From an uncultured Sphingosinicella sp. (lineage in GTDB: Bacteria > Pseudomonadota > Alphaproteobacteria > Sphingomonadales > Sphingomonadaceae), in assembly GCF_902806315.1 (NCBI RefSeq), contig NZ_CADCWD010000061.1:1-58356 (forward strand): DNA of 58,356 bases, read 5' to 3'. The position numbers and the translations under genes are program-made. Of this stretch, positions 1-58,356 are shown in pieces; position 1 is the first letter of the stretch, and each line of letters starts with the position of its first letter. The notes below the pieces were generated by a model. That model did not search any database. It saw nothing but the letters and a program-made list of their open reading frames with translations, and had not been told where the DNA came from.

Positions 1-2
1 GG

Positions 3-1151
3 GTGCATGAGCTTGGCCGCAACAATGTCGACCCGACACCGGAGCAGCTTGGGCGCATGCGCGCGCTGGTGCGGCAGGCGATGGACGAAGGCGCAATGGG
101 TGTCGGTTCCTCGCTCGTCTACGTGCCGGCGGCCTATGCGGGCACGGACGAGCTGGTGGCGCTCGCGAGCGAGGCGGGCCGCTGCGGCGGCATGTATATC
201 AGCCACATTCGCAGCGAATCCTCGCGGCTGATCGAAGCGATCGACGAGCTGATCGACATCTCCCGCCGGTCGGGAGCGAGAGCGGAAGTCTATCATCTGA
301 AAGCCACGGGGCAGTCCAATTGGCCCAAGATGAGGGCGGCGATCGCAAGGATTGAAAGGGCGCGCGCGGCCGGGCTGCAGATCACGGCGGACATGTATCT
401 CTATACGGCTTCGGCAACAGGTCTGGACTCGAAACTCCCGGTGTGGATCCGCGAAGGCGGGCACGCGGCAATGATGGAGCGCCTGAAGCAGCCGCGGCTG
501 CGCGCCCGGGCAGCCGCCGAGATGCGCGCGCGGCGCCGCGGCTGGTCGATCATGCAGGTGACGGGCTTCAAAAATCCGGCGCTGGACATCTTTGCGGGCA
601 AGCGGCTGTCCGAGATCGCCCGAATGCGCGGCACCTCGCCCGAGACAGCGGCTCTGGAGCTGATCCTCGAGGATGACAGCCCGGTCGGCACGATCTTCCA
701 CCTCATGTCGGAAGACAATGTCAGACAGGGGGTGGTGCAGCCGTGGATGAGCTTCGGCTCCGATGCGGCGGCCGTCAGCGCGGAGCCTCCCTACACCGAC
801 AGCCCGACCCACCCGCGCGCCTACGGCAATTTCGCGCGGTTGCTCGGCCGCTATGTGCGCGAGGAGAAGCTGCTGAGCCTTGCCGAGGCGGTGCGTAAGC
901 TCACCTCGCTTCCGGCCGCGAACCTGAGGATTGCGGACCGGGGGCAGCTGAAGTCCGGCTTCTTCGCGGACATTGCTATCTTCGACCCAAAAACGATCGC
1001 AGATCGCGCGACGTTCGAGGATTCGCACCAATACGCGGTCGGCATGCGGCACGTGCTGGTGAACGGAGTGCCGGTGCTGAGGAACGGCGAGCATACGGGC
1101 GACAAGCCTGGCCGCGTGGTCCGCGGGCCGGGCTGGCAGCGTTGCAAGTGA
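3..1151 (+). CDS. N-acyl-D-amino-acid deacylase (amidohydrolase), 5' end missing
   Basis: C-terminal 382 residues of a D-aminoacylase / N-acyl-D-glutamate deacylase-type metal hydrolase, which removes the acyl group from N-acyl-D-amino acids. The reading frame is open to the window edge and the family is normally above 480 residues, so the GTG at position 3 is not the true start. Visible family motifs are YISHIR (metal-ligand His), VYHLK (second His) and FGSDA (catalytic Asp), followed by the C-terminal beta-sandwich segment (SGFFADIAIFDP). The stop codon abuts that of the convergent SleB-type gene with no gap. The exact acyl or amino-acid preference cannot be read from the sequence. Confidence 0.88.
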   Translation: MHELGRNNVDPTPEQLGRMRALVRQAMDEGAMGVGSSLVYVPAAYAGTDELVALASEAGRCGGMYISHIRSESSRLIEAIDELIDISRRSGARAEVYHLKATGQSNWPKMRAAIARIERARAAGLQITADMYLYTASATGLDSKLPVWIREGGHAAMMERLKQPRLRARAAAEMRARRRGWSIMQVTGFKNPALDIFAGKRLSEIARMRGTSPETAALELILEDDSPVGTIFHLMSEDNVRQGVVQPWMSFGSDAAAVSAEPPYTDSPTHPRAYGNFARLLGRYVREEKLLSLAEAVRKLTSLPAANLRIADRGQLKSGFFADIAIFDPKTIADRATFEDSHQYAVGMRHVLVNGVPVLRNGEHTGDKPGRVVRGPGWQRCK

Positions 1152-2192
1152 TTATTCGCTCGGCTGCTCGGGTGCGGGCTCCGGCGACGGGGTCGCCGAC
1201 GGCCGAGGCTTGATGGCGCCCGAATTGCGGTAGCGCTCGCGAATGGTGGACTGCGGCAGGCCCAGTTCGGTGAGCTTGACCTTGGGGAGATTGTCGGGCG
1301 GCGCGGTGACCATCGCCGACAATGCGTCGGCGGTGCTGGCCTCTGCGGCCGGCCGGATGATGTCGGAAAGCTTCATCGGCAGCTTCGTGACCGGAAGGGG
1401 CTCGGTCAGGGCCGCCTGCTTGGCGAGCGCTGCGACGCCCGGCTCCACGCCGGCATAACGCTGACGGAATGCGACGGGCTGACCCCAGGCGCCGCTCCAG
1501 CGATAGAAGATGTGGGCGCCGATCACGGCCGATTTGACCAAGCTCGACGCCCAGTAAGGAAGCACGGCCTGCGTGTGGTAATGAGTGGCATGGCCGACCG
1601 GGCCGTAGACTTTGCCCGCCAGTGCTTCGGCAGCGAAGCGGCGGGCGCGCGCCCAATTGGGTCCGCCGGCCGGAACCGCCAGCGAGCCGTCGCAGGTAAA
1701 GGTGAACTGACAGCCGGTGCGACGCTCCGAGCCTTGATAGACGACGCCGCAAACGGTGGAGGGATAAGTGGGGTGGCGGGAGCGGTTGAGCACGACCTGC
1801 GCGACGGCGCGCTGACCGTCCTCGCTCTCCGAACGGGCTTCGTAGTAGATCGCCTGGGCGAGGCAATCTAGCGAGCGGAGCTGGTCGATCGGCGTGCGGG
1901 CGCGGAATACGATCGAGGCGGCGCGAGGATTGGGCGTGGTGGAAAGCGGGATCGCGGCGTTGATCGCGATCGCCTCGACCGGCGCGACCGGCTTCAGCAG
2001 CAGCGGCTGGGGCGCGGGTGGCGGCGCCTTGGCTAGCTCCAGCGCGGCATCGGATGCGGTCGCGGGCCCGGCGAGATTCGCTTCGTCGGGAACGCAGGAG
2101 GCCGTCGCGACGACTGTCACCAGCCCAAGCAAGCAGAGGCTGTGCAGCTGGGGCCTGCCTGAGGCTTTGGAAATTTTCACCAACTCTCGCAT
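1152..2192 (-). CDS. SleB-type cell-wall hydrolase
   Basis: 346-residue exported protein with a Hydrolase_2/SleB domain (residues about 105-235), the family of spore-cortex and peptidoglycan hydrolases. Signature segments are LDCLAQAIYYEARSE, with the catalytic Glu, and AVAQVVLNR. A hydrophobic N-terminal segment ending near a Cys (about residues 15-32) suggests a signal peptide or lipoprotein. The tail is rich in Pro and Ser. The open frame reaches further upstream, but that stretch overlaps hisN and reads as antisense; the ATG at 2192 just before the signal sequence is preferred. Role inferred: cell-wall remodelling in the periplasm. Confidence 0.85.
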   Translation of the reverse strand: MRELVKISKASGRPQLHSLCLLGLVTVVATASCVPDEANLAGPATASDAALELAKAPPPAPQPLLLKPVAPVEAIAINAAIPLSTTPNPRAASIVFRARTPIDQLRSLDCLAQAIYYEARSESEDGQRAVAQVVLNRSRHPTYPSTVCGVVYQGSERRTGCQFTFTCDGSLAVPAGGPNWARARRFAAEALAGKVYGPVGHATHYHTQAVLPYWASSLVKSAVIGAHIFYRWSGAWGQPVAFRQRYAGVEPGVAALAKQAALTEPLPVTKLPMKLSDIIRPAAEASTADALSAMVTAPPDNLPKVKLTELGLPQSTIRERYRNSGAIKPRPSATPSPEPAPEQPSE

Positions 2193-2373
2193 GAACTGCC
2201 GACAATCCCGCTGTCTGGGCTGGGCGTAACGTCCTGTAGCCGCTTTGCTTCCGGCTGTGGACGGCGCTTTTGCACTTGTCCCAATAAGGCACAGACGCGA
2301 AAAATTCGTTGATACGCGCCGGGGATCAATTCTGGGATTCCAATGAGTCGGCGAGCCTGCGAAAGCGCCTGCA

Positions 2374-3162
2374 ATGACAGCCACTTCGTTCACCGATTTC
2401 GCCCTCGCGCTGGCGGATGCCGCGCGCGGCGTGACCATGTCCGCCAGCGTGAAGCTCACCGCCGAGGACAAGAATGGCGGCGGCGCGTTCGATCCCGTGA
2501 CCGAATCGGACCGCGGAGCCGAGCGGGCGATGCGGGCGCTGATCGAATATCGGCATCCCAATCATGGCATTCGCGGGGAGGAGTATCCGGAGCGGCGAGC
2601 GCGGGGGCGCTATGTGTGGAGCCTGGACCCGATCGACGGGACTCGCTCTTTCCTGTGCGGGTTGCCGAGCTGGACGACGCTGATCGCGCTGCTGGATGAG
2701 GGGAAGCCCGTGCTCGGTCTCATCGATGCGCCGCGGATGCGCGAACGGTTTCTGGGCACGCCCGGCGGCACGCGCCTGCTCAGCGACAAGGGCGAGGCGG
2801 CGCTCAAGACGAGTGGGTGCACGCGGCTGGACGAGGCGCGGTTCACGACCACCAATCCGTATCTGTTCGAAGGCGCGGAGAAGGAGGCATTTGAGACGCT
2901 GAGGGCGGGGGCGCGGCTGACGCTCTTTGGGCATGATGCGTACGGCTATGCCCGGGTCGCGGCCGGGACGGTGGATCTGGTCGCGGAATCCGGGCTGAAG
3001 CCACACGATTATAATGCGCTGATCCCGGTGGTGCGGGGCGCCGGCGGAGTAATCGGCAACTGGCGCGGCGAGGACGAGTTCAGCGCAGGGCAGGTTGTGG
3101 CGGCCGCGACGCAGGAGTTGTTCGACGAGGCGGTGGGAGTGCTGAAGGCTGCGGCAGTCTAG
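2374..3162 (+). CDS. hisN: Histidinol-phosphatase, inositol-monophosphatase family
   Basis: 262-residue Mg-dependent phosphatase of the inositol monophosphatase superfamily. Metal-site motifs are present: DPVTESDR near residue 40, GEE near 69 and DPIDGTRSF near 84-92. Members of this size next to his genes act as HisN, converting L-histidinol phosphate to L-histidinol. The context is persuasive: the gene converges on hisIE at 31 bp, and the operon's own HisB has no HAD phosphatase domain, so this is the natural candidate for the missing step. Specificity within the superfamily (inositol-, fructose-1,6- or histidinol-phosphate) remains an inference. Confidence 0.85.
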   Translation: MTATSFTDFALALADAARGVTMSASVKLTAEDKNGGGAFDPVTESDRGAERAMRALIEYRHPNHGIRGEEYPERRARGRYVWSLDPIDGTRSFLCGLPSWTTLIALLDEGKPVLGLIDAPRMRERFLGTPGGTRLLSDKGEAALKTSGCTRLDEARFTTTNPYLFEGAEKEAFETLRAGARLTLFGHDAYGYARVAAGTVDLVAESGLKPHDYNALIPVVRGAGGVIGNWRGEDEFSAGQVVAAATQELFDEAVGVLKAAAV

Positions 3163-3192
3163 CGCTCCGGGCCTTGCGGCTAGAGCTCGCGG

Positions 3193-3831
3193 TTATCGCG
3201 TGTCGTGCCGAGCGGCGAGTTCGGCGGCCACCTCGTCCCAGGTGAAGCCCCTCGCCTGCATCAGCACGGTGAGGTGATAAAGGAGGTCGGCGGTCTCGGA
3301 GACGCACTGCGCAGCGTCTCCCGTGGCTCCGGCTAGGGCGACTTCGACCCCTTCCTCGCCGATCTTCTGGGCGATGCGGATCGGACCCTCGGCAAGGAGC
3401 TTGGCCGTGTAGCTTTCTGACGCTCCGGCCGAGGCGCGCTGCTCGACGATCCCGGCGAGCTTGGCGAGCCAGCCGACGCCGCTTGGCCCCGCTTCCGAAA
3501 AGCAGCTTGTGGTGCCGAGATGGCAGGTCGGGCCCTCCGGCACCGCCTCAATCAAGAGCGCATCGCTGTCGCAATCGGAATGCACGGTGCGGACCGCCAG
3601 CCGATTGCCGCTGGTCTCGCCCTTCATCCAGAGCCGGCCCTTCGAGCGGCTGTGGAAGGTGACGAAGCCGCTCTCCAGCGTGCGCGCTAGCGCTTCGCGG
3701 TTCATATAGCCGAGCATCAGCACCTGCAGCGTGCGCGCGTCCTGGACGACGACCGGCAGCAGGCCGTCCATCTTGTCCCAGGAGAGGCTGTCCAGCTCCG
3801 CCGCGCTCAGCGGCGCATCTCGATCCCGCAT
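3193..3831 (-). CDS. hisIE: Bifunctional phosphoribosyl-AMP cyclohydrolase / phosphoribosyl-ATP pyrophosphatase
   Basis: 212-residue fusion carrying steps 2 and 3 of histidine synthesis. The N-terminal HisI domain (about 1-115) shows the zinc/active-site pattern VHSDCDSD and CHLGTTSCF. The C-terminal HisE domain (about 120-212) shows [16 protein letters not shown] and ETADLLYHL. The start codon lies 25 bp inside the end of hisF, and this is the last gene of the operon. Most alphaproteobacteria, as far as I know, keep hisI and hisE separate; the fused form is typical of enterobacteria and Bacteroidetes, which fits a transferred operon. Confidence 0.95.
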
Positions 3832-4574
3832 GTCGCGAGATACTCCTTGAGGTCAGGGATGGCGATCATGCGGTCGTGGAACACGGTCGCGGCGAGGGCG
3901 CCGCTTGCAGAGGCTTGCTCGAAGACGGTGCGGAAATGCTCAGGGGCGCCTGCGCCGCCCGAGGCGATGACCGGCACGGAGGCGGCCTCGGCCACAGCGG
4001 TCGTGTGGGGGACGTCATAGCCGGTGCGCACGCCGTCTTTCTTCATGCAGTTGAGGACCACCTCCCCTGCCCCGCGCTCCGTAGCCTCGCGCACCCAGTC
4101 GAGGGTGCGCAGACCAGTGTCGCGGGTCTTCTCCACGCTGCCGGTATATTGATGCACATAATAGTCGCCGTCGGCTTCGAAGCTGTCCACGCCGAGAACG
4201 ACGCACTGGCTGCCGAAGTCGCGCGCGAGTTCCTCGATCAGCTCCGGACGCTCGAGCGCGGGCGAGTTGATCGAGACCTTGTCGGCGCCATTGCCGAGGC
4301 AAGCGGCGGCGTGCTCGCGGGTGCGGACGCCTCCCGCTACGGCGAAGGGGATGTCGATCACTCGCGCGATGCGGCGGACCCAGCCGGTGTCGAGGCTGCG
4401 CCCCTCCGCGCTGGCGGTGATGTCGTAGAAGACGAGCTCGTCGGCGCCTTCGTCGCGGTAGCGCAGCGCATGCTCGACGATGTCGCCGATGTCGCGATGA
4501 TCGCGGAACTGGACGCCCTTCACCACGCGCCCGTCCTTCACGTCGAGACAGGGGATGATCCTACGCGCCGGCAT
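3807..4574 (-). CDS. hisF: Imidazole glycerol phosphate synthase, cyclase subunit
   Basis: 255-residue (beta/alpha)8 barrel that joins with HisH to make IGP and AICAR from PRFAR and ammonia. The N-terminus [16 protein letters not shown] contains the catalytic Asp of the first strand, and GVDS in mid-protein carries the second. The longest frame starts at 4631, but the ATG at 4574 gives the canonical N-terminus and overlaps the end of hisA by 14 bp, so it was chosen. The 3' end overlaps hisIE by 25 bp. Full length for the family. Confidence 0.95.
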
Positions 4575-5286
4575 CGATGGCTTGCTTGAGATCGATCCTT
4601 TGCTCCCAGAGCGCCTTGCCGACGATGGCACCGGCGGCGCGGGCGGCTTTCAAGTCGCGCAGGTCGTCGAGCGAGGAGACGCCGCCGGAGGCCTGCAGGC
4701 AGCAGCTCGGAAGGCGAGCGGCGACTTCGGCGATGAGTTCGGTGTTCGGGCCGGTCAGCATGCCGTCGCGGCCGATGTCGGTGACGAGGAGATGCTTCGC
4801 CTCGGGGTAGAAAGCGGCGACTTCCCAGAGGCTCTTGCCCGACAGCTCGGTCCAGCCGCGAGTCGCGACGATCGGGACGCCGTCCTCCAGCTTCACGTCG
4901 AGCGCGAGTGCCAGCTTCTCCCCGCCAAAGCTTTCGAAGAAGCCGCGCACCTTTTCGGGTTCGTAAGCGGCGAGGCTGCCGATGACGACGCGGTCGACGC
5001 CGGCATCGAAGACGCGGGTGAAATGATCGGCCTCGCGAAAGCCGCCGGCGACCTGGAGCTTCACCGAGACGGAGAGCGCGATGTCGACGATCATGCCGTG
5101 CTGGCGGGGGCAGCCGTCGCGCGCGCCGTCCAGATCCACGACATGCGCCCATTCGGCGCCCGCTTCCTCGAATGCGAGCACGGCTTCGGCCGGATCGAGC
5201 ATGTAGCCCGTCGCATCGTCGAAGCGGCCCTGCGCGAGCCGGACAGGGCGGCCGCCCATCAGGTCCATGGCGGGATAGATGATCAT
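4561..5286 (-). CDS. hisA: ProFAR isomerase
   Basis: 241-residue (beta/alpha)8 barrel isomerase of step 4, converting ProFAR to PRFAR. The N-terminus [17 protein letters not shown] carries the catalytic Asp of the HisA/HisF superfamily; the repeated half-barrel glycines ([18 protein letters not shown]) are visible. The ATG at 5286 overlaps the hisH stop codon (ATGA) and the gene overlaps hisF by 14 bp, so the three genes are probably translationally coupled. The second residue of the motif is Met (AMDL), as in many HisA proteins, where others have Ile. Confidence 0.94.
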
Positions 5287-5867
5287 AAGCCTGTAACGAA
5301 CTTTTCGAGGAAACGGGTCCCGGCAGGGCCGGAGCGTTCGGGGTGGAACTGCGCGCCAAGAAAGTTGCCGCGCGCCACGATCGCAGGGATCTCACGGCCG
5401 TAATCGGCCGAGGCGAGGACATGCGGGCCGGGATCGCAGGCGTAGCTGTGGGCGAAGTAGACGTAATCGCCGTCGGTGAGGCCGGGGACATCGCCGTGGA
5501 GGCTGAGCTTGCTCCAGCCCATGTGTGGGACCGGGCGTTCGCGGGTGGGCTCAAGGCGGCGGACTTCGCCGGGGATGATGCCGAGGCAGTCGGCGCCCTC
5601 CTCGTCCGATCGGTCGAAGAGGAGCTGCATGCCGAGACAGATGCCGAGCACCGGCTGCTTCAGCGCCTTGATCGGTTCGCGAAGGCCAAGCTCGTCGATG
5701 CGGCGCATCGCATAGCCGGCCGCACCGACGCCTGGAAGGACAACGCGGTCGGCGGACGCGATGGCCTCCGGATCGGCGGTCGTGATCATCTCCAGTCCCA
5801 GCCGCTCGAAGGCGATGGAGACGGACCCGATATTGCCGCAGCCGACATCGACGATGGCGAGCTTCAC
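5283..5867 (-). CDS. hisH: Imidazole glycerol phosphate synthase, glutamine amidotransferase subunit
   Basis: 194-residue class I glutamine amidotransferase that supplies ammonia to HisF. The nucleophile is Cys77 in LGICLGMQLLF; the His/Glu of the triad lie in FHPERSG near the C-terminus. The oxyanion-hole glycines are in LPGVGAAG. The start is GTG, in a GTGA overlap with the stop of the hisCB fusion. Length is normal for the family and all catalytic residues are present. Confidence 0.95.
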   Translation of the reverse strand: MKLAIVDVGCGNIGSVSIAFERLGLEMITTADPEAIASADRVVLPGVGAAGYAMRRIDELGLREPIKALKQPVLGICLGMQLLFDRSDEEGADCLGIIPGEVRRLEPTRERPVPHMGWSKLSLHGDVPGLTDGDYVYFAHSYACDPGPHVLASADYGREIPAIVARGNFLGAQFHPERSGPAGTRFLEKFVTGL

Positions 5868-7518
5868 AAGACCCCTTTGGTGCTGGGGAGCGCGTCGCCG
5901 TCGCGTTTCACCGCCTGGCGGAGCGCACGGCCGAAGGCCTTGAAGCAGGCTTCGGTCTTGTGATGATCGTTCTCCCCGGACACGCGAACGTGGATGGCGG
6001 CGCCGAGGCTGTCCGCGAAGGAGCGGAAGATATGGCGGGTCATCTCGGTCGGATAGGCGCCAATATGGGTCGCCTGGAAGTCGCCTTCGAAGACGCTGTA
6101 GGGGCGGCCCGACAGGTCGATGAGGACATGGGCTTCGGTCTCGTCCATCGGCAGCGAGAAGCCGAAGCGGCCGATGCCGCGGCGGTCACCGAGGGCCTTG
6201 CCGAGAGCGGAGCCGAAGGCGAGCGCGCAATCCTCGAGGCTGTGATGCGCGTCGATGTCGAGATCGCCTTCGCAGGCGAGGGTGAGGGCGAAGCCGCCAT
6301 GCGCGGCGACCTGATCGAACATGTGGTCGTAGAAGGAAATGCCCGTGTCGATCCGGCGCGGGGCATCGGCGTCGAGATCGATGGCGACTGCGATCTTTGT
6401 TTCCTTGGTGTCGCGGACGATCTCGCCGCGCCGGGCGGGACTTGTGCCGAGATCGACGCCGAACGCGGCGAGCGCGGCTTCATTCTCGGCATCGGTTCCG
6501 ATCGTGAGGCGGACGCCGCCCGGTGCGGCGTTGGGGCGGAAGCGGATGCGTATGCCGAGGCTCTGCATCTTGCGGGCGAGCGCTTCCGGTTCGTCCACCT
6601 CAAGGAAGAGGTAGTTCCCGCCCCCGTTGCGGACGGAATTGACGATCGGAGAGCCTTCGAGCAGCGGCGCGAGGCGGTCGCGGTCGGCCTTGATCTTCTC
6701 GATGCGCTGCCGGTGCACGGGACGGCGCGAAGCGGACAGCGTGGCGAGCGCCGCCTGGATGGAGAGCGTTGGCAGCGGATAAGGTGGGAGCGCGCGGGAA
6801 ATGAGGGCGATGAGTTCGGGCGTGCCGATCGCGCAGCCGACGCGCGCGCCGGCCAGCCCATAGGCTTTGGAGAGGGTGCGGAGGACTACGAGGTTCGGGC
6901 GACGCGCCGCTTCGGCGGCGAGGCTCTCCAGTTCGGAGAATTCGATATACGCCTCGTCTAGAACGATGATGGTCTCCAGGAGCCCGTCGGCCAGGCGGAG
7001 GATGTCCTTGGGCGCGACGGGATTGCCAGTGGGGTTGTTCGGCGAGCAGATGAAAGCGAGCTTCAGATCGGGCCGGCCACGCACTCCGTCTATGAACATC
7101 GCGGGTTCGAAGTCGAAATTGTTATCGAGCTTCGTCTCGATGACTTCCGCTCCCTGCAGGCGCGCATATTGGGCATAGGCCGAGAAGGTCGGCGTGCAGA
7201 TGGAAATCGCGTCGAGGCCCGGTCGGCAGAAGGTGCGGATCAGGATCTCGATGGCATCGTCGGCGCCGCGGGTGATGACGAGGCTTTCAGGCGCGACGCC
7301 GTAAAGCGCGGCCATGACGCGCCTCAGCTCGGCCGGCTGCGGCTCCGGATAGCGATTGACGTTCGCGGCGAGACTGCCGTCCACAAGCGGCGGGAACGGG
7401 TTCTCGTTGGCGTCGAGCTTGATCGCCGTCGAGGAGAAGCGCTCGTTTGCCTGGGCCGCGACGTCGACCGGCGGCAGCGCGAGGATTTCAGGCCGGGCGA
7501 GCCGTTCGAGAAGGCTCG

Positions 7519-7522
<4 letters not shown>
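5864..7522 (-). CDS. hisCB: HisC-HisB fusion: histidinol-phosphate aminotransferase / IGP dehydratase
   Basis: One uninterrupted 552-codon gene with two complete enzymes. Residues 1 to about 358 are a PLP-dependent histidinol-phosphate aminotransferase (LDANENP 37-43, SPNNPTG 160-166, Schiff-base Lys219 in TLSKAYG, the Arg-rich tail RIRFRP). Residues about 368-552 are an imidazoleglycerol-phosphate dehydratase with its two metal-binding His pairs (AHHSLED about 425-431 and NDHHKTEA about 518-525) and the ending LPSTKGVL. The linker is only about 10-12 residues (SPARRGEI), with no stop codon and no internal ATG. No HAD phosphatase domain lies between the halves. The gene catalyses steps 6 and 7 and overlaps hisD and hisH by 4 bp each. 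Confidence 0.93.
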
Positions 7523-8828
<1,306 letters not shown>

Positions 8829-8829
<1 letters not shown>

Positions 8830-9716
8830 CACATCATCATCTTTTCGATGGGAAGGACGAGGATGGCGGATGCGCCCGCGCCTTTCAGCTTCTGCAGCGT
8901 CTCCCAGAAGACCGATTCCTGGCAGACGGCGTGGACGGCGAAGTGACCGGGCCGGCCGACCAGCGGGATGATGGTGGGCGACTCCGCGCCCGGCAGGATG
9001 GCGGCGATCTCGTCCAGCGCCTCCTCCGGCGCGTTCAGCATTATATATTTGGACTCCTGCGTCGCCAGCACGCCGTCGATGCGGCTGAGGAGCCGGGTCG
9101 AGAGGTCGGCCTTATCCTCGGGAAGGGTCTTTCGCGTGCGGATCAGCACGGCTTCGCTTTCGAGCACCGTCTCGACAGGCCTCAGGCCATTGGCTTCGAG
9201 CGTGGCACCCGTCGAGACGAGGTCGCAGATGAAGGTCGCGATGCCGAGCCGCGGGGCGAGTTCGACGGCGCCATTCATCTTCACGACGGTGGCCGAGACG
9301 CCGTTGCGGTCGAGGAAATCCTGCAGGATGCAAGGGTAGGAGGTGGCGATGCGGGTGCCTTCCAAGCTCTGCGGACCCTCATATGCGAGCCGCTCGGGGG
9401 CCGCGATCTTGAGCGCGCAGCGGCCGAAGCCCAGCGCGGCAACCACTTCGAAGCGCGGTTCGGCCTCTCCGAGCGCGAATTCGTCGAGCACGTTGCGGCC
9501 GACAATGCCGAATTCGCAAACGCCGTCGCTGACAAACGTTGGAATGTCGTCATCGCGGACGAACATGAGGTCGATCGGGAAATTCTCGACGCGGGCGGTG
9601 AGGTCGTTCTTGCCGTTCTGGATGCGCAGGCCTGCGTCGCGGAGCAGCCCGCGACTGAAATCGGACAGGCGCCCGGACTTCTGGATTGCGAGGTGAAGGC
9701 GTCCTTCGGAGATCAT
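8829..9716 (-). CDS. hisG: ATP phosphoribosyltransferase, long form
   Basis: First enzyme of histidine synthesis, joining ATP and PRPP. The protein is 295 residues: a catalytic domain starting LHLAIQKSGRLSD, with ICDLVSTGATLEANGL at the PRPP loop, followed by a C-terminal ACT-like regulatory domain of about 75 residues ending in ILVLPIEKMM. This is the long, HisZ-independent, histidine-inhibited form known from E. coli, whereas many alphaproteobacteria use short HisG with HisZ. ATG 9716 overlaps the yerC stop (ATGA); the longer open frame upstream is antisense to nothing useful and lacks similarity. Regulation by histidine through the ACT domain is inferred from the family. Confidence 0.95.
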
Positions 9717-10039
9717 TCGCCGCCTCCCACGCGCTGGATCGCCTTGCGGTAAGCCTGGTGCGGCTCCTGGCGAAGGAAACGCGCGACGCGGACGATTGTC
9801 GTGGTGCTGACGCCGGTGGCGTCGTGGATCTCGCGATAGGAAAGCTTGCCCTCCTCCAGCAGCCGGGCAACGTGCCAGCGCTCTGCCAGCGTGCGAACTT
9901 CGGCGGGCGTGCACAGATCGGCGAGCAGGGCGGCCATTTCTTCGCGCGTGTCCGGCGTCAGCAATGCGACGCAAAGGTCTCGCGCCAGCTCCGCCGCGTC
10001 ACGGCTTGGTTCGATAGTGGTTCTGGTCGGTGCAATCAT
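9713..10039 (-). CDS. YerC/YecD-family TrpR-like DNA-binding protein
   Basis: 108-residue protein of the YerC/YecD group, related to the tryptophan repressor. Helical pattern CTPAEVRTLAERW (TrpR-like helices) and a helix-turn-helix around LSYREIHDATGVSTTTIVRVARFL. It is the first gene of the his operon and overlaps hisG by 4 bp, so it is co-transcribed with the pathway and may regulate it; that role is inference. ATG 10039 was chosen over a GTG at 10060 because it gives the usual family N-terminus. The ligand, if any, is unknown. Confidence 0.85.
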   Translation of the reverse strand: MIAPTRTTIEPSRDAAELARDLCVALLTPDTREEMAALLADLCTPAEVRTLAERWHVARLLEEGKLSYREIHDATGVSTTTIVRVARFLRQEPHQAYRKAIQRVGGGE

Positions 10040-10041
10040 TT

Positions 10042-10059
10042 TGTTACATCGTGCTAACA
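10042..10059. promoter_or_regulatory. Inverted repeat just upstream of yerC, possible operator
   Basis: Perfect 5-bp arms TGTTA and TAACA separated by 8 bp, lying 2-20 bp before the yerC start codon. The position is right for an operator on which a TrpR-like protein could repress its own operon. The arms are short, so chance occurrence is possible. Confidence 0.3.
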
Positions 10060-10393
10060 CAGTGAAACGGGCCGCTAACGCTTCGCAGCCGTTACCGCAA
10101 GCGATTCTTCACTCCGGCACTTTCGTCGTCCTCAACGACACGTTGGTCGCGCGACGGAGCGTTTGGCCGAACAAGCGTCGTGATCGTCGCAGAGCGGAGG
10201 CGCCGCCGCCGAAGCTCAGCTACTCCCAACTCATCGGCAGGTCGCTCAAGCTGAATGTTCCCCGGTCGGGGCGGCCTGCCGAGCCAAATCAGATTGCGAT
10301 GCGCGCCGGGGGCGACGTCGTTGCAACCGGCCGCTGAACTGGCTCTTCAGCGGCTGACCAGGCGGCGGGATGGGGGTCCCGCCGCCTTTTTTT
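10060..10393 (+). ncRNA. Candidate structured plus-strand transcript divergent from the his operon
   Basis: A 334-base stretch without a convincing coding region, ending in a strong rho-independent terminator that faces the plus direction. It contains several potential stems: AGTGAA/TTCACT near the 5' end, CGGCAGG/CCTGCCG enclosing CCCCGGTCGGGG (about 10230-10282), and GCCGCTGAA/TTCAGCGGC (10330-10354) next to the terminator. A terminator in this orientation has no other gene to serve. It shows no tmRNA tag frame, no RNase P or SRP core motif. A small regulatory RNA or a very short peptide gene are both possible. Confidence 0.35.
10361..10393 (+). terminator. Rho-independent terminator
   Basis: Perfect 10-bp stem GGCGGCGGGA/TCCCGCCGCC with a 6-base loop, followed directly by seven T. 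On the minus strand the stem is preceded by A and not followed by T, so it works for plus-strand transcription only. Confidence 0.85.
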
Positions 10394-10394
10394 G

Positions 10395-10568
10395 TCAGCC
10401 GGGATTGTTCGACCCGGTCCGGGATTCGGTCCGCTGCTTGTCGGAGCCCTTGGCTTTCTTCTCGCCCTGGATCGCCTCGCCGCTGACACCCTTCTCCCGC
10501 TCATGATCCTTGAGCGTGGGATTTCCGGCATTGTTGCTGCTCTTTCCGCCGCCGCTATTGTCGCGCAT
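10395..10568 (-). CDS. Small hydrophilic protein (57 aa), probable stress gene
   Basis: A short 57-residue frame starting MRDNSGGGKSSNN, rich in Gly, Ser, Asn, Lys and Glu and without hydrophobic segments. AGGAG lies 8 bases upstream of the ATG, and a GCAAC-N17-CGTT EcfG-like promoter lies about 27-52 bp upstream. Composition resembles the other small hydrophilic proteins at 15077 and 20008-20999, which sit behind similar promoters. No domain recognised; a disordered stress-protective protein is a guess. Confidence 0.6.
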   Translation of the reverse strand: MRDNSGGGKSSNNAGNPTLKDHEREKGVSGEAIQGEKKAKGSDKQRTESRTGSNNPG

Positions 10569-10594
10569 TCGTCATTCTCCTTCCGAGCCGGGCT

Positions 10595-10620
10595 AACGAA
10601 GCGCGGGCGAAAAGCGTTGC
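10595..10620 (-). promoter_or_regulatory. EcfG-type general-stress promoter (one mismatch)
   Basis: Reads GCAAC-N17-CGTT on the minus strand; the alphaproteobacterial general-stress sigma factor consensus is GGAAC-N16/17-CGTT. It ends 27 bp before the 57-codon gene, the same spacing as the perfect sites elsewhere in the window. Confidence 0.5.
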
Positions 10621-10661
10621 GCGGGTGGCGAAGCGATGAGGCCGAACCTATCTCGCTGGCG

Positions 10662-11531
10662 ATGCGCCGTTATTTGTCTCCTTTCCTGCTGATGCTTGCG
10701 GCCGCCTGCTCGCCGCTCAAGACGTTCAACACGCTGGTTCCCAAGGATCCGGGCGTCAGCCGGGTCGCGAAGGACCAGGCGTTCCGCCCCGGCCCGCGCG
10801 GGGCGCTCGATATTTACGCGCCCAGGAAAGCGCAGCCGGGCGCCCGGTTGCCCATCATCGTCTTCTTCTACGGCGGATCGTGGACGTCGGGGGACAAGGA
10901 TGGCTATGCGTTCGTCGGCCGGGCCTTGGCGGCACGCGGGTTCGTGGTGGCCATCCCGGATTACCGCCTGGTGCCGGAGGTCCGATTCCCGGGCTTTCTG
11001 GAGGACGGAGCCGCCGCGGTGCGGTGGGTGCGCGCCAATGCGAGCCGCTTCGGGGGCGATCCGGACCGCATCGTCATCGCCGGTCACTCCGCGGGCGCTT
11101 ACAATGCCGCGATGCTGAGCCTCGACCCGCAATGGCTCGGCGCCGACCGGGCGGCAGTGAAGGGGTTTGCCGGATTGGCGGGGCCATACGACTTCCTGCC
11201 CTTCGACAGCCCGGTGACCCGCGCGGCCTTCGGCCAGGCTCCCGATCCGCAGGCGACGCAGCCGGTCCGGCTCGCCAGCCCGGGAGACCCGCCGTCGCTG
11301 CTGCTGGTCGCCGGTGACGATACTTTGGTATACCCGCGCAACAGCGCCCGCCTTGCTGAAGCGCTGCGCGCCGCGGGAGTGCCCGTCGAGGTGCGCAGCT
11401 ATGACGGGATCGGCCATGTCGGCATCCTTACCGCGCTGTCGCGACCGCTCCGGGGCAAGGCTACGGTGCTACGCGACCTGGCCGATTTCGCCGCGCGCGC
11501 GGCTTCGCAACAGGCCCCACAAGTCCGCTGA
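10662..11531 (+). CDS. Alpha/beta-hydrolase esterase, probable lipoprotein
   Basis: 289-residue carboxylesterase of the hormone-sensitive-lipase/BD-FAE type. The signal sequence ends in LAAAC (Cys16), a lipobox-like site, so it is probably lipid-anchored. Oxyanion loop FFYGGSW (68-74), nucleophile Ser143 in AGHSAGAY, acid in VAGDDTL and the catalytic His in GIGHVG complete the triad. The long upstream frame is noise; ATG 10662 directly precedes the signal peptide. A broken copy of its 3' third lies at 12203-12419 as part of a segmental duplication. Substrate unknown. Confidence 0.85.
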   Translation: MRRYLSPFLLMLAAACSPLKTFNTLVPKDPGVSRVAKDQAFRPGPRGALDIYAPRKAQPGARLPIIVFFYGGSWTSGDKDGYAFVGRALAARGFVVAIPDYRLVPEVRFPGFLEDGAAAVRWVRANASRFGGDPDRIVIAGHSAGAYNAAMLSLDPQWLGADRAAVKGFAGLAGPYDFLPFDSPVTRAAFGQAPDPQATQPVRLASPGDPPSLLLVAGDDTLVYPRNSARLAEALRAAGVPVEVRSYDGIGHVGILTALSRPLRGKATVLRDLADFAARAASQQAPQVR

Positions 11532-11755
11532 TTCGCGGTTGCAGCTGAGAAGGCGATTACATTCGTCGGCGCCAAAAGTGCCTTCGTCGCCCCACTAAAC
11601 TGTTTGCAGAGCCGGACGATACGGCGGTCGAACAGCGCAGGCATCCGCGAATCCGGTTCGCTATCCAAAATCAGCGGCGCAGGGCTTGGGGTCGTTCATC
11701 ATCCCTCGATCCACGGTCCTGCGTCGCACCTGCATCATCCATAAGGAAGATAGAC

Positions 11756-12073
11756 ATGTTCGTTCGCACTCTCTCCGCAGCAGCCGCCTCGGCGCTCCTG
11801 CTTGCGACGCCGGCTCTCGCCCAGACCGAGACAATGACGGTCGAAGTGCGCACCGCCGACCTCAACCTCGCCTCCGTAGCCGGACAAGCACAGCTCCAGC
11901 GCCGCATTTCCGCGGCCGCCGGACAAATCTGCGGGGCTGCCCCCCGTTCGCTGGACATGCTTGCCGCTCACACATCGTGCCGGAGCGAAGTGCTGGGCGA
12001 CGCCGCCCAAAAGATCGCAGCATTGAAGGCGCAGGGTGGCACGGCGGTGCAGGTCGCCAGCGCCGCTCGTTAA
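11756..12073 (+). CDS. UrcA-family secreted protein, copy 1
   Basis: 105-residue exported protein with a cleavable signal peptide (cut after ATPALAQ, about residue 22) and the UrcA-type body: two conserved Cys (in GQICG and SCRSEV) and an Ala-rich end VQVASAAR. UrcA proteins are small periplasmic proteins of sphingomonads and caulobacters with unknown function. It is the paralogue of the gene at 12645, of identical length. AAGGAAG precedes the ATG. It is followed by its own hairpin terminator, so it is monocistronic. Confidence 0.85.
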   Translation: MFVRTLSAAAASALLLATPALAQTETMTVEVRTADLNLASVAGQAQLQRRISAAAGQICGAAPRSLDMLAAHTSCRSEVLGDAAQKIAALKAQGGTAVQVASAAR

Positions 12074-12091
12074 GCCTACCCGCTGTTTCCG

Positions 12092-12127
12092 AAGAGCTCG
12101 CCCGGCAATCGGCCGGCGAGCTCTTTG
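12092..12127 (+). terminator. Rho-independent terminator after urcA-1
   Basis: Stem AAGAGCTCGCC/GGCGAGCTCTT with one bulge, followed by T. The same GAGCTC hairpin follows urcA-2. Confidence 0.75.
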
Positions 12128-12180
12128 TGCATATGTGACAAACGCCCGACCGTCTGCTCCTTGCCATGGAAGCGCGCAGT
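12125..12180 (-). pseudogene. Vestige of the LytTR-regulator gene 3' end
   Basis: Read on the minus strand this stretch and the terminator encode EQTVGRLSHMHKELAGR, against EQKVGRLYLHNAKELAGR at the end of the intact LytTR regulator (12995-13741). Only the last 20-30 codons survive and no upstream part exists, so this is a truncated leftover of the segmental duplication. Confidence 0.65.
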
Positions 12181-12202
12181 GCTCCGCCTCCGCAAGTCGG
12201 AG

Positions 12203-12419
12203 GCGCTTGTCAGCCCGGCACCCACGTCACTGCTGCTGGTCGCCAAGCAGGGGTACGATTGTTTCCCGCGCGACATGCGGCTCGCGCAAGCCCCTTGGCG
12301 CCGCTCGGATCCCCTGAGGGGCGGACCTATGACGGGATCGCCGCATCTGGGTTTCCTGACGCGGTGCGCGACTCGCTCATTTCCTGCCGCGCTTTCGTAG
12401 GCCGTCGTACAGCCGGGTG
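12203..12419 (+). pseudogene. Vestige of the esterase 3' end
   Basis: Diverged copy of the esterase C-terminal part. The clearest piece translates to SLLLVAKQGYDCFPRDMRLA, against SLLLVAGDDTLVYPRNSARLA in the intact gene, followed by the shared CTATGACGGGATCG and the shared TGATTCGC at the stop. About 40 bp are deleted and the frame is broken. It directly follows the LytTR vestige, which marks the duplication junction at about 12180-12203. Confidence 0.65.
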
Positions 12420-12644
12420 ATTCGCACTCGCAAGCGGATACCGCCGCTACGTTCGTCCCCCACGGAAATGCCTTGGTCGCGCCGCTGCATCGTTGGCCGA
12501 CCAGGCAAGGCCGTCGTCGATCACCACGCGCATCCTCGAGAGCAGTCACCTAGCCAAGGATCAGCGGCGCAGGTTCGGGTCGTTCATCATCCCTCGATCG
12601 ACGCCCCTGCTTCGCACCCACATCGATCCATGAGGAAGGTGAAA

Positions 12645-12962
12645 ATGTTCACTCGCATTCTTTCAGCAGCCGCCGCTTCCGCGCTCCTGCTCGCGACGCC
12701 GGCCTTCGCGCAAACTGAGGCCATGACTGTGAAGGTACGCACCGGCGACCTCGACCTCGGCTCCGCAGCTGGCGAGGAGCAGCTGCAGCGCCGCATCCGA
12801 AACGCTGTCGGCCAAATCTGCGGGAAAAGTACCTTCCCGGCAAATTTGGAGACCCCTTACCGGTCGTGCCGGAGCGAAGTGCTGGGCGACGCCGCGCAAC
12901 AGATCGCAGCACTGAAGGCGCTGGGCGGCACGCCGGTGCAGGTCGCCAGCGCGGCTCGCTGA
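12645..12962 (+). CDS. UrcA-family secreted protein, copy 2
   Basis: 105-residue paralogue of the protein at 11756: signal peptide of the same sequence type, mature part with GQICG and SCRSEVLGDAAQQIAALK, and an identical VQVASAAR end. The longer frame upstream (from 12417) covers the esterase vestige and is rejected; ATG 12645 aligns with copy 1 and has GAGGAAGG upstream. Differences are concentrated in the mature domain between the two Cys. It converges with the LytTR regulator gene and shares its terminator with that gene's last codons. Function unknown. Confidence 0.85.
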   Translation: MFTRILSAAAASALLLATPAFAQTEAMTVKVRTGDLDLGSAAGEEQLQRRIRNAVGQICGKSTFPANLETPYRSCRSEVLGDAAQQIAALKALGGTPVQVASAAR

Positions 12963-12978
12963 ATCAACCCGTTTTAGC

Positions 12979-13016
12979 AAAGAGCTCGCTTGGCCTAGCG
13001 CCCGGCGAGCTCTTTT
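12979..13016 (+). terminator. Terminator after urcA-2, overlapping the LytTR gene end
   Basis: Perfect 11-bp arms AAAGAGCTCGC and GCGAGCTCTTT, then T. The right arm is also the last codons (KELAGR) of the opposite LytTR regulator gene. Confidence 0.75.
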
Positions 13017-13741
13017 GCATTGTGGAGGTAGAGCCGTCCGACCTTCTGCTCCTCGCCGTCGGGGAAGCCGGCGTACCAGCGGCCGCTCTCATCGCGGCGG
13101 AGGCCCGTCACGAAATCGCGGCGCACGATCGCCGAGCGGTGGATGCGCACGAAGCGAGCCGGGTCCAGCTCTTCCTCGAGCTTGCCGATCGTGTGGTTGA
13201 TGAGCCAGCTGCGCGGCCCCGCATGGAGGCGCATATAATCGCGTTCGGCGGTGATCCGATCGACGCTGGACGCCGCCAGGCGGACAAGGCCGCTCGATTG
13301 CGAGACCCAGAACTCCTCGATGAAACGGGGCTGCTCGGGCTTCGGCACGTCCGCGGTGCGGCGATCGAGGCGCTCGCGGGCGCGTTCGAGGGCGCGGACG
13401 AGGCGCTCCGGAGTGACCGGCTTCATCAGATAGTCGACGGCTTCGATGTCGAAGGCGGCGACGGCAAAGGTGTCGAAGGCGGTCACGAAGATGACCAGCG
13501 GCGGCTTCTCGGTGCGGCCGAGTGCCCGCGCAACGTCCATGCCGTCCATGCCGGGCATCGCAATGTCGAGCAGCACCGCATCGGGGGCGACACCCTCGAC
13601 CATCCGGAGCGCCCCCTCCCCGTCCGACGCCGTGCCGACCAATGTCGCATCATTGCAGCGGGTAAGCAGCACCTGGAGGCGCTCCACGGCGAGCGGCTCA
13701 TCATCGACGACGAGCAGACGCAGCGGCTGAGCCTCAGCCAT
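12995..13741 (-). CDS. LytTR-family response regulator
   Basis: 248-residue response regulator of the LytR/AlgR type. Receiver domain residues about 7-125: acidic pocket VVDDEP, phosphoacceptor Asp59 in LLDIAMPG, Thr in FVTAF and Lys in LMKPV. A linker is followed by the LytTR DNA-binding domain (about 145-245) with RITAERDYMRLH and FVRIHRSAIV. It overlaps the sensor-kinase gene by 8 bp, so the two form one operon and presumably one signalling pair. Targets unknown; the neighbouring urcA genes are candidates only by proximity. Confidence 0.92.
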   Translation of the reverse strand: MAEAQPLRLLVVDDEPLAVERLQVLLTRCNDATLVGTASDGEGALRMVEGVAPDAVLLDIAMPGMDGMDVARALGRTEKPPLVIFVTAFDTFAVAAFDIEAVDYLMKPVTPERLVRALERARERLDRRTADVPKPEQPRFIEEFWVSQSSGLVRLAASSVDRITAERDYMRLHAGPRSWLINHTIGKLEEELDPARFVRIHRSAIVRRDFVTGLRRDESGRWYAGFPDGEEQKVGRLYLHNAKELAGR

Positions 13742-14924
13742 TTCGCACCAGCGGCATGGTCAGCGTCACCCTGAATCCCCCCTCTTGCGTTGATCCGTAG
13801 CGGCACGAGGCGGCATCGCCAAACCGGGCGAGCAGCCGATCGCGGACATTGGCGAGCCCGACTCCGGTGCCGTGCAGCGGCTCGCTCCGATCGCCGGCGC
13901 CGTCGTCGTTTTCGACGGTCAGTATCAACCGCCCCTCCTCCTCGCGGGCGCCGATCCCCAGCGTCACCACGGACTTGGCGCGAGCCACGCCATATTTGAT
14001 CGCATTCTCGATAAGCGGCTGGAGCAGCAGCGCCGGCACCCGCGCGCTCCGCAGCTCGTCGGAGATATTCGTCTCGACGTTCAGCCGGTTGGGGAAGCGC
14101 GCCTTTTCGATGTCGAGGTAGAGCATCTGGAACTTGATCTCCTCGGCCAAAGTCACGTCCGCCGTGGGATCGATTGCGAGCGTCGAGCGGAAGAAGTTGG
14201 AGAGCCCCAGGATCATTCGCTCCGCCTCCTCCTCCCGCCTGGTCATGATCAGTGAGGACAGGCTGTTCAGCGTGTTGAACAGGAAGTGCGGATTGACCTG
14301 ATAGCGCAGCGCGCGGAGCTGAGACGCTTGCGCTGCCCGCTCGAATTCGGAGGCGCGCCGCTCCGCCTTTCGCAGTTGGTTGCCCGCGCTCATCGCGACG
14401 TAAAAAGATGCCCAGGCGGCGAAGAAGAAATACCAGGTGACCGCGCCGTCGGCGATGGTGCGCGGCGCTTCTCGCATGAGGAGCTGACGTGCATCCACCT
14501 GGACCGCTCGCTGACCTTGCGCGAGGGTCTTCTGCAATTCTTCCGCGGTCAACGGAGCCTGCGAGCGTTGCACCACCACGGTGCGCTGAACCAGCGGCTC
14601 GTAAACCAGGAACGCATTATAGTTGAACGCGGAATAAAGCAGTGCGGCCGGGACCCCGGCGATCGCCGCAACCGTGATCATCCGGGACAGATTGGCGCGG
14701 TCGGCGAACAGACGCAGCGCGAAATACATCATGAAAGTGAGCGCGACGCCGACAAGGATGCCGGCGGAGCGGCGGAGCAGGATTTCGTTGATGCCCTGAC
14801 CGATCACCACGGCGCGCAGCATCACCGTCGCGAAATAGAAGAACCAGAAGCCGAGGATCGACTTGATCGCGAGCGGAAGGTCCGCGAACCGGCCCTGCGG
14901 CCGCGGCAAGGTGAGGGATGCCAT
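13734..14924 (-). CDS. LytS/YehU-type sensor histidine kinase
   Basis: 396-residue membrane kinase of the His_kinase (LytS) family. The N-terminal part has about four membrane segments (near 22-42, 52-72, 82-102 and 160-180). The phosphoacceptor His213 lies in YQVNPHFLFNTLNSL; the HATPase region (about 290-385) has LLLQPLIENAIKYG (N box) and GTGVGLANVRDRL (G box). Sphingomonad kinases of this type usually lack a large periplasmic sensor; the loop between segments 3 and 4 is about 55 residues here. Translationally coupled to the regulator downstream. Confidence 0.9.
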   Translation of the reverse strand: MASLTLPRPQGRFADLPLAIKSILGFWFFYFATVMLRAVVIGQGINEILLRRSAGILVGVALTFMMYFALRLFADRANLSRMITVAAIAGVPAALLYSAFNYNAFLVYEPLVQRTVVVQRSQAPLTAEELQKTLAQGQRAVQVDARQLLMREAPRTIADGAVTWYFFFAAWASFYVAMSAGNQLRKAERRASEFERAAQASQLRALRYQVNPHFLFNTLNSLSSLIMTRREEEAERMILGLSNFFRSTLAIDPTADVTLAEEIKFQMLYLDIEKARFPNRLNVETNISDELRSARVPALLLQPLIENAIKYGVARAKSVVTLGIGAREEEGRLILTVENDDGAGDRSEPLHGTGVGLANVRDRLLARFGDAASCRYGSTQEGGFRVTLTMPLVRNG

Positions 14925-15022
14925 GCGCCTGTCTTAGCGGGTCGATGCTGCCATCCGCCAAGCAAAGCTGCGCTTTGCAGAAAAATAGCGGCGCTTGGTC
15001 GAAAGCGCATCCCACCAGACCC

Positions 15023-15047
15023 GGAACGGCGCCGCGAGCGGCACGTT
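15023..15047 (+). promoter_or_regulatory. EcfG-type general-stress promoter (perfect match)
   Basis: GGAAC-N16-CGTT, exact match to the alphaproteobacterial general-stress sigma factor promoter. It ends 29 bp before the ATG of the small acidic protein gene. Confidence 0.7.
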
Positions 15048-15076
15048 GCCACCGGCATAATCAGGAGAACGCGCCG

Positions 15077-15295
15077 ATGGCCGAGAACAAGGACCAGCTC
15101 GTCGACGAGCAGACGATGGAGAAGATGTCCGTCGCACCGCCCGACCCGGAGACCGAGGCGAATAGCGGCTCTGACGCGGCCGGCTCGGGCAAGCCCGCCG
15201 ACCAGCAGAGGGAAACCGACACCATCCCACAGGACGCTTCCGACGCGGAATCCGGGGTGGCCGATCAGGACCCGCTCTCCGCCCATCCGAGCTGA
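15077..15295 (+). CDS. Small acidic hydrophilic protein (72 aa)
   Basis: 72 residues starting MAENKDQLVDEQ, very rich in Asp, Glu, Gln, Ser and Pro, without hydrophobic stretches; probably disordered. AGGAG lies 9 bases before the ATG, and a perfect EcfG-type promoter lies just upstream, so it is probably a general-stress-response gene. The longer frame from 14918 is rejected because it crosses the promoter. No family recognised. Confidence 0.75.
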   Translation: MAENKDQLVDEQTMEKMSVAPPDPETEANSGSDAAGSGKPADQQRETDTIPQDASDAESGVADQDPLSAHPS

Positions 15296-15310
15296 TCGCT
15301 TTCAGATTTC

Positions 15311-15344
15311 TGTGGATAAGCCGCTTTCTGTGGATAAGCGGCTT
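15311..15344. promoter_or_regulatory. Two consensus DnaA boxes within a hairpin
   Basis: TGTGGATAA occurs at 15311-15319 and 15329-15337, each the reverse complement of the consensus DnaA box TTATCCACA. They overlap a perfect inverted repeat AAGCCGCTT/AAGCGGCTT (15318-15344, 9-base loop), which could also end the preceding gene. The rest of the 267-bp gap to 15562 is fairly AT-rich around 15430 and holds nothing else recognised. Confidence 0.4.
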
Positions 15345-15562
15345 GCCAGCATGGGGAGCCGCGGATTCTGGCGCTTTTCGCCGACCGTCTGTTGCGTCCA
15401 TGCGACACCGCAGCCTCGGCCGGGCGCAAACATCGTTAAAATATGTTGCGGCCCAACCGTTTCTCTGATTCTCTTCATGAACGGGGAGCGAGGTTCTGGT
15501 TAAGCGCTTGGAAAGTGAATCAGGCGCATGATCCTTGCTAGCGTAAGGTAGGGAGTGGGATC

Positions 15563-16111
15563 ATGGCGACGAATACGAGGCCGGCCGACGGAGCGCTGAC
15601 CATCGCCGAAATCAAGGAATTCGCGAGCTTCTCCAAGGCGACGCAGCGTTACATCCGCCGCTCGCTCGACGTCGGCCTCGGCCGCCGCGACGCGATCAAG
15701 CGCTGGTCGCGCGACGTTGCCGAAGCCGCCAGCATCCGCGCCCAATCGCGCGTGTATCAGCGCCTCGATCATATCCGCGACTATGTGCCGGACGATAGCG
15801 GCCTGGAGGCGATGGAGCCCCTGATGGGCCCGCTCGTCACCATGACCGCGTTCGACCTCGGTCAGGACCGGCTTCCTGACTTCGCCGCTTACCGCTTCCT
15901 TTACGAGCGGCTGATCGGCGCTGCGGTGCGGCCGTGGCTTCCCGGCGCGTTCTGCGCCGCGGCCGCCCTTCCCCACCTTCACCCGGAAAAGCGCCGCGTG
16001 CTGCTGCAGTCGATCAGCGAAGCGGCTGCGACCGCTCCGGGCTGGTCGAACCGCGAGCCCGCCTTCTACCCGGAATGGGTCGAGAAGGTGGACATCACCG
16101 TCGCCGGCTAA
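15563..16111 (+). CDS. Conserved hypothetical protein (182 aa)
   Basis: A 182-residue soluble protein, predicted mostly helical, without signal peptide or membrane segments. The N-terminal part (EIKEFASFSKATQRYIRRSL) is basic. No domain is recognised with confidence. The ATG at 15563 follows GGGAGTGGGATC. It is flanked by the DnaA-box hairpin on the left and converges with a methyltransferase gene on the right. Codon use is typical of the window, so it is a real gene. Confidence 0.75.
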   Translation: MATNTRPADGALTIAEIKEFASFSKATQRYIRRSLDVGLGRRDAIKRWSRDVAEAASIRAQSRVYQRLDHIRDYVPDDSGLEAMEPLMGPLVTMTAFDLGQDRLPDFAAYRFLYERLIGAAVRPWLPGAFCAAAALPHLHPEKRRVLLQSISEAAATAPGWSNREPAFYPEWVEKVDITVAG

Positions 16112-16144
16112 GCCATCTACGGGCCGTCACCTCCGGGTGACGGC

Positions 16145-17080
16145 TCAAGCCTTTTCGATCACCGCGCCCACCGCCGCGATCCGCTCCACAGCCGCATAGG
16201 GCGGCTTCTCAAGCTCCTCCCCGAATACGTCCGGATCGAGTTCACGATAGCGCAAGCTGCAGCCCAGCGCCGGCAGCGCGCTTTCCAGTTCCTCCTGCAA
16301 CGCGTCCCGCCCCCCGACGATCGCCACGCCCGTATAAAGCAGCATGCGCCCACCGGGCTCCAGCCGCCGGGCAGAAGCGAGGCTCCATTCGAGCGACAGG
16401 GCTGCGCCGTGCATGTCGCCACCATCGCGATAGGTACGGTCGCTTTCATCGATCATGTAAGGCGGGTTCGCGATCACGAGATCGACTGCCCCCGCGGCGG
16501 CGTCGAGCCCCTCGCCCTCGATCAGTTCGACATCCACACCCGCATGACGCGCGTTGACGCCGGCTATTCCTAGGGCTTTCGGGTTGGTGTCGATCAGGCT
16601 GATCCGGGCTCCCGCTATCAGGGGCGCTGTCATGATGCCGCCCACACCCGCGCCGGCGCCGATGTCCACCAGCCGCCGCACCGCGCGCCCACCGACAAGC
16701 TCCGAACGAACGAAGTCGACGAAGCGGTAGGTGTCGGGGCCGAAGAAGACCGCGTCTTCCGCCGTGGTCGGATAGGCCGAATGAAGGAACAGCCCGCCAT
16801 GGATGCTGGAAACGCGCACGCCGCTCTTCAGCAGATCGCCCTGGCGGCGGAGCAGGCCGGAACGCTCGAGCAGGGCGAGCAGACTCTGTGGGAGAAGGTC
16901 GTGGGCAAACGGCAGGTTCCACCCGAACACGCCGCGAAGGTCCTTTGCCTCGCCGATCCCGGATCGGCCGATCACTCGCTTATGCGTTGCCGGCGTCGGC
17001 GTCACAAACGCGTATCCCTGCTCCTTCAACGCCGCAAGCAGCTCCACCAGCGCATCCGCGGCAACGTCATTCTCAACCAA
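16145..17080 (-). CDS. Class I SAM-dependent methyltransferase (NPPY type)
   Basis: 311-residue methyltransferase of the small-methyltransferase/HemK-like group. SAM motif I is LVDIGAGAGVGG, motif II region ARISLIDTN, and motif IV is LVIANPPYM, which in this group indicates methylation of an amide or exocyclic amino nitrogen (protein Gln, adenine or guanine). The start is a TTG at 17080 with GGAGG seven bases upstream; the longer frame would run into the divergent OsmC gene. An N-terminal helical domain (1-110) may bind the substrate. RNA or protein substrate unknown. Confidence 0.8.
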   Translation of the reverse strand: MVENDVAADALVELLAALKEQGYAFVTPTPATHKRVIGRSGIGEAKDLRGVFGWNLPFAHDLLPQSLLALLERSGLLRRQGDLLKSGVRVSSIHGGLFLHSAYPTTAEDAVFFGPDTYRFVDFVRSELVGGRAVRRLVDIGAGAGVGGIMTAPLIAGARISLIDTNPKALGIAGVNARHAGVDVELIEGEGLDAAAGAVDLVIANPPYMIDESDRTYRDGGDMHGAALSLEWSLASARRLEPGGRMLLYTGVAIVGGRDALQEELESALPALGCSLRYRELDPDVFGEELEKPPYAAVERIAAVGAVIEKA

Positions 17081-17177
17081 TCGGCACCCTCCTCGACAGT
17101 TGCAGGACCCGCCGATTGCACATCCATGCGCGCGTGACCATCTGCGGCTGCGAACAACCCCAACGAGGAGGAAGACC

Positions 17178-17609
17178 ATGTTCACCCGCAGCGGATCGGC
17201 GCGCTACGAAGGTTTCGGCAAGGAGGGCAAGGGCCGGGTCTCGACCCAGTCAGGCGTGCTTTCCGACCAGCCCTACAGCTTCAATACCCGCTTCGGCGAA
17301 GAGCCCGGCACCAATCCCGAGGAGCTGATCGCGGCGTCGCATGCGGCCTGCTTCACGATGGCGCTCTCGTTCGGCTTAGCGAAGGCGGGCTTCACCGACG
17401 GCACGCTCGAGACGACGGCCCGCGTGAAGCTCGAGCAGGACGGAGCGGGCTTCAAGGTGAGCCGGTCCGATCTGAAGCTGGAGGCCAGCGTGCCGGGCAT
17501 CGAGCCCGAGCGTTTTGCCGAGCTTGCCAAGGAAGCGGAAAAGAATTGCCCAATCTCGAAGCTGCTCAATGCCGAGATCACGCTCGAGCATCGGCTCGCC
17601 TCCGAGTAG
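17178..17609 (+). CDS. OsmC-family peroxiredoxin
   Basis: 143-residue OsmC/OhrA-superfamily protein that reduces organic hydroperoxides. The peroxidatic Cys59 is in SHAACFTMAL and the resolving Cys124 in KNCPISKLL; GTNPEELI is characteristic of the OsmC branch. GAGGAGG lies upstream of ATG 17178; the earlier frame is antisense to the methyltransferase and is rejected. It is divergent from that gene. An oxidative or osmotic stress role fits the many stress-type genes nearby. Confidence 0.92.
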   Translation: MFTRSGSARYEGFGKEGKGRVSTQSGVLSDQPYSFNTRFGEEPGTNPEELIAASHAACFTMALSFGLAKAGFTDGTLETTARVKLEQDGAGFKVSRSDLKLEASVPGIEPERFAELAKEAEKNCPISKLLNAEITLEHRLASE

Positions 17610-17653
17610 CCTCACCTGAACGAGGGGCTTCGGGCTTGTTGTTTTGGGTTCAT

Positions 17654-17679
17654 GCAACCCATGCAAGAGAGGCGGCGTT
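17654..17679 (+). promoter_or_regulatory. EcfG-like promoter (one mismatch)
   Basis: GCAAC-N17-CGTT, one base off the general-stress consensus, ending 34 bp before the ATG at 17714. Confidence 0.4.
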
Positions 17680-17713
17680 GTTACACCCGAGCAACCATTC
17701 AAAGGATAGGGGT

Positions 17714-18019
17714 ATGCGTAAATTCACTCTCGCTTTTGCCGCCGCCAGCCTGGCGATGCCGGTTGCAATGCCGGCTCCGGCATTTGCGAACCACAACGGC
17801 TATTATCACGGCAAGACCTGGCGCGATTCCCAGGGCCGCACCCGCTGCCGCCGCCGCAACGGCACCACCGGCCTGATCGTCGGCGGCGCTGCCGGCGCAC
17901 TTGCCGGCCGCGCGATCGACGGTGGCCAGAACCGCACGCTCGGCACCATTGCCGGTGCCGCCGCGGGCGCGCTCCTCGGCCGTGAAGTCGACAAAAGCCG
18001 CGGCTTCCGCTGCCGCTAA
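17714..18019 (+). CDS. Glycine-zipper outer-membrane-type protein
   Basis: 101 residues with a signal peptide (cut after APAFA, about residue 25) and a glycine-zipper 2TM segment: two near-repeats GLIVGGAAGALAGRAIDGG and GTIAGAAAGALLGREVD. Proteins of this kind (SlyB/YMGG-like) sit in the outer membrane or periplasm and are often stress-induced. ATG 17714 follows AAAGGATAGGGG. A one-mismatch EcfG promoter lies upstream and a hairpin directly after the stop. Exact function unknown. Confidence 0.8.
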   Translation: MRKFTLAFAAASLAMPVAMPAPAFANHNGYYHGKTWRDSQGRTRCRRRNGTTGLIVGGAAGALAGRAIDGGQNRTLGTIAGAAAGALLGREVDKSRGFRCR

Positions 18020-18025
18020 AGGATT

Positions 18026-18050
18026 CGGGCCAAAGTAACACTTTGGCCCG
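18026..18050 (+). terminator. Hairpin after the glycine-zipper gene
   Basis: 11-bp perfect stem CGGGCCAAAGT/ACTTTGGCCCG with a 3-base loop, 6 bp after the stop codon. There is no T tract, so termination is likely but not certain. Confidence 0.5.
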
Positions 18051-18124
18051 GATAGGACCCTCGCCTCCCGGTTATTGGAGGTCGGGCGGGCTGCCAGCTT
18101 AACATAGGGCAGCCAATTTCCTGG

Positions 18125-18157
18125 AAGGGCCGCGAACCATCGCGGCCCTTTCTCGTT
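18125..18157 (+). terminator. Rho-independent terminator
   Basis: 11-bp stem AAGGGCCGCGA/TCGCGGCCCTT with loop ACCA and a T/C-rich tail, just before the MBL hydrolase gene. It probably ends the upstream transcript. Confidence 0.65.
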
Positions 18158-18165
18158 GCGCTTCC

Positions 18166-19017
18166 ATGCGCATTCATCATCTCAACTGCGGCACCGACTG
18201 CCCGTTCGGCGGCGCACTGTTCGACGGGCGGAGCCTCGGACCGCTCGGCCATCTCGTCTGCCACTGTCTGTTGATCGAGACGCCGTCCCATGGGCTGGTA
18301 CTCGTCGACACAGGCTATGGCCTCAAGGACGTGCATCACCCGCATGACGGACCCGATCCGCGCATCACCAAGACCTTCCGCGCGATGCTCAACATCCAGC
18401 TGCGCGAGGAGGAGACCGCGATCCGCCAGGTTGAGAAGCTCGGATTCAAGGCGAGCGACGTCCGGCACATCCTGCTCACCCATCTCGATTTCGATCATGC
18501 CGGCGGGCTGGAGGATTTTCCGCACGCGACCGTCCACCTCATGGACAAGGAATATCGCGCGGCGACCGGCCCGCGCGACGGCTTCGTGCCCTATAATCGC
18601 TACCGCCCCCGCCAATTCGACGAGATCCGCAACTGGAAGCGCTACGGCGTAAAGGGGGAGCCCTGGTTCGGCTTCGAGGCGGTGCGCGACCTCGACGGGC
18701 TGCCGCCCGAGATCCTGATGGTGCCGCTGCCCGGCCATACCTGGGGACATGCCGGGATCGCGGTGCAGGGCCAGGACGGCTGGCTGCTGCACGCGGGCGA
18801 CGCCTACTTCTACCGCCACGAGGTGCGCGAGCCCAAGCGCAGGTGCACGCCGGGGCTGCGCTTCTATCAGACGATGATGGAAACGGACCGAAGGCTCCGC
18901 CTTGCCAACCAGAAACGGGTCCGCAGGCTTTCCGTCGACCGCAAGAACAAGGTCCGGGTCATCTGCGCCCACGATCCGGTGGAGCTGGAGCGCTGCCAGG
19001 CGGGTCGGCCGCTATAG
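18166..19017 (+). CDS. MBL-fold metallo-hydrolase, lactonase-like
   Basis: 283-residue metallo-beta-lactamase-fold hydrolase of the type that includes N-acyl-homoserine lactonases. Zinc motif HxHxDH is seen as THLDFDHAGG (about 105-114), with further ligands in GHTWGHAG, HAGDAYF and the C-terminal CAHDPVE. Length and the missing signal peptide fit a cytoplasmic enzyme. The window holds no luxI/luxR, so quorum-quenching activity is only a family-level possibility. A palindromic repeat follows the gene. Confidence 0.85.
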   Translation: MRIHHLNCGTDCPFGGALFDGRSLGPLGHLVCHCLLIETPSHGLVLVDTGYGLKDVHHPHDGPDPRITKTFRAMLNIQLREEETAIRQVEKLGFKASDVRHILLTHLDFDHAGGLEDFPHATVHLMDKEYRAATGPRDGFVPYNRYRPRQFDEIRNWKRYGVKGEPWFGFEAVRDLDGLPPEILMVPLPGHTWGHAGIAVQGQDGWLLHAGDAYFYRHEVREPKRRCTPGLRFYQTMMETDRRLRLANQKRVRRLSVDRKNKVRVICAHDPVELERCQAGRPL

Positions 19018-19021
19018 AAAC

Positions 19022-19127
19022 ATCCTCCCCTTGATGGGGAGGGTTGGGTGGAGTGGAGTGAATGGAGGGCGGTGCGTATCCGGATGCGCCACCCCGCCCC
19101 AACCCCTCCCCATCAAGGGGAGGGGCT
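19022..19127. repeat. Palindromic intergenic repeat (REP-like)
   Basis: Long imperfect palindrome: left arm CCTCCCCTTGATGGGGAGG, right arm CCTCCCCATCAAGGGGAGG, each itself a small hairpin, with a GC-rich middle. Repeats with such CCTCCCC arms are common between sphingomonad genes. It differs in its centre from the three repeats at 40437, 40934 and 53229. The rest of the gap to 19214 shows nothing further. Confidence 0.7.
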
Positions 19128-19214
19128 AGGAGCAAGGAGCACAGACGCCGTGTCCGGCAACGAAAGTGGATGCCGGATCACTTACGGCATGGCGTTTCGC
19201 GGGCGGCTAAGCGG

Positions 19215-19895
19215 CTAGCCTGCGTTGCTTCCGGAACCGCCTTCGCCGGCGCCGGACGTCTTGCGACGCGATCCGCCGCTCTTCGCGCCCGAACTGCTCT
19301 TGCCGTTCTTGGACGCTCCCGACTTGGCCGTGCCCTTCGCCCCGGCCGCCTTGCCGCTGCCCGAGGACACGCCGCCGCCCGATTTGGCGCTGCTCTTCGC
19401 ACGGCCCGAGCTGCCCGACGCGCTCTTGCTGCTGCGCTTGCGGGGAGTGGACAAGGGCTCTTCCTGGCTGCCACCCGAATTGCCGGTCGAAGTGCCGGAG
19501 CCGGAGCCCTCGTCCAGGCTGAAGAGGCGCCGGAAGGTGTCTGTCGCCGCCGAGACCAGTGCCTCCCCCACGCGGGTCGCGCTGGTGGCCGCTTCCTCGG
19601 TCGCGTCGGCCGCGTTCTTGGCCGTCTTCCTGGCCGTGTCCCGCACCTTCTGGTTCGTGGTCAGGGCCGCAGCCGCCGTTACCAGTCCGGCAGCGATCAC
19701 GCTGCGGGCGATCGGGTTTTGCGCAAGTTCCGCCGCCTTTTGTCCGAATTCCCTGAGCGACGCCGGAATGCGGTCGCCGGTGCCGCCGCCGGACGTCTGA
19801 TAGCCGCTGCCCGGCCCGCCTTGGCCCTGGCCGCCTTGATTGTTACCGCCCTGGGCTCCTGCGCCCTGATTTCCACCAGTCTTACGCTTCGCCAT
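19215..19895 (-). CDS. Low-complexity Ala/Gly/Ser/Lys-rich protein
   Basis: 226 residues in three parts: a Gly/Gln-rich N-terminus, a helical Ala-rich middle (about 45-125, with a weakly hydrophobic stretch IARSVIAAGLVTAAAALTT), and a basic Ser/Gly/Lys tail of about 100 residues resembling histone-H1-like or DNA-binding tails. GGAGG stands six bases before ATG 19895. No enzyme domain. It may bind DNA or act as a stress protein; neither is shown. It belongs to the local cluster of hydrophilic proteins on this strand. Confidence 0.7.
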   Translation of the reverse strand: MAKRKTGGNQGAGAQGGNNQGGQGQGGPGSGYQTSGGGTGDRIPASLREFGQKAAELAQNPIARSVIAAGLVTAAAALTTNQKVRDTARKTAKNAADATEEAATSATRVGEALVSAATDTFRRLFSLDEGSGSGTSTGNSGGSQEEPLSTPRKRSSKSASGSSGRAKSSAKSGGGVSSGSGKAAGAKGTAKSGASKNGKSSSGAKSGGSRRKTSGAGEGGSGSNAG

Positions 19896-20007
19896 CTTCG
19901 CCTCCAGCCTCAATCATAACCGATCCGTAACAGACTTGCGGTGGCGCGAACAGTTTCGCCGCGCCACCGCCGCCTGGATTGCATGCCTGTCTTAAGAAAG
20001 CTTCCGA

Positions 20008-20517
20008 TCAGGAGTCCGCGTCGCGCTCGAAGCTGCCCTGGCCGCGATCCTGATGCTGCTGCTGGTCCTGCAGAAGCTCGTCGGCCTGGGCGTCGAGTTG
20101 GGCGTTTTCGGCTGGGTCGAAGCTTCCGTCGCTGCCGCCGGCCCGATCGGGGCTGTCGCCGCTGACGCTGTCGGCACCGCGGCCGCCGCCCTGCTGCTCG
20201 TCGAAAGCTTCGCCGCGGCCCTGCGTGGCGTCGTGACCGACATCCTCGCCGCTGCCATAGCCCTGCTGGGCATTTTGCTGGCCCTGGTGGTTGGCCTGGT
20301 TCTGCGCGTTGCCGTAACCGCCACCGCCGCTGCTTCCGCCGGGGCTGGCCATGTCGCTCTGCGAGGGGCCGCCGCCCATCTGGGTGCCGCCGGTGCCTTC
20401 CTGCATCTGATCGCGGGTGAAAAGGGCGCCTTCGCCTTCCCCAGTCGCCTGGGACTGCTGGAGGTCGCGTCCGCTGAGCTGGTCAGCGTCCTGGATGCCC
20501 GATTTCTGCTCTGTCAT
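20008..20517 (-). CDS. Gln/Gly/Asp-rich hydrophilic protein, probable stress gene
   Basis: 169 residues starting MTEQKSGIQDADQLSG, almost without hydrophobic residues, with Gly/Ser/Gln repeats and an acidic C-terminus; predicted disordered. GAGGAG precedes ATG 20517. A perfect EcfG promoter sits 22-47 bp upstream, so the gene should belong to the general stress response even though it follows two same-strand genes. The longer frame upstream is noise. No known domain. Confidence 0.7.
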   Translation of the reverse strand: MTEQKSGIQDADQLSGRDLQQSQATGEGEGALFTRDQMQEGTGGTQMGGGPSQSDMASPGGSSGGGGYGNAQNQANHQGQQNAQQGYGSGEDVGHDATQGRGEAFDEQQGGGRGADSVSGDSPDRAGGSDGSFDPAENAQLDAQADELLQDQQQHQDRGQGSFERDADS

Positions 20518-20538
20518 ATCTAGTCTCCTCGAAGGTTG

Positions 20539-20564
20539 AACGTTGGCCTTACTTTGGGGGTTCC
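20539..20564 (-). promoter_or_regulatory. EcfG-type general-stress promoter (perfect match)
   Basis: GGAAC-N17-CGTT on the minus strand, ending 22 bp before ATG 20517. It overlaps the last codons of the 67-codon gene upstream. Confidence 0.65.
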
Positions 20565-20752
20565 TTGTCCCCAGGGCCACGTCCCAGGTCGTCGTAGCGA
20601 TAGGGCTCGCCGTCGGGGTTGACGCCGGTCGGGTCGGGCGAGACGACTTGGCGCCCCTCCTCTCCCCTTCCCTTTGCGTCGGCGAGACCCTCCGGGATCT
20701 CGTTGTGGCGCGCTTCGTCGCTCTCGGGGAGCGGATGGCCCTTGCCGTCCAT
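20549..20752 (-). CDS. Small hydrophilic protein (67 aa)
   Basis: 67 residues starting MDGKGHPLPESDEARHNEIPE, rich in Gly, Pro, Asp, Glu; no membrane segment. The ATG is one base after the stop of the 81-codon gene (TGACATG), so the pair is translationally coupled and driven by the EcfG promoter at 21030. No family recognised with certainty. Confidence 0.7.
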   Translation of the reverse strand: MDGKGHPLPESDEARHNEIPEGLADAKGRGEEGRQVVSPDPTGVNPDGEPYRYDDLGRGPGDKEPPK

Positions 20753-20753
20753 G

Positions 20754-20999
20754 TCAGGTCCCCTCGTCCGGATCGATCGGACGCTCGACCGCCTTGTCGA
20801 TCGGCCGCGCGCCATGCGGCTTGGGCCCACCGCCGCCGTGCGGATCGGTATCGTAATCCTCGCTTCGGGTGCCGCCGCCGCCCGCATTGGAGCCGCTGCC
20901 ATGCACTTCGCCGCTTTTGGGGTCGAAGGAGGCGCGCTTGCCGTGCTCCTCCCGGTCCACCCTGACCCGATCCACCTTGCCCTTCGTTCGCTCCACCAC
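20754..20999 (-). CDS. Small hydrophilic protein (81 aa)
   Basis: 81 residues starting at a GTG with AAGGAG six bases upstream; basic N-terminus (VERTKGKVDRVRVDREEHGK) and a Gly/Asp/Pro-rich remainder. First gene behind the perfect EcfG promoter at 21030-21055. No known domain; composition again suggests a disordered stress protein. Confidence 0.7.
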   Translation of the reverse strand: MVERTKGKVDRVRVDREEHGKRASFDPKSGEVHGSGSNAGGGGTRSEDYDTDPHGGGGPKPHGARPIDKAVERPIDPDEGT

Positions 21000-21027
21000 G
21001 GGCGTCTCCTTGGTTAGCCTTGAACAC

Positions 21028-21053
21028 TGAACGCGGTGTGCAACGCAGCCGTT
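21028..21053 (+). promoter_or_regulatory. EcfG-like plus-strand promoter (one mismatch)
   Basis: TGAAC-N17-CGTT on the plus strand, almost the mirror image of the perfect minus-strand site, so the element may be bidirectional and serve the four-helix-bundle gene at 21142. Confidence 0.35.
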
Positions 21054-21055
21054 CC
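21030..21055 (-). promoter_or_regulatory. EcfG-type general-stress promoter (perfect match)
   Basis: GGAAC-N17-CGTT on the minus strand, 31 bp before the GTG start at 20999. Drives the small-protein genes at 20549-20999. Confidence 0.7.
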
Positions 21056-21141
21056 GAGCCCCATTTTGTCGCTCCCTTGCGGCACCCTTCTCGTTGTCGA
21101 TGCGTTACGTCAGCGGATTTCCACCCAAGAGGAGCAACCCT

Positions 21142-21627
21142 ATGTTCGACAAGAGCCATGATATCAGCGTGCTCAACAGCCTGATCGAGACCACGATCGA
21201 CAGCGTCGACGGCTATCGCCGTTCGGCCCAGGAGGCGACCAACAGCCGCTTCAGCGCGGCCTTCCTGGAGCGCGCCAGCGAGCGCGAGCAGATCGTCTCG
21301 AAGCTGCGCGACGAAGTGCGCCGCTTAGGCGGAAACCCGGAGGATGACGGCAGCGTGCTCGCCGCCGCTCACCGCGCTTTCCTGTCCTTGCGCGACAAGG
21401 TCACGGGCAGCGACGACGCCGCGGTCATCGCGGAGGTCGATCACGGCGAAAGCTACCTGAACGGCAAGTGGGAAACAGCGCTTCGCGACGACCAGCTCTC
21501 GCAGGAGACCCGGAGCCTGATCCAGCAGTCCTACGATTCCGTGCGCGAGGGCCGCGACACCTTCCGCCGCCTGCACGAGGACATGTCGTCCACGAGCAGC
21601 AGCGGCGGCGCCAGCACGAGCTACTAA
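21142..21627 (+). CDS. PA2169-family four-helix-bundle protein (DUF2383)
   Basis: 161 residues with the DUF2383/PA2169 pattern: LNSLIETTIDSVDGYRRSA at the N-terminus, ERASEREQIVSKLRDEVRRLGG in the second helix and a conserved VDHGESYL helix. The family is ferritin-like in fold and often stress-induced; its role is not established. The C-terminus is a Ser/Gly tail. AAGAGGAGC precedes ATG 21142. It is divergent from the EcfG-controlled small genes and has its own terminator. Confidence 0.88.
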   Translation: MFDKSHDISVLNSLIETTIDSVDGYRRSAQEATNSRFSAAFLERASEREQIVSKLRDEVRRLGGNPEDDGSVLAAAHRAFLSLRDKVTGSDDAAVIAEVDHGESYLNGKWETALRDDQLSQETRSLIQQSYDSVREGRDTFRRLHEDMSSTSSSGGASTSY

Positions 21628-21645
21628 GCCTCGGCAGCAAGAGAG

Positions 21646-21674
21646 GGGCGCGTTCGCGAGGACGCGCCCTTTTC
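21646..21674 (+). terminator. Rho-independent terminator
   Basis: 8-bp stem GGGCGCGT/ACGCGCCC followed by TTTTC, 19 bp after the stop of the four-helix-bundle gene. Confidence 0.75.
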
Positions 21675-21679
21675 TGTGC

Positions 21680-22210
21680 CTAGCGGAGCTTACCGCAGGC
21701 TTCGAAGAAGGCGCGGATCAGCTGGGGCGGAGGCGCTGCGACCGGGCCGACCTGCTGCGTACCGTAACGGGCGGTGATCTGCTTGGCCTGACGCAGGAGC
21801 TGCGGCAGAGTCTCGGGGACCGGTGCCTCGGCGGTCACGCCGCCCTGCGCGCCGAGATCGGCGACCAAAGTCACCGGCTCATCACCCAGGCCAAGCGAGA
21901 ACCTGTCTTCGCTGCCGATCGGCTTGAACTCGGGGGCGTTCGCGACGAGCCGCGCTGGGTTGGGGAGGCACGTCAAAGCCAGGCGAGGCTGCCCGCCTTC
22001 CACCAGCCGGAGCGAAGTGGCCGGGCCGCTAACGGCGCTCTCCCACTGGGCCGCGTCGGCCGCGGGCGCTGGCTGGAGGGGCTGCGGCTCGGGCTGCTGC
22101 GCTACCGGCGGGCCGGACGGCGTCGGCAGCGTATCGGGATTGGCGGGTTGAGGCGCTGGGCCGCAGGCGGAAGCTGCGAGCGCAATCAGAAGCGGCAGGA
22201 TGCGGGTCAT
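21680..22210 (-). CDS. Pro-rich lipoprotein, hypothetical
   Basis: 176-residue protein with a lipoprotein signal (LIALAASAC, Cys at about 16), then a Pro/Gln-rich spacer of about 45 residues and a compact C-terminal domain with two Cys (LTCLP and FEACGKLR). ATG 22210 was chosen over an earlier in-frame start because it begins the signal peptide. Family not recognised; similar small lipoproteins with a CxxP/EACGKL end occur in sphingomonads. Likely anchored in the envelope. Confidence 0.75.
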   Translation of the reverse strand: MTRILPLLIALAASACGPAPQPANPDTLPTPSGPPVAQQPEPQPLQPAPAADAAQWESAVSGPATSLRLVEGGQPRLALTCLPNPARLVANAPEFKPIGSEDRFSLGLGDEPVTLVADLGAQGGVTAEAPVPETLPQLLRQAKQITARYGTQQVGPVAAPPPQLIRAFFEACGKLR

Positions 22211-22248
22211 GCCTTGAGGTGCCCGCAAAGACGCGCCGGGCGCAAGCT

Positions 22249-23319
22249 CTAGCGGCCCGACCGCTCCCAGAAGGGGCGCAGCACCGCCGCGAGAAAGCGG
22301 CCGCGGACCAGCAGATAGTCCATAATATCGGGTCCGGGCGTTTCTCCCATCGTGCTCTTGTGCCCGCCGTCCCCCGCGCCGTCGTCGAGGAAGGTGATGC
22401 CGCGATCGGCTGCTGCCATGTAGGTGCGGTAGCTCAACACCTTGCCCGGGCTATGCTTGGCGAAGGCCTGATCGTAGCTGGTGGCGATGCAATAGCGGGT
22501 CGTGCCGGCGTCGATCCCGAAGCTGAAGGCCGCGGGCTCGCCGGCTATGTAGAGCATGCCGACACTCATCATCCGGGCGAGCTGCGGATCCCGCACCGCC
22601 TGCTCCCAGATCGAGCGCTGCCGGGGATCGAGGAACTTGGCGTCCCCTCCCCGCTCGCCCAGCCAGCTCTTCCGCTCGATCGCGGCGAGATCGTCGAAGA
22701 CCTCCTTCGTCCAACCGGAGCCGGAAATCTCCTTCCATTCGAGCGCGCCATGTCCGGCGAGATGCTTCTCATGAAAGCGATTCTTCTTGAGGGTTGAACC
22801 GCGCGGCCAGGGGCCGACTTTCCGTGCCTCCAAGATATCGAGGCAGAAACTGGTGGCGACGCGCCGCTGAAGCACGGTCCAGCCGGACCGGGGCGCGGCC
22901 GCAATCAGCCGGCGGATCGTCGGGTCGTTCGCATTGGCGGGGCCGATGCGCAGCGCGTTCCCCAAAGCCTTTTTCGTGGTCCTGCTGGCGAGAAAGGCCT
23001 GCACTTCCCCCTCGCGCGCATCCGCGGCGATCGGGAAGCTTCGGATCGGCCAGTAGCTCCCCGGCACGGCTCGAATCCCGAACATGCCCGGGCCGGTGCG
23101 GACGATGGGCAGTGCCAGGATAGGCTGACCGTCCCTGCGGCAGGCGACGAGCGTCGCTGCCCCGCCTTTCCCGGCGGCGTCGAACCAAGCCGCCCTGAGA
23201 AAGGCGTGGCGAGTGTCCGCGTCGTTTGCGACGTCATCCATAGCCGGGTCCACGCCTTCGCGCAGCTGGACGTGGAGGAGCGGCGCGGCACGCGCGACAT
23301 TGATCGGCAGTTCAAGCAT
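22249..23319 (-). CDS. GNAT/FemAB-type acetyltransferase (BcsL/CelD-like)
   Basis: 356 residues with the acetyltransferase_6 (FemAB-related GNAT) domain in the C-terminal half (about 165-330): KKNRFHEKHLAGHGALEW, AIERKSWLGE and AFSFGIDAGTTRYCIATSYDQAFAKHSPGKVL in sequence pieces typical of the CelD group. Such proteins are linked to exopolysaccharide or peptidoglycan modification. No membrane segments. A single gene between a lipoprotein and the DUF2721 gene; substrate unknown. Confidence 0.8.
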   Translation of the reverse strand: MLELPINVARAAPLLHVQLREGVDPAMDDVANDADTRHAFLRAAWFDAAGKGGAATLVACRRDGQPILALPIVRTGPGMFGIRAVPGSYWPIRSFPIAADAREGEVQAFLASRTTKKALGNALRIGPANANDPTIRRLIAAAPRSGWTVLQRRVATSFCLDILEARKVGPWPRGSTLKKNRFHEKHLAGHGALEWKEISGSGWTKEVFDDLAAIERKSWLGERGGDAKFLDPRQRSIWEQAVRDPQLARMMSVGMLYIAGEPAAFSFGIDAGTTRYCIATSYDQAFAKHSPGKVLSYRTYMAAADRGITFLDDGAGDGGHKSTMGETPGPDIMDYLLVRGRFLAAVLRPFWERSGR

Positions 23320-23429
23320 TTCGTTCCAGTCCTGCCTTTTGCCCGCCTCTGCAACCGCTTAGGCGACAAAGATGACCATCGGGTAAGTCGCGGTTGACGC
23401 GGCGGCGGTTAAAGCCGTTATCAGGCGCC

Positions 23430-23888
23430 ATGAATGGCGGCGTGTCGACCATCGCGGAGATCATCCAGCTCGCCATCGCGCCAGTCTTCCTGCTGGTCGG
23501 CATCGGCAGCCTCTTGAACGTCATGACGGGACGGCTCGCACGGATCATCGACCGAGTTCGCGTGCTGGAAGAGGATGTGCTCACGGCCGACGACCAGCGG
23601 CGCCGAGACGAGATTGGCGAGCTTTCGGTCCTGTCGCGCCGCCTCAGCATCTGCCAGTGGGCGATCGCCATGTGCACGGTCTCGGCCGTGCTCGTCTGCG
23701 TGATGGTGATCGTGCTGTTCGTCGCCAGCATCGGCACGATGGATTTCGCCACTCCCGTCGCCTTGCTCTTCATCGCGATCATGGCCGCGCTGACGCTGGG
23801 GCTCGCGCTCTTCTTCCTGGAAGTGACCATTTCCACCCGCGTGGTGCGGGTGCGCGAGGAATATGTGCGGGCTGCACGCCGGAAATGA
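23430..23888 (+). CDS. DUF2721 membrane protein
   Basis: 152 residues with three predicted membrane segments (about 10-32, 77-100 and 108-132) and the DUF2721 pattern: IAPVFLLVGIGSLLNVMTGRLARIIDR, then RRRDEIGELSVLSRR on the cytoplasmic loop. ATG 23430 was chosen; the stop overlaps the start of the next gene (ATGA). Function of the family is unknown. Confidence 0.88.
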   Translation: MNGGVSTIAEIIQLAIAPVFLLVGIGSLLNVMTGRLARIIDRVRVLEEDVLTADDQRRRDEIGELSVLSRRLSICQWAIAMCTVSAVLVCVMVIVLFVASIGTMDFATPVALLFIAIMAALTLGLALFFLEVTISTRVVRVREEYVRAARRK

Positions 23889-24292
23889 CACCGGCGCTCG
23901 AGCGAAGGTTGCTTCAGGCGAGTGTCGCTCTGGCCTCGACTGTTTCGCTCACGATGGGCGGCCTCAGCATCCTGCGCAGCGCCGACATCCTGCAGGGCAT
24001 GAGCCCACCCTTCCCCGTCGACCTCGACAGCCATTATCGTTACCTCTCGGGCCTGCTGCTCGGCATCGGGCTCGTCTTCCTTTCGACCCTTCCGCGGATC
24101 GAGACCAAGCAGATTGTGTTCAGGACCCTGGGCGCGATCATCGTCGTCGGTGGTCTGGGGCGCCTTTGGTCGCTCATCGATGCCGGAGTGCCGAGCGCCG
24201 GACACCAGTTCGGACTGGTCATGGAGCTGATCGTGACACCGCTGATCGTCATGTGGCAGAGCCGCGTCGCGAGGCGCTGCGCGGCCCCATAG
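23885..24292 (+). CDS. DUF4345-type membrane protein
   Basis: 135 residues with four predicted membrane helices. The pattern (first helix with GGLSILRSADIL, then FPVDLDSHYRYLSGLLLGIG, then GRLWSLIDAGVP) fits DUF4345, a small family of bacterial inner-membrane proteins without known function. Coupled to the DUF2721 gene by an ATGA overlap, hence the same operon. Confidence 0.82.
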   Translation: MTPALERRLLQASVALASTVSLTMGGLSILRSADILQGMSPPFPVDLDSHYRYLSGLLLGIGLVFLSTLPRIETKQIVFRTLGAIIVVGGLGRLWSLIDAGVPSAGHQFGLVMELIVTPLIVMWQSRVARRCAAP

Positions 24293-24506
24293 CAAATCGC
24301 TCCGCCCGAATGAACGGACGGAGCGATCCTCGCGTAAATGGACCCAAGAGGCCCCGGAAACAGGACAGCAATGTCCGTGCCAAGACGCATTGCTGCGGAA
24401 CGGCATGGTAAAGCGGAATGGTTTCGTAAAGATTAGCGACGTTGGAACCGCGCAGGACAAGACTGCGAGATGACAGGTGCCGTGCACCCCAGAAACGCTG
24501 AAGGGC

Positions 24507-24527
24507 CGTCGGGCAACTTGCCCGACG
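24507..24527. other. Perfect 10-bp palindrome in intergenic region
   Basis: CGTCGGGCAA and TTGCCCGACG with one base between them, without a T tract on either strand. It lies 56 bp downstream of the minus-strand mini-ORF at 24583-24639 and could be the 3' hairpin of that transcript. The remaining gap (24293-24785) holds no other gene. Confidence 0.4.
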
Positions 24528-24582
24528 ACCCCCCGACATGGTCAGCGGCCGGATGCTCCAGCCCGGAGGACCACAAGAAAGC

Positions 24583-24639
24583 TTAGGCTTTCATCCCCCG
24601 AACGAGCAGAACCGACCCCCTTGCTGAACCATGAGACAT
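24583..24639 (-). CDS. Candidate 18-codon mini-ORF with extended Shine-Dalgarno
   Basis: ATG 24639 is preceded at 4 bases by AGGAGGTGATC, an exact complement of the 16S rRNA 3' end, far stronger than any other site in the window. The frame encodes MSHGSARGSVLLVRGMKA and ends in TAA. A TTGATC-N17-CATAGT promoter-like pair lies about 40 bp upstream and a palindrome downstream. It may be a leader peptide, a small protein or part of a dual-function RNA. Confidence 0.4.
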   Translation of the reverse strand: MSHGSARGSVLLVRGMKA

Positions 24640-24785
24640 CGGATCACCTCCTTTCGCTTGTTGAAGACAAGGCGACTATGAGTCGGCCCGACAGCGTGAT
24701 CAAGTCTTGTATTGAATTCATTTGACGCTAGTCTTTCTGGCTTCCGCCGGCCGGCCCGCCCGGCGCCTCCAAGAGGCTCCAGACC

Positions 24786-25325
24786 TTGCGGCTCTCCCGC
24801 TTCTTCGCGCTGTTCCTGCTTCTCCTGGCTTGCGCCTGCACGAGCCGCACGGAACAAGTCTTGCCCCTCTCCCGCTCGATCGTCGGCGCAAGTCAGGTGA
24901 AGCGGATCGAGCTGGTCGTGACGCCTCAGGCCCGGGCTTCGATCGCGGCGATGGACGAGCGCGCCCTGCAGAAAAAGGCGGTGGGCGGCTATGCAGCGGC
25001 CCCGTTCGCGCAACTGCTCCCCGATATGATCATGGAAGCCACGCGAAGGGCCGGGCTCACCAGCGGCCGCGAACTCAAGCTTCAGATCGAGGTCGACGAG
25101 TTCGACACGGCCAGCGCCGGCGCGGCCATATTCGGGCGGGAGGATAGACTCGCCGGAACCGTCTTCGTGACGGACGCCGGGACAGGCGAGGCGCTCGGCC
25201 AGCTCTATGTGGATGTCAATGCGCGGGCGAGCGGCCTCATCGGCCTCGCCACAAGGGGCGGCGTGCGGGAGCGGATCGCGGAAGCATTTGCTACCCGAAT
25301 AGCGAACGCACTGAGCGGCCGCTGA
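24786..25325 (+). CDS. Lipoprotein, DUF4410-like
   Basis: 179 residues with a lipoprotein signal (FLLLLACAC, Cys at about 16-18) and a domain reminiscent of DUF4410: an amphipathic start VKRIELVVTPQA, a central ATRRAGL helix, LQIEVDEFD strand and a C-terminal amphipathic helix IAEAFATRIANALSG. The start is a TTG, the only in-frame start before the signal peptide, with AAGAGG upstream. Function unknown; envelope location likely. Confidence 0.7.
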   Translation: MRLSRFFALFLLLLACACTSRTEQVLPLSRSIVGASQVKRIELVVTPQARASIAAMDERALQKKAVGGYAAAPFAQLLPDMIMEATRRAGLTSGRELKLQIEVDEFDTASAGAAIFGREDRLAGTVFVTDAGTGEALGQLYVDVNARASGLIGLATRGGVRERIAEAFATRIANALSGR

Positions 25326-25432
25326 AGCGGCAAGATCCTGGCGAAACCCGATAGATCAGCCGCTCCAATCGCAAGTAATTGACTCTTAATCTGTTCCGTT
25401 CGATCCTTTGCGCTTCAACAAGGGGGATAATC

Positions 25433-25834
25433 ATGAAACTGCTCAAGGTTCTGCCGCTCGCACTCCTCGTCGCGACTGCCGCGTCGCAGCCCGCAATTGC
25501 CAAGGACAAGCCGAAAAAGGCCTTCGTCGTCGTCAACGAGGCAGTCGGCGTTCCCGTTTTCCCGCACGACATCACCGACCGTCCCTACGAGGTGATCGGT
25601 GAGGTCAAGGCCGGCGTTCGCAAGGCGACCATCTTCAGCAAGGAAGCCAACCAGACGAAGATTTACGAGGAGCTCTGGGAGCGCGCCGAAAAGCTGAAGG
25701 CGGACGCCGTGATCAAGGCGAATTACGGTGAGTCTCACGTCTCCGCTTTCAGCTGGGGCAAGACCAACGCAACCGGCACCGCGATCCGCTTTACGGGCCC
25801 AGCCAAGGCGGCTGCCGACAAGCCCGCCAACTAA
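25433..25834 (+). CDS. Secreted YbjQ-like (heavy-metal-binding fold) protein
   Basis: 133 residues: signal peptide (cut after QPAIA, about 21), then a domain starting PYEVIGEVKAG and containing IYEELWERAEKLKADAVIKANYG, which follows the YbjQ/DUF74 layout (strand, helix, then A-DAV-strand). YbjQ proteins form pentamers of unknown role. The periplasmic version is common in sphingomonads. AGGGGGAT precedes the ATG. A monocistronic gene by spacing. Confidence 0.65.
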   Translation: MKLLKVLPLALLVATAASQPAIAKDKPKKAFVVVNEAVGVPVFPHDITDRPYEVIGEVKAGVRKATIFSKEANQTKIYEELWERAEKLKADAVIKANYGESHVSAFSWGKTNATGTAIRFTGPAKAAADKPAN

Positions 25835-25883
25835 GACGATGAGCCGGGCGCTTCGGCGCCCGGCTCCTCTTTGGGAGCGGCTC

Positions 25884-26435
25884 ATGCTCGCATTCTGTAT
25901 CGCACTTGCGCTGCAAGCGGTTGCGCCGCCGCAGCCGAACACCACGTCCCAAGCGGCCACGGCTCCGCAGGGCACGATCTTGGTCGAGCGGGACACGCTC
26001 GTTCGCCTCATGGTTCTCAACGAGGTCAGCACGCGGCAAGCCAAGGCCGGTGACCGCTTCGTGCTGCGGGTCGACGAGCCCGTCACGATCGGCGGCACGA
26101 CTGTGATCCCGGTCGGCACCAAGGCTTGGGGCGAAGTCGTGGACGCGGAGAAAAGCGGTTCGATCGGGAAAGCCGGACGGATTGCGGCGCGTCTGCTCTT
26201 CATCGAAGCTTGGGGAGCTCAAATCCCGATCAGCGGCGACACGAAGACCAAGGGCGAGAAAGGCACCACCCAGGTGGGGTTCGGCGTGCTCGGCCTCGGC
26301 CCGTTGGGGCTGCTCGCCCCCGGCAACAACGCCCGGCTGAAGGCAGGCGAGATCTTCAGCGCCTACATCGAAACCGACATGCTGTTCGATCCCGCGACGT
26401 CCATGCTTCGACCAGCCGGCGAAGCGGCGAAGTGA
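25884..26435 (+). CDS. Secreted beta-rich hypothetical protein, paralogue A
   Basis: 183 residues with a signal peptide (about 1-15) and a mature domain built of strands: GDRFVLRVDEPV, TVIPVGTKAWGEVV, GKAGRIAARLLFIEAWG and KAGEIFSAYIETD. The order is shared with the next gene, so the two are tandem paralogues. The pattern (high value limits on a barrel-like protein with a variable insertion) suggests a small beta-barrel or SH3-like domain. Family not identified. It overlaps the next gene by GTGA. Confidence 0.7.
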   Translation: MLAFCIALALQAVAPPQPNTTSQAATAPQGTILVERDTLVRLMVLNEVSTRQAKAGDRFVLRVDEPVTIGGTTVIPVGTKAWGEVVDAEKSGSIGKAGRIAARLLFIEAWGAQIPISGDTKTKGEKGTTQVGFGVLGLGPLGLLAPGNNARLKAGEIFSAYIETDMLFDPATSMLRPAGEAAK

Positions 26436-26941
26436 GCATCGCCGCCCTGCTGCTGCTCGTGTCGGCTCCGACAGCCCAGGTCGGGACGCCGGCGGGTGGC
26501 GCCCGCAAGGCCGAGTTGGTCCTGCAAGCCGGCACCGCCGTGCGGCTGAAGACCGTCACGACGCTGCACAGCAAGACGAACCGTCAGGGTGAGCGCTTCG
26601 AGATGATCGTGGACGAAGATGTCCGGGTCGGCAGCCACATAGCGATCCCCCGGGGATCGCCCGCTTTTGGCGAGATCGCGAAGCAGACGGCGAAAGGCCC
26701 TTATGGAAAGGCGGGAGGGCTCGAGCTGCGCCTGCTCTACGCAAGTGTCGGCGACAGGCGCATTCGGCTGGACGGCGAGCAGGCGGAAAAAGGCGCCAGC
26801 AGCGAAGCCGCCGCAATCGTGACCGGGTTTGTTTCAGGTGCGATCGGGGCATTCATCTCCGGCAAGAGCGCCTCGGTTCCCGCAGGGACGATCCTGACCG
26901 GCTACGTCCACCGCGACTTGCCGCTACTCCCCTCTAAGTAG
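26432..26941 (+). CDS. Secreted beta-rich hypothetical protein, paralogue B
   Basis: 169 residues starting at a GTG that overlaps the previous stop codon. A short signal peptide is followed by GERFEMIVDEDV, HIAIPRGSPAFGEIA, GKAGGLELRLLYAS and PAGTILTGYVHRD, matching the preceding protein block by block. The region between blocks carries a Gly/Ala-rich hydrophobic stretch (IVTGFVSGAIGAFISG). Function unknown; probably made in fixed ratio with paralogue A. Confidence 0.7.
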   Translation: MSIAALLLLVSAPTAQVGTPAGGARKAELVLQAGTAVRLKTVTTLHSKTNRQGERFEMIVDEDVRVGSHIAIPRGSPAFGEIAKQTAKGPYGKAGGLELRLLYASVGDRRIRLDGEQAEKGASSEAAAIVTGFVSGAIGAFISGKSASVPAGTILTGYVHRDLPLLPSK

Positions 26942-27037
26942 GCGCTGCGACCTTTCGAAGCTTCGTGAGGAGGCTTGAGCGGGCGACATCGTCGAAAGGA
27001 GGTTCGAAAAGTGTGAGTGGCCCGGCGGAACTCATGT

Positions 27038-28537
27038 TCAGTGTCCGGTCCGGGTCAGAGCGGCGTTGATCTCGTATTTCGGATCTGCAGGTCCCGCGCA
27101 GCCACCCGGTCTTTGATAAACGCAAAACTGCTTGCGCCCTGGCCGACGATCCGAGCACTTCAGCAGTCGGTAGTCGCTTCCGATTTCCGGGGCGCGGCCT
27201 GGATGGCTCATCACCAGGTTGAAGCTGGAGCCCGCCTCCACCGCGCTTGTTTGCGCGAGTGGACCGAAGAAGCCGTAGATCGGCGTGTCTTGCCGGTAGT
27301 AGGTTCGAGCGGCTCCAAGCGGGAAATGAAGATCGTAGAGCGCCAGCGCGCAGACGCCCGGCACGGTGTTGGCAAAGCGCAATGTGTTGATCGTGGCATT
27401 GCTCGTCCAGAAGTCTCGATATGGGAGAGAGAGCCCGATCGCCGTGGACGTCACTGCCCAAATTGCGCAGGCAAGGACCGCTCTGATCCTCAGCCCGCTA
27501 ATCGAAGCGTTTCTCGCCAACCAGCGCACCGCTTCGCCGGTCCCAATGGCAGCCAGGAGCACGATCAACGCGGTTGAAAGAAGAACGAAGCGATATTCCT
27601 TGTGAGGGATGAGGGAGTGAGCGGCGATGTTCACGATCGCGACTGCAAGCAAAACGGGATATCGGCGGGCGCCCAGGAAACTGAGCAGCAGGATCGGGAG
27701 GATAGCCGCCTTCCATAGAGGAAGCAGCAGGGTCAAATACCATTGGGGCGGAGCGACACCGTAATGGGCGCTCTTGTTCTCGACGAGGTTCAGGCGGAAA
27801 TTCTCGAAGATCCACAGAAAGGGTGTTTGACCCATCGCCGCGTTCACGATGCCGTCCACGGCTAGGCCGGCGAGCCCCCCGACAATCAGTGGCGGAAGCG
27901 TCTCACGCAACCTGCCCCAGCACGTGATCAGCACCAGAACGAGCAAGGCGGGCGCAAGTTGGAAACGGACTACGAAGCAAAGCCCCAACAAGAGCCCGGC
28001 GATCAAGCAGTTGCGCCGGGTTAGCCGCTCAGACGGAAGCGTCAGCAGGTAAGCCGCGGGAAGGAAGAGCGCGAGGGACAGAGGTTCCGACATCGTTCGC
28101 GGTGCGAACTGGACGAGTTCGACCCACGTGGCCGCGACGAACCCGGCAACCAGCCCATGCAGCCGCGAGAGCCGGAGCCCGAAGGCGGCCGAATAAGCGA
28201 CCACGACTAGAGAAACCAGAACCACCAGTATCTTTGGCAGGATCAGGAAAAGTGAGCTTCCCGGGGCGAGGACATGACCCAGCGCCATCGGTGCTGCGAG
28301 GAGTACCGGGATCAGCCAGCTTCTGATGCCGGCCCGATATTCCCACGGAATGACCCATCGGTCGAACACGATGCCGTTGGCTGGCTCGATATATTGCCAG
28401 AGCTCGTCAGGATGATGGATCGATGCAAGAGATATGGTCGCCAGCCGGATGCATGCAGCCAGCAACAGGATCCCCAACAGGGGCGTCCATCGATGTTCGA
28501 GGATCCGCTTGAGGGGCGGGTCGGCAAGCTTCTCCAC
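27038..28537 (-). CDS. GT22-family mannosyltransferase-like membrane protein
   Basis: 499 residues with about ten membrane helices. The first luminal/periplasmic loop carries HHPDELWQYIEPA and a later loop carries PHKEYRFV; both are signatures of glycosyltransferase family 22 (Alg9/PIG-B type), which use dolichyl- or polyprenyl-phosphate mannose. A bacterial member would transfer a sugar to a lipid-linked or surface glycan. A soluble C-terminal domain of about 100 residues with several Cys follows. Base composition is slightly lower in GC than the neighbours. Donor and acceptor unknown. Confidence 0.75.
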   Translation of the reverse strand: MEKLADPPLKRILEHRWTPLLGILLLAACIRLATISLASIHHPDELWQYIEPANGIVFDRWVIPWEYRAGIRSWLIPVLLAAPMALGHVLAPGSSLFLILPKILVVLVSLVVVAYSAAFGLRLSRLHGLVAGFVAATWVELVQFAPRTMSEPLSLALFLPAAYLLTLPSERLTRRNCLIAGLLLGLCFVVRFQLAPALLVLVLITCWGRLRETLPPLIVGGLAGLAVDGIVNAAMGQTPFLWIFENFRLNLVENKSAHYGVAPPQWYLTLLLPLWKAAILPILLLSFLGARRYPVLLAVAIVNIAAHSLIPHKEYRFVLLSTALIVLLAAIGTGEAVRWLARNASISGLRIRAVLACAIWAVTSTAIGLSLPYRDFWTSNATINTLRFANTVPGVCALALYDLHFPLGAARTYYRQDTPIYGFFGPLAQTSAVEAGSSFNLVMSHPGRAPEIGSDYRLLKCSDRRPGRKQFCVYQRPGGCAGPADPKYEINAALTRTGH

Positions 28538-28581
28538 GCCGGCTTTCTACAACAGTCGTGTGGGAAGTCGATCCTGGCTCA

Positions 28582-29121
28582 TCAGCCCCGGCAATCCTCC
28601 ACCACGCGTGCGGGCTCCGGCCAGGCCGGGATCACCAGCATGGGCGCACCAGGCACTTCGACTGTGAAGCGGCCGCGGCTGAACGCCATCTGGTCGAGGA
28701 AGCGGTCGCTTGCGGCAAGCGCGGTATAGACGGACGGCGGCGGTCCGCTTTGCACCGAGAGCGGGAAGTTGCGCGCGCCGTGTGTGGTGCGAACCGTCAT
28801 CATGTTGCCCGTCGTGGCGCCCGGGCGCCAGAAGGAGACCTGGCGTTGAGCACGGTCGCAGCGGACGATGAAGTTGGCGACGCCGTTGCCGGAGCCGAAC
28901 ATCGCCTGGCTGATGTTGCCCTGCACATTGTAGGCCCAGCCGCCGGGTGTCAGCGGAACCTCCTGCCAATTGGCTGGGGGCGGCGGCGGAGGGGTGGGTC
29001 TGGGCCGCTGTACGGTTTGCGGCTGCTGCCTGGGCGGCGGTGGAGGCGCTTCGCGCTTTGGAACGCAGCCGACCAGGGCCGCCACTGATCCGACCACCAA
29101 AACCGCACGCAAAGATTTCAT
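28582..29121 (-). CDS. Pro-rich lipoprotein, hypothetical
   Basis: 179 residues with a lipoprotein signal (GSVAALVGC, Cys at about 19), a Pro/Gln-rich linker of about 35 residues and a C-terminal domain: WAYNVQGNISQAMFG, FIVRCDRAQRQVSFWRPG, FSRGRFTVEVPG and two Cys. ATG 29121 was taken from three nearby starts because it opens the signal. Family unknown; the layout is typical of sphingomonad envelope lipoproteins. Confidence 0.75.
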   Translation of the reverse strand: MKSLRAVLVVGSVAALVGCVPKREAPPPPPRQQPQTVQRPRPTPPPPPPANWQEVPLTPGGWAYNVQGNISQAMFGSGNGVANFIVRCDRAQRQVSFWRPGATTGNMMTVRTTHGARNFPLSVQSGPPPSVYTALAASDRFLDQMAFSRGRFTVEVPGAPMLVIPAWPEPARVVEDCRG

Positions 29122-29213
29122 CAACACGCTCCGCAACATCACAGCCTGTTCAACCGTGCCGCCGGGAATTCGATCCCGCTGGGCGGCGACTTGCCAGGTT
29201 CGAAAGTCCCGCG

Positions 29214-31430
29214 CTAGCGGCGGGCTGCCCTCGCCCTTTTTTCCGCCCGTGCCGCCTTTTGCTTGCCGTAGCGAGTGGTCCTGGTGCCCGGCTTGCCGCT
29301 GATGGCATTGCCGCGCGGCAGGGCGCGCTTCTCCGTGTCCGGAAGGCCGAGCTCGTCGGACTGGAGGCGGCGGATCTCGTCGCGAAGGCGGCCGGCTTCC
29401 TCGAATTCCAGGTCGGCGGCGGCCTTGCGCATGCGCTGCTCCAGATCCTCGACATAGGCGCGCAGATTGTGGCCGACGAGGTGGGGCCGCTCGTCGTCAC
29501 CGGTGTCGACCACCACGCCGTCGCGCTGCGAGACGTCGGCGAGGAGATCGGCGATGTCGCGCTTGATGGTCGTCGGCGTGATGCCGTGTGCCTCATTATA
29601 CTCGCGCTGCTTCTCGCGACGGCGGTTGGTTTCGTTGAGCGCCCGCTCCATCGAGCCGGTGACCCGGTCGGCATAGAGGATGACGCGGCCTTCGACGTTG
29701 CGGGCGGCGCGGCCGATCGTCTGGATGAGCGAGGTCTCGGAGCGCAGAAAGCCCTCCTTGTCCGCGTCGAGGATCGCGACGAGCCCGCATTCGGGAATGT
29801 CGAGACCTTCGCGCAGCAGGTTGATGCCCACCAACACGTCGTAGACACCGAGGCGCAAGTCTCGAATCAGCTCGATACGCTCCAACGTCTCAACGTCGGA
29901 GTGCATGTAGCGGACGCGAAGCCCCGCTTCGTGGAGGAACTCGGTGAGGTCCTCCGCCATGCGCTTGGTGAGCGTCGTAACGAGGGTGCGATATCCCTTC
30001 TGGGCTGTGATCTTCGCTTCGTGGATGAGGTCGTCAACCTGATCCTCCACCGGCTTGATCTCGACCGGCGGGTCGATGAGGCCGGTGGGGCGGATGACCT
30101 GCTCGGAAAAGACGCCGCCCGTTTGCTCCATCTCCCAGCCGCCTGGCGTCGCCGAGACGGCGACGGATTGCGGGCGCATGGCGTCCCATTCGTTGAAGCG
30201 CAGCGGCCGGTTGTCGATGCAGCTCGGCAGGCGAAAACCATATTCGGCGAGCGTAATCTTCCGTCGGTGGTCGCCTCGGGCCATCGCGCCGATCTGCGGC
30301 ACGGTCTGGTGGCTCTCGTCGATGAACAGCAGGGCGTTTTCCGGCAGATACTCGAAGAGCGTCGGCGGCGGCTCGCCCGGAAGGCGGCCGGTGAGGAAGC
30401 GGCTGTAATTTTCGATGCCGGCGCACGAGCCGGTCGCGGCGATCATCTCCAGGTCGAAATTGGTGCGCTGCTCCAGGCGCTGCGCCTCGAGAAGCTTCCC
30501 CTCGATGACCAGCTCCTTCAGCCGCTCGGAAAGCTCGTGGCGGATCGCCTCCATGGCCTGCTTCAACGTCGGGCCGGGCGTCACATAGTGGCTGTTCGCG
30601 TAGACCTTGATCGTCTCGAGCGAAGCGATCTTCTTGCCGGTCAGCGGGTCGAACTCGACGATCTCCTCGATCTCGTCGCCGAAGAAGTTGATGCGCCAGG
30701 CCGTGTCCTCATAGTGGGACGGGAAGATCTCCAGATTGTCGCCGCGGACGCGGAAATTGCCGCGGGCGAAGGCCTGGTCGTTGCGCTTGTATTGAAGGGC
30801 GACCAGCTTGCGGATGATCTCGCGCTGGTCCTGCGTCTCGCCCTTCTTGAGGCTGAAGACCATCGCCGAATAGGTCTCGACCGAGCCGATGCCGTAGAGG
30901 CAGGACACCGAGGCGACGATGATCACGTCGTCCCGCTCCAGCAGCGATCGGGTGGCCGAGTGGCGCATCCGATCGATCGCCTCGTTCACCGAGCTTTCCT
31001 TCTCGATGTAGGTGTCGGACCGCGGCACATAAGCCTCGGGCTGGTAGTAATCGTAATAGCTGACGAAATATTCGACCGCGTTGTCGGGGAAGAAGCTCTT
31101 GAACTCGCCGTAGAGCTGGGCCGCCAGGATCTTGTTGGGCGCGAGCACGAGCGCCGGCCGCTGAAGCTGCTCGATCACTTTGGCCATGGTGAAGGTCTTG
31201 CCCGAGCCGGTGACGCCGAGCAGCACCTGGGTCTGCTCGCCTTGCTGCATCTGATCCACGATCTCGGCGATCGCGGTCGGCTGGTCGCCCGCCGGCTGGT
31301 AGTCGGAAACGATGCGCAGGCTCTTGCCGCCCTCCGCCTTTTCCGGCCGCTGGGGACGGTGGGGTACGAAATCCTCGCCGGTTTCCGGCTCTGCAAGCCC
31401 GGTTCTGATCGCAATCGCCATCGCTTCCAT
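29214..31430 (-). CDS. uvrB: Excinuclease ABC subunit B
   Basis: 738-residue DNA damage-recognition helicase of nucleotide-excision repair. Walker [14 protein letters not shown], the beta-hairpin [13 protein letters not shown], Walker B-type DESHQTV, helicase motifs [11 protein letters not shown] and [21 protein letters not shown], and a C-terminal UVR motif (about 670-705) for UvrC contact. An N-terminal extension of about 35 residues precedes the usual start, and a Lys/Arg/Ala-rich tail follows the UVR motif. ATG 31430 or 31421 are both possible; longer frames cross the divergent lipoprotein gene. No SOS box seen upstream. Confidence 0.95.
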
Positions 31431-31485
31431 ATGGTCATTCCGCGCTCGCCCCGCTAGCTTCCGCGCAACAACGTAGGGGGATCCG

Positions 31486-32022
31486 ATGCGCAGCCTGGTC
31501 TTGCTTCCACTTCTCGTCCTGGCCGCCTGCTCCGGCGGCGGGGACGACGCAGCCGCCACGGCGAAAGCCAAGGCCGAAGCCACCAAGAATCTGAAGCTCG
31601 CGGCCGGCCAGTGGGAAACGGTCGCGGCGGTCACCAAGCTCACCAAGCAGGACCAGGGTGCGCCCGCCATCAACACGCCCGAAGGCACCAAGACGACCGG
31701 CAATCACTGCGTCACCCAGGCCGATGCCGACGCGAAGAAGCCGCCCGCCGGGCTGTTCGCCGGCGAGGGCTATGACTGCGAATATAGCAATTTCTACATG
31801 TCGGCAGGCACGCTCAACGCGCAGCTGACCTGCAAGCGCGAGGGCTTGGCCGGCGACATACGCATGACCGTGGACGGCAGCTACACCGCCGAAACGATCG
31901 AGGCGAACCAGAGCCTTTCGACGTTTCTTTCCGGAACGGGCGACGTGAACGTTCAGTCGAAGCTCACCGGCCGCCGCACCGGCGCCGCTTGCGCGCCGAC
32001 CGCCGAGGAGGCGAAGGCGTGA
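31486..32022 (+). CDS. DUF3617 lipoprotein, copy 1
   Basis: 178 residues: lipoprotein signal (LLVLAAC, Cys15), charged linker, then the DUF3617 pattern [47 protein letters not shown] and a C-terminal [12 protein letters not shown]. Proteins of the family bind to the envelope and have no established function. Divergent from uvrB, first of two tandem paralogues. Confidence 0.82.
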
Positions 32023-32042
32023 GGATCCAAGGAGACATACGA

Positions 32043-32579
32043 ATGCGAAATACCCTGCTGGCCGCGTCCCTCCTCTGCGTGCTTCCCGCTTGCGGATCAA
32101 AGGCCGGCGGCGACGGCAGCGAGTCCCGCAACATGAGCGCGGACGAAGTGGCCGAAGAGCTCAAGGAAATGAAGATCGAACCGGGCCAGTGGGAAGCAGT
32201 GAACGAAATCATCTCCGCGACCGCCCCGGGCGTTCCCGCGGATGCGCTGAAGAGCATGGTCGGGCAGAAGAGCACGGTCAGCAACTGCATCACGCCCGAG
32301 CAGGCGGCGAAGCCGAGCGCCAATTTCCTGGCGGCGCAGCGCAACAACAATTGCACCTATCAGGACTGGAAAATGGATAACGGCAAGATGACGGGCGTGA
32401 TGACCTGCTCGGGCGCCGGCATGCCCGGTCAGGTGATCATGAACATGAGCGGCAACTACAGCTCCACGGCATACGATCTCGACATGGACATGAATACGAG
32501 CGGCCTTCCCGGCGGCATGACCATGAACATCAAGGCGAAGACGACGGGGCGCCGGACTGGGGATTGTACGCGGACCTGA
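32043..32579 (+). CDS. DUF3617 lipoprotein, copy 2
   Basis: 178 residues with the same architecture as its neighbour: lipoprotein signal (VLPAC), EPGQWEAVNEIISAT, NCITPEQAAKPS, NCTYQDWKMDNGKMTGVMTC, and the end TTGRRTGDC. Starts 21 bp after copy 1, so co-transcribed. Sequence identity outside the motifs looks low, which indicates an old duplication. Confidence 0.82.
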   Translation: MRNTLLAASLLCVLPACGSKAGGDGSESRNMSADEVAEELKEMKIEPGQWEAVNEIISATAPGVPADALKSMVGQKSTVSNCITPEQAAKPSANFLAAQRNNNCTYQDWKMDNGKMTGVMTCSGAGMPGQVIMNMSGNYSSTAYDLDMDMNTSGLPGGMTMNIKAKTTGRRTGDCTRT

Positions 32580-32722
32580 GCCTTGCTCCGCAGGTGCAAG
32601 CTTGGGCAAGGATCAGGCAACCGGCCGTGAACTGCGACTTGCAAGCAGACGCTCGTCCATTTCCTTAAGGATACGAGCCGACGGCAACGATTGCTCCGAC
32701 GCTGGAGAAGGAGTCCTAGGGT

Positions 32723-33031
32723 ATGCAGAAGGTATCCTTTAAACAGCTCCGCGTGGGTGCCCTGTTCAAGTTTGGCTTTATCTCGAACGTCGCGATCTGG
32801 TCGGTGATAAGCTCGATTTTCGGCATCGCAGCCATGTTGGGATTCAACACCGTCCGATTGAAAGGCGCGCCAGTATATGGCGTTCCTGGACTCCTCCTGT
32901 CACTCCTGTTCGGAGTGATCTGCGTCACTTTAGGCACGCTCCTCTTTGTCGGCGGTGCAAAAATCGCCAGCATGTTCAGCGAGCGCCTATCTAGCATCAC
33001 CATCGACGCTTCGCCTGAAGACGACCGCTAG
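32723..33031 (+). CDS. Small membrane protein (102 aa)
   Basis: 102 residues with two predicted membrane helices (about 18-42 and 52-78) and a charged C-terminus (SPEDDR). Codon use has more A/T third positions than neighbouring genes, which may mean recent acquisition. GGAGAAGGAGT lies upstream of the ATG. No family recognised. The 143-bp gap before it holds no recognised element. Confidence 0.65.
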   Translation: MQKVSFKQLRVGALFKFGFISNVAIWSVISSIFGIAAMLGFNTVRLKGAPVYGVPGLLLSLLFGVICVTLGTLLFVGGAKIASMFSERLSSITIDASPEDDR

Positions 33032-33035
33032 CATA

Positions 33036-34202
33036 TTAGGGTTGCCGCCGGGGAGCATCGGTTGAAGCCGTCGTAACGGGCGGGACGAAGAACGGGCGGC
33101 CGACTTCGGTTGCGATGAAATGGTCGGGAGCAATCCCGCGCTGGCGCTTCAGGCGGGCAAGCTGCTGGGGCGGGTCGTTGATTGGTTCGAAGGTCAGCTG
33201 GAAGGTGCCCCAGTGGACGCCTAGGGCCTGCGTCGGCTTGAGCGCCTCGAAGATGCGCACCGCTTCTTCGGGGTTGATGTGGTTGGTCTTCATGAAGTCG
33301 CGCGGCTCGTAGGCGCCGATCGGGAGGATGGCGAGGCGATACGGCCCGCGCGCGGCCGCCTCGCGCGCCCAGGAGCCGTCGCCCCAACCGGTGTCGCCGG
33401 CGAAGAAGATCTTGCCCGCCGGCGTGTCGACCGAGAAAGCGGACCAGAGCGCGCGGTTGCGATCTGTACCCCAGCGCGAGCCCCAATGATGGTTGCGCTC
33501 GATATTGACGCGGACGCCGGGCCGGAGCGGAAGCGACTGGCCCCAGTCGAGAGCCCTCGCTCCTACACCCGCCCCGCGCAGGATCGTGTCGTTGCCCAGG
33601 CTGGTGACGATGACCGGCCGGTCGCGCTCCCACAGCCGCTTCAGCGTCGGCAGGTCCATATGGTCGTAATGATTGTGGCTGATGAGGACGAGGTCGATCT
33701 TGGGCAGATCCTGGAGGCGGATGCCCGGCGCCCGCACCCGCTTTGGGCCGACGAAGGAGAAGGGCGAAGCACGCTCCGACCAGATCGGATCGGTGAGAAT
33801 GTTGAGCCCGCCAGCCTGGACGAGCACGGTCGCGTGGCCGATCCAGGTGACAGCCATCAGATTGGGATCGACGCTGTCAACGCAGCGGCGCCAATTCTCG
33901 ACGACCGCGCCCTTGAGCCGCGGACAGAGGGTGGCCTCGGCGGGAGGATAGCCGGCCTTGACCGGCACCTGGCTCGGCCACTCGGCGCGTCCGCCCGAGA
34001 GAAAGCGCGTCAGGAAGCCTCCTGGGCTGCCGCGATACGCCGGAAACCCCGGATTGAAGAAGCGCTTGCCGTCGAAATGGTCGCTGCGCGGGCCTTCATA
34101 ATAGATGCGGTCGAGGAATGGCGGCACGAGCGTCGGCGCGAGGCAGAGCGCGATCAGGGCGAACAGGATTACCGTGCCGATGCGCTTGAGCAGGGTTCGC
34201 AT
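33036..34202 (-). CDS. MBL-fold hydrolase, NAPE-PLD-like
   Basis: 388 residues: an N-terminal membrane anchor or signal (about 8-28) and a metallo-beta-lactamase fold of the NAPE-PLD/UlaG type. Zinc motif ISHNHYDHMD, preceded by WIGHATVLVQ and ILTDPIWSERASP, followed by FAGDTGW and GVHWGTF. Members hydrolyse N-acyl-phosphatidylethanolamine or act on lipids; substrate here unknown. It converges with the small membrane-protein gene at 4 bp distance. Confidence 0.88.
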   Translation of the reverse strand: MRTLLKRIGTVILFALIALCLAPTLVPPFLDRIYYEGPRSDHFDGKRFFNPGFPAYRGSPGGFLTRFLSGGRAEWPSQVPVKAGYPPAEATLCPRLKGAVVENWRRCVDSVDPNLMAVTWIGHATVLVQAGGLNILTDPIWSERASPFSFVGPKRVRAPGIRLQDLPKIDLVLISHNHYDHMDLPTLKRLWERDRPVIVTSLGNDTILRGAGVGARALDWGQSLPLRPGVRVNIERNHHWGSRWGTDRNRALWSAFSVDTPAGKIFFAGDTGWGDGSWAREAAARGPYRLAILPIGAYEPRDFMKTNHINPEEAVRIFEALKPTQALGVHWGTFQLTFEPINDPPQQLARLKRQRGIAPDHFIATEVGRPFFVPPVTTASTDAPRRQP

Positions 34203-34275
34203 GGCCTCGCCTCCTGAAGGATGTTGATCCCCGCGGCAAGTTGGAGAAACCTGAAGCTGTTCGGGAGGTGAAGCG

Positions 34276-34542
34276 ATGATTGGTTGGCTGATCGGTGCGG
34301 CGGCGGTGATCGGGGCCGCAGCGCTTTTCCAATATTCGCGGCGGCGGCGCGACTTCGATTTTGGTGGGCGACGCTATAGTCGGCATGGCGACGGCGGCTT
34401 CACTTTTGCCGATGGCGGCGCGATCGACGACGCGCGGGAGCGGGCGGAGGTGGAGGCGCATTGGAACGACACCTACTCATCTTCGGACGCGGGCGGCGAC
34501 GGCGGAGATGGCGGAGGTGACGGCGGAGGCGGAGGAGATTGA
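34276..34542 (+). CDS. Small membrane-anchored Gly/Asp-rich protein
   Basis: 88 residues: an N-terminal membrane helix (about 3-20), a basic RRRR stop, a middle part with FDFGGRRYSRHGDGG, and a Gly/Asp-only tail (last 16 residues). GGGAGG is upstream of the ATG. Similar TM-plus-glycine-tail proteins are common in alphaproteobacteria; no function is known. Confidence 0.65.
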   Translation: MIGWLIGAAAVIGAAALFQYSRRRRDFDFGGRRYSRHGDGGFTFADGGAIDDARERAEVEAHWNDTYSSSDAGGDGGDGGGDGGGGGD

Positions 34543-34551
34543 CGCCGCTGT

Positions 34552-34989
34552 TCAGCGGGCGATCTGGAAACCCGCAGGAGCGCCCTGCTCCGCATGATCG
34601 GCATGGTATTTGTCGAGCACCAGGCTGACTTTGCCGGGCGCGGCGGCGCCGCAATCGAGCGAATAGGAATCCACCAGCGAACCGTAGGCGCCGACGCCCG
34701 CGGAAGCCCTGGCGCCGACGCCGGGCGCGCGGCCGTCCGAGCAGCGCAGCCGCGCGAGATAGGCGCGTTCGCCCTCCGGGCCGCCGACGCGGATCGGATT
34801 TTCGAGCGTGCCGAGCGGGTGGGCGCTGGCTTCGGCGATCGCCTGCGCGATGGCGGCGTCGCTATTGCCGGAGCCGATCCCCTCGACGAGGTCGCGTGGC
34901 GCGGGCGATTCCACGCGCGGCGGCTGCTGGGCGGTGGCGGCCGCGGAAGCGGTGAGAGCGGCGGCGAGGATGAGGAAGCGGTACGTCAT
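34552..34989 (-). CDS. Secreted hypothetical protein (145 aa)
   Basis: 145 residues with a signal peptide (cut after SAAATA, about 20), and a mature part containing NPIRVGGPEGERAYLARLRC and YSLDCGAAAPGKVSLVLDKYH, which suggests a disulfide. ATG 34989 is preferred; the longer frame runs antisense-like through dnaE2. Lies 23 bp downstream of dnaE2 on the same strand. Family not identified. Confidence 0.7.
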   Translation of the reverse strand: MTYRFLILAAALTASAAATAQQPPRVESPAPRDLVEGIGSGNSDAAIAQAIAEASAHPLGTLENPIRVGGPEGERAYLARLRCSDGRAPGVGARASAGVGAYGSLVDSYSLDCGAAAPGKVSLVLDKYHADHAEQGAPAGFQIAR

Positions 34990-35012
34990 GGGGCGAGTCT
35001 CTAGCCGACGGG

Positions 35013-38000
35013 TCAGTGGAAGTCGCGGGTCTTCTGGCGGATCGCCTCCTCCCGGTCGGCGGTGCGGAAAGGCTTGTAATAATGGTCGCGGACCTTCCAG
35101 TCCTTCTCCCCGCGGTCGGGCGCGCCGGGATGGGTGACGGCGTCGCCGGGACCGGGCCGGTGAGGAAAGTCCAGCTCGCCCACCGAGCGGAGCATGGGCG
35201 TATAATCCTCGATCCGGTCGGCGATGATGTGGATGACGCCGCCCTCGCGCTGGACGGTTCCCTTCACGTTGATCATCGCCGACGACATGACGATCCGCCG
35301 CTGCGCCTCGAAGCGGCGCTGCCAGAGGATCGCGTTGGCGATGCCGGTCTCGTCCTCGATGGTGATGAAGGTGACGTTGGTGGAGCCCGGCCGCTGGCGG
35401 ACGAGGATGATGCCCGCGACCTCGACCTTGCGGCCGTCCTTCACCCGATCGAGGTGGCGGCATGTGACGATGCCGCGCCGCTCCAGCTCGGGGCGGAGGA
35501 AGGTGAGCGGGTGGGCGCGAAGGGTGAGCTGGGTGTGGCGGTAATCCTCCACCACTTCGCGGCCTTCGGTCATCGGATTGAGCGAGACGGCGGGTTCCCG
35601 CTCGCTTTCGCGCAGCTGGGCGAAGAGGGGGAGCGGCGCATCGCGAAGCCCCCTTACCTGCCAGAGCGCCTGCCGCCGGCTGAGCCCTAGGCCATGGAAA
35701 GCATCGGCATTGGCGAGCTTCTCGAGCGAACCGCGGGACACGGCGGCGCGGCGCCAGACGTCTTCGGCGGAGGCGAAGGGGCCGAGGGCGCGAGCGGCGA
35801 GGATCTTCTCGGCCTCCTTTTCGCTGAGGCCTGAGGTCATGCGCAGGCCGAGGCGGAGGGGGAGGATTGGCCCCTTCCCTTCTTCCAAAGTGCAATCCCA
35901 TTCGCTTGCATTGACGCACACCGGCCGCACCTCGACGTCATGCTCGCGCGCGTCGCGGACGATCTGGGCGGAGGCGTAAAAGCCCATCGGCTGGGCGTTG
36001 AGGAGAGCGGCGCAGAACACGTCAGGATGGTGGCACTTCAGCCAGGACGAGGCGTAGGCGATCTTCGCGAAGCTGGCCGCATGGCTTTCGGGGAAGCCGT
36101 AGCTGCCAAAACCCTCGATCTGCTTGAAGGTCCGCTCGGCGAACTCACGCGTATAGCCGTTGGCGATCATGCCATTCACCAGCTTGTCGCCAAAGGCGCC
36201 CACGCCGCCGGTGAACTTGAACGTCGCCATCGAGCGGCGCAGTGCATCCGCTTCGGCCGGAGTGAAGCTCGCTCCGACGATCGCCACCTTCATCGCCTGC
36301 TCCTGGAAAAGCGGCACGCCGAGCGTCTTTTCAAGCACTTCACGAAGTGCTTCGGACGGATAGACCACCGCCTCCTTCCCCTCCCGCCGCCGCAAGTAGG
36401 GATGGACCATGTCACCCTGGATCGGGCCGGGACGAACGATCGCCACCTCGATGACGAGATCATAGAACTCCTTCGGCTTCATCCGCGGCAGCATGCTCAT
36501 CTGCGCGCGGCTCTCGATTTGGAAGACGCCCAGGGTGTCGGCCCGCTGGATCATCTCGAAAGTGGCGGGATCGTCCTCCTGAAGGGGAGGTGAAGCCATG
36601 CCCATGTCGATGCCCTTGTGGGCGCGCAGCAGGTCGAAAGCGCGGCGCATGCAGCCGAGCATGCCGACGCCGAGCACGTCGACCTTCATGAACTTCAGTT
36701 CCTCGATATCGTCCTTTTCCCATTCGATGACGCGGCGATCCGCCATTGCGGCAGGCTCGATCGGCACGAGATCGTCGAGGCGGTCACGCGCAAGGACGAA
36801 GCCCCCCGGATGCTGGCTGAGATGGCGCGGCGTGCCGATCAATTGGCGAGCGAGTTCAATTGTTTGGGAGAGGCGCGGGTCGGACTTGTCGAGGTTCAGC
36901 TCGTCGAGATGCTTTTCGCTGACACCTTCGGTAGACCAACCCCAGATCTGCCCTGCCAAGCTGGCGGTTACGTCTTCCGGCAGGCCGAGCGCCTTTCCGA
37001 CTTCGCGAACGGCGCCGCGGCTTCGGTAACGGCTCACCACGGCGGTGAGCGCGGCATGCTGGTGGCCATAGGTCTCATAGATCCACTGGATGACTTCCTC
37101 GCGCCGCTCATGCTCGAAATCGACGTCGATGTCGGGCGGCTCGTTGCGATTCTCCGAGATGAAGCGTTCGAACAGGAGCTTGTGGTGGACGGGATCGATC
37201 GAGGTGATCCCGAGCACGTAGCAGATCATGGAATTGGCCGCCGAGCCGCGCCCCTGGCACAAGATGCCCTGGCTGCGCGCATAAGCGACGATGGAGTTCA
37301 CAGTCAGGAAATAGGGCGCGTAACCGAGCTGAGCGACCAGCCTCAACTCATGCTCGAGAAGCTCGGTATATTCTAAAGGTTGGTGCTTTTCCGATATCTT
37401 GATGCGGGTAAGAGCGCTTCGCGTCATCTCCGCCAAGGCTTCCTGCGGCGAGCGGCCCGACATCACGATCTCGTCGGGATATTGATAGCTGAGCTCGCGA
37501 AGCGAGAATGTGCAGCGATCGGCGATGTCGGCGGTCGCGCGGATCGCGTCGGGATGGTCGCGGAAGCGCCGCTCCATCTCCGCGACGCTCTTGAGGTGCC
37601 GGTCGGCATAGCGCTCACGACGAAAGCCCAAATCGTCGATCGTGCATTTGTTGCGGATCGCGGTGACGACATCCTGAAGCATGCGCTTGTCCGGAGAGTC
37701 GTAGAGTATGTCGCCCGTCGCGACGCTGCGGACCCCGTAAAGGCGCGCCATTCGGTCGAGCTCGTGCAGGCGCAGTGCATCGCCCGGGCGGCGATGATGG
37801 GTGAGTGCGCTGTAAGCGCGCTTCCCGAAGATGTCGGAGATACTCGCCAGAGCCGCCCTCGCTTTGGCGTCCGGCATGTCGGGGAGCAAAGCGGCGACCA
37901 GGCCTTGCGAATGCGCCTCGACATCCTCCCAATGGAGGAAGCATTGCCCCTTCTCCCCCCGTTTCGGAACGGCCCGGCCTTTGCCCTTGGTGAGAAGGCG

Positions 38001-38264
38001 TGTGAGGCGGGACCAGCCGGCGCGGTCTTCCGGCCAGACCAGCAGCGACGTGCCGTCCATCAGGTCGAGCCGGCAGCCCGCGACCAGCCGAACCTCTGTC
38101 TTGTCGGCAGCAACCAAGGCGCGGACGAGACCGGCAACGCTGTTGCGATCGGTCACGCCCAAGGCCGTGTGGCCCAGCATCTTCGCAGCCGAAAACAGCT
38201 CCTCCGCGCTTGAGGCTCCGCGCAGGAAGCTGAAGTGGGTGGTGGCCTGGAGCTCGGTATACAT
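35013..38264 (-). CDS. dnaE2: Error-prone DNA polymerase III alpha-type subunit DnaE2 (ImuC)
   Basis: 1083-residue translesion polymerase. N-terminal PHP domain ([17 protein letters not shown], then [12 protein letters not shown]), polymerase core with the catalytic triad region [37 protein letters not shown] in the thumb/fingers, and a C-terminal OB fold ([20 protein letters not shown]). It works with ImuA and ImuB in SOS mutagenesis. ATG 38264 gives the canonical N-terminus. In this genome it is separated from imuB by a toxin-antitoxin pair on the other strand, and the TA operator lies 13 bp upstream of its start. Confidence 0.95.
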
Positions 38265-38277
38265 TGCTATCACCCCA

Positions 38278-38306
38278 GAAAGTGACTAGGTGATGTAGTC
38301 ACTTTC
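38278..38306. promoter_or_regulatory. Operator-like palindrome between dnaE2 and the TA module
   Basis: Perfect 11-bp arms GAAAGTGACTA and TAGTCACTTTC, 7 bp apart, 13 bp before the antitoxin ATG and 13 bp before the dnaE2 ATG. This is the normal position for the operator of a Phd-type antitoxin. It also lies in the only promoter space dnaE2 has. Confidence 0.7.
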
Positions 38307-38318
38307 GGGATCTGGATT

Positions 38319-38588
38319 ATGGGCAAGATGATTGGGGCCGCCGAGTTCAAGGCGAAGTGCCTGAGCATTATGAGGGAGGTGGAGCAGACTGGCGAAGCTG
38401 TGACTGTTACCCAGCGCGGCCGCCCGATGGTCGAAATCAAGCCGGCCCAGGCTCCAACGAAACAGAAGCTGTTCTTTGGATGCATGAAGGGGACGATGCG
38501 CATCATCCACCCGGACGATGACCTCACCAGCCCGGCATATGACCAGCCTTGGAATGCTGAAAAAGGTTTGTGGGAAGCAGAGGAGTGA
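38319..38588 (+). CDS. Phd/YefM-family antitoxin
   Basis: 89 residues with the Phd/YefM fold at the N-terminus: IGAAEFKAKCLSIMREVEQ, TVTQRGRPMVEIKP, and a C-terminal acidic arm (PAYDQPWNAEKGLWEAEE) that would wrap the toxin. First gene of a toxin-antitoxin pair; GTGA overlap with the toxin. Lower GC than the flanking SOS genes, which suggests acquisition. The palindrome at 38278 is the expected autoregulatory operator. Confidence 0.9.
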   Translation: MGKMIGAAEFKAKCLSIMREVEQTGEAVTVTQRGRPMVEIKPAQAPTKQKLFFGCMKGTMRIIHPDDDLTSPAYDQPWNAEKGLWEAEE

Positions 38589-38998
38589 TCCTCCTCGATA
38601 CCCATGTTCTTCTCTGGTTCACGCTTGGAAACCAGAAGCTTGGAACCCAAGCCAGGCAAACGATTGAGGATGCGATGGCTCAGGCCGCCATTGCGATCTC
38701 CGTCATAACTTTTTGGGAGGTTTCCCTGCTGGTGAGCAGGAGGAGGCTCGATCTTGGCGCAACCATAGGGGATTGGGTAAGCCGCTTCCGCACGCTTGAG
38801 GGTGTCGTTGTAACCGATATTCAAACCGAGATTGCAGTTGCTGCGGGCGAGTTGCCAGGAAGCATCCATGGCGACCCTGCCGATCGAATGATCATCGCCA
38901 CCGCACGGACATGGCCTTGTCCTCTGCTGACGGCTGATCGAACAATCCTCGATTATGGTGCTGCTGGACATGTCAGCGCAATCGACGCGCGTGTCTAA
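38585..38998 (+). CDS. PIN-domain toxin (VapC-like RNase)
   Basis: 137-residue PIN-domain protein. Acidic residues of the nuclease site: Asp in LLDTHVLLW (residue 5), Glu in FWEVSLL, Asp in GDPADRMIIATA and LTADRTIL. VapC-type toxins cleave tRNA or rRNA until neutralised by the antitoxin. The start is the GTG overlapping the antitoxin stop (GTGA), which yields the usual VILLDTH N-terminus. It converges on imuB with only 5 bp between stop codons. Confidence 0.9.
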   Translation: MILLDTHVLLWFTLGNQKLGTQARQTIEDAMAQAAIAISVITFWEVSLLVSRRRLDLGATIGDWVSRFRTLEGVVVTDIQTEIAVAAGELPGSIHGDPADRMIIATARTWPCPLLTADRTILDYGAAGHVSAIDARV

Positions 38999-39003
38999 CC
39001 CGC

Positions 39004-41160
39004 TCACCCGAACATCCCCTGCATGTGCCAGCTGAGATCGCCGGTTCGGGCGTCGAGGCCGTCGCCGCGGCGGTAGAGCCAGAAGCGGGCGCCCTGCTCG
39101 TCCTCGACTTGGAAATAGTCGCGCACCGCATCGGCTTCGGCGGGTCGGCGCCACCATTCTCCGTAGATGCGCTCGGGGCCGTCGGCGCTGCGGACGCGGT
39201 ATGACTTGCCGCGCCAGGTGAAGCGGCGCGGCGCGCCGTCCGGGAGCAAGGCAACTACATTCTCGATGCGCTCCGGACGGGACAGCATGCGCGCAGGACG
39301 GGGCCAGCGGTCGCGCCAGGGATCGAGAGCCGCAAAGGGCTGAACAGGCCTGAACGAGCGCTCGGGAACGTCGCTTTCGACGGCGCCGATGCGGAACAGG
39401 CGCCGTTCGCCGAGCCGCGTCGCCAGCCGGTCGATCAAGGGCGCAAGATCGGGAACGGGCTCTTCGCCGCTCAGATCGCTGTCGATCGGGCGGGGGGCGA
39501 GCGGTTGAACATGGCCGCCCGTGAGGCTCATCGCCTCGATGCCGAAGCCCGGCTCGATCTCCTCGATCTTCATGGACAGGAGGCGGTGGAGGTGGGCGGC
39601 GTCGCGGGTGGGAAGAGCCGTGCCGATCTCGAACCGCTGCTCGGCGCCGTCGACCCGGGTGGCGACAAGCGCGATCCTGCGTGCCGCCATGCCCCGCTCC
39701 TCCAGCAGAGCGACGAAGGCGGCGACGAGGTCGCTCAGAACCTGACCGATGGCTTGGGCGGTGGCGATCGGCTCGACGAGGCGCAGCGACACGCGGGGCG
39801 GATCGGGAAGCAGGACCGGGTCCATCGGCTCGGCGGCTCGGCCGAGCGCCTGGTCGAGCCGGGCGACCATCTCCCCGCCGAAGCGGCGGACCAGGGGCGC
39901 GCGGGGCATGGCGGCGAGTTCGCCGATCCTCTCGATGCCGAGGCGCCGGGCCGTTTCCACAATCGCGGGTTCGAGCCGCAGGGCGGAGAGCGGCAGCGGG
40001 GCGATGGCCTCGGCTTCCTCGCCCGAGGGGCAGAGGGTCAGGGGCGCATCGGCGCATTTGGCCAAAGCGTGAGCGGCGGCGGGGGTGCCGGCGATGGCGA
40101 TGCGGGCGGTGAGGCCGAGCCGGCGGCAGAGGCGCAGCAGGCGGCGGGCGAACGTCTCCTCGCCTCCGAACAAATGGACGCTGGCGCCGATGTCGAGCCA
40201 GAGGCCCTCGCCCGGCACCGTCATCACCAAAGGCGTCCAGTGGCGGGCGGCGTGGCGGGCCAGCCGGTTGAGGTCGGCGGCGTCGCCTTCGGGGTCGGCG
40301 GGGCGGATGTCGAGCCCGGGGATCATTGCCCGCGCCTGGGTGAGCGGCATGCCGGGATGGAGACCGAGCGCCTGCGCTGCCGGGCAGGCGGCGGCGAGGA
40401 CCACGCGCTGCCCGTCGCGGCGGGTGGTGACAAGAATATCCTCCCCTGCATTTGCAGGGGAGGGGGACCGCGCGGAGCGCGGTGGAGGGGCGGCGGCGAA
40501 GCCGCCGAGAGAAGTGCTCGCCTTGCTCGCGGCCCCTCCACCACCCTTCGGGTGGTCCCCCTCCCCCGGAAATCCGGGGGAGGGCATGATTCCCCTTCCC
40601 TTTCGGAACGGCACTTCGGCAGGTTCGCTGCGGCGGCCGAGCTCGCGCATGGGCGGGCGCTGGTGGAGGGGAAGGGTTTCGATCCTGGCTTGGAGCGCCG
40701 CCTTTTCCGCCGTCTTGCGGGCGATGCGGCGGTCCAGCCATTCGTCGGCATCTTCGCCCTTCGCCCAGCGAGAACCGGGGCGCCAGCCGCCCCCGCGCGG
40801 GCAGGAGCAGTCCTCGATGCGCATGCCGGGCTCGAGCGGGGCGCCCTCCTTCTCCTGCTCGAGCCGCTCCCTTAGCGCGACGAGCTGGGCTCGCTCCTTA
40901 GTGTTTTCGGGCAGGCGGGCGGGGGGAAGCCATTCCTCCCCTGCATTTGCAGGGGAGGGGGACCGCATGAAATCCGGTGGAGGGGCGGCGCGAAGCGCCG
41001 TCTGAGTCAGCAGGGCCCCTCCCCCACCCTTCGGGTAGTCCCCCTCCCCCGCAAAAGCGGGGGAGGATTTAGGCGACTGCCCGCCGACTCTCATCCGATC
41101 GATCCGCCTCAGCCGATCGATCGCGAAGTTCGGCAGGTAGAGCGAGGCAACCCTTTGCAT
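39004..41160 (-). CDS. imuB: Y-family polymerase-like ImuB, with two repeat-derived insertions
   Basis: 718-residue ImuB, the inactive Y-family protein that links ImuA, DnaE2 and the beta clamp. N-terminus VASLYLPNFAIDRLRR, then the core beginning VLAAACPAAQALGLHPGM, and a C-terminus in the usual WRR/GEWW region. It is long for the family because residues about 30-76 and 191-242 come from two copies of a palindromic repeat (both contain SPSPANAGE). The frame stays open through each. It overlaps imuA by 92 bp, so the pair is co-translated. Whether the inserts are tolerated in the protein is untested. Confidence 0.88.
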   Translation of the reverse strand: MQRVASLYLPNFAIDRLRRIDRMRVGGQSPKSSPAFAGEGDYPKGGGGALLTQTALRAAPPPDFMRSPSPANAGEEWLPPARLPENTKERAQLVALRERLEQEKEGAPLEPGMRIEDCSCPRGGGWRPGSRWAKGEDADEWLDRRIARKTAEKAALQARIETLPLHQRPPMRELGRRSEPAEVPFRKGRGIMPSPGFPGEGDHPKGGGGAASKASTSLGGFAAAPPPRSARSPSPANAGEDILVTTRRDGQRVVLAAACPAAQALGLHPGMPLTQARAMIPGLDIRPADPEGDAADLNRLARHAARHWTPLVMTVPGEGLWLDIGASVHLFGGEETFARRLLRLCRRLGLTARIAIAGTPAAAHALAKCADAPLTLCPSGEEAEAIAPLPLSALRLEPAIVETARRLGIERIGELAAMPRAPLVRRFGGEMVARLDQALGRAAEPMDPVLLPDPPRVSLRLVEPIATAQAIGQVLSDLVAAFVALLEERGMAARRIALVATRVDGAEQRFEIGTALPTRDAAHLHRLLSMKIEEIEPGFGIEAMSLTGGHVQPLAPRPIDSDLSGEEPVPDLAPLIDRLATRLGERRLFRIGAVESDVPERSFRPVQPFAALDPWRDRWPRPARMLSRPERIENVVALLPDGAPRRFTWRGKSYRVRSADGPERIYGEWWRRPAEADAVRDYFQVEDEQGARFWLYRRGDGLDARTGDLSWHMQGMFG
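40437..40590. repeat. Palindromic repeat copy inside imuB (copy A)
   Basis: About 154 bp with arms CCTCCCCTGCATTTGCAGGGG and CCCCCGGAAATCCGGGGGAGG, each a small palindrome, and a middle with GGTGGAGGGGCGG and CCACCCTTCGGGTGGTCC. It encodes residues about 191-242 of ImuB in frame. Same family as 40934 and 53229. Confidence 0.8.
40934..41069. repeat. Palindromic repeat copy inside imuB (copy B)
   Basis: About 136 bp with the same arm CCTCCCCTGCATTTGCAGGGG, the core GGTGGAGGGGCGG, CCACCCTTCGGGTAGTCC and a right arm CCCCCGCAAAAGCGGGGGAGG. It encodes residues about 30-76 of ImuB and stops at the imuA stop codon. Confidence 0.8.
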
Positions 41161-41863
41161 CGCAGGACTCCATGATCCATTCGTGGGGCTCGCCGCCGCG
41201 CTGGCGGACGAGGTTGAGGTGCCAGCGGGGGCGGCCGATCCCTTCGACCGGCAGCGGCGTCGAAGGCGCCGAGGCGATCCGCCAGCGGGTGACGGCCGAC
41301 GAAGGAAGCGCGAGCGGATCCTTTTCGCTCCGCCGCCAGCGTTTCAGCATGAGCGCGGTCGTGCCCCCCTCCTCCGCCGCGAGCTGCAGCCGGCGGGTGG
41401 AAGCCATCTGGACGCGGCCGACCTCGCCGACGACGGCAGCGAGGCCGCGGTGGCGAAGCCCCTCCTCCATCACCGCGAGCACATCCTCGTCGCTGCCGCA
41501 TTCGGCATAGATGACCCGCGCGGGTGCGAGACCCGCCAAAGCAAGGCCAGGCGCGAACAGGTCGCGGCGGCTGAACGCCCAAAGGACATCCCCCTTCCCG
41601 CCCGCCCGCATTTGCCCCAAGCGCGCGGCGATGCCGGCGAGGAACAGGGTCGCGGCGGCATCGTCGCTGAGCGCGGCCGTCGCGCCCGTCACCTCGTGCA
41701 AAGCCGCAACCGCAAGCCCGCCGCCAGCGAGCCGCGCATCGATGGACTCGATGCCGAAAGGCAGGCAGTCACGCGCCTTCTCTACCCCCGCCGATTCGAT
41801 CGCCCGCACTTCGGCGCGCAGGGCGGCGAGGCGTTCGGACCGGGTTGGCGACAAGGCAGGCAT
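41069..41863 (-). CDS. imuA: ImuA, RecA-like SOS mutagenesis protein
   Basis: 264-residue RecA/SulA-like protein that heads the ImuA-ImuB-DnaE2 mutasome. N-terminal FGIESIDARLAGGGLAVAALHEVTG corresponds to the RecA-core start, but the Walker A Gly-Lys is not obvious (GATAALSDDAA), which is usual for ImuA. A conserved VIYAECGSDEDVLAVMEEGLRH block follows. The start is ATG 41863. An SOS box sits 21 bp upstream. Confidence 0.85.
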   Translation of the reverse strand: MPALSPTRSERLAALRAEVRAIESAGVEKARDCLPFGIESIDARLAGGGLAVAALHEVTGATAALSDDAAATLFLAGIAARLGQMRAGGKGDVLWAFSRRDLFAPGLALAGLAPARVIYAECGSDEDVLAVMEEGLRHRGLAAVVGEVGRVQMASTRRLQLAAEEGGTTALMLKRWRRSEKDPLALPSSAVTRWRIASAPSTPLPVEGIGRPRWHLNLVRQRGGEPHEWIMESCDAKGCLALPAELRDRSAEADRSDESRRAVA

Positions 41864-41883
41864 AGCGACTCACAGACTCGGTT

Positions 41884-41898
41884 GTTCCTATTATGTTC
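41884..41898. promoter_or_regulatory. LexA SOS box upstream of imuA
   Basis: GTTC-N7-GTTC, an exact match to the SOS operator of alphaproteobacteria, 21 bp upstream of the imuA start. It predicts damage-induced expression of imuA-imuB. The remaining 134 bp to the M16 gene hold nothing else recognised. Confidence 0.8.
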
Positions 41899-42032
41899 CT
41901 CTTGCATTCATCGAGAGTCAACGTGGAGGAGCGGAAAACTAAGGCAGACTACGTCCCTGCCGCACAGGCGCGGGCGATGCCGGAAGGGCATTCACGCTCG
42001 ACAGCCGCACCCAGAATTGGTGAAGCGATCCA

Positions 42033-44861
42033 ATGAAACTGATGAGAAGCTGCTTCCTTGCCCTCCTGCTGATCGTCGGCGCGCCTGCGCTCGCCGCCGG
42101 CGATGCGAGCTGGTTCTACAAAGGCAGCGACATCGCGCCCGATCCGGCCTGGACGTTCGGCACGCTGCCCAACGGCGTGCGCTATGCCGTCCGCCGCAAC
42201 GCTCTTCCCGAGGGCCAAGTGTCGGTGCGCGTGCGGATCGCGGCGGGCGCGCTTCACGAGGAGGATCATGAGCGCGGATGGGCCCATTTCATCGAGCATA
42301 TGGCGTTTCGCGGCACCAAGGCGTTCGGCGACGGCGAAGGGCGGCGCATCTGGCAGAAGCTGGGCGCGAATTTCGGCAGCGACACCAACGCATCGACCAG
42401 CGCCACCCAGACCGTCTATCAGCTCGACCTCCCGCGCGCCGACCAGGCGAGCCTCGACACCAGCCTCCATGTCCTCTCCGAGATGGTCGACACCGCCTTG
42501 TTCGACCCGGCGATCGTCGAGGCCGAGAAGAAGGTGATCCTGGCCGAAAAGGGGCGGCGGCCCGAGCTGTCGACCCGAATGCTCGAGACGAGTTGGCCAA
42601 TCTTCTATGCCGGATTGAAGGTCGCGAACCGCGATACGATCGGCACGGACGAGACGCTTGGGCGCGCCAACCCGGAAGGCATGCGCGCCTTTTACGAGCG
42701 CTGGTACCGGCCCGACCGCACGACCGTGATCATGGTTGGCGATGCCGATCCCAAGATGATGGAGGCGCTGATCGCCAAGCGCTTCGGCGACTGGCAGGCG
42801 AGTGGCCAGCCCCCGCGTGAGCCCGATTACGGCCGCATCGCCGAGCCGCAAAGCCGGGCAGCTTCGCTCGCTTATCCGGGCGCGCCTTATTCGGCCGCCG
42901 TGATCTGGCTTCGGCCCTATGTGCAGACCGCCAACACCAAGGCGGAGGAGCGCATCGACCTGGCCCGCTCGCTCGCCGCGCGCATCCTCAACCGCCGCCT
43001 CGAGGCGAAGGCACGCGGCGAGGCGGAATATGTCAATGCAGGCGTTTCGGAGAGCCGATCGACCAACGTCGCAGACGTGACCCAGCTCTCGATCACCGTG
43101 CGCGAGGGCAAGTGGCAGGAGGCGCTGAAGCAGAATTTCGCGATCATCGCCGATGCGGTGCGGACGCCGCCGAGCGCGGCCGAGATCGAGCGCGAGATGC
43201 GCAACCTCAAGACGTCCGCCGCTTCGGGCGTGGAGAGCGAACCCACGATACGATCGCAGCAGCGTGCGCAGCAGATGGTGAATGCGATCAATCGCGGCAG
43301 CATCGTCACAACCGCCGCGACCGTGCAGGCGATCGTCACCGAGCTGGGGCCGCAGATGAAGCCGGCGGTCGTGGGCGCGGCGATGAAGTCGCTCTTCACC
43401 GGCGCAGGTCCGCGCTTCGTGCTGCTCGGGCCGCAGCCGGTGCCGGGCGGCAATGCGGCGCTGAGCGCTGCGCTTGCCTCGGCCGAACGGGCCGTGCCCG
43501 CGGCGCGCCAGGCCGAGCGCCTGGTCAGCATCGACAGCCTGCCGCCGCTCGGGCCGCCGGGACGCGAGGTGTCGCGCCAGCGGATCGAGGACATGGACGT
43601 GACGATCGTCCGCTTCGCCAACGGCTCGAGCCTCACCTTCAAGCGCACCGAATTCGAGAAGGGCTCGGTCGGCGTGCAGTTGCGGTTCGGCAATGGTGTT
43701 GTCGGCCTCCGGCCGGACCGGCCGTCGCTTGCCTGGCTTGGCGGATTGGTCGCCCCGTCGGGCCTTGCCGATCTCGACCTCGACGGCATGGAGCGGCTGA
43801 TGACCGGACGCCGCATGGGGATGAGCTTCGGCGTCGGGGAGGATGCGTTCGAGCTGCAGGGCGCGACCAATGGCCAGGAGCTGGGGGATCAGCTTCGGCT
43901 GCTCGCGACCAAGCTCGCTTATCCGCGCTGGGACGCGCCATTGTTCGCGCGCTTCAAGTCGGGTGCGCTGCAAAGCTACGATCTGAGCTTCGCCTCCGCG
44001 ACGTCCCGCGCGGGGCGGGAGCTTGGGGGCTTCACACGTAGCGGGGACGAGCGCTGGGCTCCGGTCGAGAAGGCGGAGATCGCGGCGGTAAGCGTCCAGG
44101 ACCTTCAGAGCTATTTCACGCCCCTGCTCGCCACCGGGCCAATCGAGGCGATCATCGTCGGCGACGTCGATCTGGAGACCGCGGTCGAGGCGATGAAGAA
44201 GACGGTGGCCGCCCTGCCGGCGCGCAGGTCGGATCCGGTGCCGGCGGCTTCGCGGGCGGTTCGGCCGCCGCAGCCGAACCAAGCCCCCAAGATCTTCACC
44301 CACCAGGGCGATGCGAGCCAGGCCTTTGCCGCGATCGGCTGGAACACATTCGGGGGCGTCGATCGTGTGAAGGAAAGGCGGGCGCTGAGCCTGGCCGGCA
44401 ACATCCTCCAGTCGCGCCTGTTCGAGCGGCTGCGCGAGGCGGAGGGCGCATCCTATTCGCCGAGCGCCATCTCCAGCACGTCTGAGGAACTGCCCGAATG
44501 GGGCATCTTCTACGCGGCCGCGGAGCTGAAGCCGGAGAGCACGGGCACGTTCCTGCGGATTGCGCGGGAGGCCGTGGCCGAGCTGGCCGCGAGGCCCGTC
44601 AGCGCGGAGGAGTTCGAGCGGGCGAAGAATCCGATCCTGACCGGCATCGACCGGCGGGTGAAGACCAACGGCTATTGGATGACGACGCTTGAAGACTGGG
44701 TGCGGGAGCCGGAGGTGGTGGAGCTCGCCCGCACGTTCCGCGCCGATTACGCCGCAATGACGGCCGAGGATGTCCGCGCCGCGGTGGCGAGGCATGTCGC
44801 CGAAGCTGGCGACTGGTCGATGCTGGTCTTGCCCGCTAAGAAGGCGGTCGGTGGCAAGTAG
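42033..44861 (+). CDS. M16 zinc metallopeptidase, two-domain periplasmic form
   Basis: 942 residues, signal peptide (cut after PALA, about 22), then two M16 halves. The inverted zinc motif HFIEH (residues 85-89) and the downstream Glu (about 165, in EAEKKVI) are intact in the first half, so it should be active. The second half (about 520-940) lacks a zinc motif, as in pitrilysin-like proteins. Its last 11 bp overlap the start of the sensor kinase gene, so peptidase and kinase are translationally coupled. Confidence 0.9.
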   Translation: MKLMRSCFLALLLIVGAPALAAGDASWFYKGSDIAPDPAWTFGTLPNGVRYAVRRNALPEGQVSVRVRIAAGALHEEDHERGWAHFIEHMAFRGTKAFGDGEGRRIWQKLGANFGSDTNASTSATQTVYQLDLPRADQASLDTSLHVLSEMVDTALFDPAIVEAEKKVILAEKGRRPELSTRMLETSWPIFYAGLKVANRDTIGTDETLGRANPEGMRAFYERWYRPDRTTVIMVGDADPKMMEALIAKRFGDWQASGQPPREPDYGRIAEPQSRAASLAYPGAPYSAAVIWLRPYVQTANTKAEERIDLARSLAARILNRRLEAKARGEAEYVNAGVSESRSTNVADVTQLSITVREGKWQEALKQNFAIIADAVRTPPSAAEIEREMRNLKTSAASGVESEPTIRSQQRAQQMVNAINRGSIVTTAATVQAIVTELGPQMKPAVVGAAMKSLFTGAGPRFVLLGPQPVPGGNAALSAALASAERAVPAARQAERLVSIDSLPPLGPPGREVSRQRIEDMDVTIVRFANGSSLTFKRTEFEKGSVGVQLRFGNGVVGLRPDRPSLAWLGGLVAPSGLADLDLDGMERLMTGRRMGMSFGVGEDAFELQGATNGQELGDQLRLLATKLAYPRWDAPLFARFKSGALQSYDLSFASATSRAGRELGGFTRSGDERWAPVEKAEIAAVSVQDLQSYFTPLLATGPIEAIIVGDVDLETAVEAMKKTVAALPARRSDPVPAASRAVRPPQPNQAPKIFTHQGDASQAFAAIGWNTFGGVDRVKERRALSLAGNILQSRLFERLREAEGASYSPSAISSTSEELPEWGIFYAAAELKPESTGTFLRIAREAVAELAARPVSAEEFERAKNPILTGIDRRVKTNGYWMTTLEDWVREPEVVELARTFRADYAAMTAEDVRAAVARHVAEAGDWSMLVLPAKKAVGGK

Positions 44862-46032
44862 CTCTCCTCAGATAAACGCGCCGGCACCCGCTCCGGCACA
44901 GGCGGCCGGTCCGGTAACGGACAGGTCGGCCAAGAGCTGGGGACCGATCAGCCTCCAGCAGCAGCCCTTCTTCGAGGACAAGAACCGCGCCTTCTGGATC
45001 CTCCAGTCGGCCGGCTGGGCGGGCTATTTCGTCCTGCGCACGCTCACCGGCATCGCCAATGCGATGGGGTGGAGCTTCGTCATCCACACCGCCCTCCTCA
45101 CCGCGACCGGATATTCCATCACCCTCCTGATGGCCGCGTCCTTCCGCCGATTGATCAGGCTGCGGCCGCTCGTCACGTGGACGATCTCGATTGCGCTGGT
45201 GCTGCTCGCCTCCGCCGGCTTTTCGGCGATCGAGACCTGGAGCTACGCCACCTTCCTCAGTCCCGGCTCGCGGCCCGCCGGGCTTCAGTTCTTCAGCTCG
45301 ATCCTCTTGACCTTCTCCCTCCTCGCCGCCTGGTCGGCGCTCTATTACGGCATCAATTATTATCTGCTGCTGGAGCAGCAGACCGACCAGCTGCTGCGGC
45401 TGGAGCATCAGGCGAGTTCCGCGCAGCTGGCGATGCTGCGCTACCAGTTGAACCCGCATTTCCTGTTCAACACGCTCAACTCGATCTCGACCCTGGTGCT
45501 GCTGAAGCAGACCGAGCGGGCCAATGCGATGCTTTCGCGGCTGTCATCCTTTCTTCGCTACACTTTGGTCAACGAACCGACCGGACAAGTGACCGTCGAG
45601 CAGGAGGTGGAGACGCTGAAGCTTTACCTCGAGATCGAGAAGATGCGGTTCGAGGAGCGCCTGCGCGCCCGCTTCCACATCGATCCGGCGGCGGTGGGCG
45701 CGCGGCTGCCCTCGCTGCTGCTCCAGCCTTTGGTGGAGAATGCGATCAAATATGCGGTGACGCCGCAGGAGGAAGGCGCCGACATCCTGGTCGAGGCGCG
45801 CAGGAAGGGCGACAGGGTGGAGCTGACGGTGCAGGATACCGGGCCGGGGGCGGACAGCGGCTATACCGTCAGGGCCGAGCAATCGACCGGAGTCGGCCTG
45901 GCGAATATTCGCGACCGTTTGGCGCAGGCCTATGGCGCGGATCATCGTTTTGAGACTCAAACGAACATCCGGGGGGGCTTCAGCGTTACGATCGAAATTC
46001 CATACCAATTCCAGTCCGAGGAAGTGAAATGA
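44851..46032 (+). CDS. LytS/YehU-type sensor histidine kinase, second copy
   Basis: 393 residues: a Pro/Ala-rich N-terminal tail (about 1-45), about four membrane helices (about 48-68, 75-97, 108-128 and 145-168), His203 in YQLNPHFLFNTLNSI, and an HATPase domain with LLLQPLVENAIKYA and GVGLANIRDRLAQAYG. The GTG start at 44851 lies inside the M16 gene and ends the coupling overlap of 11 bp; it replaces a longer unsupported frame. Paired with the LytTR regulator downstream through an ATGA overlap. Signal unknown. Confidence 0.88.
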   Translation: MASSSPQINAPAPAPAQAAGPVTDRSAKSWGPISLQQQPFFEDKNRAFWILQSAGWAGYFVLRTLTGIANAMGWSFVIHTALLTATGYSITLLMAASFRRLIRLRPLVTWTISIALVLLASAGFSAIETWSYATFLSPGSRPAGLQFFSSILLTFSLLAAWSALYYGINYYLLLEQQTDQLLRLEHQASSAQLAMLRYQLNPHFLFNTLNSISTLVLLKQTERANAMLSRLSSFLRYTLVNEPTGQVTVEQEVETLKLYLEIEKMRFEERLRARFHIDPAAVGARLPSLLLQPLVENAIKYAVTPQEEGADILVEARRKGDRVELTVQDTGPGADSGYTVRAEQSTGVGLANIRDRLAQAYGADHRFETQTNIRGGFSVTIEIPYQFQSEEVK

Positions 46033-46826
46033 CCATTCGTACCATCCTGGTCGATGACGAGCCGCTTGCCATCCAGGGCCTGAGGCTCCGTCTCGAGCGC
46101 CACGAGGATGTGGAGATCGTCGAGACCTGTTCGAATGGCCGCGAGGCGATCCGGTCGATCAAGACGCACAAGCCGGACCTGGTCTTCCTCGACATCCAGA
46201 TGCCGGGCTTCGACGGCTTCTCGGTCATTCAGGGCCTGATGGAAGTCGAGCCGCCTTTGTTCGTCTTCGTCACGGCTTATTCCGACCATGCGATCCGCGC
46301 CTTCCAGGCGCAGGCGACCGATTATCTGATGAAGCCGGTGGAGGAGCAAAGGCTCGCCGACACGCTCGAGCGCATCCGCCAGCGCCTCGCGGAACGGCGC
46401 GGCGTGGAGGAAGTGGGCCGGCTCAAGGAAGTGCTCGCCGAAGTGGCTCCGGAATCGATGGACGTCGACGGCGTCGAGGACGCGCATTCCTCCAACCGCT
46501 ACGAGAAGCTCATCAACATCAAGGATCGCGGCCAGATCTTCCGTGTCGACGTCGACACGATCGAGAAGATCGACGCCGCGGGCGATTACATGTGCATCTA
46601 CACTGGCGACAACACTTTGATCCTGCGCGAGACGATGAAGGACCTGGAGAAGCGGCTCGACCCGCGCCGCTTCCAGCGCGTCCACCGCTCCACGATCGTC
46701 AACCTTGACCTCGTCCGCCAGGTGAAGCCGCACACCAACGGGGAGTGTTTCCTCGTGCTCGACAGCGGCAGCCAGGTGAAGGTGAGCCGCAGCTATCGCG
46801 ACGTGGTGGCGCGGTTCGTTCACTGA
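46029..46826 (+). CDS. LytTR-family response regulator, second copy
   Basis: 265 residues. Receiver domain with Asp55 in VFLDIQMPGFDGF and Lys in LMKPVEE, then a LytTR DNA-binding domain (about 165-262) with EKIDAAGDYMCIYTG and RFQRVHRSTIVNLDLV. Distinct from the 12995 protein but of the same architecture. ATGA overlap with the kinase. Output genes unknown; the coupled M16 peptidase is a reasonable first target to test. Confidence 0.92.
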   Translation: MTIRTILVDDEPLAIQGLRLRLERHEDVEIVETCSNGREAIRSIKTHKPDLVFLDIQMPGFDGFSVIQGLMEVEPPLFVFVTAYSDHAIRAFQAQATDYLMKPVEEQRLADTLERIRQRLAERRGVEEVGRLKEVLAEVAPESMDVDGVEDAHSSNRYEKLINIKDRGQIFRVDVDTIEKIDAAGDYMCIYTGDNTLILRETMKDLEKRLDPRRFQRVHRSTIVNLDLVRQVKPHTNGECFLVLDSGSQVKVSRSYRDVVARFVH

Positions 46827-46943
46827 GCCGAGCTCGCCCGCAGCAGAATAGACCTATGTTAGCATGGCGGCGAAAACGCTTGATAAGGACGGGAAGCGAA
46901 GGCCGCATTACGGAGCTTCCCGACAGGGTCGGGGAGGTTCTGT

Positions 46944-47183
46944 ATGCGTTACTTTTTCCACCTGAGACAATCCCAAGGCTACGTCATCGATGACGAGGGC
47001 GTAGAACTTGCCGATGGCGATGCGGTGCTGGCCGCCGCTACGATCGGCGCACGCTCCATCATCGCCGGCGAAGCGATGGATGGGAGGCTGCCGCTGCTGT
47101 CGATCATCGAAGTCGACGACGAGAACGGGCTGCGCGTGCTCGACCTCCCCTTTCGGGAGGCGGTCCTGCTGGAGTGCGAATAG
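46944..47183 (+). CDS. DUF6894-family small protein, copy 1
   Basis: 79 residues: MRYFFHLRQSQGYVIDDEGVELADGDAV, then an A-rich helix and a two-strand end (IIEVDDENGLRVLDLPFREAV). This is the DUF6894 pattern (RYFFH, D-GVE), frequent in sphingomonads and rhizobia, often as several copies; role unknown. GGGGAGG lies upstream of the ATG. It converges with a paralogue 15 bp away. Confidence 0.82.
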   Translation: MRYFFHLRQSQGYVIDDEGVELADGDAVLAAATIGARSIIAGEAMDGRLPLLSIIEVDDENGLRVLDLPFREAVLLECE

Positions 47184-47198
47184 CCGCCCGACGACGTG

Positions 47199-47441
47199 CT
47201 ACGGGTGGACGATCTCTACCGCGTCCACGAAGTTCACGCTGTGCAGGACGTTTTTGAACTCGTCCTCCACGTCGATGCGCTGGTCCAGGCGGATGCGGCC
47301 GCTCATCGCTTCGTGGCCGATGATCCAGCGTGCCTCCTTCAGCGCCGCCTCTGGGATGGCGTCTGCGCCGCTCAACTCGCGGCCTTCCGGATCGAGGAGG
47401 ATGTCGACGCTGTCGCGAAGATGAAAGAAATAGAGAGGCAT
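47199..47441 (-). CDS. DUF6894-family small protein, copy 2
   Basis: 80 residues: MPLYFFHLRDSVDILLDPEGRELSGADAI, then the same helix and strands as copy 1. Convergent with it, probably a local duplication with inversion. No function known for the family. Confidence 0.82.
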   Translation of the reverse strand: MPLYFFHLRDSVDILLDPEGRELSGADAIPEAALKEARWIIGHEAMSGRIRLDQRIDVEDEFKNVLHSVNFVDAVEIVHP

Positions 47442-47599
47442 AGCTGCTTCCGCTCAATCGGGGGCGGGAGCGCAAACGGTCTCTCAGTCACCGAGGCCCG
47501 AAACGTTGCTCGGCGATGCCCGCCTTATGGCAGGCAGCCTGATCTAAATCTATGTTTATTCTGGAATTCTATCATATGATGGGACGCTCCGTCTCAAAT

Positions 47600-47613
47600 A
47601 TGACATAGATCAA
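47600..47613 (-). promoter_or_regulatory. FNR/FixK-like half site upstream of the crp/fnr gene
   Basis: TTGAT-CTAT-GTCAT, eight of ten positions of the FNR consensus TTGAT-N4-ATCAA, 40 bp before the regulator start. The surrounding 47530-47620 is clearly more AT-rich than the rest of the window. No other element seen in this 211-bp gap. Confidence 0.3.
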
Positions 47614-47652
47614 CAATCGCTTCCACGCACATCGGGCGGAAGCGACCGAGAG

Positions 47653-48444
47653 ATGCTTCGTGCTCCCGCCCTTTTTCGCGTGGAGACCTTCGTGGCCGCT
47701 ACCTCAAGCCCGCTCGATCTTCTGTTGCGGAAGCTAGAGACACATTCTCGCCTGGACGAGGAGGACCGGCAGGCGATCCTCGCCCTGCCCTACACGCTGA
47801 AGACGCTCGAAGCCCAAAGCTACACCGTCCGCGAGGGCGATGCCCCGGAAGTCTGCGCGGTGCTGGTCTCGGGTTTCGCATATCGCCAGAAGCTCACCGG
47901 CGACGGCAGCCGGCAGATCGTGGCCGTCCACATTCCCGGCGAGCCGCTCGACTTCCAGAACCTCTTCCTCGACGTGGCCGACCATAACGTCCAGACGCTG
48001 ACGCGGGCGGAAGTCGCAATCATTCCCCGCGCCGAGTTGCAGAAGCTCGCCCGCAGCCGGGCCGCGATCGGCCACGCCATCCTGGTCGCGATCTTGGTGG
48101 AGGCGTCGATCTTCCGCGAATGGGTCTTGAACATCGGCCGCCGCGACGCACGCTCCCGCCTCGCCCACGTGCTTTGCGAGTTCGCGATCCGGCTGGAAGC
48201 GCAAGGCCTGGCCGACGAGAACGGATACGAGCTTCCGATGACGCAGGAGCAGCTTGCCGACACGCTCGGCCTCACTCCCGTGCACGTCAACCGGACGATC
48301 ATGGCACTCGAAAGCCAGGGCTTCATCGCGCGAGACAAGCGCCGCATCCGTTTCCCGGACTGGCGGCGGATGCGCGATCTCGCCGATTTCAACCAGCGCT
48401 ACCTCCACCTGGAGCCCCAGGGATCGGGCGCGTTCAACGGTTGA
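47653..48444 (+). CDS. Crp/Fnr-family transcriptional regulator
   Basis: 263 residues: cyclic-nucleotide-binding-type beta barrel (about 55-145; LVSGFAYRQKLTGDGSRQIVAVHIPGE), long dimerisation helix and a C-terminal winged helix with MTQEQLADTLGLTPVHVNRTIMAL. Only two Cys, not arranged as an FNR iron-sulfur site, so direct oxygen sensing is unlikely. The barrel lacks an obvious cAMP RTGE/RS motif. A GTG at 47692 with GGAG upstream is an alternative start. Targets unknown. Confidence 0.85.
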   Translation: MLRAPALFRVETFVAATSSPLDLLLRKLETHSRLDEEDRQAILALPYTLKTLEAQSYTVREGDAPEVCAVLVSGFAYRQKLTGDGSRQIVAVHIPGEPLDFQNLFLDVADHNVQTLTRAEVAIIPRAELQKLARSRAAIGHAILVAILVEASIFREWVLNIGRRDARSRLAHVLCEFAIRLEAQGLADENGYELPMTQEQLADTLGLTPVHVNRTIMALESQGFIARDKRRIRFPDWRRMRDLADFNQRYLHLEPQGSGAFNG

Positions 48445-48637
48445 TGCCGTTGGTCACAGTTTCCGCTCCGGCGGTCTGAGGATTTCCGCTCCACACGCAT
48501 CCGGACGTTCACCGGGAACCGCTCCGCACGCGGACCCGGCACGGTCGCCTTTGAACCTCTCTCCGGGCCATATCGAAGGGCAGCCCCTTTGCTGTACAAG
48601 CGACCGAATCTGCCCCTGACGGGCCTCGGGGGACCAC

Positions 48638-49927
48638 ATGCTTCATAAGCGCCTGCTGTTGGTGCTCGTCTTTTCACTGGCCTTCATGAAGCCGGCCGTT
48701 CGCTACCCGGTCGTGGCGGCCGACATCGTCTTCCTCGCAGCGGCTGGCGCCTGGGCGGCTGCGCTACTGCGGGGCGGCACGCGTTTTCGATGGAGCAGCG
48801 GCTATTGGGCCGTCGCCATCTATCTCGCGTGCGCGATGCTTTCGGTAGCGGCCTCGAGCGACCCGGGCCAAAGCGCGTTCAAAGTCGGCACCATGATTTA
48901 TCTGGCGTTGCTTGCGGTGCTAGTCGATAATCTGACGGACACGGCGAACGACCTTCGCAACATCGTCTATGCGTGGCTTGCGGCCACAGCAGTCGTCGCC
49001 TTGATTGCCGTCGCGGCCCTGGTCAGCTTCCCGGTCGCGCCTGACGGCCCGATCATGCGCTACGCGCGCTTTCATTTCGGCACCTTGCCTCCTGGCTCCT
49101 ACCCGAGGCTCGCCTCCACGTTTTTCAACGCCAACATGCTCTGCAACTATCTGACCGTGTCGATCGGGCTCATCTTGGTGGGCGCGCATTTGCAGTGGCT
49201 GTCGAAGCGCGCCTGCGCGGTCCTGCTCGCCCTTACGGGCCTGGCGGCGCTGCCGACCATTTCGCCAGGGCTTGGCGGCATCGCTCTTACCGTCGGCATC
49301 TGGATCTGGCTTCTGCGCCGGGACGACGCGCCGCGCCTCGCCACCGGGGCAGCGGCGTGCGGGGTGGCGGCGGCGGCGATGTTCGTCCTCGCCATGGCCG
49401 TAACGCCTCTTCTACACCCGACGGCGCCGTTCCTCATTCGCATCCCAGGGATCGATCTGGTTCTGGCTCCGGCCGGCCGTTTCCTGACGTGGACCGCGGC
49501 GCTGCGGGAATTCGCTCTCAATCCGGTGCTCGGCCACGGAATCGGCATCGAGGCCGTCGAAGTGCGCTACCTGAGCCCGTCCGGTGTGCATCAGAAGCTG
49601 ACCGACGCGCACAACATGTTCCTCAACATCGCCGCCCAGGCTGGGCTGGTTGGCCTCGCGGGACTGATGTTCCTGATCGCGCAGGTCTTCCGCGGCACGC
49701 TTCCTTTGAGGTTCGATCCGACCGGCGCAAATGTCGTGCGTCTGGGCATCGGCCTCAGTTTCCTGAACGCCTTTGCCTATCACGGGCTGGGCGGGTCATT
49801 TGAAGATGCCCGTCACCTCTGGGTCCTGCTCGGAATGTTCTTCGCGGCGCGCCGCCTGGAGAGCGGCGTCCGTGCGGCCATGGCAGGGCACGCGGGATCG
49901 CGGCGGGTGGGGGATCGAAGGCCTTGA
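48638..49927 (+). CDS. O-antigen ligase / polymerase family protein (Wzy_C)
   Basis: 429 residues with about ten to eleven membrane helices. The periplasmic loop between late helices has TDAHNMFLNIAAQAGLVG, the conserved His-containing motif of the Wzy_C / WaaL family, preceded by NPVLGHGIGIEAVE. Such proteins polymerise or ligate surface polysaccharides. No other glycan genes adjoin it. The gap before it (48445-48637) contains only GC-rich sequence without recognised elements. Confidence 0.82.
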   Translation: MLHKRLLLVLVFSLAFMKPAVRYPVVAADIVFLAAAGAWAAALLRGGTRFRWSSGYWAVAIYLACAMLSVAASSDPGQSAFKVGTMIYLALLAVLVDNLTDTANDLRNIVYAWLAATAVVALIAVAALVSFPVAPDGPIMRYARFHFGTLPPGSYPRLASTFFNANMLCNYLTVSIGLILVGAHLQWLSKRACAVLLALTGLAALPTISPGLGGIALTVGIWIWLLRRDDAPRLATGAAACGVAAAAMFVLAMAVTPLLHPTAPFLIRIPGIDLVLAPAGRFLTWTAALREFALNPVLGHGIGIEAVEVRYLSPSGVHQKLTDAHNMFLNIAAQAGLVGLAGLMFLIAQVFRGTLPLRFDPTGANVVRLGIGLSFLNAFAYHGLGGSFEDARHLWVLLGMFFAARRLESGVRAAMAGHAGSRRVGDRRP

Positions 49928-49978
49928 GCGCGGCGGCGGGTGAGGTTTGGGAGGCGAAGATCGGAGATCTAACGCGGG

Positions 49979-51190
49979 TCAGCTTCGGCGGGGGCGGAGG
50001 AGCGAGATGCTCGGGGTGCCGGACTTCATGACGTTGCTCTTGAACAGGCTGGCGCCGAGCTTGATGGTGAGCCAGACCCAGGCCGCCTGCCAGGCGAGCG
50101 CGGCGAGGTGGGTCCAGAGCTCGGACGTCTGGGCGGCGCGGGCGATCATGGCGAGCGGAGAGCTGAAGGGGAAAACGGCCGCGGCGATGCCGAGGAAGCT
50201 GTTGAAGGGGCCGACCGCGAAGGAAGCGAACATGAAGACCAGGATCTGGCCGACGGTGACCGGCATGGAAAGCGTCTGCACTTCGCGGACCGAGGCGGCT
50301 TGGCTGCCGATGCCGAGGAAGAGCGCGCCGAGCAGCAGGTAGTTGGCGCTGTAATAGAGGATCACGAGAAGGACGAAGAGCGGCCAGCCAACCGCGGGCT
50401 CGGGCAGGCTTTCGCCGGCCGGGAAGAAGGTGAGGCCGAGGATCGCTCCGGCCGCCCAGACGGTGACGCCGACCAGCGAGACCGCGAGCATGGCGAAGAG
50501 CTTGCCCATGAAGATGGCGTCCACCGGAGCGGAGGCGGCGAGCACCTCGATCACCTTGTTCGTCTTCTCCTCGACGAGGTTGGAGAGCAGCATGCCGGCG
50601 AGCAGCACCGTCAGCATGAAGAGCAGGAGCTGGCCCATGCGGGCGGTGAGCGCGCGAAGCGACGCGAGCGAGCCGGCGGATTCATCGACCTTGACGAACC
50701 CGAGGCTGACCGGCCGGTAACCGGCGCGGGCGAGCGCGCCCTGCTGCGCGGCTTCGTTCAGGATGAGGGCGACCTGATTGCGGATGGCGCCGGTCTCGCT
50801 GACGGCGCCGGTGAGCATCGGGCGGGCGAGGCCGCCGGTCAGCACGCCCAGGATTCGCTTGTCCTTGGCCGCGAGCAGCTCCCGCACCTGCGCGTCGAGG
50901 ACGTAATCGGGCTCGACGCGGACGAGTTCGGGGAGTTCGCGCTGGCCGAAGCTGGGATTGAGGCGCTCGTGCGCGGCGGCGATCTGCGCGAATTCGGCTT
51001 CGTTCGCGATCACGGCGACGCGCGCTTTGAGATCGTCGCGGGCCATGCGCTCGGTCGCATTGCCGAGCACGATCGAGAGACCGATGATCAGCAAGGGCCC
51101 GAGTAGGAAGAGCAGGAAGGTCTTGGAATAGACTGTCGCGATGAAGTCGCGGCGGCCGATCACGAAGGCGGAGCGAAGGAGGCTGTTCAT
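49979..51190 (-). CDS. ABC-2 type exporter permease (NatB-like)
   Basis: 403 residues: one N-terminal membrane helix (about 22-42), a large extracytoplasmic domain of about 135 residues, then five to six helices (about 185-375). LVEEKTNKVIEVLAASAP is typical of ABC-2/NatB permeases. The start overlaps the stop of the ATPase gene by one base (TGATG), so the two subunits are made together. Substrate unknown. Confidence 0.9.
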   Translation of the reverse strand: MNSLLRSAFVIGRRDFIATVYSKTFLLFLLGPLLIIGLSIVLGNATERMARDDLKARVAVIANEAEFAQIAAAHERLNPSFGQRELPELVRVEPDYVLDAQVRELLAAKDKRILGVLTGGLARPMLTGAVSETGAIRNQVALILNEAAQQGALARAGYRPVSLGFVKVDESAGSLASLRALTARMGQLLLFMLTVLLAGMLLSNLVEEKTNKVIEVLAASAPVDAIFMGKLFAMLAVSLVGVTVWAAGAILGLTFFPAGESLPEPAVGWPLFVLLVILYYSANYLLLGALFLGIGSQAASVREVQTLSMPVTVGQILVFMFASFAVGPFNSFLGIAAAVFPFSSPLAMIARAAQTSELWTHLAALAWQAAWVWLTIKLGASLFKSNVMKSGTPSISLLRPRRS

Positions 51191-52134
51191 CAGGCGGTTT
51201 CCAGCTCGGATTCCTGAGCGGAGCGCATCTCGCGCGCCGCCGCTTCGCCGGCGATGGCGACGAAAGCGTCGTGAAGGCCGGGGCGCTCGATCGAGAGTTC
51301 CTCGATGCCGGCGCCGCCTTCGATCAGCGCCTTGAGGAGCGGCTCGATGCCGCTTTGCGGAAGCTCGAAGTGGAAGACGCCGTTCTCATTGGCCGCATCG
51401 GCGGGAAGCGCCGAGCGCCAGGGGCCGTCCGTGAGGCGGGTGCGCAGGCGAACTTGCGGGCGGAGGCGGTCGCGGGCCTCGGCGACGCGCCCCTCGAACC
51501 GGACCTTGCCGCCGGCGATGATGGCGATCCGCTCGCACAAGCGCTCGGCATGGGCGATGACGTGGGTGGAGAAAATGATGGTGGCGCCGGCTTCCGCTTC
51601 GGCGCGGATGAGGTGCTCGAGCCGGCCCTGGTTGATCGCGTCGAGGCCGGAAAAGGGCTCGTCGAGGACGATCAGCTTGGGGCGGTGGATGATGGTGCCG
51701 AACAGCTGCACGGTCTGGGCCATGCCCTTGGACAGGCTCTTGATCGGCTTGTCGACATAGTCGCCGAGGCCGTTTTCCGCGAGCATGCCGGCAGCGCGCT
51801 TCTTGCCGACCTCGAGCGGCAGGCCGCGCAGCGCGCCCATGAAGGCGATCGCGTCGCGGGCGGTCATGGCGGGGTAGAGGCCGCGTTCCTCGGGCAGGTA
51901 GCCGACAAGATGCGCCGCCTCGAGCGGGCGCTCGCGGCCGAGCAGCGTGCGGTGGCCCTGGTCGGGATCGATGATGCCGAGCAGCATGCGCAAGGTCGTG
52001 GTCTTGCCCGCGCCGTTGGGGCCGAGCACGCCGTAGATCGTCCCTTCCGGCACGGCGAGGTCGATGCCGTCCACCGCGGCCTTGCCGTCAAAGGCCTTGA
52101 ACAGGCCCCTTGCTTCTATTGCGAGCCCACCCAC
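51190..52134 (-). CDS. ABC transporter ATP-binding protein (NatA-like)
   Basis: 314 residues. Walker A GPNGAGKTTTLRML, Q loop and signature SLSKGMAQTVQL (variant of LSGGQ: LSKGM), Walker B LIVLDEPFSGLD and the H loop STHVI. The C-terminal extension (about 220-314) is the DUF4162-type tail usual in NatA-like ATPases. The start is a GTG at 52134; the longer frame reaches into the divergent queG gene. Energises the permease at 49979. Confidence 0.92.
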   Translation of the reverse strand: MGGLAIEARGLFKAFDGKAAVDGIDLAVPEGTIYGVLGPNGAGKTTTLRMLLGIIDPDQGHRTLLGRERPLEAAHLVGYLPEERGLYPAMTARDAIAFMGALRGLPLEVGKKRAAGMLAENGLGDYVDKPIKSLSKGMAQTVQLFGTIIHRPKLIVLDEPFSGLDAINQGRLEHLIRAEAEAGATIIFSTHVIAHAERLCERIAIIAGGKVRFEGRVAEARDRLRPQVRLRTRLTDGPWRSALPADAANENGVFHFELPQSGIEPLLKALIEGGAGIEELSIERPGLHDAFVAIAGEAAAREMRSAQESELETA

Positions 52135-52177
52135 CTTGGCACGTCCCCTTTGCGGATCAATGTGGTAGCGGCGGGTT

Positions 52178-53287
52178 GTGACGGTTAGCAAGCAGAAGCT
52201 GCGCCAGCGGATCGAGGCGGAGGCCCAGGCATTGGGCTTCGCCGCGATCGGCTTTGCACGGGCGGACGCGGCGCCCAGGACGGCCGAGCGGCTGCGCGAG
52301 TGGCTGGCGTCGGGCGCGCATGGCGACATGATCTGGATGGAAGAGACGGCGCAGCGGCGGGGATCTCCGGCCGGGCTGTGGCCGGACGTGCGCTCGGTGA
52401 TCTCGCTGGGGATGAGCTATGCGCCGGCCGTGGATCCGCTGGCGCTGGCGGGCGAGCGGGAGGTCGGGCGGATCTCGGTCTATGCGCAGGGCGCGGACTA
52501 TCACGACACCGTCAAGAAGGCGCTGAAGGCGCTGGCACGGTGGCTGGTGGCGGAGGCCGGGTGCGAGCTGAAGGTGTTTGTCGATACCGCGCCGGTCATG
52601 GAGAAGCCGCTCGCCGAAGCGGCGGGCCTGGGCTGGCAGGGCAAGCACACCAACCTCGTCAGCCGGACGGACGGGAGCTGGCTGTTCCTGGGCGCAATCT
52701 ACACCAGTTTGGAGCTGGGCGGCGAGATCGAGCCGAGCGAACCCCACCCAGTGCATTGCGGATCGTGCAGCGCGTGCCTGGACGCGTGTCCGACCGGCGC
52801 GTTTCCGGCGCCGTTCCGGCTCGATGCGCGGCGCTGCATCTCCTACCTCACGATCGAGCATAAGGGGCCGATCCCGCACGAATTCCGGGAAGCGATCGGC
52901 AACCGCATCTATGGCTGCGACGATTGCCTGGCGGTGTGCCCGTGGAACCGGTTCGCGGACACGGCGCGGCGCAACCAGGCCTTCGTGCCGAGGGCGGAGC
53001 TGGTCGCGCCGGCTCTCGCCGATTTGCTGGCGCTGGACGATGCCGGGTTCCGGCAGGTGTTCGCCGGGTCGCCGATCAAGCGGATCGGGCGGGGGCGGAT
53101 GGTTCGCAATGCGGCGATTGCGGCTGGGAATAGCGGGAGCGCGGCGCTTGTGGAGCCGTTGCGGAAGCTGGTGGGGGATGAGGATCCTGTAGTTGACGAG
53201 GCGGCACAGTGGGCTCTGTCGAAGTTGTTCTCCCCTGCCTTTGCGGGGGAGGGGGACCATGCGAAGCATGGTGGAGGGACCTTCTGA
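52178..53287 (+). CDS. queG: Epoxyqueuosine reductase, C-terminus from a repeat
   Basis: 369-residue cobalamin-dependent enzyme, the last step of queuosine synthesis in tRNA. Conserved VFVDTAPVMEKPLAEAAGLGWQGKHTN in pieces, with the catalytic Asp, and two [4Fe-4S] clusters: CGSCSACLDACPTGAF plus RRCIS, and GCDDCLAVCPW. A HEAT-like C-terminus follows. The last 18 residues (SPAFAGEGDHAKHGGGTF) are read from a palindromic repeat that also supplies the stop codon. GTG start. Confidence 0.93.
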   Translation: MTVSKQKLRQRIEAEAQALGFAAIGFARADAAPRTAERLREWLASGAHGDMIWMEETAQRRGSPAGLWPDVRSVISLGMSYAPAVDPLALAGEREVGRISVYAQGADYHDTVKKALKALARWLVAEAGCELKVFVDTAPVMEKPLAEAAGLGWQGKHTNLVSRTDGSWLFLGAIYTSLELGGEIEPSEPHPVHCGSCSACLDACPTGAFPAPFRLDARRCISYLTIEHKGPIPHEFREAIGNRIYGCDDCLAVCPWNRFADTARRNQAFVPRAELVAPALADLLALDDAGFRQVFAGSPIKRIGRGRMVRNAAIAAGNSGSAALVEPLRKLVGDEDPVVDEAAQWALSKLFSPAFAGEGDHAKHGGGTF

Positions 53288-53350
53288 CTCAGCAACGCCC
53301 CTCCACCACCCTTCGGGTGGTCCCCCTCCCCCGGAAATCCGGGGCAGGAT
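53229..53350. repeat. Palindromic repeat at the end of queG (copy C)
   Basis: Same family as the two copies in imuB: left arm CTCCCCTGCCTTTGCGGGGG, GGGGGACCATGCG, GGTGGAGGGAC, CCACCCTTCGGGTGGTCC and right arm CCCCCGGAAATCCGGGG. The 5' half is coding for queG. Confidence 0.8.
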
Positions 53351-53351
53351 A

Positions 53352-53729
53352 TTAGCGCGTCTGCCCTTTAGCCATCAGTGCCGCGACGCAGCTTGCTTTG
53401 TCGATGTCGCGGCCGTCGAGGAGGCGGGCGTCGATGTAGGTTACCACAGCCTCGCGGCCCTGCTGGGACTCGTAGAGATAGGTATCGAGGACGCAGACCG
53501 GCCCGGAAAATTGGAGCTTGCGGGCGCTGCCCTCGCGGACGTCCAGAGCGGGCGTGCCGAAGCGCGACTGAAGGGTGGCGGCGCTCTGGCCCATGACGGC
53601 GGCGAGGCCCGTGACGACCGCAGGAGCCGCGGCGGCGGCGCGAGGCGCCGGCTGGGTGGTCGCGGTCGGCGCGCAGGAAATGAGGAAAAGCGGCACGACG
53701 ACAGGTGCCCAACGCATGCTCAAGTTCAT
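53352..53729 (-). CDS. Small lipoprotein, hypothetical
   Basis: 125 residues with a lipoprotein signal (PLFLISC, Cys near 18), an Ala/Pro linker, and a C-terminal domain with LQSRFGTPALDVREG, a SmpA/OmlA-like turn, FSGPVCVLDTYLYE and KASCVAAL (two Cys). GGAG stands six bases before ATG 53729; ATG 53732 is an alternative. Common in sphingomonads; function unknown. Confidence 0.72.
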   Translation of the reverse strand: MNLSMRWAPVVVPLFLISCAPTATTQPAPRAAAAAPAVVTGLAAVMGQSAATLQSRFGTPALDVREGSARKLQFSGPVCVLDTYLYESQQGREAVVTYIDARLLDGRDIDKASCVAALMAKGQTR

Positions 53730-53855
53730 CATAGTCTCCCGCTTCGCACCTGATGTGCGCACACGGGCTCACCCGTCAATCGCTCAGGTTGCCCGCCGGT
53801 TGATCGCCCGCTAGGGCGCGTGCTTTCCCCGATCAGCCAAAAAAGAAAGAAGTCT

Positions 53856-54851
53856 GTGACCGACACCAGCCTGGACGTGCTCGCCATCGGCAATGCCATC
53901 GTCGACGTGATCGCAACCGCCGACGAATCCTTCCTGGAAGCCGAAGGACTGACCAAGGGCGGCATGCAGCTGATCGACGCCGAGCGGGCGGAAACGCTCT
54001 ACAGCCGGATGCGCTCGGGCCGGGAGATTAGCGGCGGATCGGCCGCGAACACGCTCGCCGGAGCAGCGGCGCTCGGCGCCCGCTGCGCCTTCATCGGCCA
54101 GGTCGCGGACGACCAGCTGGGCGCCGTGTTCACGCACGATATGCGCGCTCACGGCGTTCGCTTCGACACGCCCGCACGGCCGGGCGAACCGCCGACCGGC
54201 CGCGTTCTGATCCTCGTCACGCCCTGCGGGGAGCGGACCATGAACACGCTGCTCGGGGCCTCGCATTATCTGCCGATGGAGAGCCTGGACGAGGAGCTCG
54301 TGCGCGGCAGCTCGATCCTCTACCTCGAAGGCTATCTCTGGGATCCGGAGCAGCCGCGCGCGGTGATGCGGAGGGCGATCGAGGTGGCGCGCGCGGCCGG
54401 GCGCAAGGTCGCGATGACCTTGTCCGTCAACTTCATTATCGAATTGCACCGCGCCGACCTCCAGAGCCTGATCGACGACGGCCTGATCGACATCCTCTTC
54501 GTCAATGAGGAGGAGCTGCTCTGCCTTACGCAGGTGGAGGACCGCGAGAGCGCGCTCGCGCTCGTCACTTCGAAGGTGCCGCTGCTCGTCATGACCATGG
54601 GCCCGGACGGCGCGATGGCGGTGAAGGATGGGGAGCGGTTCACCGTGACCGCCGAGCCCGTGGAGCGCGTCGTCGACACGACCGGCGCGGGCGACCTGTT
54701 CGCCGCCGGCTTCCTGGCGGGTCACGCGCAGGGCCGCTCGATCGAAGAGTGCCTTCGCATCGGCGCCATCGCCGCGGCCGAAGTGATCAGCCATTACGGC
54801 GCCCGCCCGGAAGCGGATCTGAAGGCGCTGGTCGCCGCGAAACTCGGCTAA
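53856..54851 (+). CDS. Adenosine kinase, PfkB family
   Basis: 331-residue ribokinase/PfkB-family sugar kinase. N-terminus LDVLAIGNAIVDVIA, substrate loop GGSAANTLAG, and the ATP/anion-hole motif DTTGAGDLFAAGFL near 270 with the catalytic Asp. The proteobacterial set with ISGGSAANT and NEEE phosphorylates adenosine to AMP. The start is GTG 53856, with AGAAAGAAG upstream; a GTG at 53820 would add 12 basic residues. A bidirectional terminator follows. Confidence 0.88.
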   Translation: MTDTSLDVLAIGNAIVDVIATADESFLEAEGLTKGGMQLIDAERAETLYSRMRSGREISGGSAANTLAGAAALGARCAFIGQVADDQLGAVFTHDMRAHGVRFDTPARPGEPPTGRVLILVTPCGERTMNTLLGASHYLPMESLDEELVRGSSILYLEGYLWDPEQPRAVMRRAIEVARAAGRKVAMTLSVNFIIELHRADLQSLIDDGLIDILFVNEEELLCLTQVEDRESALALVTSKVPLLVMTMGPDGAMAVKDGERFTVTAEPVERVVDTTGAGDLFAAGFLAGHAQGRSIEECLRIGAIAAAEVISHYGARPEADLKALVAAKLG

Positions 54852-54982
54852 AACGCTTTTCTGCTGGGTTCGTCCGCCGAATCCGGTTCGCTTTGAGCGA
54901 AAGCCGAGAAGCGCAGCACGGACGTTTCTCGACTTCGCTCGAAACGAACGGGTCAAGCTCGACCTGATCTGAGTCAAAAAAA

Positions 54983-55008
54983 GGGAGGCCGAAGCCTCCC
55001 TTTTCTCT
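54983..55008. terminator. Bidirectional rho-independent terminator
   Basis: Stem AAGGGAGGC/GCCTCCCTT with a 4-base loop, preceded by a run of A and followed by T on each strand, between the convergent adenosine kinase and permease genes. Upstream, around 54920-54950, lies a short dispersed-repeat-like stretch. Confidence 0.88.
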
Positions 55009-55026
55009 TTCAGGTGCCTGCCTGGG

Positions 55027-56625
55027 TCAGGGCCGAATGTTCGGCTCGCCGCCGACCGTGCCGGCATCCTCGGGATAAGCGGGGAGATCCGGCTGATCGT
55101 CCTGCATCTCGCCATGCTGCAGGTTCGAATTGCGCATGCCGTAGACGAAGTAGAGCACGATCCCGCCCAGCATATACCACAGGAAGAACTGGAGGACGCT
55201 CCAGGGAACGGTGGTGATGAGGTAGAGGCAGGACAGGATGCCGAGCACCGGCAGAACCGGGTAGAGCGGCACCTTGAAGCCCCGCGGCAGCTCCGGCGCG
55301 GAGCGGCGCAGGTAGATGACCGACAGGCAGACGATCGCAAAGGCCGCGAGCGTGCCGACCGAGGTCATGTCGCCGAGCACGTTGATGTCGAAAAAGCCCG
55401 CCGCGATCGCGGTGATCAGGCCGACCAGGATGGTGTTGATGTAGGGGGTCTTGAGGCGCGGGTGCACCTTGGAGAAGACCTTGGGCAGCAGGCCGTCGCG
55501 AGCCATCGTGTAGAAGATGCGGGTTTGCGCATACATCAGCACGAGCACGACCGAGGTGAGGCCGATGATCGCGCCGACCTTGATGATCTTTGCGAGCCAG
55601 CTCCAGGTCGGGCCGAAATTGTCCACGACCACCGCGACAGGATCGGGAACGTTGAGCTGATTGTAGGGAACCAGCAGGGTCATGATCGCCGCCACCAACA
55701 TGTAGATGACGGTGCAGACCACCAGTGAGCCGATGATGCCGAACGGCATATCGCGCTTCGGGTCCCGCGCTTCCTGACCCGCCGTCGAGACGGCTTCGAA
55801 ACCGATATAGGCGAAGAAGACGATTGAGGCGGCCCGCATGATGCCGTCGACGCCGAACTTGCCCTCGCCCTCATTGGGCGGAATGAAAGGCGTCCAGTTC
55901 GCCGCGCTGAACTGTCCGAAGTTGGAGAGGACGATAAGGCCGCCGACCACGATGAAGGCGACGAGCACGCTCACCTTGATGGCGACGATGACATTGTTGA
56001 CCTTCGCCGATTCCGACACGCCGACTACCAGAAGGCCCGCAAGCGCGAGGCAGATCAGGAAGGCGGGCAGGTTGAAGAGGGTCGTCACCGTCTGCCCGTT
56101 GACGAGGACGGGCTGGCCTTCGCTCATCAACGTATAGCCTGCAGGGCCAGTGAACTGGGGCGGAATGACGAGGCCGAAGTCGGCGAGCAGACTGACCACA
56201 TAGCCGCTCCACCCGACCGCGACGACGGACGCCGCTAGACCATATTCGAGGAGGAGCAGGGCGCCCATGATCCAGGCGACGAATTCGCCGAGGGTCGCAT
56301 AGCCGTAGGTGTAGGCCGATCCGGACACCGGAAGCGTCGAGGACAGCTCGGCGTAGCAAAGCCCCGCAAAGGCGCAAACGATGCCGGCGACGACGAACGA
56401 GAGAAGAACCGCGGGACCCGCGTGCAGCGCCGCGGCGCTGCCGGTGCGGACGAAGATGCCCGCGCCGATGATGCAGCCGACGCCCAGCAGGAGGAGATTC
56501 CACTTGCCGAGCGTGCGCTTCAGCTCGCTGGTCTGCGTTTCGCGCTGAACCTGCGCGATGGACTTTCGCGCGAACATCCGTCCGACAAAACCTTTGGAGC
56601 CCCCGGGCGGCGCGACACTAGCCAT
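55027..56625 (-). CDS. APC-superfamily amino-acid permease (CAT-like)
   Basis: 532 residues with about 13-14 membrane helices. GVGCIIGAGIFVRTG in helix 1, GYATLGEFVAWIMG in helix 3 and FFAYIGFEAVSTAGQEARDP in helix 6 are hallmarks of the cationic-amino-acid-transporter (CAT) branch. A conserved loop IFYTMARDGLLP follows. Substrates are probably amino acids taken up with protons; specificity not readable. AAGGAG precedes ATG 56625. Confidence 0.92.
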   Translation of the reverse strand: MASVAPPGGSKGFVGRMFARKSIAQVQRETQTSELKRTLGKWNLLLLGVGCIIGAGIFVRTGSAAALHAGPAVLLSFVVAGIVCAFAGLCYAELSSTLPVSGSAYTYGYATLGEFVAWIMGALLLLEYGLAASVVAVGWSGYVVSLLADFGLVIPPQFTGPAGYTLMSEGQPVLVNGQTVTTLFNLPAFLICLALAGLLVVGVSESAKVNNVIVAIKVSVLVAFIVVGGLIVLSNFGQFSAANWTPFIPPNEGEGKFGVDGIMRAASIVFFAYIGFEAVSTAGQEARDPKRDMPFGIIGSLVVCTVIYMLVAAIMTLLVPYNQLNVPDPVAVVVDNFGPTWSWLAKIIKVGAIIGLTSVVLVLMYAQTRIFYTMARDGLLPKVFSKVHPRLKTPYINTILVGLITAIAAGFFDINVLGDMTSVGTLAAFAIVCLSVIYLRRSAPELPRGFKVPLYPVLPVLGILSCLYLITTVPWSVLQFFLWYMLGGIVLYFVYGMRNSNLQHGEMQDDQPDLPAYPEDAGTVGGEPNIRP

Positions 56626-56744
56626 CAACACTCCTTTTCGCCGGTGATCGGCGGTTCTTGTTTTTTGAGCCTTTGAGCCTAGCCAGATATTTCGCAGCCG
56701 CAAAGACGTTTAACGTCGGGCGACCGAACCGGCCGCCGCCCCCC

Positions 56745-57122
56745 TCAGCGCCCAAGCATCGGGCCGAGCGGCTGGCCGCCGAAGATATGGACGTGAAGGT
56801 GCGGCACCTCCTGCCCTGCGAGCCGGCCGATATTGGCGAGCAGGCGATAGCCGCGCGCGACGAGGCCCATGTCGCGGGCCACCTTACCCACGGCGCGGAT
56901 GAAGCCGGCAATCTCCTCGTCCGAGCCGCGCTCGGAAAAATCGTCCCACGAGACGTAGGCGCCTTTCGGGATGACGAGGATATGGACCGGCGCCTGCGGG
57001 TTGATGTCGTGAAAGGCGAGCGCGTGATCGTCCTCGTAAATGCGCTTGGACGGGATCTCGCCGCGCAGGATGCGCGCGAAGATGTTGCTGGGGTCGTAAG
57101 GCTTGGTGGCGTCGATCGGCAT
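56745..57122 (-). CDS. HIT-family hydrolase (HINT-like)
   Basis: 125 residues with the HIT motif HLHVHIFGG (catalytic His triad) near the C-terminus, and IFARILRGEIPSKRIYEDDHALAF at the N-terminus. HINT-type proteins hydrolyse adenosine 5'-phosphoramidates and similar AMP esters. All His are present. Divergent from sspB; adenosine kinase is near but on another transcript. Confidence 0.93.
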   Translation of the reverse strand: MPIDATKPYDPSNIFARILRGEIPSKRIYEDDHALAFHDINPQAPVHILVIPKGAYVSWDDFSERGSDEEIAGFIRAVGKVARDMGLVARGYRLLANIGRLAGQEVPHLHVHIFGGQPLGPMLGR

Positions 57123-57212
57123 GTGGGCGTCTCCCTCCGCTCAGCTAGCCAAGCTTGCACTCCCGGCGCAACGCGCTTGACCGGTTACCGCGCGGCGCTA
57201 CGAGTCGTCTTC

Positions 57213-57695
57213 ATGAGCGACAACACGCCCGACAGCCTGATTCCCTATGACGAGATCGTCCAGGAGGCGCTGCGGGCGGTCGTCGGCCGCGTGCTGGGCG
57301 AGGTCGAGACCACCGGCCGCCTGCCCGGCGAGCATCATTTCTACATCACCTTCAAGACCGGCGCTCCCGGCGTCGACATTCCGCGGCACCTGTCGGAGCG
57401 CTTTCCCGACGAGATGACGATCGTCATCCAGAACCGCTTCTGGGACCTGAAGGTCGCCGAGGACGGGTTCGAAGTCGGGCTGAGCTTCAACCAGGCGCCG
57501 GCCAAGCTGGTCATTCCGTTCGCGGCGATCACCGGGTTCGTCGATCCGGCCGTCAATTTCGCGCTGCAGTTCCAGGCGCAGGTCGAGGAAGCCGAGCCGC
57601 AGGGGCACGAGCAGGCCGAGAACGATCCGCTCGCGGCCGAGCCGATCGAGGACGGGTCCAACGTCGTCTCGGTGGATTTCAAGCGGAAGAAATAG
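57213..57695 (+). CDS. sspB: SspB-family ClpXP adaptor (alphaproteobacterial type)
   Basis: 160 residues of the SspB-alpha family: LIPYDEIVQEALRAVVG, FYITFKTGAPGVDIP, LVIPFAAITGFVDP, and the C-terminal VVSVDFKRKK, which is the ClpX-binding tail. The adaptor brings ssrA-tagged proteins to ClpXP. The acidic linker between core and tail (about 125-150) is variable, as in the family. The longer upstream frame covers the divergent HIT gene and is rejected. Confidence 0.93.
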   Translation: MSDNTPDSLIPYDEIVQEALRAVVGRVLGEVETTGRLPGEHHFYITFKTGAPGVDIPRHLSERFPDEMTIVIQNRFWDLKVAEDGFEVGLSFNQAPAKLVIPFAAITGFVDPAVNFALQFQAQVEEAEPQGHEQAENDPLAAEPIEDGSNVVSVDFKRKK

Positions 57696-57816
57696 CCGGC
57701 TCCGCGGAGCCCTTTGCCCCCGCTCGGGCTGAGCTTGTCGAAGCCCCGCCTTTTCCTTAGCTGCCGCAAAAGAACAGCCCTTCGATATGTGGAGGGCGAG
57801 CGGAGTGAGAGATCCA

Positions 57817-58356
57817 GTGAGCAATAGCCGTACGGAAACCGACAGCTTCGGGCCCATCGAAGTGCCCGCCGATTGCCTGTGGGGCGCGCAGACGCAGCGC
57901 TCGATTGAGAATTTTCCGTTCGGCCCCCGCGAGCAGATGCCGCTGGAGATCGTGCATGCGCTGGGCTTCGTGAAGCAGGCGGCGGCGCGGGTGAATGCGC
58001 GGATCGGCGGGCTGGACGCGGAGCTTGCCGAAGCGATCCAGCGCGCCGCGGGCGAGGTCGCGTCGGGCCTCCATGACGACCAGTTCCCGCTCGTCATCTG
58101 GCAGACGGGCTCGGGCACCCAGTCGAATATGAACGCCAACGAGGTGATCGCCGGCCGCGCGAACGAGACGCTGACCGGGAAGCGCGGCGGCAAGGCGCCC
58201 GTCCACCCCAACGATCATGTCAACCAGGGGCAGTCGTCCAACGACAGCTTCCCGACCGCGCTGCACGTCGCGGCGGCGATTGCGGTGACGAAGCGGCTGC
58301 TTCCCGCGCTGCGGATGATGCAGGCGCGGCTCGCGGCGCAGGCCGAGGGCTGGGAC
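57817..58356 (+). CDS. fumC: Fumarate hydratase class II, 3' end cut by window
   Basis: First 180 codons of class II fumarase, the iron-independent enzyme that makes malate from fumarate in the citric-acid cycle. [41 protein letters not shown] and [14 protein letters not shown], the last with the substrate-site His, are all present. GTG 57817 is preferred; ATG 57787 in frame would add ten residues. The frame is open to the window end. The 120-bp gap before it holds a short GCTCGGGCTGAGCTTGTCG sequence of the kind dispersed in sphingomonads. Confidence 0.93.

Follow-up and report, generated by a model that had tools for sequence, protein, structure and literature searches.

The imuB locus

The DNA analysed here (the window) is one stretch of 58,356 nucleotides from an uncultured Sphingosinicella sp. 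Its minus strand carries imuB, the gene of a DNA-repair protein, with imuA upstream (Table 1). Residues 252–365 of ImuB match the Pfam domain IMS (PF00817), the Y-family core, with an E-value of 5e-11, and the C-terminal residues 639–712 match DUF6504. The stop codon of imuA (41069–41071) lies inside imuB, and the two genes thus overlap. The genome contains two DnaE-type polymerase genes, one of which is near imuAB; its position beside these genes suggests that it is dnaE2/imuC. The window with imuAB contains a DnaE-type polymerase gene, and therefore the usual imuA-imuB-dnaE2 set is present. The locus has the arrangement that characterises ImuB, a Y-family core encoded beside imuA and a DnaE-type polymerase.

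Table 1. Positions of the genes and repeats discussed in the text, in coordinates of the window
Feature	Position	Strand	Remarks
DnaE-type polymerase domain	36669..37436	minus	PF07733, E 2.7e-87, 1090-aa frame
imuB	39004..41160	minus	718 aa, open frame; IMS PF00817 and DUF6504 Pfam matches
imuA	41069..41863	minus	NCBIfam ImuA_translesion, E 6e-14, under its curated cut-off
Site-2 element	40437..40586	minus	imuB reading PSPGFPGEGDHPKGGGGA...APPPRSARSPSPANAGE
Site-2 inverted unit	40439..40489	plus	R1 78.2 bits
Site-2 unit	40534..40584	minus	R1 76.9 bits
Site-1 element	40934..41068	minus	imuB reading SSPAFAGEGDYPKGGGGA...APPPDFMRSPSPANAGE
Site-1 inverted unit	40934..40984	plus	R1 73.3 bits
Site-1 unit adjoining imuA stop	41017..41067	minus	R1 68.6 bits
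Third element, intergenic	53228..53351		R1 70.8 and 72.4 bits

A preliminary description of this DNA had placed two copies of a palindromic repeat within imuB, and both copies are found there. Their left arms have an identical run of 33 nt, and the imuB frame stays open through both elements, which by coordinate occupy residues about 31–76 and 192–242. The repeat is real and far above chance, but each copy consists of two inverted units rather than one palindrome, and the units come in two loop sub-types. A third element, between genes, lies 0–2 nt from the stop codon (53352–53354) of a minus-strand frame (53355–53768), with two converging frames alongside. Folding of the three elements as single strands gives z-scores of -7.6, -6.9 and -9.5, and none of 200 shuffled sequences was equally stable. 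Chance palindromes are ruled out by covariation, folding controls and copy number. A known RNA family was also considered; Rfam returned only microRNA models, all far under their gathering scores, which were taken as a hairpin artefact. A mis-assigned start of imuB, which would leave site 1 untranslated, was rejected because relatives share the strand SLYLPN..DRLRR that precedes site 1.

The place of the inserts in the fold was checked with an AlphaFold2 model of ImuB based on the window protein and 26 relatives (mean pLDDT 76.7, pTM 0.52). Three segments have a pLDDT below 50, namely residues 28–83, 106–135 and 176–238. The inserts correspond to the first and third of these, between a predicted helix (12–25) and a predicted strand (243–249), so that both are modelled in stretches of very low predicted order. 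The stretch between them (around PRGGGWRPGARW) belongs to the part common to many sphingomonad ImuB proteins. The idea that the ImuB linker attracts insertions at the protein level was dropped for site 1 in favour of an account based on the imuA stop codon, given below; site 2 is without such a reason.

Structure of the repeat unit

Each element is built from two inverted units of about 50 nt, with the layout TCCTCCCC-(loop)-GGGGAGGGGGACC-(second hairpin)-GGTGGAGGGG. Short elements of about 120–150 bp consist of two units alone, and solo units are also found. Most elements start with TCCTCC and finish with GGAGGA, the tags CGTC/GACG and GTAG/CTAC being irregular. A covariance model, R1, was made from 33 units of this genome, which match it by construction and include the four imuB units (68.6–78.2 bits). 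In these 33 units 96.9% of the cells are paired, and compensatory changes are present in both hairpins, with 68 double-change cells compared to 21.2 in shuffles.

The units are almost devoid of stop codons: 194 of 198 frames are stop-free, a mean of 5.88 open frames per unit against 5.17 expected. For whole element rows, 117 of 144 frames are open, against 95.3 expected from dinucleotide shuffles. A dedicated coding frame was rejected as the cause of this openness, nearly all unit frames being open.

Copies in this genome and in other genes

There are 44 R1 matches in this genome at E ≤0.01, which were grouped by hand into 24 places. The genes that flank or span them were taken as open frames with gene-like codon use, according to a codon table trained on 23 long frames taken from the window itself. 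At seven of the 24 places the repeat is in frame within a gene: two in imuB, two in the glycyl-tRNA synthetase gene glyS, and one each in lnt, a hydantoinase A/B fusion and ligD, the last being a weak match of 41 bits. The search for the same repeat in other coding regions, which the preliminary description had proposed, thus gave a positive answer, and a mostly intergenic repeat is also carried in frame by several conserved genes. Insertion without a stop into genes for unrelated proteins is a property that the repeat shares with Rickettsia palindromic elements (RPEs). At one of the GlyS sites a single unit is read as SSPAFAGEGDQPKAGGGA, between KYFALTQ and LAPNFICTANIEA, where most relatives have a short turn.

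In relatives, in-frame copies are found in thiC, uvrD, coaBC, a DUF763 gene, an RNase R-like gene and a dinG-like helicase. As the 20 regions inspected were picked by matches to element peptides, most of them in long frames, they give examples and not a rate. A coding test on the elements in these regions was passed by 12 of 22 and failed by 10. Two of the 12, L218 and L236, pass on the opposite strand too; L236 was settled by Pfam, and L218 was called hydantoinase from the matching site.

Of 37 copies within genes, 30 have a reading that starts with SSP or something close to it, and 5 and 2 have the two other readings. The scripted assignment was 28:5:4; in three rows (imuB site 2 in G000 and imuB site 1 in G019 and G020) the script had taken a longer frame that overlaps, and these were corrected by eye. 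The ligD copy was left out of this list. If each pairing of a gene site with a frame is counted once, the ratio is 9:4:2, which is weak evidence for a preference for one reading frame in genes. The commonest reading is hydrophilic (SSP..GEGD..GGGA, or SSPERGGGP in the short-loop sub-type). For annotation this carries a warning: SSPAFAGEGD or PLHQPAAGPPPRSGED in sphingomonad proteins marks an element-derived peptide and not a domain.

Occupancy in related genomes

R1 matches are present in 25 of 26 same-genus genomes, with 0–146 matches each; these counts are lower bounds, since 150 candidates per genome were scored. ImuB is present in 25 of the 26, if weak, partial and off-family matches are counted, and its start is readable in 23. 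In eight of these (G000, G004, G009, G015, G016, G019, G020 and G024) imuB contains R1 units, and in G016 there is a second element with a weak R1 match (E 0.012 and 0.04). The remaining 15 have no R1 unit at site 1, and relatives without the inserts therefore exist; one of them, G012, has a palindrome of another family there. A search for conserved protein segments without relation to the repeat, which would have spoken against the preliminary description, found none.

Across the genus there are at least 1,429 R1 matches at E ≤1e-4 in 91.9 Mb. At this genus-wide density, which rests on lower-bound counts, 0.6 units would be expected in 39.7 kb of imuB, compared to 15 observed at the slightly laxer cut of E ≤0.001, four of which are the window's own. 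Other genes are also occupied in several genomes. Among the 25 genomes with a GlyS match, a single unit is present at the first GlyS site in G000, G002, G007 and G025, and an element at the second site in G000, G003, G015 and G016. At the hydantoinase site, units of both sub-types are found in 14 of 22 genomes; the copy in G007 was located by its coordinate alone, and there is a stop within its match.

Other repeat-like peptides occur in the same loops of further genomes, for example DSRFRGND in the ImuB of G012 and VIPAKAG in the GlyS of G016. On our own reading of the DNA CGTCATTCCCGC against the part of PMC3733652 consulted, the DSRFRGND stretch would be a CGTC-type REP.

Outside the genus, imuB was readable in 26 of 28 fetched cases, and one (L264) has a palindrome, counted as another family, with a weak match of 22.2 bits just past the imuA stop. 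Element junctions were read, and at imuB the comparison with other genomes, the nearest of which have 63% ImuB identity, gave no empty site at the nucleotide level and no target duplication.

Position relative to stop codons

There are 18 elements that are not deep in genes, counting imuB site 1. The distance from the start of the element to the stop of a gene-like frame is at most 15 nt in 15 of them, and in 13 it is at most 7 nt. The exceptions are C65, C17_45k and C16. Element edges have an uncertainty of up to 3 nt, genes are defined here as codon-scored frames, and the match of one of the 15 is weak, at 30 bits. Of 1500 points placed at random in these stretches, in coding as well as intergenic DNA, 30 were within 20 nt of a stop. 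A similar liking for 3′ ends and stop codons is also reported for other REPs in the part of PMC3733652 consulted.

The overlap of imuA and imuB gives this position a consequence for the protein. In all 23 genus genomes the +2 frame ends 71–107 nt inside imuB and is open for at least 232 codons upstream; it was taken as imuA throughout, the family search having been made in the window. In the eight occupied genomes of the 23, the gap between the imuA stop and the site-1 element is 1 nt in the window and 1, 1, 1, 1, 3, 4 and 13 nt elsewhere (those of G019 and G020 were read from sequence), and the other-family palindrome of G012 is at the same spot with a gap of 7. The supposition that the repeat simply spread into a protein is thus not supported for the site-1 copy. 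This copy sits 1 nt past the stop of the overlapping imuA, which is the usual place for the element, and imuB therefore has to translate an element at the 3′ end of imuA.

The other in-gene copies are placed differently. Neither imuB site 2 nor any of the others has a sense-strand stop beside it. No gene stop is found within 150 nt of imuB site 2, the first glyS copy, or the lnt, hydantoinase and ligD copies, and the second glyS copy has only the stop of an antisense shadow frame.

The long form contains a DUF559 gene

Some inverted unit pairs are longer, at about 450 bp, and two of those in this genome encode a DUF559 protein (PF04480, 103.5 and 66.4 bits) between the units. In the five genomes with full unit lists, the 150 units comprise 38 solo units and the members of 49 short and 7 long inverted pairs. 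All seven long pairs enclose DUF559, so that the short pairs have terminal inverted repeats in common with a gene-bearing form, as in a MITE. Conversely, only 7 of the 19 DUF559 genes in these genomes are flanked on both sides by R1 units, and G018, with its 30 units, lacks a unit-flanked DUF559.

DUF559 regions were then inspected in three sets. Set A comprised nine regions chosen for known nearby units, and in eight of these the adjacent units are inverted on each side, the ninth (L348) being at a contig end. Set B comprised 11 hand-picked regions with DUF559 scores of 82–99 bits, two of which had element peptides nearby beforehand; eight have plain inverted flanks, L356 and L359 have an extra unit in between, and L354 has a unit on one side only. 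In set C, 20 of the remaining rows (85–104 bits), nine have plain inverted flanks. Four more from the same sub-family (L405, L408, L409 and L411) have incomplete or nested flanks, L411 being cut by a contig end, and seven, outside the sub-family or without tree placement, have no such flanks.

Overall, 17 of the 23 tree-placed sub-family members of sets B and C have plain inverted unit flanks, and none of 24 DUF559 proteins placed outside the sub-family has unit matches of at least 30 bits on both sides. In a tree of 42 sequences the sub-family clade has a support of 0.998 on one side of the split and 0.853 on the other, but in a tree of 58 sequences only 0.569. Ten of 50 fetched loci were dropped from the smaller tree because the extraction motif was not found in them, and for the larger tree four of 20 further loci were dropped. 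The nuclease frame often extends into the right-hand unit, giving tails such as PLHQPAAGPP that are present in in-gene copies too.

Inverted-repeat flanks of any kind were scored for fetched DUF559 loci, which are the best-scoring matches and not a random sample. In the genus, 25 of 27 usable loci (30 fetched) score at least 16, compared to 1 of 600 random placements. In a wider alphaproteobacterial sample, 42 of 114 genomes have a DUF559 match; of the 28 usable loci (29 fetched), 13 reach this score and 15 are below it. Other palindromes flank most of the DUF559 genes outside the sub-family. A literature search over titles and the first parts of abstracts, with most subscription papers and preprints outside it, found no paper linking DUF559 with palindromes.

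Interpretation

From what is directly observed, namely the sequences, the copies, their positions, the association with DUF559 and the low predicted order of the ImuB inserts, the best explanation, to which we give a probability of about 70%, is that the ImuB inserts are non-autonomous short forms of a mobile element with palindromic ends and a DUF559 nuclease gene, which settles or survives past stop codons and is tolerated in proteins. The full form would be unit-DUF559-unit, that is, a gene for a Vsr-like PD-(D/E)XK nuclease with an inverted unit of about 50 nt on either side, and the short forms of two units (about 120–150 bp) would be deletion derivatives of it. The DUF559 nuclease probably moves the element, which would prefer, or best survive, a place directly past a stop codon. 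At site 1 an element at the 3′ end of imuA would thereby have become an in-frame segment of imuB, because imuA ends inside imuB. Site 2 and the copies in GlyS, Lnt, hydantoinase and LigD would be insertions that the protein tolerates, survivable because the units are almost without stop codons in all six frames. We presume that ImuB with its inserts is made and works.

Two other explanations concern what the elements are for or what moves them. The elements might be kept for a role as RNA or DNA, as a terminator, a stabiliser of mRNA 3′ ends or an attenuator (for example of imuA), their translation in imuB being a tolerated side effect. The position at stop codons, the site-1 gap to the imuA stop, the very stable folds and the covariation in both hairpins would all suit such a role, and we regard it as rather unlikely in view of the 15 of 23 genus genomes that do without a unit at site 1, and of the in-gene copies that have no gene stop nearby (imuB site 2, first glyS, lnt, hydantoinase and ligD) or only an antisense shadow frame (second glyS). 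It would also account for the retention of a copy and not for its arrival, and in this respect is compatible with a mobile element carrying DUF559. A less probable proposal is that the units are REP-like and moved in trans by a Y1 (RAYT) transposase, as in REPINs, the DUF559 genes being passengers caught between two units. Paired units, vicinity to stop codons and in-gene copies are all described for REPs in the part of PMC3733652 consulted, and genomes with a Y1 transposase gene (PF01797) have more units (Mann-Whitney p 0.009 on counts and 0.038 per Mb, uncorrected for descent). Against this, the repeat does not flank the Y1 genes: 19 Y1 loci in 11 genomes gave only two unit matches, of 20.4 and 18.2 bits. 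PF01797 is absent from 15 of the 26 genomes, including this one and G010, which has 146 unit matches. The DUF559 gene in each of the seven long pairs, and the other palindromes that mostly flank DUF559 genes outside the sub-family, also fit poorly with passengers. The Y1 transposase was set aside as partner, no clear unit lying beside the 19 loci; the correlation of counts stands.

The in-gene segments might also be adaptive parts of the proteins, for example altering ImuB and hence the mutation rate, and an adaptive role has been the subject of speculation for REP-tagged repair proteins (PMC3733652, in the part consulted). Copies are indeed carried by ImuB, LigD, UvrD and the DinG-like helicase, and the same sites recur, in 14 of 22 genomes for hydantoinase and 8 of 23 for imuB site 1. 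However, copies are also carried by GlyS, Lnt, ThiC, CoaBC and the RNase R-like gene, three reading frames are in use, the ImuB inserts have low predicted order, and there are relatives without the segments; this makes the proposal very improbable.

The explanation by a DUF559-bearing mobile element can be extended, tentatively and at somewhat less than even odds. The DUF559 nucleases of Alphaproteobacteria may be the enzymes that mobilise a large, unrecognised class of elements with palindromic ends, with sub-families that have their own terminal units and with gene-less pairs as their satellites. Such satellites would keep supplying proteins with new in-frame segments, most of all at overlapping genes where one stop lies inside the next gene.

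Comparison with known systems

Protein-coding palindromes as such are already known, as the RPEs of Rickettsia and the intragenic CGTC/GTAG REPs. In REPIN/RAYT systems a gene is flanked by its own palindromes and there are many gene-less copies. The elements described here are alike in both respects and differ in having a DUF559 nuclease and not a Y1 transposase. The CIR repeats of Caulobacter are associated with CcrM sites. They are similarly alphaproteobacterial intergenic repeats (the name is used in the part of PMC10969869 consulted), whereas GANTC occurs in only 4 of 25 scanned element rows here.

The preliminary description had likened the inserts to RPEs. This holds for their in-frame position in unrelated conserved genes but not for membership: neither ImuB insert has an NCBIfam match at E up to 1, in a collection that presumably includes an RPE model, and there is no single dedicated coding frame. 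RPEs occur in frame inside Rickettsia genes and, like the present elements, are palindromes of about 150 bp, found between genes and in frame in unrelated conserved genes, in several families (Ogata et al., 2000, 2002, via the part of PMC10969869 consulted). The present elements differ in being built from two units, in having solo forms and forms with a nuclease gene, in units that lack stops in nearly every frame, in their hosts, which are GC-rich sphingomonads, and in lying at stop codons.

The CGTC/GTAG REPs, which occur inside repair genes and tRNA synthetases of many species, resemble the elements in their inverted pairs, the vicinity to 3′ ends, the copies in repair genes and tRNA synthetases, and the occurrence of two copies per gene (PMC3733652, in the part consulted). 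The elements are likewise mostly extragenic palindromes near 3′ ends (15 of 18 near a stop), often in inverted pairs (49 short pairs among 150 units). They differ in lacking a fixed unpaired CGTC or GTAG end tag and in having a long first hairpin and a second one. They also have the DUF559 link, whereas the table in the consulted part of PMC3733652 gives transposase genes for GTAG repeats and none for CGTC repeats. The words "intragenic" and "sphingo" are absent from the part of the RepRanger paper (PMC12306157) consulted.

The enterobacterial repeat units RU-1 to RU-3 are small mobile sequences of 100–170 bp with open frames, also found inside genes; they have other hosts, and the abstract states no link to a nuclease gene (PMC2759123, in the part consulted). 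On the protein side, VsrA of Caulobacter shares the DUF559 domain and is likewise Vsr-like and of the PD-(D/E)XK type, but in the part of PMC12907096 consulted it is studied as a putative mismatch-repair nuclease tied to a cytosine methyltransferase; "transpos" and "palindrom" are absent from the main text of PMC12907096.

The earlier in-gene palindromes, in Rickettsia and in REP-rich species, came without a clear reason for their sites, and no associated transposase was given for the CGTC repeats. In the present case a concrete reason for a recurrent site is provided by the overlap of imuA and imuB, and a DUF559 nuclease family travels with the repeat, in relatives that are culturable and free-living and can thus be studied.

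Distribution of the repeat units

Four matches to R1, the covariance model of the palindromic units, score identically (52.9 bits each) in the same-genus genome G003, and three of the four are solo units. These equal-scoring units look like a recent local family.

Coordinates of the units, the DUF559-bearing element and the PIN/VapC-like frame
Feature	Location	Position	Strand
R1 matches	G003	9542, 20494, 1598345, 3031358	
Unit-DUF559-unit element	L171 (C15, source genome)	2276-2728	
PIN/VapC-like frame	window	38570-38998	+

Surroundings of glyS, DUF559 genes and imuB

The source genome carries a unit-DUF559-unit element immediately upstream of glyS, and two more elements lie within the glyS reading frame itself. 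The third loop of GlyS, preceding SYTP, is occupied across different genomes by several other repeat-like peptides (L188-L214). Many DUF559 genes are flanked by inverted palindromes whose sequence is not that of the R1 units, for example CCCCTCCCGCTTGCGGGAGGGGCTGGGGGTGGG (regions L284-L313, L314-L342, L393, L398, L401 and L403).

In an uncultured Sphingomonas, S. palmae and S. hominis (L041-L043), the ImuB frames measure 991-1071 codons between stop codons and contain very long linkers. The window's DnaE-type gene and imuB have a frame between them, on the strand opposite to both, that was judged by eye to be PIN/VapC-like.
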